Positions 1-64,000 of a stretch of DNA of 64,000 nt are shown here, in pieces. A program made the position numbers and the translations under genes. The notes beneath the pieces were generated by a model. It saw only the letters and a list, made by a program, of their open reading frames with translations. It did not search any database and had not been told where the DNA came from. Each line of letters starts with the position of its first letter. Position 1 is the stretch's first letter. Source of the stretch: Branchiostoma floridae (Eukaryota > Chordata > Leptocardii > Amphioxiformes > Branchiostomatidae); assembly GCF_000003815.2 (NCBI RefSeq), contig NC_049991.1:14955447-15019446 (forward strand), written 5' to 3'.

Positions 1-204
1 AGGCTATTGACACACCGAGATGCCAGTCAGCCAATCAGAGCTTGTAACGCTCCTTTCTGGCAATATTTTACACAAGCAATAGTTGATTAGACATTGTTCG
101 GAAGATTAGACATTGGAATCTTTGAATCTTGGAATGAACGGACGTATTCAAGTTATGCCCTACATTTGGATACCTGTTAATACAGCCCTCATCGTGAATG
201 TTTG

Positions 205-285
205 GCGTAGCGTAGTGGATAGAGCGTTGGACCCGGGAATTCGTGACAGCAACTCCGACCCGGTTCGAGTCCGCGCCCGAGTTTT
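205..285 (+). repeat. tRNA-derived sequence with A-box and B-box, not a functional tRNA
   Basis: TAGCGTAGTGG fits the pol III A-box and GGTTCGAGTCC fits the B-box at tRNA-like spacing, with T-runs just after that could act as pol III terminators. The acceptor, anticodon and T stems do not pair properly, so this is a tRNA relic or SINE head, not a tRNA gene. It lies inside the inverted-repeat element at 1-950. Confidence 0.6.
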
Positions 286-820
286 TTTAAATTTTTTTTT
301 TCAATTTTTTCTTGTCCCTTTTTAAACATCCATTTGATATAAGAATATTTTATATATAAACAACTTTTAAAGTTTCTGTTAACATCATAAACCAAAAATA
401 ACACTGACCACAAAACATGTCATAATTTTCGGCCGTGTGGTTCCGGCGCTATCGGCAGCGACTCAGAAGAATATTTCTTTCACATTAAAAATAATGGAGG
501 TAAAACAACAACTATAACTTCGCTTCCTTAGTGATATAAGTTTTGAGGCCGCAAATTCTCCAATACGGCAGGAATTCGTCGGTAAACACAGCTGAAAACG
601 TGTTCCTGACCGATCCAACATGGCTGCCATGATCACATGCGGTGACAGTAAAACTAGCACCCTATATGATAGCAGATTCCGATGTTTAAAATTGTGCCGT
701 AAACACGTGAAAAAGATCGTATTTTGGTTTGATAATGGACACAGGATGCCATTTGTATTTTTCAGAGTGTTGATTGTCAAATATAATCGTAAGATTTCCT
801 CATTTTAGTGGTTTCTAGCA

Positions 821-950
821 CTGGGTGTGTCAATAGCCTAAACAGGCTATCGCCACACTGAGTGTGCCAATAGCCTAAACAGGCTATCGACACACTCAGT
901 GTGTCAATAGCCTGTTTAGGCTATCGACACACTGGGTGTGTCAATAGCCT
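821..950. repeat. Tandem/inverted array of GTGTCAATAGCCT units
   Basis: Four or more copies of the terminal motif lie in alternating orientation, joined by TAAACAGGCTAT or CTGTTTAGGCTAT. The stretch is self-complementary and would fold into nested hairpins. It is the amplified right terminus of the element covering 1-950. Confidence 0.85.
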
Positions 951-1660
951 CGCTCTTTGAATATTACTTACCTGGATGTCTGCAGGTAAGAAATAAAAGC
1001 ATAAAACAGTACATTGAACATGGAATAGACACTATTTAATACCAGAACAAAACAGAAGCATGCACTGGTGCTGGTCCAAAGCATCCCATCCCAAACAAAT
1101 GCCCCCCTCCCTCCTCGCTAAAACCCTTGACTGCTTTGATAATTTCAAGCCACAAAAATGATTCCGAAACATTCGAACATCTCAGAATATACGAAAACTG
1201 TGAGAATGTACTTACAGTTCCTCACAGCACTACAGAAGGAGTGCCAAACAGACGTTTTCCCGAAGTTGATGGCCCAAATTTCGCCTCACGCTGTTTCGAC
1301 GTTCAGTAGGCAAAGCATTGTGGGAAATTTGCCATATCCACTGCAAAAAGAGGTGAATCGAATAACAATTCTTTAAATACATACAAAAGATAAGCTATGA
1401 TAGTATAAATAAAAGTACAGAAAGATACTTTAACTTACTTTCAGATTCCTTTAATGCAGTCAATCATCAATATCATGTAAATTAGGGTACAAACAGGCTG
1501 ATGTAACAATTTTATACCCCTATAGAGTAATGTAATACTAATAACCTGTCAGGGTTAGAGGTTACGTGGCTTGGTGAATCAGTGGGTTCGGGAGCGTGCT
1601 CTGGACTTGGTGGAAAAACTTCAATTTCTCCCTCAACAAACCTATCTGTAGCGTGCAGGC
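951..1660. other. Spacer upstream of the RBM7-like gene
   Basis: No coding potential is recognised. It should contain the promoter and 5' UTR of the gene starting at 1661. At 1315-1326, GCATTGTGGGAA is the reverse complement of TTCCCACAATGC, which fits the core of the ZNF143/STAF consensus. That motif is common in housekeeping promoters, but a single match is weak evidence. Confidence 0.35.
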
Positions 1661-3298
1661 ATGGTCATGGAAGACGGCAAAGAAGAGCGGACTCTGTGGG
1701 TCGGGAACCTCAGCTCTCAAGTCACGGAGGAGCTTCTTTATGAGCTTTTTCTCCAGGTCTGATTTGGAAATCTTATAATGAATTTGTTGCCAGCAAAATG
1801 CGGAGTGGTTGTTTGTATGATAAAGTCTAGTATAACGCCTATTAATGATGATAGTGAAATTATGGTAATCAATTAATGGGTCCTTAATAGTCTATGAATA
1901 TGATACCACATTTACAATAAGCAGCCATCACAATGATGAGCATCAAAACACACATCATAACTTTCTACAGAAACTAAGCATTTTAATGCGCTTCGGCCGC
2001 TTCCTAATTTTCCAAGGAAAGAAGTAAATTACTTTTGGAGCTTGAATAAACAGTTTATGTTTTGTTACATTTCAGGCTGGTCCGCTTGTTGGAGTCAAAA
2101 TCCCTATGGATGCCAACACCGGCAAGCCTAGGAGCTACGCGTTCATAGAGTTCAAACACGCTGTCTCCGTCCCCTACACCATCGAACTGATGAACGGCAT
2201 CCGGCTGCACGAGCAATCGCTGCGCCTGCAGTGCCGCACCGGCTCCAAGCACGCCAGTCCCGCACATGGCGGCGTGGACAGCCCCAACGCCACCCCCACC
2301 CACCAGCCACAGTTCGCCTCCCCCACCCCGCCCCAGCTCCAGAGGGCCTTCACCATCCCCGCCATGAACCCCCCACCCCAGGGGTTCAACCACCTGCTGG
2401 GGTTCCCCACCCCCATGACCCCAGGGGCAGGCATGATGCCGTCCCCCATGGGCTTGCCGATGATGAACCCTCACCAGATGGCACAACAGGTAAATATGAC
2501 TGCATAGCCGGCATGTGGAATTTTGTCAGTTTTACCACTTTTCAAGTACAGGATAGGTGCTAGCCTGTTTTAACGTGTTAACAGGCATTTCTCTCTGGCT
2601 TTCTATTTTCTCAAAAGTTTTGGCACAGAAACAAATTTTGAATGCTCACCAACTAGAGAACAAATTGTTAAATCCTGAAAAACAAGTCTTTTCTTCTTTA
2701 TTTAGTTGAAAACTGTTTCTTCTCTGTTTGTCTGTGTGTCTCTCTATCAAGTCACCACCTTTGGTAGAGAGTGGTCCAGATGATGTAAGTATGGACTACT
2801 AGAGACTGTCTTTTTCGTGTTTTGTGACTTATTTCAACATACATTGTACTATATGTATGTAGATTTGAACTTGTCCTCTTCATCCCATGTGACACATAAG
2901 GCTGTGATCAGTTTCTTCCACTGGTGTCTAGGTATGCAAAAAGGTAAAAATTGAAGCTATAGAACCTCAAACTCAGGAGAAAGCACGATGCTGGGTATCT
3001 AATGTATTCAGATGTAATAATGACATTCGGAACATTGTTCTTACAGATGCAAAGAACGCCGATGAATCAACAGATGCAGATGAGCCACCACAGGTCAAAC
3101 TACAACAACATGGGCAATCGGAACGACTACAGTCCCATGGACACCCCTCACAGGGGATCCAGGGACAGAGACCACAGAGACCAGCGGGGCTGGGGAAGGG
3201 ATTCGGACTACCGTGGGGGGAGGGACGCAGATTATCGTGACCGCAGCAGGGACAGAGATAACAGGAGAGATAGCAGACACTATCAGCACAGGAGATAG
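1661..3298 (+). CDS. RBM7: RBM7/RBM11-type RNA-binding protein
   Basis: Coding exons read as 1661-1756, 2076-2489, probably 2752-2784 (33 nt), and 3047-3298, all phase 0 with GT-AG borders, giving about 264 residues. One RRM lies near residues 10-85: RNP2 is LWVGNL (12-17), RNP1 is RSYAFIEF (51-58), and the linker VSVPYTIELMNGIRL closely follows human RBM7. A Pro/Met-rich middle and an Arg/Asp-rich tail (RDRDHRDQRG and similar) follow, also as in RBM7. In vertebrates RBM7 is the RNA-binding subunit of the nuclear exosome targeting (NEXT) complex with ZCCHC8 and MTR4; transfer of that role is inference from the family. RBM11 is the paralogue and this could be the pre-duplication orthologue of both. 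Two in-frame ATGs (1661, 1667) could start translation. A further 12-nt exon (2932-2943, VCKK) is possible. Confidence 0.88.
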
Positions 3299-6153
3299 GG
3301 CTTTTGTTGTGTGGTTCCCTGAGATTCTTTGAAGATATGGACAATAGATTGTTTTTCAACATAAAGGACATGGACTTTTTTTTACTGCATTTCTGGCTTG
3401 ATTACTTTTCTCTCTGTAGAGAGATGGGGATAAAAACTAGTTTTAAAGTGAACAACCTTTTTTCGTGTGAGGGGATTATATTAAGGCAAACATTGCTCAT
3501 TGTTAATCTCCAGCCATACTTTGTGAATGGTTTTACTCAAGTTTTTTTACACAGTGGATCATTAGCATTGCTTTGGGCCTCCAGGCAATTTACAAATATG
3601 TCTTATGTCCCTAAGAAAGGTTTTACTAAGAGAGGCAATAACTACATGGTTGATCCATCCGGTGATGTTTTATTTTGTTTTTTAAATCCATTTTCTGTGT
3701 ACATATTGGCTTTTACTACTAACAATGTACATACATGTATTTGATTTGATTGTTCAAGTTACTTGTACTAATCTAAGTTTAGTGTTGTCATAGATAGGTT
3801 TCACACTTTTGTAGCAACTGTGCAATGGTGGGGATGTTAGCTGCGCAACAAAAGATCTTATAGTTATACACACATAACCGGTTACTTAAAAACTATTACA
3901 GCACATGTTTTATATCTTGGATCATTCAACCATTTCCATCTAGAGTAAACTGAAACTGAAACTACATCACATGGACATTAAATATGACGGTTTTTGCTCT
4001 GTCCACAAGTCTGTGTTGTCTAATTTTTTTTACAGATGACATTATTCACGGTGTTGTTTTATATAACAAAGAAGCTAACGTAACCTCTCAATAGATGTGA
4101 AACAAGTAAGCAGTAAGCAAGCAGATGTGAATTTGTAGTATAGAGTTACACTGAGCTGCTCAGTTCAAGGAGGTTATATAGAGACCTCCTTGCTCAGTTC
4201 AATGCCCATGAAAGTGAAAAAAAAAAGACCTTTTAACATAAAAAATGGTGGTGGACAGCCACTCCTAGATTAAGGTTAGTCTATATAAAAATATCAATGA
4301 AGGATAAACCTTGATGCAAATGAAAATCTGTCTTTGTCGATACAGATTATATGGAGAGTATGCTGTTGGAGAAGTCCTGGCGAATTTGTAGCAAATATTC
4401 TATTTTATTAGCTTCAAGTTCACTCATTTTCCTGCCCCAAAATAGCGCTATTTTCAAAACGATATTTGAAATCGGTACAGCCCACATGGACCTAGTGGAA
4501 GACTGTTGAGGCACTTGTGTTACGTTGTTATTTATGTCCGCCAGAGGGCGCAGCTGAGTGGTGCACGCGATGAACGACTTTTGTGTTGCGTTACTCATCA
4601 TATCTGCTAGGCGGCGTAGCTGAGACGTCGCTGAGATTGTAGACTATTTCAAGTACATTAGGGGTGTCTTGTTATGTCAACCTCGTAAATGAGAGGTTAT
4701 GCCAGTTATAGTATACTAAAAGAAACCAATTATACCAGTAATAGTATAATTTATTTACTTAAAATAATTGAATTTGTATATTTTAGCTACAAAACGTGAT
4801 TTTATATAGTGATTAATTTCAAAGCCTCCCCACAAACCTAATAGATTGTTCCTTGAAGATGGCGGCTGACTCAAACGGTTGAAGCAACAACAACATTCAA
4901 GCAGACGCAATTAATTCACTTTTCGGTGAAATTTCAGCGTTTTCGTGAGTATCCACATGTGTAGTTACAATACAAGGAGATACTTAGCTTGTTACATGAT
5001 GCTTTGATTTGTTTCCATTCAGATTTCGTCATTTTTAGATTCTGGAGCGTTATTCGATTTTACAAATTCAGTTTCAATTTCATGGCCTTGGTTTGTCTTT
5101 GTAAAAGTTGTACTTGTAGTTCAAGCAATCCACTCATTGTGCAATATCCTTACTGCGAAAAATATCTAGATTCCTATATCTGTGTATTGAAAGCAATTTT
5201 GACGAATCCACCAAACTGTGGATTTTGAAAGGAGCGTAAGTACATTTGCTTTTACGGCCGGATGCATGTCGAACAGTAAGATGCTAATTATGGCTTTTGT
5301 TGTAAAGTTGAGTTATATCTTGTATCCAATGATTCCAATGTATTTCTAAACATGAACTTTTGCATAATATTAAACGTTGTAGCGCCTCGACCACGTACTA
5401 GTATAAGATTATTAATCATTAGCCGTATGAAGATCAAATTTATAAGTTACCAAGCACCAACACAATGTTGAAATTACCCTGAGTACAAAGGCTCTTTCCA
5501 AAATGATACCAACACCTTGACCAACACACCAGTCTGATTCTTATCCATTACAGGCAGCAAATATTTGCCAATATATCTATATAATCAATTTATTAAATGT
5601 ATAGGTAGCATGTCTGAAAAACTTAGAGCTAAGCAGGATATACAAGACAAAGGGAAAAAACAAGATGGTGTAATTACATTTGTAATTTAAAATTGCTGTA
5701 GAAGGGTTAGGAGGTTTTTCATGTTTTAAGTTTGCAATCAAAACAATTCTGTAATACATGTTCATAATTAAAATTGGGAATGCATATTCGTGGTGTAGTG
5801 AAGAGCCACAAAACTAACACTGTAAACATTTCAAGATTTACAGTAGTGTGATAGATGATGGATTGAGGTTAAAAATTCTAAACGACAACAGGCTGACAAT
5901 ACAGAGGGTTGTGACCTGGATACCAGACCCCAGCCCGATATCAATAATATCTATCGTGCAGAGACAAATTCGGGGGCCTGCTGTTGGCCCTAGAGCCGAG
6001 GAGTTGGGCTGTATAGGCTGTGAAAATAGTCTGGCATCCAGGCCAAGATGGATTTTGTCTAACTGCCATCTTTGCCCCTATAATATTACTTCAGGTATCA
6101 CACTGACTGCGTTCACTTTCCGATCCCCAAACACAGTCACAGTTGTCATCACT
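3299..6153. other. RBM7 3' UTR and spacer to LRRC45
   Basis: The RBM7-like 3' UTR is AT-rich and begins at 3299; no clear AATAAA marks its end. A small hairpin (AAGGAGGT...ACCTCCTT) sits near 4168-4192. Around 4860-4944 the context ATGGCGGCTGACTC (a seven-codon ORF) followed by a GTGAGT donor at 4945 could be a noncoding first exon of LRRC45. At 5915-6045 a short inverted repeat (CTGGATACCAGACCCCAGCC ... TCTGGCATCCAGG) resembles one at 23047-23130. No other gene is recognised. Confidence 0.4.
4538..4551 (+). promoter_or_regulatory. CTCF-like motif
   Basis: CCGCCAGAGGGCGC differs at one position from the core CTCF consensus CCASYAGRKGGCRS. It lies between the RBM7-like gene and LRRC45, about 300 bp before a candidate noncoding first exon. 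This is a motif match only. Confidence 0.3.
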
Positions 6154-9100
6154 ATGGATGAGTTCCGTCGGCTGTACCTGCAGCTGTGTAAGGACCACGA
6201 CACCGAACCTCAGGAGTCGGTACTGCAGCAGGTCAAGGAGCTGGGGTCGTCCCCGAAACATGGGCCCAGCAGACTGGATCTTTCCACTATCAGGTGCGAG
6301 AGCACTTACCTGAACTCTAAACTCATGGGCCCAGTAAACGGGATCTGTTTAACTATAACTAGTATCAATTAGGAACAAGAGCACTAACCCTAACCCCCAA
6401 ACATGGGTCAATGAGTATTTTTATTCTAGACCTTCCACTGCCTGCCTTATATAATGTGTGATGATTGTAAAGTTTGTGACGGATACCCGAAAACAATTAG
6501 AATTTACTACAAATAGTGCAAGATTATACATGTTCTACTAGTATGACATGTACTTGTAACTTAATATGCATCATTATATGTTTTTCACTCAACATGTGTG
6601 TTGTTTCTGTAGCCTCCATGTGGACACGTGTGCAGTCCTGGGGAAGGCCTTGTCGACTGACCGGTCCTTCTCTGAGATCAGACTTGCTGACTGTATGCTG
6701 AATGAGGAAGGTACTACTACATGTACTTGTTAGAAATTACAACCCAGTGCCATAAATTTCTCTTTGGAAATTCCTTCACCATTATTATTGTGTATGACAT
6801 TTTCATCCTTCAAGCTAAAAATTCAGAATCTCATGGAAGTCCGCTGTTTCTTTTCTCAGGTGCCAAATTGCTACTACATGGTTTGTGTTCTAACACAATG
6901 GTCAAGAACCTGGACCTCAAGGTATGTTGTTGCTGTGCATAGTGACACATAGGTCAGCAATTTCCTTGCTTACAGTTACTGTAGCAGAGTATATGTTTCC
7001 GGGGGAAAGGTTGCTAGCCCTCAATGTACCAGGGTATGTACAATTTAGTTTTTGTTTTATCAACTTCAAACTGCATTTGGATATTGTTTACTCACCGTAT
7101 AAAGTGCACAAAGAGATTGTTTGCAATTTTACAGCATGCATTTATTTTGATAGATAGGAAAATTTATATTCATGTACAGTGGAAAAGAGCACAGTCTTTT
7201 GAAACGTGATTTTGTAATACAAAAATGTAACAAGAAGTATTTTCCCACAGCTGTATCCTGTTTATGTAAAGGTTGTACAGACACATGTTTACCTAGTTAA
7301 TGGTTTGTGTCATGTTTTTCAGGGGAACAACTTGAGAGGTGTGGGTGCAGAGTCCATCGGAAAACTGTTGAAGTTTAACAAATCCCTAAGAAGGTCAGTG
7401 GACATGGAAGATGGTAGTGATTAGAATCGGATATGTGTTGGCAAATCATATGTTTTAATCAAGCCTTGCATTTGTAGAGGTTAGTCATCAATAACTGAAA
7501 ACAAACTAACATAAAAGTACATATTACAAAGTACTTGTACAAAGTACATCCAATTTGGAAACATCACAACAATACTAGTACAATGTATTGCATTGCAACT
7601 TTAAAATGAGAAGTCAATTTATACACAAGGTCACAGTTTACTGGATCTAGAAGGTCCACTGGGTCAATTTTTTTGCATGACTGTGTACGATTTGCCCTTT
7701 TCTTCTGTTTTTGTTTAAAAAATATAATATTTATATATCCATCAATTTTATGTAAGGATCTTCAGTTTTTGGCTAGACTAGTTTAAGGTGATTTCCGTCC
7801 CAATAGGAACCTTTCTGTCTTGGGACACCGAGGGACGTGTCCTGTAGACAGCCAGCCCTTTAGTACTGACTATCCAAAAGCCCAAGGGAAATTATGTTAC
7901 TATAATGTATTGGGTTTTAATTGCTGCTATCAATGTGTTTAATGTTGAGGTCATTGAAGTGTCCTTGTGGATTTGCTAATGTGTGAGATGTGGGGTAAAC
8001 TGCCTAAGGGCATCTTGCTGCTATAGAATATGTTGGGGCTTGAAATTCATAAGCAGAATGTTAATGAAACCTTACTGCCACTCTTCAAAGCTTGAATAAA
8101 AAACTCTATTTCTGACTTTAAAATTTTTAAACAAGTTAGAGACAACAAAGAAGGGTTTATTTTTTCCTTACACTTTTCTTGTGTCTACTATCATGCAAAC
8201 ATGTAGCAGTGTTGAATATCATAATTTCATGTTCTGAAAGTGAGACATTCTGCACTTTCAGAACATGAAATGATACTCAACAGTGTTGGTTAGTTCAACA
8301 GTGTTAGTTCCATTGACATTTTTTTGTCTGAATGCACCCTCCTTGTCCCACAGTGTGTGTCTGGAGTGGAACTCCCTGGGCATGTTTGCCAGTTCCTTCA
8401 CCATCCTGTGTGAGGGTCTGGGTGCTAACCACACGCTGCAGGTGTTGGACCTCAGGAACAACCAGATCACTCATGACGAGGCTGCCGAGATCGCAGCAGC
8501 TCTCAGGAAGAACCAAACTCTCAGGACATTAGGTGGGTATAGTGGACTGTACCTCTAGCTGGTTTCTTGTCCAAGACGTTTGTGTTAGACTTGGTAGGCT
8601 AGTATCTCTGTTCATAAACTGGACAGGTAAAATTATAATCATTAGCTTTTTGTAGGCCTTTGCCAAGGTAAAGAAATAGTTATGTGATCAGTCCCCTAGC
8701 AGCTTGTATTTAAACTGCAGATTACAATCATTTATGGAGACAACTTAAGCATTTCTACTATGGTATTCTGAGATTTGTAATCTACAAGTGCCATCTTAAG
8801 TTTCAGAATTTGACACTAACATATGACAATCACATTTATATATTTTCTGTGACATCTATACTCTATACTTTCCATTCCCAAAAGCTGCGTGGCCGAGCCC
8901 GGTTTGGAAATGTGATGTAGGCCTTAAAGCAGGATTTGTGTTCCCTTTTCCAGACTTGAGGTGGAACAATGCAGGGATAGTTGGAGGGAGGGAGCTGTTG
9001 TCTTCCCTCCAGCAGAACAAAACCCTGACTAAGATGGAGCTCAGTGGCAACAACGTGCCTGCAGACACCATCAAGGCTATAGGTAAAGATAACACTCCAT

Positions 9101-12100
9101 CTGAGCCAAAGGGTGGTGATTTGCCATACTATTAAGTTGTCTTCTGTGTACATGTACTTCTTTACCTTTGACGGCAATTATTGGTGCTCCCTGATATGTA
9201 ATATTTGATTCCTGTTATTGTCCTTATTTTGGAGGGGGGGGGGGGGTACTATAATTAAGGAATATCCTCGTGCAACTTGTTTCTGGGCTGTTTTTAACCG
9301 CTCAAAGTATCAAATTATGATGTAAATGTGAGAATACAGTGCAGTAGATGTCAATATCATGCAGATTGCCTTATTCAGAATATTTCCACTTTGACGCTGT
9401 AATATTGCTTAGGTTGCCTTTAATTGTTAAGGATTTTCAAAAGAGTCCAGCTCCAAAAAATATACATTTTCTATTGTTTCATGTTTCAGAACAAGCCCTG
9501 TCCACCAACGCTGACCGTATCCTGATGACCAGTGAGTACCAGGACAGGACCCGCATGCTGACCAACGAGATAGACAGCATCAAGAAGGACAGATCCCTGC
9601 AGGTGTGTGGGCTGAAGGCTGAAATCTGTTACCACACTACTTAGGTTTTACATCTGATTCAGTGCGCAGAGAAAGGGAAGTTGTTTCTATCATCCATGAC
9701 TACGTGTAAAATATTCCATGTATTTGTGGCTATCTGTCTCCAAAAATGGTGACAAAAGTATCATTAAAGAAAGAAAACAATCAACTACATTGTGCAATAT
9801 GAAAAGGTTCTATTCACTAGCTAAAAATGCTTGATACTGTAAATGCCTCTAAGTTCAAGGTCATTTGATTTTGCAGTAGGCAGAAATGGTCAGGAGTGTT
9901 CCCAGTGGTTTTCAGTTTGTGGGCAAATGACTCGGATCGGGGGAGCTAAGGTGTACAGAAGAGAAAACAGGCATTTTTGCAATAGTGGGGCTACCATAAA
10001 AGCCACAAACATTAAACCATGATGAAAATTTCAGCATTTACAGTGTATCAGTCATCAGTGATATGTCTCGTGGGATTTGGCTGTCTTCTCGGTATTAATG
10101 CCCATCTACAATGATTAACATGTAGGATCCGTCCCTGTAGACTCGGAGTGTCAGGCTCAGTAAGAACATCCATCTGTAGTACCACATGGGCATAAATCAT
10201 TCATGGGCGCTGCTAGCCTGTAAGCCACCTGGGGACGGATCCAGGTGTTAAGGTAGTGTTTATAGACTGGCTCCCTAGAGGCCTGTAAGTCTGCATATTG
10301 TGGTTGTGTACTAAGCTGACTCAATAGTGAATGTTTGACACTTGTGCCTTGCTTGGTTTGATCTCTCTCTGTCTATTTCATGCCTAGAAAAATAAGCTAT
10401 ACCAGGGAGGCAGGTTTCTAACCAAAATCCATATTTAGTTTTGGTTAAAAACCTGGTGAACAACAGATTGCGTTCAGTCACCGATGAATGGTAGTGCTAG
10501 TGGATGCTGTCTAAAATGTCTGATCGTTTCCAAAATCAATCAGTTACTTTTTTAGTAAACGTTATGTTGCATAAACCAGGGAGTCATCATGACAGCTTAC
10601 CGAGGCAGCCGCTCTAAACATGTGAGTTTAACTGGTTTTGATAGTTGCTTATTGTATTGAGAGGGGCCTAAGAAAGGGTTGTGGATAACAGGTAAGCACA
10701 TTGTACAGTTGAACGATGAGTATGAAGAGAGTTAACGTTGTTGATCCAGTGTCTTGGTCCACATTCTTCTGGTATGTTATGAGGAGAAGGTATCTGTTAA
10801 AACAGGTAAGAAGATGTGATATGTTTTGTGGCACATGCTAGCTATAAATTGCAGAATTGCAGCTTGTGTTCTAAGTCCCAGTAGTTCCTGCCCTGTGAAA
10901 CAAGGGAGCTGCTGCCATGGAGAAGTGGACACATGTAGATGGCTGTCTCCAAGACCTGTCCTAGGATGGATATTTTCTTGTTGGGAGAGACAAAGATTTC
11001 ACCCTGTCCATTCAGAGTATCCAAATCCATGACTGATAAAAATGAATTCAATTTTCTGTAATCTTAAAATAACAGATTCAACAAATTGAATAAAAACCAA
11101 CGGCATGCACTCTCAAACAATGAGTGGGAGTGAAAATATTTAATGCCTGAGTGTACATAAGTTGGAAACGGCTGTTATTGCCCTGCATACTAGCCTGGGG
11201 TACCATCCATTTTTTTCTGGGGCTTCTTGAACTTGCTGCCACAAAAAAATCAGGGCAGCAAGTGCAAGGAGCCCCTCTAGAAATCGGACAGCTATAGCTA
11301 GATACAGGCAGGATGCTTAAAGCTGACAGTACATTTTGTATCTGCTACCTGTGTTGTGCAGGTCAGTGACCTGTTGGACAGGATAGACCAGCAGAATGAG
11401 AATATGTCTAAGACACAACGCTCGTCGGCGCACAAGATTGGACGCCTGCAAGAAGCCCTGGAGGAGAGGAAGTCTAACTTCAATTCTCTGGCTGCCAAGT
11501 ACGTTTTCTTTGTGTTGCAGAAATCATTGTGTTCTTAATGTGTATGGAGCATAATTTCTTAATCATATGTAACAATTTTTTCATGTCCAAAATGTTTGGA
11601 TTTGAACAATTCGTATGACTTTACATGGTTTTATGTCACAGTCATTAACAAAGTATTTTCATGTACCTTTCAAGCAGTTACAAATTCCAGATTCTTATAC
11701 TGCCCTGGGAGTTGCCAAAAATATTTTTCAACATTTATATATTATCTGCTTTTCTCAACATTTCTGGCATCACAAATCATCGGCTTCTGTCCTATTTTCA
11801 CAACAATTCATCTGACATAGACTTCCGCAATAAGAAAATCATAATCTCTTTCAACAGATTGAAAATGACAGAAGCAGCCCTGGCATTGGCTGAGCAGAAG
11901 TCACATGATCTGGGGGAGCTGCTGACCAAGTCACGACAGGAGAACAACCAGTCACAGGTGCACCATCAGGCAGAGCTCATGAAGGAAAAAGAGGTAAGAA
12001 GCTCAACTTTGCTGAGGGAAAAAAATGAGAAAGTGTAAGCCTAAAAAATCTTAAGTCCAATTCCAGAATGATCTCTTCAGGGTAAAAGAGGTTAGTTAAA

Positions 12101-15100
12101 GAAATTCACCCCAAAGAAGAATTCAAAGTCGCGAAAACAAAATTGGGTCCTGTGGCACCCCTATTAAGAAATTTGTACAGATTTTCAATTTTTCATTTGA
12201 ATTTTCAGTCCCAAATTGTAAGAGGAGACAAATGTTTTTTTTTAAAACACCACAGATATTTTTTTTGACACTTGTGACATTGATTGAAATTTTCAGTAAC
12301 AAATTGTCACACATGAATTGCTTGCATTGAGATTGAAAACAGGACTCAGAGATTTAATCACCTTCAAGCCCTAAATGTGATAGATGAAGTGTGATGAGAC
12401 AGTTGAAGTGAACTTTAATGGCTGTCATGTCTGCAGGACCGTAATGCTTCTGATGCCAAGATGAGGAAGGATCTGGCAGGGGTGCACGACAGGAACCTGC
12501 AGCTGGAGTCAAAGGTCAGGGCCACAAGTCACCGTTTCATTGATTTTGTGATGCCACTTGAAGATTGTACCGGTAACTAAAATGTGATATTTGATATGAT
12601 ATGAAAAGAGTTGATGATCTAGTTGACGTATATGGTGGGTCTTGAGTGTTGAAGAAAAGTTCTAGTGGGAGGTAGTGGTGCGTACCGAAGCTCACATTCC
12701 GGTTCAGGTCCGGACTCGAGTCCAAAGATTCCGGTTCAGGTCCGGACTTATAAGTCCGTTTTTTTACGGTCGCTAAAGTTTCCCAATTAACGTTAGACAC
12801 AAGCATAAAGCGACTTGCTCTACTGCAGCTACCCATTTGCGTATCCGGCGCCCGCCGCTGGGCCGCATGCTATCAAAATATTACCAAAGACGACTGCATC
12901 ATTTTCAAAGGTGTAGAAACATCGATTTTTAATAAAAACTATCGGGAAATCACGGCAAAATTCGACATTTTCCGCTTGTTTTTTCCGCTTTCCAGAAAAC
13001 CGGTTTTTGACGTTCCGGTTTTAACCGGACTTGAACCGAAAGTTATAGCAAGTCCAAGTCCGGTTCGACGAACCGGTACGCACCACTAGTGGGAGGTAAA
13101 TTTCTTTCCAATCTTTTGAATCAATGTGTATGGGCCATTCTTGTAGTGATTCAGCAACAATCTTAAAGAGGATCAATATCTATTGAGTTGTGTCAATACT
13201 TCAGTCTGTGACACCTTTCACCATACATGTAGACTGAAACTTTTTATGCAGATCTTGGCATGAAGTAGACTCCCTTGCAGTCTTCGGGAAGGGCTGTTGA
13301 GGAAGGGAGTTTGCAGAAACTCGCTATCACGGCAAACTCCCTTTCTCAACAAACTCCCTTTCCTGGCACAATAGAACATAGCCAACGTTGAAAATCGCAG
13401 ACCAACGCGCCCCCCCCCCCCCCGTGTAGACTATTTGACATTCAGTAGTTTCTAGCGAGGACCAATCAGATAGCTGCTGGCAGGTCACTGACATTGGGCG
13501 ATAACTGCGAGCTTTTCGCACCCTTCCTTATCATGCAAATGCCGTGAACTCAAATCAAGCAGGCATTATTGTTCGTCATTTTGCACCGTGCGGGAGCTTT
13601 ACTTGCTCACAAACAACTCTACATATCAGTTTAAAAAGTTTACTTTGGTGATCAAAAGGTGATGGGACTGTAGCGAGTTTTCTTGCCATTAAACTTGTTG
13701 AAATGATGGCCTTACAGTTTATTTCCGTCTCTTTTATTACGCGCTTTTTTCATTAAATTGAATCGCAAGGCTTCGTGGCGTAGTTGACTGGTGATTGGAT
13801 TTCTAACTTTTGGACCAGAGTTCGAACCTGACGTGGTGCAATTTTTTTTACTTTTTTAAAAAGTTTTTTTCTTTGTTGAATATTTTACTATTTATCACTA
13901 TGCGGTCGTACTTTTGTAACTGAAGTGTTTCGCTTCTTGTCACTCCCCAAAAATGTTGTCACCCCAAAAAAGTTGTGACTTTTAGTACGTGTCACCCTAT
14001 GTTTCAGTGCTATTTCCTTGCATTCACAAAAATAAAAACAGTACGTAGTTCTACAACTTACAACTTGTACCTTGTAACAAGGTAAAGAGACGTATCTGAT
14101 GACCCGGTGTACAGCGGCTGTAGTAAGTTGTCAAATATATGCGTTATGCACTCAAGTCGTGTTGTTTGCTGATTATTCAGTCCGTCCTTCTATTCTATAT
14201 AACCAGCATTCAAAGGGACCAGCTCATAAAAATACATGCTGCAAACTAAAGGAAGCCCCACAAAGATGTCCTTTGTAATGTAGTGACGGTATTTAACAGC
14301 TAGTAATCGACGGACAATAGGTATGAAACATTCCTCCCTGACCCTCGCGTACCACCGGTCTGACGTTAATTGGTTACTCTGCATTTGAAAGAACCGGCTT
14401 CATGGGCGTTGACCTCGCTAGAAATCTACTTCATAACATTTAGAGCTAGGCCCCCCCCCCCCCAAAAAAAACAGCCCCTTCCCGAAGACTGCAAGGGAGT
14501 CTAGGCATGAAGTAGCTATTTGGAATAGACTAAAAGCTCAATGTAGAATATATGAAATTACATGATGGACATAAATGTGCTTTTGACAAAATATTTAACA
14601 TGTGGCTGGTGATGTTTACTATCTATATACAACTATGTTTTTGAAATCAACTAGATCTAATTAGACTGTGATTATAATAAAAAGATATACAACTACAACT
14701 TTGAGATTGGAACAACGAGAAATCACCGACTGTGGTTATTGGAAACCTTGATAGATGTCATTTGATTGACAGGTGGACGAGTTAGAGAGGCGGAACCGGG
14801 CCCAGCAGGACCAGGTGTTTGAGCTGAAGGAAACTGTCGCACATCTCAACGCACAGATCAAGGTTACAAACACACAGTCTGATGGTAAGGTTTGGTGCCA
14901 ACAGAATTCTGTAGAGGACGTAAAATAAGATACAGTCAAACTTGCAAGTTTCCGGGGATTAGATTTCGCATTAACGGGAAAATGGAGTGTTTGCGGTGGT
15001 TTTGAGTTCATGGTAGCACCATCCCGCGTTGCATTTACAATTCTGTACTGTAGTCACATACTACAAATCGCCAGTCAGAAACCACTTACTGTTTACTTGG

Positions 15101-18100
15101 CAAAGGTACTACAAAGGGACAGAATAGTCTCAGACTGGCAGATTTTCAAATACTATTAGGTAAATAGTTATGTAACCAGTCATCATGGTATATTTGTGAC
15201 TTCAAGAACAAGTGGTTACTATACCGTACTGTGTAAATCGTCAACTGAGTCAATCCTTTTATCTATTCTCACACATACAGAGAGACAACAGAGAGAACAG
15301 CAGAAGCACAAGGATGCCATGAAGGATGCAGAACACCTCAGGCAACAGGAGGTGGATCAAACATTACAGTACAGTTTTGTATACTAAGGTTACAGAATCT
15401 TCAGCAAATTGAAGTTGTTAGTTTCATAAATGAAGAAGGAGTAAGTCCCCAAACCCCAAATTTGATCCATATATGCATTACCTCTTTCATCTTACATTTT
15501 TGCCATAGTTATGGTTTTAGCTCTTACAACATGTAACTTCTCTTTGTAAAATGTTCCTGACATCCATGTATCTCCTCTTCCCCCTGCCAGGTGAGCAGAG
15601 TGCGGCTGGAGGCGGAGGAGACGGAGCGGGTTCTGAAGGAGCGCATACAGAAGATGGAGATGCACAGGATGGAACTGGAGGAGGTCAGAGTTATTGTCTC
15701 AACAGAGCCTAGAATCAGTGTTACTACTGTTAGGACAGCTAGTTTGGCCAATTTAAGACATTTAAAAAAAAGCACTAAACTGGCTGGAAGACATGAAGAA
15801 AAAAACGCAAAAGAAAAACGAACGCCTAAAAATGTCAATAAAACAGCTGGAGCCAAACCTCTTCTTGGAGAGTATGTTAGTACATATGTTGGTAGTATGG
15901 TGGCTAGTTTGTGGTAGCTTGGAGCCTTTGTACTTGAAGAATCATAGAAAATTGTCTTGCAGCCTAAGGCCAGAGCTGGTGCGGGTAAGTTTATATATAC
16001 AAATGTAGCCACTGCAAGTATGCTGAGAAAACTAATTTGGTGACTCTAAAGGCAAAACAATTTCCAGCTGATTGTCACCTGATTGTCTTCCTCTGTGTTG
16101 CACTTGTGTCATCAAGCAGCATTTTGGTTTGTGCTATAGGAAATCAGTCGTCACAAGTCTTCCCTGGTGTCGGAGAAGTCAAAGAATGAGGAACAGTTGC
16201 AACAGGCCAAGACCAGGATCAAACATGAACAGGTACTTCTGCAACTTTCAGCTTCACTCTTGCTGTAGCTGTAGAGAAATACAAGCCTCCTCTATACAAA
16301 ATTAGAGTGAGACCAATTGTACTGTATGGGGTCATATTGTGTTCAGATCCTGTCTTGTTACTTATCTTTTTCCCTTGCTGAAGGCACATTACACGTTACT
16401 TTCCTCACTCCATGCACTTGTAAAAAATGGGTACCTGACTTCGGTTGGGGAGGTAAATGGGAGTGGAAGGGGAGGTTTGAGCTCCACTTCCCAGTACATG
16501 CACATTTTTTTGTATAATGATCAGTGCAGATAGATCAGTTCTCAACGTAAAAAAAGCTTTCTCCTTCAAGATTCAAATGTGAACATTTCCACCTGTAGCA
16601 ACAGCGGGTTACCCAGCTGGAAGAGAGGCTGCGCATGGAACAGATGTCCAAGGAAGAGTTACAGGTATTGTCACAATTATTACAATTTTTACAAGAGTAC
16701 CCAAGGGACCTAGATAATCTGGTCATCTCAGACAAGCGGTCTTTTTAATGAAGAAGGAGAGTGACAAGCTGCAGAGCAAGACAGACAGTCAAGGATTTCA
16801 AAGTTCATCTCCTTAAATCATTGACATCCATGTTCAACTTGCAAATAGAATATATGTGTACATGAAATGTTATACCTACTGATTGAAGTAAAATTGAAAT
16901 GCTTCCCAAATTTAGGGGTTTTCGTCCCTATTTTATGTATTTGTTGAATGGTTGTGATCTGAAAGCATTCCTGTGATAGTAATGCATGATTTGTACAAAC
17001 TTTAGCCGCCTTGTTATGGAAAAAGCTTCCTTGGATCCTTGTCAATGGTTGGTTTTGTAAGTCTGCTTGAAAATTCTTTGATGTCAGAATTGTACGACAG
17101 CTTATGGTGATTGTGACTGCGCCATTAAATTGATATTTCTGTGTCCCCAGAACCACAGCGACCACCAGTCATCACAGATCACCGAGCTCCAGACCAAGCA
17201 CACGGGGGCTGTCATGGAGGTCGAGGGCCTCAAGAGGAAGATAGAGGAGATCAACCAGGTGGGCGTTTCATTTGTTTTGTATACTGTAAATGCATTTAAC
17301 TTTTTGCGGGATTTACTTTGAAATTCGCATTAGCAGGAAAATGGAGTGTTTGCGGTGGTTTTAAGTTTGCGGTACTGCCATAAACTGCAGTCTCATACTA
17401 TAATGGAAAATGTTCGCAGTGGTTTTTAAGTTTGCGGTGAAGTGTTCACCGCAAAAACCGCGAACTTGAAACTACCGGGTGCTGCGAACATTTTTGCATT
17501 AATATTACTGGTACATGGTACAGGCTGAGTAAAACCAGACTGTAATGTTTGATGCACTCATGTACAGGGATGGACCCCTACCCTTCTTGATAAGTGTGGT
17601 GGGTTCTTTAACGTGCTTGAAGTTTGGCTCTCCTCAAATGCAGGACCTCCAACTTTTTATCCCATCCAGTAGGACATTCCTAGTAGTATCCATATAGTAG
17701 TATTTGATTATACTGCTGCTGAGGTCCCTGACACAGGGGTAGGCAGCAGTCGGCTAGTCTTCACTTCCTGACCATTGAATTTATACTCAAATGTTGTGTT
17801 TTGACAGCACCTTTTAACAAAATAGTTTTCTGAAGCCCAAGGCGACTACATAAAACAACCCTTCAACTCCTGATGTGCTTTTCAGGAGCTTGCTGGGAAG
17901 AATGCGGAGAAGATGACAGCCGTGGAGAAGGTTCGACTGGAGCTGAATCAGCAGACGTCCAAACTGGAGGCTGAGAAACTTGCCAACAGCGAGCTGAACG
18001 AGAGGCTGGAGAAAGTAGAAAAACAACTCAGAGGTCAGACTTCTATTGATGTAGATGCAATGCAGGAAATTTTGTTTGACTGAGACCCAGGATTTCTGAT

Positions 18101-20078
18101 TTAAACATTCCTGTCATTGAGGTGTTACAGAACTAGGAGTGGGTACCAGTGCAGAAAATTCAGGTAGAGGTACGGTCCAGGTCCAGAGGATCAGACTTCC
18201 ATTGATTAAGATGCAGCGCAAGCAGTTTTGATAGTAAGACTGGCACTTAGTTGCTGTTGCCCCAGAATTTCTGATTTAAAAGGCTACACATTAACCAGTA
18301 TAATTCTCGTTATTGAGATGTTAAGGTTCATATTCTTAACAGGTGTTAATCCAAGGTTTGAGAAAGGGTGAGGTGTCTATCACAGGCCTTGGCTGGCAAA
18401 CCATGATTAATGGTTGGCACGTTGCAAAGGAAAATTTTGGTTTCATTGTAAATTTGTTAACTTTCATTGTTGAATCTGACATTTTAAACTCAAAAAATAT
18501 ATTTTCATGTCATCAAATCAACATTCTGTCTATCACAAGACTGAAGCAAATTTCCATCCTGGGTTGGAGGGAATGTCCTAGAGAAAACCCTGGCCCTGTA
18601 CATGTATCTTTGTGTCCTTGACAGTCAGGATGTTCAAGTACATCAATATAATTTGCAGCCTCAAAGGTCCTTGTTAACATCTCCAGACACATCCTTAATT
18701 CAACTCTTCCTCCGCATGATTTACGACACAGTTAACACAGGGCTGTACCCTAGTCATACTTCATAGCTCTGCCTGTCTCTTACTCTGCAATGATGAATGA
18801 ACTTGAACACACAATTGGCCAGAAGCCATCTCATGAGCAATGGGAGTAGAATACAAATTCACCTGTGGCCCATTTAGTTGAACGTGAAGGATATACTTGT
18901 TCATGGAGAATGGCTGGTTCCCCCTTGATCTTTAAAGGAAATCACTGGAGGAGTTTTATCTGTTAGATTGTTTAACTGTTAGTGCCATAAGATCATGTAG
19001 CTTGTATTGAAGACTTTGTTGTGTAAGAATTATGTTAAATTTATTAACAATACACATGTTGCCATGAATTACTATGATGTGATACACATGGCATTAATAA
19101 TAGGTACTTTTCTTGTACTTTTCTACTTGCTTCAGAGACTGACATAAGAAAATTTTGAACAAATCAGTGACCTAAAAAAAAAGAACTGCAATGTTTACTA
19201 TCCTCCTTTTATTACAAGGATGCTAATCTCCAAGCATATCCTAAGGTGCCATAAGATAGTATCAATGCTGGCCAAGGAGTATAGCCGGCCAAAGGGAGTC
19301 AAATGGCCACCTACGGTGGGTTTGATACTATATTACGCCACCGTGGATCTGCTTGGAGATTACAAGGATGCATCATAACAAATCATTGACTTGCCCTCAG
19401 ATAGGACGTTAAATGGAGGTCCCACACCTCAAGTACATTAAAGAAGACACCACACAAGACTAGGGGTCCTTCCCAGAGTGAGTGGATCAAACCTCACAGC
19501 CTGGTTTCTGGGTTGACATCTTGAAATGGTGATGTCACCTTTTACTTTTAGGATTTATGTCAATCCTTCAACAAATAAGATACAACTTCAACAAGTAAAA
19601 TTAACTACTGTAAATACAGAAACTTTTGTGGTGGTTTGATGTTTGCGGTTTTCACGGTGACAGCTTCACCACGAGCTTAAAACCACCGCAAACATTTTTC
19701 CATGGCGGTAAGAGACTACAGTGCATGGTGCTACCGCGAACTTAAAACCACCGTGAAAAGTCCTTTTTCCTGCTACTGCAAAATTAAATCCCCGCGAACT
19801 TGTATTTATAGTATTTATATGTAAATAAAAAATGCTGGTTTTAATTTTACCTCCTTTTGGTCCTACAATCCTCCCATCTCCCTTTCTCTCCAGACCAGAA
19901 CCACCGGCACCGTGAGGAGAGGCGCGACCTTGAGACGGAGGTGACATCCCTGAGGGAGCAGGTCCGGATGAAGGATGCTGAGATCAGCAGGATCAGGGAT
20001 GAGGAGGCGCAGAGAGCCAGGATGCTGCAGTCGGCCATCAATAACTATGTGGGCGGAGCTACCGGGGGAAGGAGCTGA
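6154..20078 (+). CDS. LRRC45: Leucine-rich repeat-containing protein 45 (centrosome linker)
   Basis: Eighteen coding exons join in frame to 672 residues (human 670): 6154-6293, 6613-6710, 6860-6921, 7323-7393, 8354-8532, 8954-9082, 9490-9602, 11362-11498, 11858-11993, 12437-12514, 14773-14884, 15281-15351, 15591-15683, 16140-16232, 16599-16664, 17151-17258, 17886-18033, 19894-20078. The N-terminus [20 protein letters not shown] matches the human start. Residues about 40-226 are leucine-rich repeats ([31 protein letters not shown]). Residues about 228-660 are heptad-rich coiled coil containing the family signatures [12 protein letters not shown] and [13 protein letters not shown]. In vertebrates LRRC45 sits at the proximal centriole ends and supports centrosome cohesion and early ciliogenesis; the role here is inferred. 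Introns carry many short transposons (8.2, 12.7, 13.3-14.5, 17.3, 19.2, 19.6 kb) but no exon is broken. Confidence 0.95.
8226..8269. repeat. 17-bp perfect hairpin in LRRC45 intron 4
   Basis: TTCATGTTCTGAAAGTG at 8226-8242 is the exact reverse complement of 8253-8269, with a 10-nt loop. Weaker pairing continues outward to about 8213-8281. It ends about 85 bp before LRRC45 exon 5. Confidence 0.8.
10411..10455. repeat. Stem-loop in LRRC45 intron 7
   Basis: CAGGTTTCTAACCAAAA pairs with TTTTGGTTAAAAACCTG across a short loop. It is probably a relic of a palindromic MITE. Confidence 0.6.
11219..11276. repeat. Inverted repeat upstream of LRRC45 exon 8
   Basis: GGGGCTTCTTGAACTTGCTG and the complementary arm CAGCAAGTGCAAGGAGCCCC flank an A-rich loop. 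The structure lies about 85 bp before exon 8. Confidence 0.6.
12673..13088. mobile_element. hAT-like MITE with 8-bp target duplication
   Basis: The termini TAGTGGTGCGTACCG and CGGTACGCACCACTA are inverted repeats. The 8-bp sequence GTGGGAGG flanks both sides exactly (12665-12672 and 13089-13096), as expected for hAT insertions. The subterminal regions repeat CCGGTTCAGGTCCGGACT in both orientations. The element is 416 bp, has no ORF, and lies in LRRC45 intron 10. Confidence 0.88.
13266..14503. mobile_element. Mutator-like non-autonomous element with 9-bp target duplication
   Basis: The left end TAGACTCCCTTGCAGTCTTC and its reverse complement at 14484-14503 belong to a terminal inverted repeat of at least 27 bp. 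The 9-bp sequence GGCATGAAG flanks both sides exactly (13257-13265 and 14504-14512). The element is 1238 bp. Short AACTCCCTTT repeats follow the left terminus, a tRNA-like segment sits at about 13768-13850, and no transposase is visible. It lies in LRRC45 intron 10, 170 bp after a hAT-like MITE. Confidence 0.88.
13768..13850 (+). repeat. tRNA-derived relic inside a Mutator-like element
   Basis: TGGCGTAGTTG resembles an A-box and GAGTTCGAACC a B-box, at tRNA spacing and followed by long T-runs. Stems are not conserved, so it is not a tRNA gene. Its layout resembles the relic at 205-285. Confidence 0.5.
14925..15055. mobile_element. Degraded TACTGTAAATGCA-family MITE
   Basis: It keeps family core words (ATTTCGCATTAACGGGAAAATGG, split by mismatches, and GTTTGCGGTGGTTTTGAGTT) and a remnant of the right end near 15043. 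It lies in LRRC45 intron 11. Confidence 0.5.
16375..16475 (+). repeat. tRNA-SINE tail fragment
   Basis: The stretch containing TTACACGTTACTTTCCTCACT and GTACCTGACTTCGGTTGGGG aligns by eye with the tail of the SINE at 56195-56392. The tRNA-like head is missing. It lies in LRRC45 intron 14. Confidence 0.55.
17282..17509. mobile_element. MITE of the TACTGTAAATGCA family
   Basis: It starts TACTGTAAATGCATTTAA and contains the family core (GCGGTGGTTTTAAGTT, CACCGCAAAAACCGCGAAC). The right end is degraded. It lies in LRRC45 intron 16. Confidence 0.7.
18035..18325. repeat. Diverged tandem duplication in LRRC45 intron 17
   Basis: Segments starting GGTCAGACTTCTATTGATG (near 18033) and GGATCAGACTTCCATTGATT (near 18187) share order and wording through ATTTCTGATTTAAA and CATTGAGGTGTTA / TATTGAGATGTTA. 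About 50 bp of unrelated TACC/GGTCC-rich sequence lies between them. Confidence 0.5.
19224..19362. mobile_element. Mutator-like MITE (TAATCTCCAAG family), copy 1
   Basis: The ends TAATCTCCAAGCATATCC and GGATCTGCTTGGAGATTA are inverted repeats, and the interior is also palindromic (ATAAGATAGTATCAA ... TTTGATACTATATTA). CAAGGATGC flanks both sides exactly (19215-19223 and 19363-19371), a 9-bp target duplication. The element is 139 bp and lies in LRRC45 intron 17. Confidence 0.9.
19606..19812. mobile_element. MITE of the TACTGTAAATGCA family
   Basis: It begins TACTGTAAATACAG and ends TGTATTTATAGTA. The interior carries the family hairpin CGGTTTTCACGGTGA ... CTTCACC and AACTTAAAACCACCG twice. 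It lies in LRRC45 intron 17 close to the last exon. Confidence 0.75.
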
Positions 20079-20101
20079 TACAAACCATGGAATCTCAGTG
20101 A

Positions 20102-20509
20102 GGCCACACCAACTTAATTTCTCGGTTCTCAAATTCTTTGTAAAAATAATGCTGGGTTGGAATATCATCATAACTGAATGAATGATTGGTTTATTTGCAA
20201 CAAATAAGCATACACATACATACCGTTACAACCTTACATTGCTAAATTAGGGTATGAGACGTAAACATTTTTTAAAAATTCATTCAACAATGTTTAACTA
20301 AAAGGTAAGGTGGTATTTCTGAATCTGGATGTTCTACATCTGAACTGTATAATTATGAAAATATAGTCTGAGCGGAAAGTCTGTACCTTAGTCGATACAG
20401 TTTCAGAAACTGACGTGAACAGATTGAAAAGCATGTTTTACTCCCAGCCTCCTGTTCTTATGATTTTACAAAACATTTCTTAGAAACAACAAGTTAAATT
20501 GGTGTGGCC
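20102..20509. mobile_element. Harbinger-like MITE in the LRRC45 3' UTR, interrupted by a LINE tail
   Basis: The end GGCCACACCAACTTAATTTC and the complementary AAGTTAAATTGGTGTGGCC match the termini of the cleaner copy at 31655-32015. The flanks are TGA (left) and TTA (right), close to the TWA duplication. The element begins 24 bp after the LRRC45 stop codon. A LINE 3'-end fragment (20174-20350) lies inside it. Confidence 0.75.
20174..20350 (-). mobile_element. LINE 3'-end fragment, same family as 62584-63063
   Basis: Words occur in the same order as in the copy at 62584 onward: TGAATGAATGATTGGTTTATT, CATTCAACAATG, AAGGTA-GGT-G-ATTT and GAATCTGGATG-TCT. Only untranslated tail sequence remains. 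It is nested in the Harbinger-like MITE of the LRRC45 3' UTR. Confidence 0.7.
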
Positions 20510-21440
20510 TTAAATTGTAAGACGTACAGAGCATTGCCATTATCTTAAAATGATCTTTTTCAGCAGGTAACAATATGTTAAAAACATACCTGACAGATAA
20601 GAATGAAATAGAATCAGCAATGTAGAGCAGTGATCTTACAGGATATTTTTTGCAGCCAAAAATGTCTTCTTACAAGAAGTGAATGCTGGGAATGAAGAGT
20701 ACTAATATCATCCTTTTACCAACAATATTTTTCTACAGTCTGAAACTTTTTTTACATCCTGAACATGGTTCTACTGTATGTGTGTCACTGTCAATTATAC
20801 TAAATTTTTATGTACTGTGTGTGCCATTGAGTCTTTCACACAATCACAGGTTACTTCACTTGAAAATTGCACTGTATTGCCATTCTGTACTAGCATTATT
20901 TTAGATCATGTAAAACTGTCTTCCAGTTAGTCCTTCGAAGTTCAAGGATAGCTGAAAAATCTAGAGGAATGAATTCTACTGTCCTCATATAAATGTTGTG
21001 TTTGAAACTCACATTTTACCTTAAGCAATTTTTTCCGTTTTAAACTCACATTGTACCTTTTCTGTAGCTTTATTCACAGAGACCCTGTACATACATTAGT
21101 TGTTCTAATAAATGTATTGAGCAATAAAACAGAAATGTCATATATTAAAGTGCTTTATACAATGTGTACTTGAAGGGTTTGGAATGATTTTTTTGAAAAA
21201 GTAAAAAAGACCGTGAAAAAAAGAGGATGCTGCCTTCATTATGAAATCTAAATATGGCTATGCTCGCATGGATGTCATTCATATAATTGAATGCATTACC
21301 CAAGCACAAAATGAAAGCTGGAGACCCTGTTTAGAATATGTATTAACGTTACATTCACCTGCATAATTTGCATAAAACTGATAACTCATCTAATCAATAC
21401 TTTGCTGTGTAACGACTGTGCGACTATGGTAAGAACTCTC

Positions 21441-24400
21441 TCATGTTCCATTGTCCATACTCATACAGACGGGGTTGTCCTTATATGGGCCTTCGTCCTC
21501 CAAAACTCCCCAAGGAGCACAAATCCAGGGGTCATAGGTCACTTTCTGCCAGGCTTGCAGCTGGCTGCGCAGCTCCTGCAACACGTCACGGTAGTCACTG
21601 TTATCCGCTAGGTTAACGGTCTCCTGTGGATCGCTCTTTAGGTCATACAGCTCCCATTGAGGGCGGTAGTAGTAGTTTTTCAGCGTTTTGAACCAGTGCA
21701 AGGGTTGCCCCTTCCTAGTCCTGTTCAAAAGGTCCTGAAAGCTTGGGGAGAGGTAGAAGTCTTGATCGATGGGGAAGGGCATGGCAAAGTTGAGGTTCTG
21801 GATGAGGTGATAGTCTCCTGTTCTTATAATCCTCATGGGGTAGAACATGGTGACCTCGTGAAGGTCATGGCTTGCGTAGACCGTGTTCCACGACTGTTCT
21901 TCCTTCAGTGCTGGCAGGAGAGACTTCCCCGTCAGCTTCACTAACTTGTTCTTACCAAATATCTCGTACTCTGGATACTCCAGCCCAAACCAGTCCAGTA
22001 CTGTTGGCACGACATCCAGCAGGCTGGCAAAACTGTCGGTGGTTTGACCCCAGCGCGAGGTGTGGAGGGGGGAGGACAGGAGAAGGGGTTCCGCCATGCC
22101 AGAGTTGTAGAGGTTGGTGCGACCGTTGGGGAAGGGGATGCCGTTGTCGGAGCTGTACAGGATCAGCGTGTCCTTGTCGTGGCCGGCAGCTTGTAGTTCC
22201 TGTAGGATCAGGCCAATACCTACAAGGACACAAGAAAAGTTGATGCATGTTTCAAACTGTTACTAAGAACAGAAGGGAACCTGTAAATACACCAAAAAGC
22301 AGTTACTCAAGCAACTGGATATAATTTTGGAACTGCGGCGTATCTTATTACCTGCATGTCTAACCTTCATCGACGTAACCTGTAATAAATGTAAATGTCT
22401 TAACATCATTAACCAAATCTACATAATAAGTGTGATCCAAAGAGCACACACAGAGAAGTAGCCAACTGAAGGGCCTGTGCAAAAAATTTAAAATGCTATA
22501 GAGATCTCTACAGCCACCAAATACATCAGCATTGATGCCTGCAGACAATTGTCAGAAAGAGCACTTGAAAATGTTTCAATGGTATAACATGGAATGGCTG
22601 TCAAGACAGAAGAAAGAAAGCATCAAAAGAGAATGATGGTGCACTATGCAAGAGTACCTGATGCGTGCAGATAATGGATTGAAAGCTTACACAAAAAATC
22701 TATCAAAAAATGGAAGGGATCTTCCGAGATCAAGAAAAATGGAAAAGACGATGCTCTCAGCTGACAGGCCCTAAAGCCTACCTGGCGAAGATGTAAGATG
22801 GTATAATATTTGGAGTGGCTATGAAGACAGAATGTAGAAAAGGAGAACAGCAGCCAGACCGTGTGGCGCAATCGGCAGCACGTTTGACTCAGATCCAGAA
22901 GGTCCCGAGTTTGAACCCTGCGTGTCACTGATCCTGTGCCCTTGGGAAAGTCACTTTACACGACTTTCTTCACTTCACTCAAGTGAAAAATGAGTATATA
23001 GGCTACAAAGGTCTTCAGCAAGTTGAAGTTGGTAGCCTCAAAACTAGTCTGGTTACCAAACCCCAGCCCGATCTCAAGTATCTATATCCCAGCACGAAAT
23101 ATATTTTTGAGGTTGGGGTATGGTATCCGGGCTGCCTCAAAATGAAAGAAGAAGAAGAACAGCCCACCTTGATCCAACCTGCTGATGGTTGTGTACTGAG
23201 CTGCCAGGTCACTCCTTGCCGCTGGCGTGTCCTGTACGAACGGAGGCACCACCACTTCCTCTGGGGAGTAGTGCACAGGAGTCCAGTCAGGAATCAGCCC
23301 CATGCCCGGCTCCCCGTTACCAAACTTCTCACAGAAGTTCCCGAACTGCGGGTTGGTGTGGCCACAGCGATGAGGGTCATGGAATCCGATGTACAGGAAG
23401 AAGGGCCTAGAATGATAAATGTATTACCAGGATTTAATAAATGTTCTGCTTTATTAAGGAATAATCAACAAATTATGACATGAAAAAAGGGATACATGAG
23501 TATCTAAAATACGTCTGGTTTGCCAGAGCTCGTTACTCCATAACTACTAAACTTCACTTGACAGATCACTCAATGAACTAACTATAGGCACCAATTTTTA
23601 AAAAATTGAACGTGTTGTGTATTTTGTTCTTTTTTAAATCACACGAATCTAATCCTTGTCAACCCACGGTCAGTCAGCAATTGCCATCTACTGGAAAGAG
23701 AGCCTAGGACAGTCTGTTTATTCAGACCTCCATTAGTGTATAATAATGTTGTGACACTTCTTCCTGGAGACCATTCAAGTACAAATAATGAAATTTAAAA
23801 CTTATACAACAATGAAGAAAATTGAATGTAATATATGAAATCAACATAGAGGAAAAATATATAAGTACAATATAATGAAATGTGGTAAATAAAATTGTGA
23901 ACTGAGGTCGGTAAGAATCCCCACCTGTCATCCTTCTGCTGCAGGAACTTCCTGACCAGGAGTTTGATGAGGGTGATGTTCCTGCCCACCTGCATGATGT
24001 GGTTGTTCTCCTCAGTGTGAGCAAACTCAAAAGGGTACACGGACTCGGGACCAACATGCTTCTTACCTACAATCCCTGGGGAAGAAATTAATGAATAACA
24101 TATACTAGTAGTTACAATGTATCTTCAAGATAGGTACAGCTCAGTCAAGTACTAACTTGTGTCTACATGATATGTTCTGGCTTTCTTCCACTGATTTATT
24201 GTAAAACAAACGTGTTTGTTAGTATGGTACCTCTTTTAAAAGACATACCCATAATTTAGGCATAAATGGATGTGACAGTTACAAATTGTCATTTATGAAA
24301 TACAAAATGTAGCTACTTAGAATTAGTTAGATAAGGTCTTGTACTGTAGCTGTAATTTGTAGCTGAAATCTAATTTTTGGCAAATATGGCTCTGAAGATT

Positions 24401-26197
24401 ATTTCTATGATACCTGTTCTTATTCCAGATTGATTGAGCAGGAGAGGTAAGCTTCTGACAGTGTCAAAAGAGTTGAAGTGATGGTAGCCCTGGTGCAACC
24501 CATACATGCCATTCTGGTGCTGGGGAAGACCTGGAAACGAAATACAAACAACAAAAATATTGGCATGTCTAACAAATATTTTCATTTGTTTGACTGAATA
24601 TAGTCCATGATTGTCTCCATCAGACTGTCTAACATGGGCCCTTTTAAAAATGGTCACCTCGGTTGAAATTATGGGGTAGGCAAGCAGAAGAGACAAGCAT
24701 TTTTGCAATGGGTTCATAGACACTGCCTGACCACCACTGAGGATCTGCTTGGAGATTAGGGAGCAGCATGCAGCCTCATAAAATCCAGCCATGAATTCAA
24801 CACCCACCCTATTTTGCTATAAATGTCAACATTTTTGTAGTAGTAGTACAGTGAAACCTGTCCAAAAAACAACCTGCCGCAGGCAACCACCTGCTGTCAG
24901 AGTACACATTGAAACAGTCCTGTCCATTTTTACATAGTTAAGACCCCCTTCCAAGCAACCACCTGTCTTCCCCAACCAGCAACTACTTTTTTAAAGTCCC
25001 AAAAAAGCATTCAACCTCCAATAACGTTTGTCTGGTCCAATGGCAAGCTTACATACTGCCACTTTGAAAAGTGTGTTTGAGAGATCTTTATAAATCAAGT
25101 GCAGTATCCCCAGGTATGCACAGTTTAGATCATACAGGAGTGCATTATACTGCATGCCACCGAGGATCTGCTTGAAGACTAGTTGCTGCCCTGACCTGTG
25201 AGGATGGCGGAGCGGCTGGGTGAACAGCTGCTGACAGAGGTGAAGGCTTGTGTGAAGGTCAGGCTGCGGCTGGCCAGGCTGTTCAGGTGAGGGGTCTTAC
25301 ACACCGTGTTGTTGTACACCTGCATCTCAAAACCTGCATCGTCACCTGTTGTAAAACATAAAGACATCAAGATATGGACTCATGAATGGGGTCTAAACTC
25401 CTTTGCAAAATTCACTACGCTTGTGCGTATGTCAAAGGTAAAGGCCCGTCAGACGTAAACTGTCTCGTCTCCACCATTGTCTTGATATGGGTAACAATGT
25501 CTGGAACTTAATGGTGCCTGCAAAATGGCACAACGTTTAGTAGTAATATGTTCATGGGGCCTTATGTTCACTGGCAATATTACCCAAGAACTCCTGTCTT
25601 CTGCACATGCATAGTGAACTCTGCCAAAGAGCTTATTATTACTCAGTATGATACTTTAATTCCACCATTTCTCCCCGTGGCTAATGGCAACACCATAGCT
25701 TCTTCTTCTTCAATGACCAAAAACATTCCCTACATTATAAAAATAAAGTTTCCGGTTGCTGACTTCCTGTCTATAATATTTCTTGGCAGGGCACTTTGCT
25801 TTGCTCATAAATTGTTACAACTTGAACAACACAATTTTATTCATATGCCCCTGACAAAGAAGAAAGCTACCTGTCAACATACACCACATGAAAACATAAC
25901 TTTCTCCCACGACGAGTTTCATATACTAGTAACCCTTCATAGCTGCTTGCTCTATGTTTACATGGTATATCATTTGTTATACATCATGGATCATCTTGAG
26001 TTAGTACGCCCCTCCCACCTACGTTTTATAGGATTCTCCAACTGTTGTATCAAGAACCTTTCTTCTCTGTTGCTTAAGACATGAACTTAACCTTCACCTA
26101 TAATGACGAGGACGTTTCTGTTCCCTGAAGCGCTCCCAACACGGCTGGCAAAACAAAAACACGACAGGAAGACAAAAAATCTCGTGATGTTCGCCAT
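21441..26197 (-). CDS. SGSH: N-sulfoglucosamine sulfohydrolase (sulfamidase)
   Basis: Six exons on the minus strand (26098-26197, 25196-25345, 24414-24530, 23925-24075, 23168-23406, 21441-22219) join to 511 residues (human 502). Residues 1 to about 23 are a hydrophobic signal peptide. The sulfatase signature CSPSR puts the formylglycine-precursor cysteine at 74; probable metal ligands are D35, D36, D277 and N278 (SDNG). [46 protein letters not shown] and [20 protein letters not shown] match human sulfamidase nearly word for word. The family removes N-sulfate from terminal glucosamine of heparan sulfate in lysosomes, and loss in humans causes Sanfilippo A. All catalytic residues visible here are intact, so the gene looks functional. 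It lies tail-to-tail with LRRC45 and head-to-head with GSPT1, 1.5 kb apart. Confidence 0.96.
22857..23035 (+). mobile_element. tRNA-derived SINE in SGSH intron 5
   Basis: The head has an A-box (TGGCGCAATCGG) and B-box-like GAGTTTGAACCC. It is followed by GTGCCCTTGGGAAAGTCACT and TTACACGACTTTCTTCACTT, the same body as the copy at 56195-56392. It continues to about 23035. Confidence 0.8.
23047..23130. repeat. Short inverted repeat of the ACCCCAGCCCGAT type
   Basis: CTGGTTACCAAACCCCAGCC and the complementary GGGGTATGGTATCCGGG flank a short interior. The left arm resembles 5915-5940. Confidence 0.45.
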
Positions 26198-27677
26198 CTT
26201 TGTTTTGACCTTTCACCTCAATATTGCGGATTGGGGACGTTTCAGAAAACATTGCATGGTGGTGGATAGTAACGTCACGCCATTGCGTAAGTCTCAAGGA
26301 TTATATAAGGGGATGAAATAATAATTTGCGCAAGAAAAATAAAATAAAAATTAAATTGTACACGCTAAAAATGACGTGAAATGCATGGTGGAATTTGCCC
26401 CGATAATAAATCCCGTTTGTGACACTTTCTGGTTGATCCCTTAAATCAATGGATAGAATTTATAGAAAGGAGCTTGTTGTGGAAGAAAGATAATCTGACG
26501 ATGAATGTGCGTTTCAAAAGTACAGTGTAAAAACTTACATTGCTGCCACAAATGAATTCAATTATTGTTTGTCTACTTTTGACCAATGATACAACCCCCC
26601 TTGTTTTACACATTTCCACAACTTATTTAACGTTATTCATTCATTCATCTCAAAACAGGTGGGTGGCCCCTAACCGTTACGACTTCTGAAAGTTTTCCAA
26701 GGGGGGCCACCATACATGTAAAATACACTCTGTAAGTTCTTAAGGTGGCACAATGGCACGTTTCTTAAGAAAATCACTCTTGGGTAACAAATACTAACTA
26801 TAGTATTGAACAAAGTTTTATTGTTGAACTCTTCAGTGAGCGAACAAACTTTAATTTGGCTCCACATGTCAATGTCAACTACAAGAGACGCTCGTGTGAA
26901 TCGCCCACCATTTCCGTCCAGACGAATATTAGGTTCTTTTTCTCAAGCCAATATTAAAGATTATTTGAGGAGCCAACTGCAAGGGGCTTGCTGCCTACAA
27001 TGTCTCGCGCGTTCAATGACGTTAGTTCATTGATCGGTAAATCAGCAGAATATCAACAGTTGTTAACGTTATGTGAAACGAAAGAAAGAAAGAAACAGAA
27101 AGAGAGGAAGAAGGAAGGAATGAAAGAAAGAGAAATAAAGAAACAAACAAAGAAGGAAAAGTGCAGATTTGTTTTTTTTTTAAATTCTAAAATGAGTTCA
27201 CATTTGCTACAATTCGATGCTTTTACTAGTACTTTTACCAACTTCGGCTGCTCTAAAAGCAGAAACAATCAAATATTTTCTTCATTCTTCAACCAATATT
27301 GTGGTTAACGGCGTTATAGCCTGAACGTTATTTGCTCATTTTGTAGTCCTAAACATTTTGGAACATAGTCCTAAACATTTTGGAAGGAACGGACGAAAAT
27401 TGATGCAGGTTGATATAACATTCATATAATCAAGGAGTTTATAGAAAGAACCGTCTCGATATCACCAAGTCCGTATTTCATGATGAAAAAAAAATCTGTC
27501 TCAATCCTCTCATGCCTCCGTATCACATTGCGCAATCATGTCGTCCTTCCGCACGTGCGCACATGCGTGGTACGCGCCAGATGACGTCACGCCGGCACAC
27601 GAGGTTGTGTCGTGAGTTCTCCTGTAGCCTCTCAGAAGGCACCGTTTCTACTTAAATTCCGCGGTTTTACGCCCAAC
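26198..27677. other. Divergent spacer between SGSH and GSPT1
   Basis: This 1.48-kb stretch must hold both promoters. It contains a (GAAA/GAAG)n purine run at 27078-27155 and a GC-rich GSPT1-proximal part (27530-27610) with an E-box CACGTG (27552-27557) and a CRE. No coding potential is recognised. Confidence 0.5.
27552..27589. promoter_or_regulatory. E-box and CRE in the GSPT1 promoter
   Basis: CACGTG lies at 27552-27557, and the full palindromic cAMP-response element TGACGTCA lies at 27582-27589, 88 bp before the GSPT1 start codon. The CpG-rich setting fits a housekeeping promoter. Function is inferred from the motifs only. Confidence 0.55.
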
Positions 27678-30600
27678 ATGGACCCAACGAACGGACAGTA
27701 CCAGGAGCCCGATTCTTGGGAGCAAGTAGCGGACTCAGGACCGGCAAACACCGAGGCACCGCTACAAATTCAGAAGCCTTTTTCCAGCTTGAACATCAAT
27801 GCCCCGGATTTCGTACCATCTTGGTTGACAAAGACCTCTCCGTCCCAGGAACAGCAGCCAGGTTCGCACGATTCTGATAAAATACTCGATCTGAAGACAT
27901 GTATTTTGTTCCCTGCAATACTAGGTCGGGAGATGTGCCGATTTCTACCTGATCTTGCTGTCTGTACACTCGTACGAACGTCTGTCGATTGTCCGAAAAA
28001 ATGTCCGCCATGTTTTTGGCGCACGCAGGCATGGGGGAAAATATGACATGGCATGGCACTTTTCACACGATCAGCTGACTGGTCTGCCTACGCCTACATC
28101 ACCGCAGGTCTTTCCTAAAAACTCTGTACCACTTCTTCTATTCTCTTTGGTTGGTAAATTATACATGTCACTGGTTTAGATACTAGGGCAGATGTCTGTC
28201 CATTCAAAATATGTGGTGCGAAGTGGGGGGGGGGGGGCATAATGGTGACTCACTGTTATGCTCAACCATGTATGGTAAACAAGACATTTTCTGTAACAAC
28301 CGTTGTACCAAATCTCCTCATGGAAAAACACTATGGAATTTTCATATGTATGGTTGATTGGCAGTCAGTTGTGAAGTGTTGTTGGTGTTCTCGGCTGTTA
28401 TTAACAACTTAGTGGGAAACAATTTGTGGCCTACTGCTCCCATCTTGCTTTTCAGTCAACTTTCAAGGAGATGTAAACAAAAGCTTGAAAAGGGGAACTG
28501 GGTTTTCATTCATTGTTGGTCAGGAACGCTAACATTTTAGTTTCCGTGATCTAACTGGAGCATGTGCACCCATCTCAATAGAAGACTGGCAAGCACATAG
28601 CTTGGCATTTGTAATAATTTGTCAGGTGCTGATATTTACACATATCATACATGTAACGTTATAACGTTAAACTTAAACTGTTGTTTCTCTTGTAGACTAT
28701 GCCAAAATATTTCATGCTGACCATGAATTCACATGCGAAACTTCACAGTCAAAACTCCAGGCCCATTGCTTAGTCATGTTGAGTACGTACCATATGTTTC
28801 ATGGAACGATATAGAGCCTATTGAACTGCCACTGCCCACCATGCATCAAGTAATAACCCCTCATGGTTGTACAGTATGTTGGCCTTAGATAACCTTTTCC
28901 TGTTTTAACATCAGCCATTATTATAATATGGCATTGACCTGGTTATTGGACTTGTTATTTGGCCAACAGTCTGTCTGTAAGGTGACCTTGGATTTGATAT
29001 TTTGTAAACTGGTAGAAAGGTAGTCATTTGGATACTCACTATGATCTTTTGGTATGTAAAGACATCCACAACTTACAAGCTCTTTAAGATTGTCTGTATG
29101 TAGTTATTCTCCACATTCTCTATCCCCTCTTTCCTATAGATGCCCAGCAATATTACGGTATGGAAGAAATGTCAGGTTATTGGACTCGCTTCTTGGGCAA
29201 CAGCCTGTAAAGTGACCTTGAATGTTATATTCTTTAAACCTATACAAAGGTCGTAATTTATCGAAAGTGTAATTTGGATAGTTCAGAATTTTGGCAGCTA
29301 AAGATGGCTACAACCTACAATTTCTCTTCCTGTAAGTGTAAACTGTAATTATTCTCCACTTTCCTTGTCCCTTTTCTTACCTCGACTCGTCCTGCAATAA
29401 AAGAGTACTAGTATGTAAGAAAAGTGCAGGCTGAGAAAACCAAGTCTAAGTAAATGGTGCCTATTTCTCTGTACAAAACAATAATAACTCTTCCTGGACA
29501 CTACTCAGTATACTTATATTTTGGAGTTGATAACAAGATTACAGACTTAGCCATAACTTGATAAGTAAGGTTACATGGTAGAAGAACTAAAGCTGTTTGC
29601 AGCAATTTTCTGTCTAGGCTGAGTCTGAAAAGACTTGCCTGACTTGCATTCTTACTTTCAGAAGCTTGCATGCTTGTAAACTCAATATGTCCCATCATGA
29701 TCATGGCCTTGAACAGTTGTCAATCAGTATTCTGAACTGACTGGTAGTTTGTAGACGGGAGAAGTTGTTATTATATGTCTATACTGGATGATAGATTTGT
29801 CAGAAATGGGGAGAGTGGCCCAGATGGCCAGAGACATCGCACACTTCCCCTTAAAGTTGAATAAGTAATCTCCAAGCAGATCCTACGGTAGCATAAGATA
29901 ATATCAAAAGCTGCCAGAGGAGTGAAGCCGGCCTAAGGAGTATGTTTGGCTACCAGTGGCTGATGACACCCTTTGGCCAGCTATACTCCTTAAAGCCAGC
30001 TTTGATACTATTTTATGCCACTAGTTAAATGTGCCTGTAGATTATGTATAAGGTGTTTCACAGGAAGTGTGTTGCGTAATTTGTAAACAAACATAGATGG
30101 AGCAGATAGCGATGCTGTGTATGTGTTATGTAGGGATTGTCCCATTTTGAAATTGCTATCTTTGCCTTATCTGGTGCCTAATTCACTACAGTACAGGATG
30201 GTATACATATAGGTGTGTATGTTAAAGTTGTCTGGTGTTAAGCCAACTTTTCCAGTTGTATTTTTAGCCAGCTGTAGCGTAGACATATCATCTCAGTGAC
30301 AGTAGTAAGGGCACAGGGGTAGGGCCAAGGATATACTGTTTATGGTAATTCCTGATTTTTTCAATGTACTTTTATGTTCAAAGTTTTCAAGGTGACAACT
30401 GTAACATGAACATTATTGATAACAAATAAATTGCCGACTTTGTTTTTTTACCTGCACCTGCCGCCACTGTGAACATTTAGTTCTGAGAACAAGTTAAATT
30501 TTCTTAGACTGTGAAAGTTTGGTACCGAGAAGACAAAGTGAATGAATTACAGTAGCTAGCCTTGGGTGACTGTTCTTTAGTCTGTGTAATGCAGACTCCA

Positions 30601-33600
30601 CTGTCTGGGGCTAACTGGATGTTGGGTAGGCTGCTATAATCACAATTTAATCAGGTTCTTTATTTTTCCCAAACATTGCTTTTGGCCTTGTATTCTAACT
30701 ATACACAGTATGCCAGTGGTCAATTGATAACCATTGTAAGCATCACCAACCAAACATGTTGAAAATGCTGGTGAATATGTATCATACTTTCCGTATGTTT
30801 TGTATTGTTAGATAAAATACTACCTAAACACTGCAATGTACTTCACAGTCACAGTAGAAATACAAGGCACAATTCTGGTTAACCATGGTTTGGTATGGTT
30901 CTTTCCAGATGCAGTACAGTCAGATTATACTAAGCTGTCCTCATCTATGCTTGAAAAGGTAGTGTTAATAATAGAGCTTAAATATGTAAAGGAAATATTT
31001 TGCTTATAACACAGGTACTAAATATAACAAGCAACTTCCCTAAAAGGTTGGTGTTCCTTATTAATTTGGTAAACATACTTACCACCTCTATGCACTTTAT
31101 ATTGATATTTAATGACAAAGGCCAAATGTAGCCAGTGCCCTTGAGGCTCTACATGTAGAGAGTTTGGTTTGACAAGGCCGTGTTTGAATTAACAAGCAGA
31201 CAAGACAAGTGATTGAATAGCAAAGTTACCATTGTTGACTCGAAAGCCTGTGAATTGGCTTCATAATGGTTTTGTGGGGAGATAGTGAGAGCTTTGAGTC
31301 AGGCCTGAAATAAGGTAGAGTCAGATACAGATGAAAATACAGTCTATAGATATAGATACAGATACAGATACAGTCATCAGTGCCAGTGGGATAGTGCTAT
31401 GTTCCAAGGCAGTACTGTAAATGCAGAAATGTTCGCGGTGGATTAATGTTCGCGGTATTCGCGGTGACCACTTCACCGCGAACTTAAAACCACCGCGAAC
31501 ATTTTTCTATAATGGTATAAGACTGCAGTCTATGGTGTTACCGCGAACTTAAATCCACCGCGAAAAGTCCCTTTTCCTGCTACTGTGAAATTAAATCCCT
31601 GCGAACTTAAATGTATTTACAGTATTAGCTATCTTGTCATATATTCTGTCCTTAGGCCACACCAATTTAATTTCTTGGTTCACGGATTTTTTCATAAATA
31701 ATATGGAGCGAGAGGGCGAAATAAAAATAAAAATTGTAAAATGGTTGGGGTAAAGGTAACGGCTAATCCAAAACACAAAGAAAAAAAGTTTTCAGCTTGA
31801 AAAAAGTACAAAAACACTATTATTGTACAGTAACAGCACCTGTACCCACACTTTAAGGAGATTATAATATAAAGGCCAATTTGCTACACCAGAAAGTTGC
31901 TGAATGGCTTCATTAATGGTGAAAATTTGCTGAGTGGTAATTTTTATTTTTATTTTTTTCCCCAAAAAATAGGAGCGAGCGAATCCGTGAACCAAGAAAT
32001 TAAATTGGTGTGGCCTTAAATGGCCTCAGTCCAAAAACGTCTGAGCATTGATAATCAATAACAACCAGTTTCCCAAAATACTGACAGAATAACATTGATA
32101 ATATACCACAGCCCATTGACACCTTTTGGAAAGCCTGTGTCATATGATGTGTACTGAATGCATAATGTATATATGTTTGGAAAAGCACATGTTAAATCAT
32201 CCCATGGGGTTGAGAGTACCACCCCAAACACCTGTTGGCTTCATTTAGATGCACACCACTTAGCATGCACAGACAGCCCTACACCAGGGTGTGGTTCTAC
32301 ACTTGAAGCATTCAGACTGCAGCACTGTCCATATCAAATTCTGCCAATAAGTCCATACCGATATCTGTATGCCAAAGGTTAGCAGTATTGACATGACTGT
32401 CACCACAGTAAGGTAGACAGATGCTGGGACCAGCTAGTTAATGGTGTTTGGGGCCTTGCCATGTGCAATTAGGAAAGCAAGTGCACTGTAGAGTAATAAG
32501 TTGGTGGAAAATGATTCAGCGTTGTTGGTTTTTACTAGCATTGAGGTTTAGCCCAATTTCATGAAGCGGCAAGGAGTTCTTTGTCTACGTTTACTGTAAA
32601 AGGAGAAATCTTTGCGGGGATTCTATTTGGTGATGGTCTGAAAATGGAGTGTTTGTAGTGGTTTAAAATCTGGGGTCAAAATTGCCATGCAGGATTTTAC
32701 TGTCAGAGGAGAAATGTTTACAGTGGTTTTAAGTTGATGACAAAGAGGTCACAGTGAAAACCATGAACATTTACCCATCTTGAACACTTATCCATTTACA
32801 GTATAAGTCTTGCTGTCAAGATTAGAGCATGTTTCTGGATATAGAGAAACTATGTCTATGAAACAAAGATCATGCATCTGCTTTTATTTTGAAAGTTGAC
32901 ATTTGAATGCATCTTCAAGTTGTATGTGCACTGTAGCTATTATTATCAATGACAAAAAAAGCACACATCAAATTTCAAATACCATGACAAGTTAATTATT
33001 TCATTTTGTATTTTCCCAATGAATGAATAAGATTCTGAATAGACAACGGATTTTTTTTTTTTTTTTCAATAAACATTACAAAGACATACAAAGGACAAGT
33101 GCCACAACTTGGATGGATACAGACAGAGAAGGACCTTTTATCTTACATGTTGTATGTTCGGAATTTTAGTTGTAAAAGGAAATGTCGGATACTGGGTTTG
33201 ATGTCATTAACAAAGCAGATGTATAGGCTATATTTAGCTATCATTATACAAAACTCAAGGTATGCTGGTTCTATTACACAATATATTATCGTATTCTTGC
33301 TTAAACGTATATCTTGCTTTGTCACGCTTTTCCACCAATATCTAAATTGTTGCCAAAATTCTATAGTATATCTACAATGAATAAACAAATGTTCTATGGT
33401 ATGCTTTTCATCGCAATTGTTACAACTGTCTTTCTCTACCAGGTTTACCTTACTTAACCAACTGTTAGTCGGCAAGAAATGGTGTACAATCTTATATTGA
33501 AAGTATTGCAGTTTAGTTTCTTTGGTAGTTGTGAATATAACACTATAAGCTTTTTTAACATTATCTTCACCGATGTCATTATAGACAACGGATAGATTAC

Positions 33601-36600
33601 AAACCACGTCTCAAGTTGAAGAGCTGAGATAAATAATAAGTAAGGTGTTGTTATCTTAAGTTAACCTTGGCAGGGTTTTAACATTGTAAAGCGCTGCTCA
33701 GCGGGGTGTTGTGTTGATGTGGATATATGATAAGACGTGTGCAGTGGCTGATATAGTGGCCATTACGGCCCTGTGGAGTATTGCCAGTAATGGGGGTTAT
33801 GTCCTTCCTACAGATTTTTTTAAAAATATCCAGTCGTTTACTGATGATTCCACTAAAAAGCTACAAAAGGACTGAGATTTTTGGAGCTGTAAGAATCTGG
33901 ACAAGTGAATAATTTGAAAAGTTTGACTTGGAACAATGAAACAGAGAGAAGGACTAAAAAAAACTGCTGTTCTGTCCTTCCTACAGACGCAGCGTCCCCA
34001 GCAGCAGGGTCAGCAGACAATGCCATGGACGTGGAGACTGCTGCGGGAGGAGATACACAAGGTAGAACTTTTTTTTTTTTAATTGAATTTTTCAACATGA
34101 AGTTATAGATACACACATACAGAAAAACCGAACCTCTCTAATGCACCAAGCTATCCTTATCTATCATCCCTCATTGTATACATAACAAGTCATATAATTT
34201 TTTATATACATGTGGTTATATCATGGTTATTATCAAAAGGTAAACTCTCCTCATTTCTACAATTCCCTAGCCTGGGTGCCATCCGGATGGTAGTTCACTC
34301 TGACGTTTATTATACACTAAATACAGTCGCTTCTCGCTCTGACTTTTATTATATGCTATATACAGTCACTTTTCTGCTATTCCGTCAGGGAACCTTTAAT
34401 AATGTCTGCAATCATCCAAATTTTGGACGGGAGCATGGTTAGTCAATACACATGAGCAAATTAAAGATTGGGTTCAACCGCTTGTTTGAACAGGCCTTCC
34501 AACACCCGAAATGCCCTCCGTCCGCTTGCGAGAGGGCCTGTTGTCATTGAACAAGTGCTCCGTTCCTTAATTCGCTCATTAACTGACGTTACCACCAAAA
34601 GATTTGAACATATATCTCCCCAGACGGGTAGCAGAAGCAAACATAGGAACAAACTGGATGGTAGCCAGACAGTTGCCCTACGTGAAGTTCAAATGAGATT
34701 AGAGAAGCTTCATTGGCACAACAGAAAGTACCTTGACATTCATACAGTCAACTGCAAACTACAAAACTTTAACACAAAATAAATCTTATATCCATAATAC
34801 AGTGAAACTTGTCTAAGAAGACCACCCTGGGGACCAGTGCAAAGTGGTCGTTTTAGACACGTGGTCTTCTTGTGCAAAGAAAGAAAAAGTGACAAGATAC
34901 AATGACAGACACAATGACTTCAAAGTTAATGGTCTTTAAAATAGTTTAATTCCACGAACCTGTACATTTGCACATGAGAAACATTATCACTGTTGAACGG
35001 TCTTCCTGTATGATTCATATAGTATTGTTATACCAACCAAAATTTAGGGCTATTCTTTCAAATTTTCGTAGCTTTTTGTTGCCGGAGCAGCGTCATTTTT
35101 CCCGCCGGCATTGTCTGTCAAAAACTTGTGAATGGGCGACACCGTCAAGACAATGGTCCATATTGCTACAACAACATCGCTGTTTTCAGTGGAGAACCCG
35201 ACGCCCCACGAGTGTTTTAAAATGCAATTTTCGTGTTAACAACGCTAATTGCCTATCTTTTTACTTTGTGAATCACAGCCAACGGGTCAGAAATAAGTTG
35301 GGGAGCTTACCGCCATAACAAAAAAGCACACGCACACACGCCCGACAAGACGGGAACCTTCTTTCAAATCGGCAGCACGGCAGAAAAATAAGTGGTTCAT
35401 TTCAACGCTGTTACCCATGAAAATAATGTGGGTGAGTTTGTTTCTCTTCTGGCGCGGGTCTTAAAGTCTCAACGCTGCCAAGAAGACGAAAATTTGCCGA
35501 GAAAACAAGTTTAACCCCACCGACGCTTCTAATCATGGAGATGTTGACAAATCGACGCTTCACTAGAAGCAGGGGTGAGCAGCTTCTCAAAAAGACACAC
35601 ATACACCTTTTATTCTCTAATGAAATGTGTTATAAAGTTATAAAGATATCTTATATCTGTTACCTTTACTTTAAACAAGTTTTATGAAAATAAATTTGCA
35701 TTTTGTAGGGTTTAAATGTAGAGTACAATAACAACGCACGCAACATTTCTACCTACATTCCAGTGGACTTTCCCAATGACACCGTTTGACCTCTTGGGCG
35801 CCATGTTTGATTTTGGCTCGGCGCGATAACAGAACCACCCAAACACACAGATTTTGCCGTCATTTCCCGGCAGTTATGATAAAAAATCGACGATGTTATA
35901 CCCTTGAAAATAACGCAGTGGTTTCGGTAACATTTTAGTTGCCAAAACACAAGCCAATTTTAGCGATATTTCTCGCAAGTTATCATCAAATATCGACAGT
36001 TGCTAGAGTCTTGAAAATGACGCAGTCGTTTCGGCAAGTTTTCTTCGCCAAAACACAAGCCGATTTTTGCGGATTTCCCGCCAGATATCATCAAAAATCG
36101 AGGCCACTACACACTTGAAAATGACGCGGTCGTCTTCGGCAACATTTCGGTCGCGGGCGGACCGGATTCGGGGTGGTCGCGGTCACAGAAGACAAGTGGT
36201 CGCTTTGGCCACGTTGCTTAATGCTTGTGTCTATGGGGAGGAAAATCGGGACCGGCCAAAAGCGGTCGTAATAGGCCGATGGTCGTCTTACAGACGTGGT
36301 CGCTTATACAAGTTTCACTGTATATCAGTAAGGTCATGTTACAACAATCATGTAAGGCTAATGGTGGGTTTCGGTATTATTTTCCGATAACAAAGTAATC
36401 CTTTATGTGTCTACATATTTTTGCATTATGAGAGTTGTCATGGCTGACAATGCAATCAGTCTGCTTGTGGCATTAATTCTCTAGATATTTGTTATACTTA
36501 AGCAAAGAAATATGAATATCTTAGTGTGTATGACATCATAACCAGAGTAAGTCATAAGGTTGCCTTGTCCAGAACTCAGAATACTCACCTGCCATTTGTG

Positions 36601-39600
36601 GAATGTTTTTCCAGATTGCAGGCTAGCCAAGTTAGTTTTGCATGGTAATTGATTTCAGGCTTCACCGCTTGGTATTACAATGTATAAATCAAAATCAAGC
36701 TATTAACAAGTATTGTAGAAATCAACAGCAAAATGCGTTACGTTCCCAACCAAATCTAGGTACGTATTCCCACCTGAATGTCGAGTAAGGAAAAAGGTGT
36801 AAAGTGCCTTTCCCAAGAGCACAACACCGCAGCCTGCCAGGGATTTGAACCCAGAACCTTCAGGTTCTAAGTCAACAAGACCAACTTCCCCTGAAAAAAG
36901 TCATGGTTTATTAGCTGATATCTGTAGTGTCTCAAATAGATTAGGGAACAATAAACACATAATGGCTTTTACAATGAAACCCCAAGTGTCAAAAGGCATA
37001 CCCATGGCTCATCCTTTGTGTGTTATCAGACATCCATTATACCTCAACAAGTGGCTCATGAGGTTAGTGGCATAGAGAGATAAATCCAGAGTTGGAGACA
37101 CTATTGATCAATTGTTTGATACCCACTGAATAATTGATGTTTCAAGTGCTCAATTAGTGAGAGTGCTCTTTGAAAACAAATCCATAATCTTGGTTGTTGA
37201 AATCAAGATCAAAACAACAGGTATGGATTATTACCACAATCTGGTCTGTTTTATGTACTTTTGTATTATGTTGCTCTCTATAGCAAATGCTTTACGGAAA
37301 TACATATTGCTAGATATATAAGATTCATTGATACATAGGCAGGGCTCAAAATATATTTTTCTTGTGGTTCATACTACTGAGCCAACTTGCCAAGTTGATG
37401 TTGTTTTTCTTCTGCAACCCCAAAATAATTTCCTGCATCACAACTATTCACAAGTTGTAGGGGGATTGTTTAGTTGGAGATTTTAAACTCCATTCCCTCA
37501 CACAGAAATGTCATACATGGCCTCCTTTGATCAATACTGGCCATGGTAACATGCTAATTGACATCAGCCCCACAGCTTTGGCTATCAGGATTACTGTTTC
37601 TCCCACAAAGAGCACATCTATATTTGTCAGGTATTCCAAAATGACCTGTAGAACTAATAAAAGAAGACCCATGCTGATCTGAAATGCCCATTATTTCTCA
37701 AAAAGCTTGTCCAGTGGTGTATATTGAATGAAAAAAACAGCATAATCCTCTATCCCTGAATGTCTAACCTTCATTAATGGAACATTTATGGTGGTTTCTG
37801 TTCTGCAGAGCCTATGGACGACCCAGAGCCACCCCCTGCAGAGCCCAAGCCTGGGACTGTAGACGACATGGGTAGGTCCCTGTACCTGTACTGTTCCATG
37901 TACTCATCCTCCTATGCACAGTCCCCAACCAGCTAATCGCCTATGTGGGGACCCTGCTATCTGAAGGGCTACCCCGGTTACTGACCGCCCTGCCTATGAA
38001 TACAATGAGCTTACCCTTAAATGGGAACCAGGCAAAATCGCGCCCAATCAGGCCTTTGCGAGATCCCTTCTGAAAACTGAAAGGCTATTCTCTGATTGGC
38101 TGACAGCTGGTTTGTGGCGACGCTCACAGTAACCGAGAGTGGCCCTTCAGATAGCAGGGTTCCCACATAGGTGGATAGCTGGTTGGGCTGGGAACTGTGC
38201 GTAGGAGGATGCATGTACTAAGCTTGGAGAATGATAGATGGATTAGTTCCCATCCTTCCTGTGTTTCCAACTATTTGTTGTCAACGTCACTCAAGAAGGT
38301 CTTTATAGATTGGGATGATATTTGGTCTGTGGGTTAGTGTTGGGAAAACGAAGGTCAAGGTCAATTTTAGGTCCCCTGGTGTGTGACCTTAGTGCTGCAG
38401 CATAACGTCTGGTTTTGACAGACATGTCCTAGATATGCTGTGGTGTAGATTGTTAAATGACAATGAGTGAATGACAATGATCATTATTGCATATCCCTGC
38501 CCAACATGGGCTAAATGCTTTGAGTTAGATAGATTAAGTATAGGTGTAAAGAGGTTACATTTTATGTCATCTAAAATCTACAGAGTCTCCTCTCTCTTTT
38601 TAAAACTTGTGTAAATAAATTTACAGAGCTTTTCCAATACATTCTACTTAATGACGTCTTGTCTTGCAGCAGCGGCCAATGGGGAGTTAGAAGAAGAGGA
38701 TGAGGGAGAGCTCATGGAAGAGGAGGAGGAGGAGGAAGAGGAGGAGGAGGCTGCCAAGGCGACAGCAGCTGTCAAGAAGAAGCCTCCAGAGCCAGATGAA
38801 CCCTCTGCGCCTCTCAAGGAGCACATCAATGTCATCTTCATCGGCCATGTTGGTCAGTACAGATTTATCAAAAGATACTGTTAATGCATTTAAGTTCGTG
38901 GGGATAATAGGGGATAATAGATAAACAAATGCATGAAATAGATTTACACTGTCTCCATATAGGATAAGGGGTGAAATGGAAGCATCCATTTTTCATTGGG
39001 GTTTTGCAAAAGAGTCTATGCTTGTATGCATTGGGATGAACTGAAACCTACATATATATGTACAACTTTCAATTCCGTAAAGCTGTCACTTTGCTCAGTT
39101 CCATTGTTTCTTTCCTACAGATGCCGGAAAGTCTACCATTGGAGGCCAGATCATGTAAGTAGTAATCAGTGGTACTGTGAATCAATTCGATATTGCGTTT
39201 GGTTCTATGAAACGTTATGTCATTATGTTTAAGTTACATTCTTAGTTTTGCGATTGCTTCTTTAACATGTTGTCTTTGTGGCACTTTAGGTACCTGACTG
39301 GTATGGTGGACAAAAGGACACTGGAGAAATATGAGAGAGAAGCGAAGGAGAAGAACAGAGAGACTTGGTGGGTCGACTTTGCTTTTGTTTAATGCACTTT
39401 ATGTCATACTGGGCCAAGATAACATTGGTAATGGCTGTTCTTGACTGGTCCTAATTTTATGGTGTCACTGGGGCTTCTACTTGTATCATTTGCCTCTATC
39501 AAGTAATTTGAACACACTTTGTGTGCGTCGCTGACGAGAATTTGAATACTGATTCAGACATTGGATTTTTTCAATTTTTTTGGTTTGAGGACCCCAAATT

Positions 39601-42600
39601 TTTTCAGTTTCTGGTAGTGTTTTTAGCAGTGTATTTTGCAACACCCTTACTCCCACACCACCCACATTTCAGACCAGATGAAGTAGTGTCCTCCCAAAAG
39701 CATCCACTGGGATGTCATAGTTGTTGATTTGGTCGATATGGTTGCATTTACATATATGTCATACATTATGTTACAATTTTCAACTTTACATCCGTACACA
39801 AAATAAAGTGCTTACCAACAAGCTTTCGATCAGTCCTCTGATCCTTATCAAAATATCCTTATCTGACACAAAATATATGTCATACAGATGGAATGTTTTT
39901 TCTCCTTCTTTTGAAAGGTACCTGTCATGGGCATTGGACACCAACCTGGAGGAGAGGGAGAAAGGCAAGACAGTGGAAGTAGGGAGAGCGTACTTTGAGA
40001 CAGAGAGAAGGCACTTCACCATTCTCGACGCTCCTGGTCACAAGAGCTTTGTGCCCAACATGATCGGTGGAGCCTCGCAAGCTGACATAGCTATTCTGGT
40101 AACTGTTGCTCTATTATCAGTATAAAGTCAACAAATTGGAAATATTCAAAGGGAATTATGAACTTTCAATGCAATGTGTTTTCTAATTGTTGTTATTGCC
40201 ATACGTTTTGTTTTCTGTGGCGACAACCAGCAGAGGTGTTTTATACTAATTTTTTCTGTCTTTTATGATCAATTTAATCAAATAAATAAATCAATAAAAT
40301 GCTATGGTCAGGATAAAAAAAAAGCTCTTCCCTGGACTATTACACATTCATTGGGGGTGGGGGTGTTTGGGAGTCTAATACTTAATTATAGTCTTAGTTG
40401 TTTCTCAGTGGGTTCATAACAACCTGTTGCAACTAATGTTTGCACATTTTGCAAGCATTTTTTTGAAACAATCAAATGAGAATGCTCCTACATTTATTTT
40501 CAATTTTTTTTTTACATTACAATGTAGTTAGCTGTTTTGACTTTGTATTTGTCTGTTCCAGGTGATTTCTGCTCGGAGAGGAGAGTTTGAGACAGGATTT
40601 GAGAGAGGAGGTCAGACGAGAGAGCATGCCATGCTGGTGAAGACAGCAGGAGTCAAGCACATAGTTGTAGTTATCAACAAAATGGACGATCCCACGGTCG
40701 AATGGAGTCAAGCAAGGTAAAATTGAAATCACCCTTTTCTATTGTCTTTCACCCTGTCTGTGATTTAGAAGGTGTAGGGGCTTAAAACATGAAAGACTTG
40801 AAAAATGGTATGTACAATGTACTGCTTTGTCTGCTTGGCACTCAGCACTTATGAGTAAGTATAGAAGTTGAACACACTCCACTACCCATGGACTAGCCCC
40901 TACTGTAGTGGAATGTGTGGCCCAAGGGCTATTGAGATGGAGTTTAGTATACTCCTATACACTAACAGATGGGAAGTATTTTACCTTGTGATGTTTAAAG
41001 TGTGGCTGAATTCGTGTTTTTTAATTCCCTAGGTATGAAGAATGCAAGGAGAAACTTATCCCATTCCTGAAGAAAGTTGGCTTCAACCCCAAGAAGGATC
41101 TCTACTTTATTCCCGTATCGGGATATACCGGTGCCAACCTCAAAGAACCAGACAGAGAGATCTGTCCCTGGTACAGGTAAGGACACTTTTTAAAAACTCT
41201 TCTTAAAAATAGGCATATTTTCTTTTTCTGCAGAGCTTGTGTATTTATAATAAGGACAAGAAATATAAGCACATCATTACTCATTTGATATATCCTGTGT
41301 ATCAGGTTGAAACATTGTTTTGGCAACTCTTCTCTTTCATTGGCAAGAAATATCAGTTTCCAAGAGCTGTAATTTACAGATTTGAGTAGTCTATTTCAAT
41401 CTGTAACCACCATTTAACTTTTTCCCTGCATCCAACCTTGTAACCAAAGAACAGAGAATTGGGTGCCAAATTGCTACTTCAGTATTCTAAAGGTTAATAC
41501 ATGTACCACATTTAACATTCACTTTCTGCTTATGTCATAAAAGATAGTGGAAGTTTCTGAAGACTGAATACAATTTTGAAAGAACATGTTTAAGTTGTCA
41601 GATTGTCTGATTACTACCTTCTTTTTTTCTCTCCACAGTGGCCCACCCCTAATCCAGTACCTAGATGAATTGCAAAGTATCGACAGAAGGACGGACGGGC
41701 CCATCCGAGTGCCTATCACAGACAGATACAAGGACATGGGCACAGTGGCACTGGGCAAGCTGGAGTCAGGAACAATCACCAGAGGCATGCAGCTGTTGCT
41801 CATGCCAAACAAGGTACAACACAGCTCAGCATGCTTCACTTCACTTTCACTTGATTTGTTTAACCACAACAGTACAACTCAGATCATTGACCTGTTTTTC
41901 AGGTAAGCCTGGGGAACAATTACATAACATTTGATAATAACAGACACATCACAACATTATAACATCAAAACACATAACAATCAAGCACACAACATCAAGA
42001 AACAATAACACTATAGATAAAAGCAATGGGAGGTTACAGTGGTGTAGTTGTAGAGATACTCTGCTTAAATGACCTGTACCTCTAGCGTACTTCTTTGGCT
42101 GAGAGGTAGACTATTCCATAATGCTGAGCCATAAACAACTACGGTACAAGGTTACTCAAGGCTGATAATAGACTTGGACTTGAGCTTGCAATGAGTTGAA
42201 TATTATGAGGCTTTGGATAAAGGTAAACTAATTGTTATATTCGAAACGTTGGCTCATGTAAATGCTGTATGTGGTTGGGAATAAAGAACTTTGTCATACA
42301 GTTAAGTACCAACCTGATGAAATACTTTACGAATGATGCATTTTTGTTGTTCCAGACAACTGTAGAAATCCTGGCCCTACAGTCAGATGAGAATGAAGTG
42401 GAAAGTGCCAGTCCTGGAGAGAACCTGAAGCTGAGACTCAAGGGTATAGAGGAAGAGGTAGGTTATGATGGTGCAGAAATATTTCTTTAGTTTGTCAAGG
42501 AAGTACGAAACTTTTGAGTAACTTTCACAGTGCGAAAGTTACTCAACCAACTGGGTACATTTTGGAATCAGATGTTTCCCATAGCATCCACTATCTTATG

Positions 42601-45293
42601 TCAGCGACTTGCGAAAGAGTCTAGTATTGGATGCTGTCTGAAATGTCTGAATATTTGCAAGATCTACCCTGTTGCTTGAGTAACTTTTGTATCCTGTATT
42701 ATTTTACGGGTAGGTAGATTAAGCTTTGTTATCAGGAAGATGTCAGGTTTGAATGGCTGTTATTGTAATGTGATGCTTTTCAGCAAAGAGGCTATCAGAA
42801 TGTTAACTAAATGTATGGTATTTTATGTTCTAACTATTTTTGAGGCAAAGAATGACTATGCTGAAATCTGCAGCATTGTGTAAATAATAGGATCCTCTTC
42901 CCCTTTGTGCAGGACATTATCCCAGGCTTCGTGTTGTGTTCACCAGACAATGTGTGCAGCACAGGGAGGGTGTTCGATGCTCAGGTATGGTGGCTCACAT
43001 CACTGTTGTTTACAGAACTTAAAGCTATTCATTCACCTGTACATGATGTTTACTTTGATTAGAAGATGTGAAATACGTGTCATCCTTTTGAGGGGACGTT
43101 AAGCTGTTAGTCCTGTGTATTGGGAGTCATTAGACATCAAACTGCTGCTTGTAAATGAACCCAACACCTCTGTTGAGTATAGATCTGACCTGGTGTGTTT
43201 GGCTAAAGACATGACACAGTCAGCTATATAGCATTACACTTTGCCTCATCTTCACACTGATCTATTGGTGGTAGGACAGTATCCAAAGGGCCAACCAATT
43301 TATCTGACATGTGCATGCCTACGGTGGCCAATTGGATCCTGGTTGGCCTTTGGATACTGGCTTGACACCATTACCGTGTTTCTTGTAATTAAAGTGTGCA
43401 CTCGGACATTGGCTTTGACCTGAAGCACCAACTTCTAAGTTGAAATGTCAAAAAAGTATGTCCTTGCTTACAAGAAATATGGTAGATCTGCTTGGAGATA
43501 ACACTTTGCCCCATTTGAGGATGACCTGCTGCTCTTACATGTTTTTATTTCGGGACATCGTGGTTATGTATGGCTATAGGACAGGGCTGTCTTCAGCTTT
43601 AAATTTTTGTCCTTCCCACTCATTGTTTGGTAGCCCATGTTGTTGATTTTCCTGGTTAAATATGTCATTTTAAGCTTATAAAAGTACATGTTCAACAGTT
43701 TCATGTAATTTTTGGGACAGATGGGGTAAAATTATTTTCTGTCCCAGCAAGCAAATTTCTGTCCCGGGACGGAAGGACACGTCGTAAGACTTACTGTAAA
43801 TGCATTTAAGTTTTGGGGGGTTTAATTTCGGGATAGCGGGATAAATGACTTTTCACGGTGGTTTTAAGTTCACGGCAGCACCATGCACTGTAGCACATGC
43901 CATGGAAAAATTTTCACGTGGTTTTAAGTTCGCGGTGAAACGGACACCACGAAAACCGCGAACATAAAACCACCGCAAACATTTCTGCATTTACAGTACA
44001 CTTTTCACCATTAGAGGATGACCTGCTGTTCTTACATGTACATTGTGGTTATATTTGGCTGTAAGACTTATTTTTGTTTTGCCCTGTCAGGTGGTGATCC
44101 TGGAGCACAAGTCCATCATCTGTGCCGGCTACAGCTGCGTGATGCACTGCCACGCCTGCGTGGAGGAGGTGCAGTTCAAGGTGGGTGTGCCAGGTGGCGT
44201 TGATATGTGCTGCCACTTATTGTGATGTCATGTGGCGGTACCTTGTGGGGTTACATTTTACCTTGTCTCTGCTCTGTTCAATGATTATGACATAATCAGC
44301 GCTCATACAGGATAGATTATTACCTCCAAAAAGAAGGTAAATGATATGTTTCAGGATGTTTGTTTTGTATCTGTGTGTGTTTGTGTGTGTGTGTGTGTGT
44401 GTTTGTTTGTTGTGAATGGATCCATATGATACTTCGTATTTGGGTAGGAATCAGAGTAAGGAAAGTTTTATTATGGACCACTGGTGGCTTTCTTTGGTAC
44501 TGCAAGATAAGTTTTTAGTTATTCTTTTTGTTATTCTTATAGAATTGAAACATGTCCATGTCTGCATTTGTCTGTCTAGGTATTGCTAGCATTGGTGGAT
44601 AGGAAGACAGGCAAAATCGACCAGACGAAGGGGAGGCCACGTTTCATCAAGCAGGACAACATCGTGATTGCTCGGTTGGAGGCCACAGGACTCATCTGCA
44701 TCGAAACCTTCAAGGACTTCCCTCAAATGGGCCGCTTCACTCTACGAGATGAAGGTAAGAAAAACAGTCTTGTGTTAACTTTTTGCGACCTTCCCCTGGA
44801 GGGGACTGTCTTAACCTTTTTCTGTTTTCTCGATGTTAGCTGAAATCAACCACTTCTCAGTGTTGAAGCACTTCTATTAAAGAACATTCAAATCACGGGG
44901 AGGATGAGTAAAATAAACAGGGGTAAGACTAAGAGGGCTAAAAATGTTTCTATAGCAGCCCATATCGAATGATAAAGGTTTCGTCCAGCAGAATTCACAA
45001 TCTTGTGGTAAGGCCACACTGACAGAATTTTATGAATGGCGTCCACGTACGATTTTTCCTGAATGGACTGGATGCTTTGTCCTGTGGTTTAGCAGCATTT
45101 TTTTTCTGAATTTTTTTTCGCCTGTGCGCATTAGTTTTGGGGTCTACAGAGGATGTCACTCATAACGTTAAGTCAGTGTGGCCTAAACATCTAGTCTAAG
45201 TGTAAGCAAATCTAGAATCCAACTGACAAACTTGTGTCCCATCATGCAGGTAAAACCATTGCCGTTGGCAAGGTGCTGAAGCTGCGAGAATAA
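27678..45293 (+). CDS. GSPT1: Eukaryotic peptide chain release factor GTP-binding subunit eRF3
   Basis: Fifteen coding exons join to 584 residues: 27678-27861, 33987-34061, 37809-37871, 38670-38852, 39121-39154, 39290-39367, 39918-40098, 40562-40716, 41033-41176, 41639-41813, 42356-42457, 42913-42984, 44091-44180, 44580-44754, 45250-45293. Residues 36-47 ([12 protein letters not shown]) are a PAM2 motif that binds poly(A)-binding protein. An acidic linker ([10 protein letters not shown]) precedes an EF-Tu-like GTPase: G1 GHVDAGKST 166-174, G3 DAPGH 243-247, G4 NKMD 305-308, G5 SGYTG 347-351. Two beta-barrel domains follow to KVLKLRE. eRF3 delivers and activates eRF1 at stop codons. Both human GSPT1 and GSPT2 are eRF3s; an invertebrate orthologue predates the intronless GSPT2. 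The ATG at 27678 aligns with the human start. Introns 1 and 2 (6.1 and 3.7 kb) are filled with transposons. Confidence 0.97.
28935..29400. repeat. Diverged ~240-bp tandem duplication in GSPT1 intron 1
   Basis: The first unit (from about 28938) and the second (from about 29177) share ordered words: GTTATTGGACT, GGCCAACAG or GGGCAACAG, GTGACCTTG, ATTTGGATA, and TATTCTCCAC. No open frame is involved. Confidence 0.6.
29866..30044. mobile_element. Mutator-like MITE (TAATCTCCAAG family), copy 2
   Basis: It starts TAATCTCCAAGCAGATCC and contains ATAAGATAATATCAA and TTTGATACTATTTTATGCCA. The right end is degraded to CCTGTAGATTA. The flanks TTGAATAAG and TGTATAAGG are similar but not identical. It lies in GSPT1 intron 1. 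Confidence 0.75.
31413..31624. mobile_element. MITE of the TACTGTAAATGCA family (best-preserved copy)
   Basis: The ends are TACTGTAAATGCAG and GTATTTACAGTA. The interior has the family palindrome CGCGGTGACCACTTCACCGCG and two AACTTAAA-CCACCGCGAA blocks. It is 212 bp, has no ORF, and lies in GSPT1 intron 1 just before a Harbinger-like MITE. Confidence 0.85.
31655..32015. mobile_element. Harbinger-like MITE with TTA target duplication
   Basis: GGCCACACCAATTTAATTTC continuing to about 31688 is the exact reverse complement of 31982-32015, giving a perfect terminal inverted repeat of about 34 bp. TTA flanks both sides (31652-31654 and 32016-32018). GGCC-starting termini and a TWA duplication fit PIF/Harbinger. 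It is 361 bp, AT-rich inside, without transposase. Confidence 0.9.
32592..32803. mobile_element. Old copy of the TACTGTAAATGCA MITE
   Basis: The ends TACTGTAAAAGGAG and CATTTACAGTA remain. CpG-rich family words have decayed by apparent CG-to-TG/CA change (for example AGTGGTTTTAAGTT). It lies in GSPT1 intron 1. Confidence 0.65.
33051..33580 (-). mobile_element. 5'-truncated LINE insertion with poly(A) tail and 12-bp target duplication
   Basis: On the minus strand the open frame down to 33143 encodes the end of a non-LTR reverse transcriptase with a zf-RVT zinc-binding motif ([17 protein letters not shown]). A 16-nt poly(A) follows (T-run at 33051-33066). ATAGACAACGGA occurs exactly on both sides (33039-33050 and 33581-33592), defining target-primed insertion. 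Only about 530 bp of the element remain. It lies in GSPT1 intron 1, antisense to the gene. Confidence 0.92.
34800..36320. mobile_element. pogo/Tc1-like non-autonomous element, TA-flanked
   Basis: The left end CAGTGAAACTTGTCTAAG-A-GACCAC is mirrored by GTGGTCGCTTATACAAGTTTCACTG at the right, and TA lies on each side (34798-34799, 36321-36322). Subterminal GTGGTC/GACCAC words repeat in both orientations. The interior contains about 2.5 tandem copies of a ~115-bp unit. The 1521-bp element has no recognisable transposase. It lies in GSPT1 intron 2. Confidence 0.8.
35850..36145. repeat. ~115-bp tandem repeat inside the pogo-like element
   Basis: The recurring block runs TTGAAAATRACGCAGTSGTTTCGG, then GCCAAAACACAAGCC, then TTTCTCGCAAGTTATCATCAAA/TTCCCGCCAGATATCATCAAA (each part shorter than a full unit), and appears about 2.5 times. 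Confidence 0.7.
36770..36875 (-). mobile_element. tRNA-SINE fragment, reverse orientation
   Basis: Read on the minus strand it gives a B-box (GGTTCAAATCCC) followed by GTGCTCTTGGGAAAGGCACT and TTACACCTTTTTCCTTACT, the body of the SINE at 56195-56392. The A-box part is not recognisable. It lies in GSPT1 intron 2. Confidence 0.7.
37905..38211. mobile_element. Long-TIR MITE with exact 8-bp target duplication
   Basis: Arms of about 80 bp are inverted copies: CATCCTCCTATGCACAGTCC, CAACCAGCTA and CCCTGCTATCTGAAGGGC on the left have complements on the right. CATGTACT flanks both sides (37897-37904 and 38212-38219). It is 307 bp and begins only 33 bp after GSPT1 exon 3. The 8-bp duplication suggests a hAT-like transposase in trans. 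Confidence 0.9.
43277..43359. repeat. Hairpin in GSPT1 intron 12
   Basis: CAGTATCCAAAGGGCCAACC pairs with GGTTGGCCTTTGGATACTG around a loop of about 45 nt. It is a short palindromic MITE relic or unclassified repeat. Confidence 0.7.
43792..43998. mobile_element. MITE of the TACTGTAAATGCA family
   Basis: The ends are TACTGTAAATGCATTTAAG and TGCATTTACAGTA. The interior includes GTTCGCGGTGAAACGGACACC and CACGAAAACCGCGAACATAA, each with short mismatches to other copies. It lies in GSPT1 intron 12, 92 bp before exon 13. Confidence 0.85.
45012..45183. mobile_element. Harbinger-like MITE with TAA target duplication
   Basis: The ends GGCCACACTGAC and GTCAGTGTGGCC are exact inverted repeats. TAA flanks both (45009-45011 and 45184-45186). 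It is 172 bp and lies in the last GSPT1 intron, 66 bp before the terminal coding exon. Its TIR resembles but is not the same as the GGCCACACCAA family. Confidence 0.85.
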
Positions 45294-48200
45294 GAGATGA
45301 CCCCAAACAACCCAGAGCTGAAACATCTGGTCAATCAAGAGGACTCTGGACCCTTCCACTAAACAATCTACCCTGAGCTTGACAAGATTTTGATAAATAA
45401 TAGGCTCAGGCCAGGCCTTTGTTTAGGTTCCACGTCACAAAGTCATCTCTTGAATATAGGCTAATGTAAGGAAGGATGGTTCAGAAATTCTTCCACATAA
45501 AAAAAGAAATAGTGATCAGCACAGAACTGGGCAGTAAATAGTGAGAGTAAAAGCAGCACATCTTGTTGTATAGCTGGGGCAGAAGGGGGGGGGGGTTACA
45601 CCAAGCCTTTGTAGTGGAAAGAGAGAATTCTATGAGGTGGCTTTTCAGTTTTGGCTTTAAAACAGTGGATTTGTTGACTCGAGACCCGTTTGTACCGTTT
45701 TGTTTATCTCAAATAGCTTCTTCCACTTAGAAGAACAGCCCGTTAGCAGTTTGGAGACATTTGTGATTTTTATTTTCAAAGAAAGTTATTACCTCAAAGC
45801 ATAAGGACAAAAATGCTGTCCTTATGGACCTACAATGGAAGTGACTTGATAAGGAAAATCTTTTGAATAGTCAACAGGTCCACTTGTTACATCAAGCCAA
45901 AGTTGATCTGCAGGCCCTGACTGACAAAAAAAGTTGTCACCTTCAGTGTTTTCCTGTAACTTGCAGTTCCCTTGCCTTCTCCACAGAAAACTGACAAACA
46001 TTAACATCCTGCTGTCATAGATAGCAGGGAGCTGCAGAGATACACAATAAACAATACACTGAACACTGCTGTTACCTCCTCTTATTATCAATGCAATGTC
46101 TGGGGGATGAATGTTAAATGGTGAAGACCAGCAGCAAAACTAAAATGATGTTCGGTATGAAATACATCTACATGTATCTGTACAGCTGGTACAGTGTTAC
46201 AGCTCTCTTGGGTAACACCCGAGCATCTACTGGAAGTTGCTAATTGACTTGGAAATGCAGAGTGTTTGCCATTAAGTGTGGCATGGTCTGTCTTAGTCTT
46301 TCCAACTAGCCTTCCAAACTACTACACCTCAAAAGAATGCACGGATGAAAGTCAGAGAAGCTTATTTTTATCACTTTCTTTGCAGACATGTAAAAGGGAA
46401 AAGCTTGTGGAAAAGAGATAAAGCTGTTTTCAGGAATAGGTCAGAAAAAAACGATGTTGATCCGTCACACCATGTGTCTTTTACTCTGCCATATTTTTGT
46501 TTTCCCATTCCTTGTGTTCAGAAAGGTGTCATTGCCACAATACAAGCATATTTGTATTTGCCATAAAACATGTTGATTGTACTTCATTGCTTGTACTACA
46601 GCAAGGGTAATTTAAGAAAAGCAAGTCTATGGGAAACACTGAAAATGTCGACCTTGCTGCATGTAGGTACCATTAGCGGGGGGGAGTTTGTACGTGGGTG
46701 AAGTTAAAACGATATTTCTCAATCAGATGTGGAAATCTGAGTGCTCATGTGTACCTGGCCTGGTGTTGGTAGTGGGGAGACTCTGCATTGTAGGCCTGGC
46801 AAATGGAGATATACAATATGTATGTGCTACAACAATCGTTTGTGACAAATTTCTATATAAGTTGGGATTGGGTTGGGAGGGGGGGAGGGCAACAATACTA
46901 GAGATCAAACATTTGTGCAAATATTTTGATAAATGTAGAAAACTGCATATATCGCCACATACTTTGGTTTCCCTGGTTCTCTGTAGGTTTTCTTAGAAAT
47001 GAAAAATGAAGTATGGTAACATGGAAGCATGCCAAAGAGAAAGCTACATATTGGAGTACAACTGTACAAGCACGCTTTTTTTTCATGTCATCAGTCAGCT
47101 CCATCTTGATTTCAAGAAAAGCCGAGAGCCAAGGAAATGTGAAGCTGTGGCCTTTTGTTATTGTGAGAATGTGCAGCGTGAATGGAAGCATGGTATTGGG
47201 CCCATGACTGTGTAACTGACAATACCATGTAGTCTCTATTGTAATAGTGCACCTTTATTTACGTTTCATTACCATGAGAAGCTCTGATAAAGAAAGTTAT
47301 GAGTATCCACATCGATGCTGCCGTGTGTTGGTGTTGTGTGTGTTAAGTGCATAAAGGTGCTAACAAACAAGTTGGAAGGTGTTGAAGGTTTTTCTGAGAG
47401 AGTGGAGTGGTGAATACTGGGCAAAATGGTACTACCCAGTTGAGAAAAGGATATTCCTTATTAAAGGGAAATTTTTGGCATCATGTTTCTTTTACTTTCT
47501 TTTTCAGCATTGATAAAATGGTGCAGGTTCTGCTTGCATTCCTGATGTAGCAATACTGCAGGACTAGGAGAGGCTTGTATTTTGTTCAGTTAAGTTGGCA
47601 CTATAGCTACAATTGATCAGCTTGTGTACAAATAACAAACTTAGTGCTCACTCTAGTACTATGCATTTATGATTTACGATGTTATACCTGGTCTAAGTAA
47701 GAAAAAGTCTAGCTTAAGTCAGAGTGGTAGTGATTGGTATGAAGTTACATGTATCTGTCTGCATATATGGGCACACCTAACATTTCATTTGACGAGATCT
47801 GTAACTACAATTTCATGCCTGGCCTTAACATTGTCTTGTCAATACACTTTTCAAGTCGAATGTATGTTTTGTTGTACAAGTATTTTCATTGAAACGGCTT
47901 TTGCAGACAATGCTGCTAGGCTAAACATGTATGCCAGACTATTGCAGATGTTTTGTTTTGTTTTGAGAAGGAAATATGTCCATATGAAACCATGCTTACC
48001 ATTCTTTGTAAAATCTCCCTGTTATAAGGGAGTTTCATTCAAACACCACCAGTTATTAACATGTCTTTATCACTCCATGCGACATGGAACACCTCAGCTG
48101 CATTATTATATTTATGTGTGTTTGATCTGGTAATGATACTCAAGTTTGTGTATTGATAATTTTGGTAGTTCATTCGTACAGCTGTTTAGTGACAAAGAAT

Positions 48201-48650
48201 GCTCTTTAATATAGGTACAGGGAAGGTTTGTAGGGAAGTAGACGGTTGCTAGACTAGCTGTTGATGCTACGCCATCAGTAATTTCTCACAACAAACTGCC
48301 TACTGTGGCAAGCACACCATTGAGAACATGGCAGTTGATATACATATTTTTATTTTTCATGCCCTCAGAAACAGGCCACACTGAAAGTGGAAGACCATGA
48401 AAGACATACAGAAGATTCCACCACTTGCAATAACTATCATCATTATATAAATCCTGTGTTGAAGTCATGAGAAATGTCTGCATTTATGAAATCTTGAAAA
48501 TCCGTGATTACTGGTATGAATGAGACGTTATGTTTGCTTGATATTTACTGCTGTTGCCTGACGCTTGTAAGTCGCATATGACCTACAGGGCATGGAAGTG
48601 AGCAATGAGAATCACTGTTTTTCTTTTAGTAATAAAAATGTTTTAATGCA
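45294..48650 (+). other. Probable GSPT1 3' UTR
   Basis: After the stop codon there is no recognised coding sequence. AATAAA at 48631-48636, followed by TTTTAATGCAGATGGTGTGTATT (with a GT-rich end), is a plausible polyadenylation site. Earlier sites are possible. Open frames here (for example 47669-48133) show no family similarity. Confidence 0.4.
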
Positions 48651-49296
48651 GATGGTGTGTATTCTTTGCTTTACAAAATTACTATAGATATTCCATTCAT
48701 ACCTAGGGACCAATCCTTTCCTATGCAGCTCAGAGGGGTCAGGCTTTTGGATGGCTTATGCCTTAATGATATTTGGGGTGTTTTACTGGTTGTATATCAG
48801 TTCTAATATTTTCTTCTTTCTTGTAAGAATCTTCTAAGGCAGCCTCAGGGAAAATGGGTGCTGACATTCATTGTACAACCAGACAGATTTTTAAACCCCC
48901 CAAAAGCCTTACCCAACAAGGCTGCTATGGAGGCTAGAAACAAGGAAGGACGTGATCAAGATCATTCATGTAATTTTCATGATCAGGCTAGAATTCAGCA
49001 TAGTTCTAGCATCTAAGTTGCATATTCTGATATAAATGACAGTCATCAATCCCAGCTGCGACAGCTCTGCAGATTCACAATTTCAAGCAGCATGTTCAGG
49101 ATTGTAAGGAGGTTCGGTGCAAGGTCACAGGTCAAGACCCCTGACTCGTAAACAGTTGTTGTCTTGACCATGCTTCATAGTTAATACACATGTCCAGATA
49201 CAAATGTATATAGCCTCTGATAACTACATATTAATGTCCAGACATGTTTATGTCAAGGGCTTTGACCTGCACATCTCCAATTTGTGAGCAGGCCTA
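48651..49296. other. Spacer between GSPT1 and ISOC2
   Basis: No gene, repeat array or clear motif is recognised. It probably includes the ISOC2 3' UTR on the minus strand. Confidence 0.4.
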
Positions 49297-50627
49297 TTAT
49301 AACTTGTTGCTGAGAAGACCAGTGTCCGGCGCAGACTCCATGATGACCTTCTGGACCTCCCTGAACTTTGGATGAGCAGCATCTCCAAGCAACTGCAATA
49401 TCATACCTGCAGAGATCAGGGGTGAAAAAAAAAGTTAACTGACAGTGACACATACGTAAATATTTCATCAGGTTGGTAGGTCAACTGAAGTTTTCTTCGT
49501 TACACAACTTTCAATAATATTAGTTTGTTTTCTGTACTAATGAAGGCAACAGATGATCGTCTAAACGTTTATTGAAGAATTAAAGAAGGTTGTGTAATGA
49601 GGAAGACTTTGTTCAATTAACTGACACATGATGATGGACATCAAATCACTACCAGTTCAAAAGGATTTTCATTTGCAGTGGCCATCTTAAAAATGGAGTT
49701 GGTGTAGCATTCAAAGCTAAGTTACTGTAAATGCCTTGAAGTTCGCGGGGATTTGATTACGCGGTAGCGGGAAAAAGGAATTTTTGCGGTAGCGGGAAAA
49801 AGGAATTTTCGCGGCTGTTTTAAGTTTGCGGTGAAGCGGCCACTGCGAAAACCGCAAACATTAAACCACCGCGAAAGTTTCTGCATTTACAGTATTTGTT
49901 GTGTTTGAGCCAGCAATGAATAACAATTCAGCCTTCCTTAAGCGTTGTTGAGACCAGGATACAGCAAGGAGAACTGACCTTCACTGGTGGTGATGAATGC
50001 TCCGCTCTGTCGCAGGCGCTCGATGGCGTACATGCGGTCCACCATGGAGCGAGAAGACACCGCGTCTGCAATGACATGCACATCAAAGTCTTGCTCCAGC
50101 AGATCCAGTGCAGTTCTCTGAGGAAAGGAGATGAGAGTCATTATTGGAGGAAATGTCACAAACTGCCTGTGTAGGTGAAATCAACTGGTAAATTCGACCT
50201 TAAAATAAAAATCTCAGATTCAGATCTCATTTGTGAAAACAAATCTTTCTGCACTAGAAATTATCAGTCTGCTAGAGGGTAAAGTAGAAATATCATTGCT
50301 GTTTTCTATAGAAGACGTCCTGGCCTTAAAGTAAAATGATGAGATCTGATATTATTAATCTTGTAGATATGGCACTTGGCAGTTGTCATATATGTTTTGT
50401 TGTACAGTAGTCTATTGTTACAAAAAAAAGAAACAAAGCAGAGCTTGCAAGTGAACTCATACTGTGGAAGCCAACACACGGGTATACACATGCAGGGCGA
50501 CCTCGACTAACCTATATAGACCAGCTTGCCCGTGATGTGGGGCTTCGGGTCGAGGACCTAAAGAATGCTATGGGGGACAGAGAAGTCTGGAAGGAGAGGG
50601 TGGACTTGGTCCGGGCAAGCAGCCCGC

Positions 50628-50658
<31 letters not shown>

Positions 50659-51588
50659 TATTGTTACTGTCCCTAGGGCTAGCCCTTTGTTATAGTCATT
50701 GGCTTGTTGGGCACACCTGGCTGTACGTATGTCATAGCTGAACCAGTAGATAAAATATACAAACGAATAAGTTGTGCTGACCTGTATGCAGGCCTGTGTC
50801 TCGATGCCACACAGGATGACAGACTTCACCCCTGCAGACTGCCTGACGTGTTCCATGACGTCAGGAACACACATAGTGAAGCACGTCTTTGCCACCTTCT
50901 TGGCTCCACTGATGTCCCCCAGTTCTGGCACTGTTGGGCCCAGACCCTTTGGGTACTGCTCCGTCACTACTACAGGCATCTCCAGGATCTGAGCTGCCTG
51001 AAATGGTTTACAGGACAAAAGGATCAACTAAGTAACACATAGTAATAATCTTACTCAACCAACATAGTGATAATCTTACTCAACCAACAAGTTACACAAA
51101 TACCGGTAGACAGACCTTGTCTAACTCACTCACTCAGCCTTGACTGTCCATCACAATTACCAGTTCAACCAATGATGACGTTGCAAAAAAAAAAGATTAG
51201 CACAATAGCTGTTCAATCAATGGGGGAGTGGCTGAATGCCTGTTGTGGGACAGGGATGATTTTAAAAAGTGCAATACCCTTAATAGAGTACTGGATGTTG
51301 CAAACATCAGCCAGATCATTACATCTGCCTAGAGTATAGATTTTACCCACTTCTGAAACTCAGTCTGTATAAAGTACTGTCCTGATGACCAGTCACTGGA
51401 ATTATGGGGTGCATGCGGTTGGTACTGACTAATACTGACTTGAAACTTACCTTGAGCAGCCTTGAAGCCACATGTACGATCTGTGGGAAGTACCTGATGT
51501 TGGGTGCGAACTTCTCCTGCATGTCACACAGGAACAGGGCTGAGGTGTCAATTCCAACCTTCCCCAGTCTGCGCACCAGGCCTGACAT
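49297..51588 (-). CDS. ISOC2: Isochorismatase domain-containing protein, ISOC2 type
   Basis: Four exons on the minus strand (51451-51588, 50782-50997, 49979-50117, 49297-49406) join to 200 residues (human ISOC2 205). [59 protein letters not shown] and [20 protein letters not shown] follow ISOC2 almost throughout. Within the isochorismatase-like fold the expected Asp-Lys-Cys triad is D22, K83 and C116. Family members are cysteine hydrolases; the physiological substrate of animal ISOC proteins is not established, so none is assigned. ISOC1 is a longer paralogue; the short N-terminus favours ISOC2. Intron 2 carries a LINE remnant, and intron 3 a MITE. The gene is divergent from RSL1D1, with a foldback element between the start codons. 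Confidence 0.94.
49733..49894. mobile_element. MITE of the TACTGTAAATGCA family
   Basis: The ends are TACTGTAAATGCCTTGAAG and TGCATTTACAGTA. A short internal duplication of GCGGTAGCGGGAAAAAGGAA is present. It lies in ISOC2 intron 3, about 85 bp from exon 3. Confidence 0.85.
50450..50658 (+). mobile_element. LINE C-terminal remnant with (GAT)n tail
   Basis: Frame from 50453 to the TGA at 50630-50632 encodes [20 protein letters not shown], then [17 protein letters not shown], then [18 protein letters not shown] and stop, a typical end of an endonuclease/reverse-transcriptase LINE. A (GAT)n microsatellite follows directly, as in LINEs that end in a simple repeat. It lies in ISOC2 intron 2, antisense to the gene. 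Confidence 0.85.
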
Positions 51589-52140
51589 CGTGCTGGAGGA
51601 AAGTATGGAAATTGTTCTGTTATTTGTAGAGAGTAGAGTAGAGTAGAGTGAAGACTCGTTCCATTATACGTGATAACAAAACAGAAGTTGCAGTAACTCA
51701 GAAAGCCGTAATAGGGCCAAAATCTTAATATTTTCTTTATCTTGCAATCTTGCCAACACGTATTTCCTTTATAATAGGTGAGGACTTTGATCACAGACAT
51801 TTTAGATTTCTGCCTTTTCTACCAAGTTGCTAAAACTTACCCGAAACGTTATAGCAGGAAGAAAAAAGTATGTTCTAGTTACAGAATGATTCTCGGCATA
51901 TCATATGTCTACATTACCTGTTGTTACTTCTTAAGGCGAGAGTTAAACCAGTGAACGGAAAAGTTGTCACAGCTGACACCAGCAGACGCCACAGCACTGC
52001 ACTGACCTCCAGGTCAACTTTCAACTTACTGACCTCCTTTAGACTGTTCTATTCAACACACAGGGTGAAGTTTTCAAAAACTCGTTTTGAAATATCAAAT
52101 ATAGTGTGAAAAGGATGCTACAGCTATGTTTATAGCAAGT
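51589..52140. other. ISOC2 upstream region
   Basis: It contains the presumed ISOC2 promoter and 5' UTR. A short AGAGT repeat lies at 51630-51650. No coding sequence is recognised. Confidence 0.4.
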
Positions 52141-52164
52141 CTACGAAAACCTCGCCTTCCGCAC

Positions 52165-52672
52165 TGGTGTTCCAGTGCTGAATCAATTGTCTGAACGGCC
52201 TCAGCACTGGTTTTCCAGTGCTGAAATTCTTTCAGCACTCGTTTTCCAGTGCTGATCGGCCTTGTTCGAGTGCTGAAACTCCCTCAGCACTGGTTTTCCA
52301 GTCCTGAATTTCTTTCAGCACTCGTTTTCCAGTGCTGAACTTCTGTCAGCACTCGTTTTCCAGTGCTGAACTGCCGCCAGCACTCGGTTACCAGTGCTGA
52401 AATCCGGGGATTTCGGGGCCGGGTCAGGTCAAAGGTCATTCAGCACTGGTTACCCAGTGCTGAAATCTCCGTCAGCACTGGAACCGAGTGCTGATATACA
52501 AAAACCTCACCTTCAGCACTGGATTTACCAGTGCTCGAGGACACTTCAGCACTGGAAAACCAGTGCTATGAAATCTTCAGCACTGCAAACCAGTGCTGAC
52601 GTCTTTTAAGGACTGGAACGATGTGCGAACCAGTGCTGACGTCCTTCCAGCACTGGAATCTCCCAGTGCTGA
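52165..52672. repeat. Left palindrome array (CAGCACTSG...CCAGTGCTG)
   Basis: About 12 palindromic units are separated by irregular 3-25-nt linkers (GAAATTCTTT, GAACTTCTGT and others). Individual units show one or two substitutions, often in both arms. The arm variation CTGG/CTCG is shared with the right array. Confidence 0.9.
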
Positions 52673-52689
52673 GAGGGGTACAAGACGTA

Positions 52690-52925
52690 AATTTGAAGGA
52701 AAGATATTAAGTTATTTCGTGCAAAGAAAATTGTAGTTGTGCTATCCATTCGTTATGTAATTGAATATATGTATACTGTATAAGTACTGATAGCGGTACT
52801 AGTAAAAGGACGCAAATTTGATTAAAGTTACTTCGTGCAAAGAAAACTTCGTGTAAAGTTGTGCATTTTATTCGTTGTCCATGTATAATTGAAAGGTAGA
52901 TATATGTATATGTGTAAGAGGTGTT
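52690..52925. repeat. ~110-bp duplication in the foldback core
   Basis: ACGTAAATTTGAAGGAAAGA... and ACGCAAATTTGATTAAAGTT... start two units sharing TTCGTGCAAAGAAAA, a TTCGTT word, ATAATTGAA or GTAATTGAA, and ATATATGTATA. The units have diverged by point changes and small indels. Confidence 0.65.
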
Positions 52926-52998
52926 TAAGGGATAGCTATTATTATAACAATAAGCAACTTTATTGTGTGATAGATATAGCCCTTTTGGGAAAGATTTG

Positions 52999-53019
52999 GG
53001 TGGCCCTGAAAAGGGCCGG
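52999..53019 (-). ncRNA. Histone mRNA 3'-end stem-loop motif (captured or relic)
   Basis: On the minus strand GGCCCTTTTCAGGGCC followed by ACCCA matches the replication-dependent histone 3' stem-loop consensus exactly: a 6-bp stem GGCCCT/AGGGCC, loop TTTC, flank ACCCA. No histone coding sequence lies upstream on that strand within this element, so this appears to be a captured 3'-UTR piece or a relic, not part of a complete histone gene. Confidence 0.6.
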
Positions 53020-53200
53020 GGTGCTGTGAGGCAGACTTCAGCCTGCCTCCTCGTTGTTGTTGTTGTTGTCGTTGAAGAGGCGCCCCTGAACTTCCAAAAA
53101 GATGAGGTCTGCCATAGGTGACGTTTATAATCCAGCAATGTCTTAAGTTTTAGTAGTAGAGCAAAGGACGTATCGTAATTCCAAATTACTGTATATCTCA

Positions 53201-53339
53201 TAATCTCGGACCAGATCCACGGTGCGTAATGTATAGTATCAAACTACCCTCCGGTGCCCGTTTGACTCTCTTGGCCGGCTACACTCCTTGGCCAGCTTTG
53301 ATACTATCTTATGGCACCGTAGGATCTGCTTGGAGATTA
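53201..53339. mobile_element. Mutator-like MITE (TAATCTCCAAG family), copy 3, nested in the foldback element
   Basis: It starts TAATCTCGGACCAGATCCAC and ends GTAGGATCTGCTTGGAGATTA (one mismatch region in the left TIR). TATATCTCA flanks it exactly on both sides (53192-53200 and 53340-53348), a 9-bp target duplication. It is 139 bp, the same length as copy 1 at 19224-19362. Its insertion postdates the foldback element. Confidence 0.92.
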
Positions 53340-53355
53340 TATATCTCAGAATCTC

Positions 53356-53586
53356 TCAGCACTCGTTTTCCAGTGCTGAATATTCGTCAGCACTCGTTTT
53401 CCAGTGCTGAATGTTCGTCAGCACTGGAAATCCAGTGCTGAATGTTCTTCAGCACTCGGTTTCCAGTGCTGAAGCTGGTGTTTCGAGTGCTGAGAGCGCG
53501 TCAGCACTGGAATTCCAGTGCTGACGAACATTCAGCACTGGAAATCCAGTGCTGACGCCATCTTCAGCTCTGGGTTCCAGTGCTGA
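53356..53586. repeat. Right palindrome array (CAGCACTSG...CCAGTGCTG)
   Basis: About eight units of the same palindrome are joined by linkers such as AATATTCGT, AATGTTCGT and ACGAACATT. Linkers occur in both orientations, so whole unit-linker blocks have been inverted as well as duplicated. Confidence 0.9.
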
Positions 53587-53737
53587 AAAAGGAGGGAGAG
53601 GTTTTCGTAGTTTTGCATGTTTATATTATATTTACTACTAACAAAATAATATATTGCTGTGTTTTTGTTGTTGCTTTTTTGATACAATAAAAGTGTTTTA
53701 AGGAGCTACTGAACACCCCGACAAAGTGGTACGGTCC

Positions 53738-53743
53738 CACGTG
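53738..53743. promoter_or_regulatory. E-box in the RSL1D1 promoter
   Basis: CACGTG (in CCCACGTGGCG) lies 9 bp before the RSL1D1 start codon. Canonical E-boxes near starts of ribosome-biogenesis genes are typical Myc/Max sites; use here is inferred. Confidence 0.5.
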
Positions 53744-53752
53744 GCGTGCAAG

Positions 53753-56700
53753 ATGGCGACGTTAGACAGTGATCAGGTAGGCAGTGTGGACTTTTGTAGC
53801 GTTTCTTGGGCAAAATTACAATTGAACACTTTAAAACATGTGCTATCGCTGTAGCTACTATTAGATCATCTTTCATGCTATTTTTTGTCACCGAGCCCTT
53901 TGATATGGTGGTTTTACAAGAGCAATAGTGTTGCGTTTAAATAGCAAACAGTTGCAAACACGTGCATGCACCCATCACTATGATTTGCAAAGTTTCTAAA
54001 GCTTCTCTGTCGCTATAGCTTTCCGTTCACCGATCTGACAGATATGTTTTTTCTCCCAAAAGGTTACGAAGGCTGCCAAGGCCCTTGTGAACTTCCACCA
54101 GGAGAGGGGAACAAAGAAGAAGGGAAAGAAAGATTTACTTGAGGATGAGGCGGCCATGCCTGTGTTCATGCAGTTCTCGGTCAAGAGGATCCCGAAGGAG
54201 AAGAACCAGAAATATCTGATGTAAGCAAAGAGCTTTTATTCTGATGGAAGCTCCTTGATGTTAAATAGTTAGATAAGTAAGATGGTTGAGATAATGTTCT
54301 TCTTCTGTACTGCCTGGCCACTTTATATATTTCAAATTGTATCAAATTATTGTATTCAATGTTTCAGCATCTCAGGTTATTCAATGTATTGATGTTATGT
54401 CTACGTGGTGTCTTAATATGTGGTCATAACACTAGGCAATTGCTGCTAGTGAACCACGTGCATTGTGCTGTTTGCAATCAATTAATTATTTAATAAAATT
54501 AAACCGAACCAAATCAAATCTACGTATTTCCCTATCCAAATACATTATACTAAATTGAACTGAACGAAATCGTCCAACATCCTTTTTTACCGGTAGATTG
54601 TGACTTGCACAAATCACAATCCTTGTATTTGCAGAAAACTTCCCCACAGCATAGAGAAGCCCACAGAGGTGTGCCTGTTCACACGTGACAGGAAGAACCT
54701 GGAACCTGAGCTTCCCACTACGGAGATGTACTACATGGACTTACTCAAGAAACATGGAGTCACGTGTGTCACTGAGGTCAGGCCCTAATGCTATTCTCTA
54801 CCGTATGATGTCAGACAATTTAGCCTTTTCCCAAGCTGGCCCAAGGCTGATCAAACCAACTCACCTTGTTAGCCGAAACCTACCCTGGGAAGCCAGACAG
54901 GACTGGTAGCTAGCAAGATTTGTTCGCGAGTTTTGTTCGGGGAGCCAAGGCAGCCTGCCCGCCGACCTCACATTGGCGCTCCGGGGAGTTTCAGCCCGGA
55001 GGAGTATTCGCTACCCGGGGGTAAAGGACAGGTGGACCTAATTGGGCTTAAACTCCCCGGGGCGCTAATAGGAGCTCGGCGGGCATGACTGTCTTGGGCT
55101 ACCGATAAACTGTCCAAGCTGTCCGACCCCGGATGGCTCCCAGGGTAGCCAAAACCCTGACCTTAACCCTAACAGAAGCCAAGTAGACCAGGCTGTTGGA
55201 TGGCGTTCACAAGGGTACTTGTCAGAGTTGACCAGAGTGTTGGGCAAAGTTGGTGTGTTTGATATTTTTTGTTAAGAAAAAGAAGATATTCTCAATGTGG
55301 AAACATCCCATTTTTACTCCTAATATAAAAGTCATAACTTGTAGTTCTGAATCTTGATAAATTCTTTTTAAAAAAGTAGCACTACAACTAACGTTAGTTA
55401 ACTACCGATTGTGTAACACAAAGAATCCTAACCATTCTTTATTGCTCCACTCTACAGGTTATCTCCTACAAGAAGCTGTCTAAAGAGTATAAGCAGTTTG
55501 AATCCAAGCTGCGTCTTCTCAAGTCCTTTGACCTGTTCCTGTCAGACAGAGGAGTCACAAGGATGCTCCCATCCCATCTGGGAAAGCACTTCTACAAGGC
55601 CAAGAAGTAAGTTCTGTTCATACGTTTTGGTTTCCGACATTTTTTTTGCTTCTTTTTATTCTATTGTCAAACAAATCCCAACAATCTATAACGGATGAAA
55701 ATTGAGATTTGTGTTAGAATTGATCTTTTTTCTGATATAGTGGGTATTTTGTTACTTATTTGTAGAAAAAGACTAGAAATTATGTATCAATGTACTAGTA
55801 AGTATATTATATTCAATGCAATGATTCAGTCAAATTTAGAAAAACTCATTTTCATATCAAGCCAAAGTACTAGTAACTTATCATAAGGAAGGCAACTGTT
55901 GGTGAGAAATAATGTTTGCACCATCCACAAGCTCAAACAAATTACACTAATTTTGTTCTTTATGTGAATAGAAGTGTTGGCAAAAACTGTTGTGTTGGAC
56001 AGTATTTCAGCAGACTAGCCATGTGTGTCCTGACCATGACCTTGCCTGTTGTGCCCAGGTTCCCTATCGATGTGAACCTGGAGAAGAAGGACCTGAAGCC
56101 AGAGTTCCAGCGTGTCCTGGGCAGCACCAGGTGTACAGTCACTGGGCACGGCTCCTGCAGGTCAGTATGGGGAAACAGACAAGCAATACCTAGAGTGGCA
56201 TTGGGCGTGGCACAACTGGTAAATTGTTTGGCTCAGAATCTAGAGGTTCTGAGTTCGATTCCCGCCGTGCCCCCGACGTTGTGCCCTTGGGAAAGACACT
56301 TTACACGACCTTCCTCACTTCCCCCAGGGGTAAAAATGAGTAGCTGACTTCGGTCAGGGAGGTAAAAGACTACCTTTACCTTCTGTATTTGGCACTGTTA
56401 ATATAAGTTACAAAACTTGAGTGCAGTGCCACATTGTCCTTGTCTGTCCAGAAGAAAATAGAAACAAAACTAGAGATAAAAAAGGATACAGTTCAACTAG
56501 TTCAAGGAGCTAAGGATATCTTATAATGTCCATATAGGAGGCTGCATCTCCCATGTATTAGAGTGGCTACATAATCTTTGCCTTACAGACTGTAGCTACA
56601 TGACCATAGTTGTCTCCAGTTGTAGTTGTACATAACTTCCACCACTATACAACATGTAAGTGAAAAGGTAAAGGCCCCATAGCCTTTTTGAGGCCATAGG

Positions 56701-59700
56701 GGCAGTGGCTTGTTATCTACTGTGTCTAGATCTAGGGCAATGTATTTGAAAGCATAGCACAGCCCCCTCCTTCCACCACCTACCTAAACTGTAGGTACCT
56801 TTTTCATACCTGGGTGGAGTGAGTAACATTATGTTTAGTAAAGTGCCTTTCTGAAGGGCACAGTGTCTAGCTAGGAATGCCAGGAATGAAACCTGTTACC
56901 TCTCAATCTCAGCCTTTTTGCTGTTTGAGTGACTTTGACACTACTCCACCATTACAGTTGTCTCTAATCTTAACCCTTGTTGATGCCTGTTACAGCTCAG
57001 TAATGGTGGGTACCACCAGTATGACAGCAGAGCAGGTGACAGAGAATGTGGAGGCTGTGGCTAAGGAGCTGGGAGACAAGATAGAGTTTGGCTGGCCCAA
57101 CATCAAGTCTGTCAGCATTAAGGTATGCACCCAGATCAAAGTACATGTATATGAACATGGAAGAACATTGGTAAACGTAATGCTGTTATTGTCTATGTTA
57201 CCAGGGCTAGCCCTTGATAATAGCCTCTGGCTAGTTGGGTAGCCCTATCTGTATTTCTCTCTATACAGCCGAATAAATCAATCAAATCTGATTTAAGGTA
57301 CAATGTAGAATGGACGGTGTGGAGGTGGCCAGCAACAATTGAAAAATGGAAGTGACTAGTGTAAGAATAGATTGCTTGTCAAAGCCATATTTCCAGCCTG
57401 AGTTCAAGAGGAAACAGTTTTATCTATAACTGACCTGAAATATGAAAGTTGCTTTCATATTTGTACTCTTTTAAAGATCAAATTTTACTTCACCAAAATA
57501 ATGATGGTGATGATTACATCCCTCAACTGTTGTTTTGGTACCGCAACAACTTTGTCAGCTCGCAATGATGTTTGTCTCACAACGTCCATGTTTCAGTCCC
57601 AGAAGTCCCCAGCCCTCCCGGTGTACGTGAACGTGGAGCCGCTCCAGTTGCCGTCGGAAACCATCGCTGCCTGGCGCGAGGAGAGGCTCCAGAACCAGGA
57701 GGAACGTCAGAGTGCCAAGAAACGGAAGAACAGGAAGAGAAAGAGGAAACCAAAGCAAGCTGTATGTCATATTTGAATGAAGTTCAGGGTTTGACAAGTT
57801 TTCTAAAATTGACTTGTCCTGTCGGGCAAGTACGTAAAAAATTTATGTGCGCAAACCAAATTTTCACTTGCCCCAAATTTAAATTACTTTTTCTATGCAT
57901 TTTCACTTCCAGCAATGGAATTTTTAAACTTTGCCCCTATTTTTCTGTGTTGACCAATGTTTACTGCCAAAACTGTAAAAACTTACAAGTATATCAAAAT
58001 CTCACTAATGGAAAAATCTTACTTGGCCAATTGGGCAAGTTGGATAGGACACATGTGCTTGCCTGATGGGTACTTTCACTTGTCTGGGACAATATTGGGG
58101 TAGTGGACTTGTCCAACCCTGTAAGTTGAATAATTACAGACTGTCAGTATTTTGATACTATACTCATACTACAGTTTCATGTATTCATGTATGTATCATT
58201 TTATATTTGTGATTTTTAGGTAACAACACTGTCTTGGTTGTTTTTTTCCGTGGCTTTAAGAAGAAGATTTTTCTTACAGGATAAATCTGATGAGGCGAAG
58301 GCAGGAGACAAGAAACAGACACCTGAACAGCCAGGTGAGAGTAAGAAACAGAAGAAAAAGAAGTCAGTAGAAGGAAAAGAGAATGCTGAAGGGAAAGAAG
58401 GACCAGCGCAAGGTAAAGCTCAGGGTCCAAAGCAGGAGTCAGCAGTGCAACAGAAGAAGCAAGCAGCAGGGCAAAAAGGAGCACAGAAAAGTGTCTCTGA
58501 GCCGATGAAGACCCAAAATGGACAGGATACCAAAGATAAGAAAGCAAAGAAAGCTGGGAAGGACCAGAAGCAAGCAGCAGAGACTGCCAAGGCTGTAGGT
58601 GTTACCACTAAACAGGAGCCACAGAAAAAGGCAAAGTTGGATAAGGTTGAGAAACAGGAGGAGAAGAAGGAAGAGGATGCTGAGGATGTTGTGGAGGAAA
58701 AAGATGAGGTAACAAATCATCCATCTCTTTCACGCTTCCATCTGTAAAGCATTGCTAAATATGTGAGAAGAACTTGACTATTTGTGAAGATAATGTAAGC
58801 ATGCTGAGGGTTAATTTTGATGGCTAAAATCCAACTTTGTATGAAAGTTCATCTGCATTTATGAGAAAAAAATGAAGTATTCTCCAACGAAAGACCTTTC
58901 ACTCACTTGTATTTTAAAAACTTCACGTATCTACAGCACTCTGGTTAGATAGCTAAAGAAGACTACAATTCCGGTAAGTGAAATATCTTGAACTGGAGAG
59001 GCTATTTTTCCTCAAAATATAACCTTGTTCTGTACAGGATGAGGATGAGGAGATGTACAGTGATGAGTCTGAGCTGGAGTTTGAGAGTGATGATGAGGAT
59101 GATGAAGAAGAAGACAGCTTCATAGATGATGAGGCTGAGGAGGGAGAGGAGACTGATGACAGTGATGCGTGGGAACTGATGGAGGAAGATGTGGAGAGTG
59201 GAGAAGAGGAAGAAGAGGCTGATGAAGATGATGAGCCAACACCTCCAAAGAAGAGAAAAGTCGTGGAACCAGGTAGGGATCTTTATTGACTTAGCTCAGT
59301 CAACTCGGCTCAACATCCTGGTCAACTTGACCAACTTGATTAGGTTTAGGAATGTTGGGCTGAGCAGGTCTGATTAGCCATTGGCTGAGTTGGTAAATGG
59401 TGGAAGTGTCCAACATCAAATCAGACGAACTGCATTGTTAACAGAAACTGTGAGGATTCAGAATAGCTGTGATTTAGTCTTTTCTCCTTGTTAAACTGTA
59501 TAGGTAATTTTACAGATTTTTCTTGTCATCTAGAAAGTAGATTGTAAACAGACTGTAAATATGCTCATCCATAGTTTTACCAGTGTCATTGTATATCATG
59601 TATAAAGCATGATGGCACAGTGTCATAGTGGTCAGGGTTGTTTACTCAGAACCTGGAGGTACTGACTTTTAATCCCTGATTGGTCCCTGCTAATCTTTGT

Positions 59701-60128
59701 TTTTATTTTTTACCTCAGTAGAGCCAGCTGCATCCCCAAAGAAGAATATAAAGGCCACTCCCAAGTCTACACAGAAGGCAGCAGCAGCAGCCCAGAAGAA
59801 AAACACTCCCAAGTCTACACCATCAAACAAGCCCCAGACAACTCCAGGCACAGCACCTTCTCCCAAGCAAGGCACGGCAGGGAAACCCAAGACCCCCAAA
59901 GCTACCCCCAAACAGAAGGCAACTCCCAAGGCAGCAGCAAAGATTCCTCAGAAGGCCACACCCAAAGCCAGCAGTACCCCCATGCCCACCACACCAATGA
60001 CAGGGGCGTGGCAGGTCACACCTGGGCAGAAGGCAGGTGGGAAAACACCTGTGGGTAAGAAAGCTGCAGGAAAGGGCTCCAAACCTGCCACACCTATGTC
60101 TGCTAAGGGGAAAAGGAAACAGAACTGA
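53753..60128 (+). CDS. RSL1D1: Ribosomal L1 domain-containing protein 1
   Basis: Ten exons join to 646 residues (human 490): 53753-53776, 54063-54220, 54635-54776, 55458-55606, 56059-56160, 56996-57122, 57597-57761, 58280-58708, 59038-59272, 59719-60128. The L1 fold spans roughly residues 10-270. KLPHSIEKPTEVCLFTRD, YKQFESKLRLLKSFDLFLSD, RMLPSHLGKHFYKAKKFPI and GSCSSVMVGTTSM parallel human LPHSIRSDSEDICLFTKD and KLRLLSSFDFFLTD. The rest is low complexity: Lys/Gln-rich (290-432), Glu/Asp-rich (433-500, EFESDDEDDEEEDSF), then a KATPK-rich basic tail. Human RSL1D1 is a nucleolar factor linked to ribosome biogenesis and p53/PTEN control; yeast relatives are Cic1/Utp30. The tail is about 150 residues longer than human. 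The start codon follows the foldback element by 139 bp. Introns carry hAT-like MITEs and SINEs. Confidence 0.93.
54881..55147. mobile_element. hAT-like MITE in RSL1D1 intron 3
   Basis: The ends TACCCTGGGAAGCCA and TGGCTCCCAGGGTA are inverted repeats. Inner arms (GCCTGCCCGCCGACCTC / GAGCTCGGCGGGCAT and CTCCGGGGAGTTTCAGCCC / GGGCTTAAACTCCCCGGGG) also pair. The flanks GCCGAAAC and GCCAAAAC match at 7 of 8 bases, with one extra C at the left border. Confidence 0.7.
56195..56392 (+). mobile_element. tRNA-derived SINE (best copy) in RSL1D1 intron 5
   Basis: The A-box TGGCACAACTGG and B-box GAGTTCGATTCC are canonical and at tRNA spacing. The body reads GTGCCCTTGGGAAAGACACT, TTACACGACCTTCCTCACTT, then GTAGCTGACTTCGGTCAGGG and GGTAAAAGACTACC. 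Fragments of the same family lie at 16375, 22857, 36770 (-), 56795 (-) and 59611. Confidence 0.88.
56795..56900 (-). mobile_element. tRNA-SINE fragment, reverse orientation
   Basis: On the minus strand AACAGGTTTCATTCCTGGC (a decayed B-box) is followed by GTGCCCTTCAGAAAGGCACT and TTACT. It lies in RSL1D1 intron 5, 400 bp from the full copy and inverted relative to it. Confidence 0.6.
57785..58121. mobile_element. hAT-like MITE in RSL1D1 intron 7
   Basis: The ends CAGGGTTTGACAAGT and ACTTGTCCAACCCTG are inverted repeats. The interior has several ACTTGCC/GGCAAGT words in both orientations. The flanks TGAAGTT and TAAGTT are only partly alike, so the target duplication is unclear. It begins 24 bp after exon 7 ends. 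Confidence 0.65.
59611..59695 (+). mobile_element. tRNA-SINE head fragment in RSL1D1 intron 9
   Basis: TGGCACAGTGTCATAGTGG resembles an A-box region and TGACTTTTAATCCCTG a decayed B-box, with CTCAGAACCTGGAGGTACTG between them as in the other copies. The tail is absent. It ends about 25 bp before exon 10. Confidence 0.6.
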
Positions 60129-61297
60129 ATGTAACTGTATCCTCTTCTTGTTTGTTAGATTCTTCTCTTAATTTGTTCTCTTTTATGTTTCACAGAGGAA
60201 AGTCAAATGACCCATGGAAAAAGTCATGTTATGTTGAAGTTGGCAGCACAACCAGGAACTGTTTTAAGGAAGTTGTTGATATGGATTCAGATTGATTCAG
60301 AAATTTAATTTTTATTACCTAAGGTTTAGACTTTCTCCCTAAACCTATAAAACCCATTAACTTTGATGTTATTTCGTTGACTCTTTGAAGATTACAATGC
60401 CACAATAGTCAAACTGAGACATTTATTTAGTACAAATGTACATGTAATTTTGTCTTTTTCAATTAGGAACAATGTACTAAATAACAGTTGGTTTGATTAC
60501 CTTTAAATCAAGGTATGGTTTTTCAAAGTACAGCACTATTTTATCCATTCAATCAATGTATGTACTGATGAAATGTTTTACATTTCTGCAAAGAGTTGTT
60601 TAATGCATTCTTTGGTTTAGAACTGTTGTTGTCACATATGTACAAGCAATACAAAGCAACGTCGAACACTATGGGACAATGCCTCATTAATTTGATCACA
60701 GACCGTGTTTTTTTTTTAAATACAATGTTTAGCAATAACTCATGATCCAAGTACTGTAAATAGTGAAATCAGTTTTGTTTTTGCATGGAACTCTCACCAC
60801 AAGCTCATCACATTGCAAACACTGAACACACATATCAGATAAAATGTTAAACTCGTAATCCACGTACAGTAGATAGTGAAGCAGTAGCAGCAGTTTTGCT
60901 TTTGAAGTGAATTCCACATATTCATTGACACAACACATGGCAAAGACAACACCCACATTTGTTTCAAAACTTAAAAACACAGGTCACACAAGTCGTATAT
61001 GGCTGATTAAGACACTGCAAATGATTTTATGCTCACACACAATCACAAACAAAAATGGAAACAAAGCTTGACTATGACTATGCAATATCAAAAGCAACAC
61101 AAGCTATGTGTGGCAGTCACATTTCTTGTCTTTTCCTTGACTAGAAACCTTCAGTGGTTTACACACAGGAGTGCCTAGACTTAGACTGTAAATTTTCTGA
61201 CTACTACTATACCTCCGCAACTCAACCTCTGCTTGGAGAGTACTTAAACTACCTTCTTCAAAATCCTGTCCAGTTATGCTTGTTACTTCAGACGTGT
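60129..61297. other. Convergent spacer after RSL1D1
   Basis: It holds the 3' UTRs of RSL1D1 and the next gene. A weak ~110-bp tandem duplication (about 60741-60845 and 60854-60960) shares GTAATCCA/TGATCCA, GTACNGTA-ATAGTGAA and TTTTGNTTTTG words. No gene is recognised. Confidence 0.4.
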
Positions 61298-64000
61298 CTA
61301 TATCTGATCTCTTAATTTTTCGGCTCTCTCAATATCATCCTTCCTGTCTGGCCATTTTCTGTGGCACAGCTCCAGAAGCTCACAAACGTAATCCATGGCT
61401 TTCCTTAGGTCGTCACTTTGGTTACGACGTTTGAGACCTTCAGCCAACCCGAAAAGGGCATCCCGCAAGGGGTAGTCTTCCTTTCCCTTCTGCTTCTCAA
61501 GGTTATATGCTGCAAGGAACCAGTCTATTGCCTCCTGCAGATGCGTGCTGTCGTCTTTGTCAGTCAGTAGGAACTTTCCTGCATGGCATTTCATAGGACG
61601 TAGTAAATTAGACATAACTATACATTACACCGTGCAGTCAAACCTGTGCTAATGTAAACCTCTACATAAAGGACCACCTGGGAAATGAGTGGTTGAACTT
61701 TAGCTACACATTTGATGTGCTAGGGTATGGCAGAAGGTACAGTAACTCCCACTAGGGAGTGAGGACAGAAAACGGGAGATATGAGAAAAATCGGGTTACA
61801 ATCTTCCCCACCAACCTCTGCTTTCAAGCAGTATCAATGAGTTTGAAGCAACACTCACCTGTAGTGTTGTAGAGATTTGCCAACCGTTCAGGCCGCTCCA
61901 CAATCTTTCCCTTCGCATCCTTCTGCACCTGATTCTCGGCGTGTTTTATCATACGCCTACAAACACCACCCAATCGTTAATTGTATTGCAGAATATAAAC
62001 GTACTATGTCATCATTGTAATCATTTCAATTTAAGTTAAAACAAAACATGCAGCTAGTTCTACATAATCAGGTTTGGGTTAAAGAAAGATCAAAACAAAT
62101 GTTTATTTATTTATTCATTCGACTTCACAGATCGGATACAATCTGAGGGGAGTCGGCAACAGAAATCAAGTTCCTCTACAAGGCTCACTCCCAGCTATAT
62201 TTGTATGGATACCTAGTCTCTGCCAGGCTGACTATGTTGGCTATTATAGCAAAGAGGCTATACATATACATATATAACCTCCTTGATTATAGGGAGAATT
62301 ATTTCCCAAGTGAGTTTTGCTACCAGAGGATCAGCTGCACAGCGTGGACTGACTCCCCTGGCCAACTTCCCCAATTTATGTCGAATTCCACGATCCCCGT
62401 ACCCCGTTGGAGGGCTTGGTGGAGGCTAATTGTTACCTGTAATGATCTAGTCCTTTTTGGAACCACGCGAGTCGTTCCTCTGGGGTACACACGGGTGGCA
62501 CCTCTGGAGAGTCAGCCAGTTCGATGAGCATGCGGTAGCACCTCACCAGCTGGCTGTGACATGTGGCGATGCTGTGTTGAATAATGAATGAATGAATGGT
62601 TTATTAGCGCCAAACAAGTGTGCATATACATGTACATATCATTGCAGCCATACAAGGCTGAATTGGTGTATGATACATAATACATTTGTTAAAGACTTCA
62701 TTAAGACTCATTCAACAATGATACAATATAAGGTAGTGTGCTATTTTTGAATCTGGATGATCTGCATTTAAACTGTGTGTAGTTGTTCTTTGTACATAGT
62801 TCCCTGCCATGAACACTTCCCCATTTCGGGGGTAACCAGCCAGAGAATAGTGGAGACCTAGACACAGACAATGCAAATTTCAAACAAAGACTGCGGCGTC
62901 TCAGGTACAGGGAAGTAAGTGACAACTGTTCTAGGGCTCTGTCGTAGCCAGCATAGTGTCTACCTAGAATGATTCTGCATGCCCTCTTTTGTACAGCTTC
63001 AATACACTTTGACTGGAGAGCAGTGAAGCCTGCATGCCACACTGGGCAAGCATACTCTAACACTGGCCTTTCGAATTACGTGTGTTGAGTACATGTAATG
63101 GAGTTAAGTTAAATTAAAATTAAAACTTCCACGGCACTGGGGTGTTAATCTTAGGATTATCAACATGCATGGGCTAAGCAAGGAGGTGCTCTTTTCAACC
63201 TCATTGGGCTAAGGCTCTCTATGCTGGGGAAAGGATTTTTTTCTGGGTGCGACATAACGTTAGCTCCCTTTCCAAGCATAGAAAATCTTGAAAATTGCGT
63301 ACAAAAATTGTAATCTGTGTATCCACTACATTGTATCATTCAACCTTTGCTATACCTGTAGTCGTCTGGGCCAAATTTCTTCAGGATGCCAAACTCAAAG
63401 TGTGTTCCTCCTCTTTCTACGAACTCGGAGTACCTTCGAATGGCATACTCGATATCCTTTCTCTGTTCGGGAGGAGTCTGAAAAAAAGATTCAACCATTA
63501 CCTCCTGAGGTTTCTCTTTTTTCCAAACATGTTGACAATTTGTATAAACTGTACACCAAGTATTGTATAATGGCAGTGCAGCAGTGATACGCGGAAGCAA
63601 ATGCAATCACAGAAGAACTCAGTCAACTCTTTATAAACTCGACATATACAGTTATTCTCTACTTATATAGTTGTACTGTAAGTAGTTGTTATACACGTAG
63701 ACTTAAGGAAAGTCGCTGTGCTTTTGTCATGTCAATACAGATTATGTATACAGACCCCATAGCTGCGAGCTGAGCGATACCTTTTGTAGTGGCTGTACAG
63801 AACATTCGCCCGTATGTATGGACTACATGTATATCGATATATTAGGTGCATAAAGTGGATCATGAAGGGTCAAAACTTGGCTTACCTTTCCATCTGGTTC
63901 CAGATACAGATACAGAAGGCCGTTTGCCTCGGAAAGGTACTTGTGCAAGACCGACACATTTGCATGTACGTTGATTTGGTCAGACACGTAGTGGGCAAGT
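61298..64000 (-). CDS. Unrecognised alpha-helical (TPR-like) protein, 3' part only
   Basis: Five minus-strand exons (63886-64000 running off the window, 63356-63477, 62437-62571, 61859-61956, 61298-61578) join in frame to 249 residues plus stop. I do not recognise the family. The sequence is rich in amphipathic helices with TPR-like spacing, for example EQRKDIEYAIRRYSEFVERG, THLQEAIDWFLAAYNLEKQK, PLRDALFGLAEGLKRR and DLRKAMDYVCELLELCHRKW. No signal peptide or membrane segment is visible in this part. The reading frame is open through every junction with GT-AG borders, so it is a real gene. It is tail-to-tail with RSL1D1. One intron holds a LINE fragment (62584-63063). A tetratricopeptide scaffold or adaptor role would be a guess. 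Confidence 0.75.
62584..63063 (-). mobile_element. 5'-truncated LINE (CR1/Jockey-group-like) with (TGAA)n end
   Basis: The minus-strand frame 63063-62701 encodes the end of a reverse transcriptase: LEYACPVWHAGFTALQSKCI, EAVQKRACRIILG, LRRRSLCLKFALSV, FKNSTLPYIVSLLNES and stop. The tail ends in ATTCATTCATTCA repeats, like CR1-group LINEs. Its 3' UTR matches the fragment at 20174-20350. It lies in an intron of the last gene, on the same strand as that gene. Confidence 0.85.

Follow-up and report, generated by a model that had tools for sequence, protein, structure and literature searches.

The 64,000-nucleotide stretch of Branchiostoma floridae DNA analysed here (the window) contains a 1482-bp copy (52135-53616) of a dispersed DNA transposon with 19-bp inverted ends, GCAARWCTACGAAAACCTC. 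That the element is a transposon of this kind is practically certain. The explanation that best covers the whole, and that we consider fairly likely, is that the copy is non-autonomous and belongs to a foldback family, probably of Mutator type (MULE); its arms would form a phased array of binding sites, and its interior would contain the remains of a gene that ended in a histone-type stem-loop. The family is real and its anatomy is of a known kind, with unusual variant features.

Structure and dispersal of the element

The features of the window copy are collected in Table 1. Its two ends are inverted and identical at 17 of 19 positions, and a perfect 9-bp target duplication lies directly outside both. 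An earlier note on this DNA had placed the boundaries at 52141..53613, with an inverted CTACGAAAACCTC. The inverted sequence is present, but the element is 6 nt longer on the left and 3 nt longer on the right, and the outer bases and the target duplication had been missed. The count of about 12 and 8 units given there is close to the full and half-sites of the two arms.

Table 1 Features of the foldback element copy in the window
Feature	Position	Strand	Remarks
Left target site duplication, ATGTTTATA	52126..52134	.	same 9-mer at the other end
Left terminal inverted repeat, GCAAGTCTACGAAAACCTC, with subfamily A box ACCTC	52135..52153	+	
Left arm, 13 palindromic units and 3 single half-sites	52155..52674	+	half-site spacing near multiples of 10.5 bp
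Internal copy of terminal box, ATATACAAAAACCTC	52494..52508	+	co-varies with both ends between subfamilies
Histone 3' stem-loop (GGCCCTTTTCAGGGCCACC, 53017-52999) and downstream sequence	52976..53022	-	Rfam RF00032
Last codons of putative carried gene, MADLIFLEVQGRLFNDNNNNNEEAG and stop	53038..53115	-	stop 20 nt before stem-loop
Unrelated short hairpin repeat, nested	53201..53339	.	also 19224-19362 and 29866-30049
Right arm, 7 palindromic units and 1 half-site	53357..53585	+	
Right terminal inverted repeat, GCAAAACTACGAAAACCTC	53598..53616	-	
Right target site duplication, ATGTTTATA	53617..53625	.	

A search of the host assembly with the unit pattern, CAGCACTSG-N4-CCAGTGCTG, a check proposed in the earlier note, gave 1048 + 1083 sites against 1 + 1 for the reversed control, far beyond chance. 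The left-end pattern, with at most two mismatches, occurs at 148 + 144 = 292 sites in the 513-Mb assembly (control, 0 + 0), and the first 100 of these in the list are spread over contigs C1 to C16. Three subfamilies are set apart by the box behind the end, which reads ACCTC in A, GCTTC in B and GTAACGG in C. Our sample of copies comprises 30 loci taken by their left ends and the window copy, 31 in all, and 21 of them have a recognizable right end within the retrieved stretch.

Target duplications, likewise proposed as a check, match at 9/9 positions in 14 of these 21 two-ended copies and at 8/9 in two, and the 14 perfect ones are 14 different 9-mers. The match is poor in the other five: L046, L055 and L065 have a direct repeat shifted by 2-4 nt, and L051 and L074 have none that is clear. 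Element ends with 9-bp duplications are also found at L018 and L101. The earlier note had only inferred mobility and had named copies that always share their flanks, as in a locus-specific satellite, as the case against it. Across the 31 copies neither a locus nor flanks are held in common; L054 and L057 are the only pair with a common left flank (591 bp, 99.7% identical). Dispersed copies, three subfamilies and the varied target duplications now bear mobility out.

The L054/L057 pair is probably one insertion duplicated along with its surroundings. The two left ends lie on different contigs (C1 and C2), either in a duplicated stretch or as an assembly duplicate. A second pair with a common flank, L105/L106, lies outside the 31-copy set. 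Several subfamily C copies (L050, L052, L053, L065 and L073) have an apparent internal tandem satellite of about 142 bp, judging from match offsets.

The terminal box and its internal copy

The left and right boxes are identical in all 21 two-ended copies. A further, internal copy of the box conforms to a common pattern in 28 of the 31 copies, and 27 of these 28 carry exactly the box of their own subfamily at the expected place. The odd copy, L067, has the B-type box GCTTC a few bases further on, and L058, L062 and L074 do not fit the internal pattern. The earlier note had recognized the extra copy at about 52498, rightly, and had read it as a hint that the ends grow by duplication. It is instead an old feature of the family, common to the three subfamilies and tracking their ends, which speaks against such growth.

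A natural reading of the box changing in concert at both ends and in the internal copy is that it may have co-evolved with a subfamily-specific transposase. In A and B the bases adjoining the box are not the same at the end (TCTACGAAA) as inside (ATATACAAA), which makes a long conversion tract a less simple explanation than others. Short conversion could still be the source of the concordance.

Palindromic units and helical phasing

The unit is a 22-bp palindrome and the tandem periodicity of the array is 31 bp. As a single DNA strand, the left arm folds far better than 100 shuffled sequences (z = -15.3), because its units are palindromes, and 151 of the 480 units in the 31 copies are perfect ones. 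This agrees with the foldability claimed in the earlier note, and would suit a reading in which it is the folding of the single strand, or of a cruciform, that maintains the palindromes. The note had gone further and reported compensating changes in both arms, which it took as selection on the fold. This part is contradicted by the larger set of units: a single position in 480 units is compensated, and the arm changes are otherwise one-sided. Arm position 8 changed 127 times on the left and 61 times on the right, never with compensation, and one double change was observed against 16.1 expected by independence, in counts that are not independent cells because many changes are inherited. Compensated pairs would have been caught, because the unit search tolerated up to five mismatches; a set of 161 units, drawn in part from the same copies, had a similar lack of compensation. 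The fold is clearly not what selection preserves. Since helical phasing, described below, is moreover a property of duplex DNA, we regard maintenance for folding as very improbable. Matches to microRNA families on the arrays were under the gathering scores and reflect hairpin shape, and they were rejected.

The alternative that the earlier note had allowed, a dimeric protein on each palindrome, is favoured by the one-sided changes and also by half-site conservation and helical phasing. Columns in the half-sites are identical among the three left-arm subfamily consensuses at 200 of 231, compared with 181 of 282 for the remaining columns (consensuses from 8, 8 and 11 copies; L057, L058, L062 and L074 were excluded beforehand as truncated or divergent). 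Minus-oriented half-sites hold one helical phase across about 450-490 bp, with intervals such as 21, 31, 43 and 63 bp falling within about 2 bp of multiples of 10.5. Taken per subfamily, the phasing gives R = 0.88-0.92 and p = 0.0001-0.0003 under a null model of our choice, in which each interval class was shifted randomly by up to 5 bp; the three results are not independent tests, because the subfamilies share ancestry. From these sequence properties we infer putative protein dimer sites in a row on one face of the duplex, and a phased protein-binding array seems a likely interpretation. Drosophila FB elements, with foldback ends of short tandem repeats, have pitches of 10, 20 and 31 bp, near whole helical turns.

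The arrays could also be neutral, satellite-like expansions that are homogenized by slippage or conversion and have no binding function. Such an origin would account readily for the 31-bp tandem periodicity and for array sizes that differ among copies, and foldback-type end arrays elsewhere are related to satellites (Rehavkus-1_TC and Tetris). Half-sites are, however, better conserved than the rest across subfamilies, the phase persists over irregular intervals such as 21, 43 and 63 bp, and the order of the irregular intervals is largely conserved among subfamilies. We consider neutral expansion rather improbable and prefer the protein-binding array, although the phasing, like the box concordance, could partly reflect shared ancestry or gene conversion.

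The sequence AGGTCAAAGGTCA (window 52423-52440), which we take to resemble a DR1 nuclear-receptor site, is present in the left-arm consensus of subfamily A and in that of subfamily B; the C consensus has its second half only.

A histone-type stem-loop in the interior

The interior of the window copy contains, on the minus strand, a match to the histone 3' stem-loop family RF00032 with 33.8 bits (E = 3.4e-7), 0.2 under the gathering score of 34. Genome-wide, the same family has at least 75 matches, at least 74 of them over the cut-off, from the scoring of 75 among 84422 first-look candidates, and two with 37.1 bits (C3:4422392 and C3:4785731) are subfamily C type copies beside foldback arms. 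Among the 31 copies taken by left ends, the stem-loop is recognizable in six (up to three mismatches, no further than about 1.5 kb from the left end), with all three subfamilies represented. An Rfam scan of 13 other loci (L006-L018) gave no RF00032 match at E 0.5 or better.

A genome search with a 251-nt query returned at least 47 matches, and several B and C copies match over the stem-loop block only. In 32 segments, most of which had been chosen for such a match, the 16-nt stem-loop pattern is exact in 26, has one mismatch in one and two mismatches in another, and is missing from four (L047, L052, L056 and L089). Exact versions are present in copies of all three subfamilies. A strand test covered 29 of the 47 matches, those over the stem-loop block, 10 of them without a listed left end; the stem-loop is on the strand opposite the nearest left end in 17 of the 19 testable matches, and one of the two exceptions sits between two left ends.

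The sequence that follows the stem-loop, ACCCAAAT...AAAAGGGCTATATCTATC, resembles that at other RF00032 sites of the genome. The closest resemblance among the six such sites examined, which are taken to be histone genes, is to L108-L110 (ACCCAAAT...AAAAAAGAGCTGTATCTT).

The putative carried gene

In the window copy, the stop codon before the stem-loop closes a 25-codon frame that is about 75-76% identical, over these 25 residues only, to the C-terminus of a 266-aa ORF at L076. Two loci on C17 have long open frames with a similar terminus, of 266 codons at L076 and 265 codons at L077, with a perfect stem-loop just after each, and the differences between the two are limited to 6 synonymous and 3 nonsynonymous codons. 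Searching the genome with the protein gave 13 dispersed matches, two full-length and 11 partial. Five of the 13, all partial, form a cluster at C6:26.1-28.1 Mb. A partial relative of the protein is present in the subfamily C copy L101, which has its two ends and the duplication ACCACAAAC; this relative is a 135-aa frame whose last residues, FLEIHRRLFDTNNNED, lie shortly before the stem-loop. Identity between the C-subfamily fragment and the C17 protein is about 50%.

The pN/pS of the 266-aa frame is 0.28 against L102 and 0.54 against L101, at dS values of 1.2-2.6 that are near saturation, but it is 0.86 between the foldback copies L101 and L055. This combination fits a gene that was once selected and may now be carried as a passenger.

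The full-length ORFs at C17 are without intact palindrome arms. A stretch of 56 nt downstream of the L077 gene, oriented as expected, is a relic of the inner left arm (87.5% identity). Upstream of the same gene lies an array of a minisatellite of about 73 bp (L079:58-1867) with an end-like GGCTACGAAAACTTCTT. This array is possibly an arm of another foldback family; no inverted partner was found in the 5.5 kb compared downstream, part of which reads N.

Searches of Pfam, PHROGs and PDB sequences with the 266-aa protein yielded no significant hit, and because of this it may be the product of a captured host gene. The stem-loop and ORF together could have been captured passively from a host gene with a histone-type 3' end, in the manner of a Pack-MULE, and would then have no role in the life of the element. 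We take this possibility seriously and place it somewhat short of an even chance. It is consistent with a protein that has no transposase signature, with the state of the arms around the full ORFs at C17, and with the lack of the stem-loop in most copies (six of 31 have it, and none of the 13 in the Rfam scan). Acquisition of host sequence was also proposed by the authors of the Tm1-HH study (PMC3169594). Capture is less easily reconciled with a stem-loop in all three subfamilies, with the dispersal of the 13 matches and with the left-arm relic at C17. The C-subfamily fragment is too distant from the C17 protein for a recent capture from it, while the subfamily A remnant in the window is closer, at about 75-76%, but over its 25 residues only. 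On balance we lean slightly towards a gene of the element rather than an old capture.

Superfamily affiliation

The genome contains 27 MULE-domain matches (L019-L045), several with long open frames. None of these loci has a palindrome array within 1.5 kb, and within that distance none could be linked to the family as a direct partner. Neither do they contain a stem-loop at two mismatches or fewer, or a relative of the 266-aa protein better than E 0.22. L035 has an end-like match (three mismatches), but this match falls beyond the part common to L035 and its sister copy L036 and was for that reason judged a chance occurrence. In open frames from three of the 27 loci, a Pfam scan gave no PHD match. 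One published paper states that no MULE transposases were detectable for Branchiostoma floridae (PMC6446971).

Two traits of MULEs are nonetheless present in the family. The 9-bp target duplications are within the 8-11 bp range, and the long inverted ends contain tandem subterminal repeats that vary between copies. We consider an affiliation with Mutator probable, although the ends yielded no transposase between them that would establish formal membership. Merlin elements can also leave duplications of about 9 bp. The family might belong to Merlin or to another superfamily with such duplications, and the lack of a transposase within the ends would leave room for this, as would a genome search for transposases that covered the MULE domain family only. 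We judge it unlikely, since 9-bp duplications combined with long, internally repeated ends are the pattern of Mutator/Phantom foldbacks (PMC3169594, PMC5225508), and MULE-domain loci do exist in this genome.

Comparison with known elements

The closest parallel to the amphioxus family is Tm1, with its variant Tm1-HH, in root-knot nematodes (PMC3169594). Tm1 and the amphioxus family share 9-bp target duplications, composite ends, a short motif in variable number and mostly non-autonomous copies, and Tm1-HH has a histone hairpin motif between its ends, as do the window copy and the two copies with 37.1 bits. The Tm1 unit is mostly 14 bp (CGATTCAGTATCGC), whereas the amphioxus unit is a longer palindrome on a 31-bp pitch, and by inspection the amphioxus unit and ends differ from the 14-bp Motif C and the terminal motifs A1/A2 of Tm1-HH. 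For Tm1-HH no obvious coding potential is reported, whereas an ORF precedes the amphioxus hairpin. Tm1 has a known Phantom-like transposase; none was found for the amphioxus family.

Muta1, a Phantom-type MULE of Aedes aegypti, likewise has duplications of 8-9 bp and long ends with tandem subterminal repeats, in its case nine copies of 12 bp, and is called a type 2 Foldback (PMC5225508). Its putative non-autonomous derivatives number more than 300; they differ in how many repeats they have, and their interiors are mixed. Muta1 differs from the amphioxus family in repeat unit and pitch and in having a known active transposase, and the text examined makes no mention of a histone-type 3' end. Rehavkus elements (PMC10218199, PMC6446971) share the 9-bp duplications and the repeat arrays near or in the inverted termini, but have a PHD-finger transposase and, in the beetle element, a 164-bp satellite unit. 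Galileo, a foldback of the P superfamily, provides a model for the proposed function of the array, with long repeated ends that contain binding sites for the THAP domain of its transposase, one of them footprinted and two more bound in gel shifts (PMC3688188). It differs in its P-element transposase and in its three reported sites per end, which are not described as a phased palindrome array in the text examined.

The earlier note had stated that no described family has this unit. For the unit itself this agrees with the open-licence literature, as it is undescribed in the titles and abstract openings of the matching papers, among the matches listed; the architecture, by contrast, has been described (PMC3169594, PMC5225508). 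We found no open-licence papers on amphioxus foldback transposable elements, and an amphioxus paper on opsins and transposable elements (PMC5802833) does not contain the terms MuDR, Mutator, Rehavkus, MULE, foldback or hAT. Searches for the histone stem-loop or SLBP together with transposons gave nothing pertinent by title and abstract opening, and for a histone hairpin in Mutator or foldback elements the Tm1 study was the sole pertinent title among the matches listed. As far as this literature goes, three features are new: the phasing of the palindromes, an internal box that co-varies with the ends, and a coding frame before the stem-loop.

Proposed mechanism and significance

We hypothesize that the transposase would recognize the subfamily-specific terminal box at both ends and in the internal copy. 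The palindromic CAGCACTGG half-sites on one helix face might serve as an array of binding sites for a second transposase domain or a host protein, which would load and pair the ends, and the ability to form hairpins would be a by-product of symmetric dimer sites. The parent element may have contained a single-exon gene whose reading direction was from right arm to left arm. Its mRNA would have ended at the histone-type stem-loop and a downstream element, with no poly(A) tail. With such an end the gene would be expressed in S phase only, the period in which an element of the cut-and-paste type can increase in number. Of this gene, the window copy would retain only the last 25 codons and the 3' end.

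We put forward an S-phase gene carried by the element tentatively. Equally speculative is the wider picture of a transposon lineage that might have its own gene on a histone mRNA 3' end (a stem-loop and a U7-type element) locked to S phase, helically phased ends of dimer sites, and a box co-evolving with the transposase. If true, this would suggest, together with the nematode Tm1-HH, a recurrent way for Mutator foldbacks to couple their activity to DNA replication. A histone-type 3' end in a second Mutator-like foldback lineage, far in sequence from the nematode one, would turn what was a one-off curiosity into a testable hypothesis of S-phase coupling.

In 2013, the role of tandem repeats in Foldback/Phantom ends as transposase binding sites was called untested in the Galileo paper (PMC3688188). 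With one palindromic unit, helical phasing on one face and three subfamilies with matched boxes, the amphioxus family offers a clean system for this question.

Setting of the window copy

The short hairpin repeat nested in the window copy (Table 1) is MITE-like and separate from the foldback family, with further copies elsewhere in the window; it has no match in the foldback copy L012. About 140 bp downstream of the end of the element (window 53617-53780) there is an ATG (ATGGCGACGTTAGACAGTGATCAG) that may start a gene, and because of this proximity the window copy may sit in a promoter.
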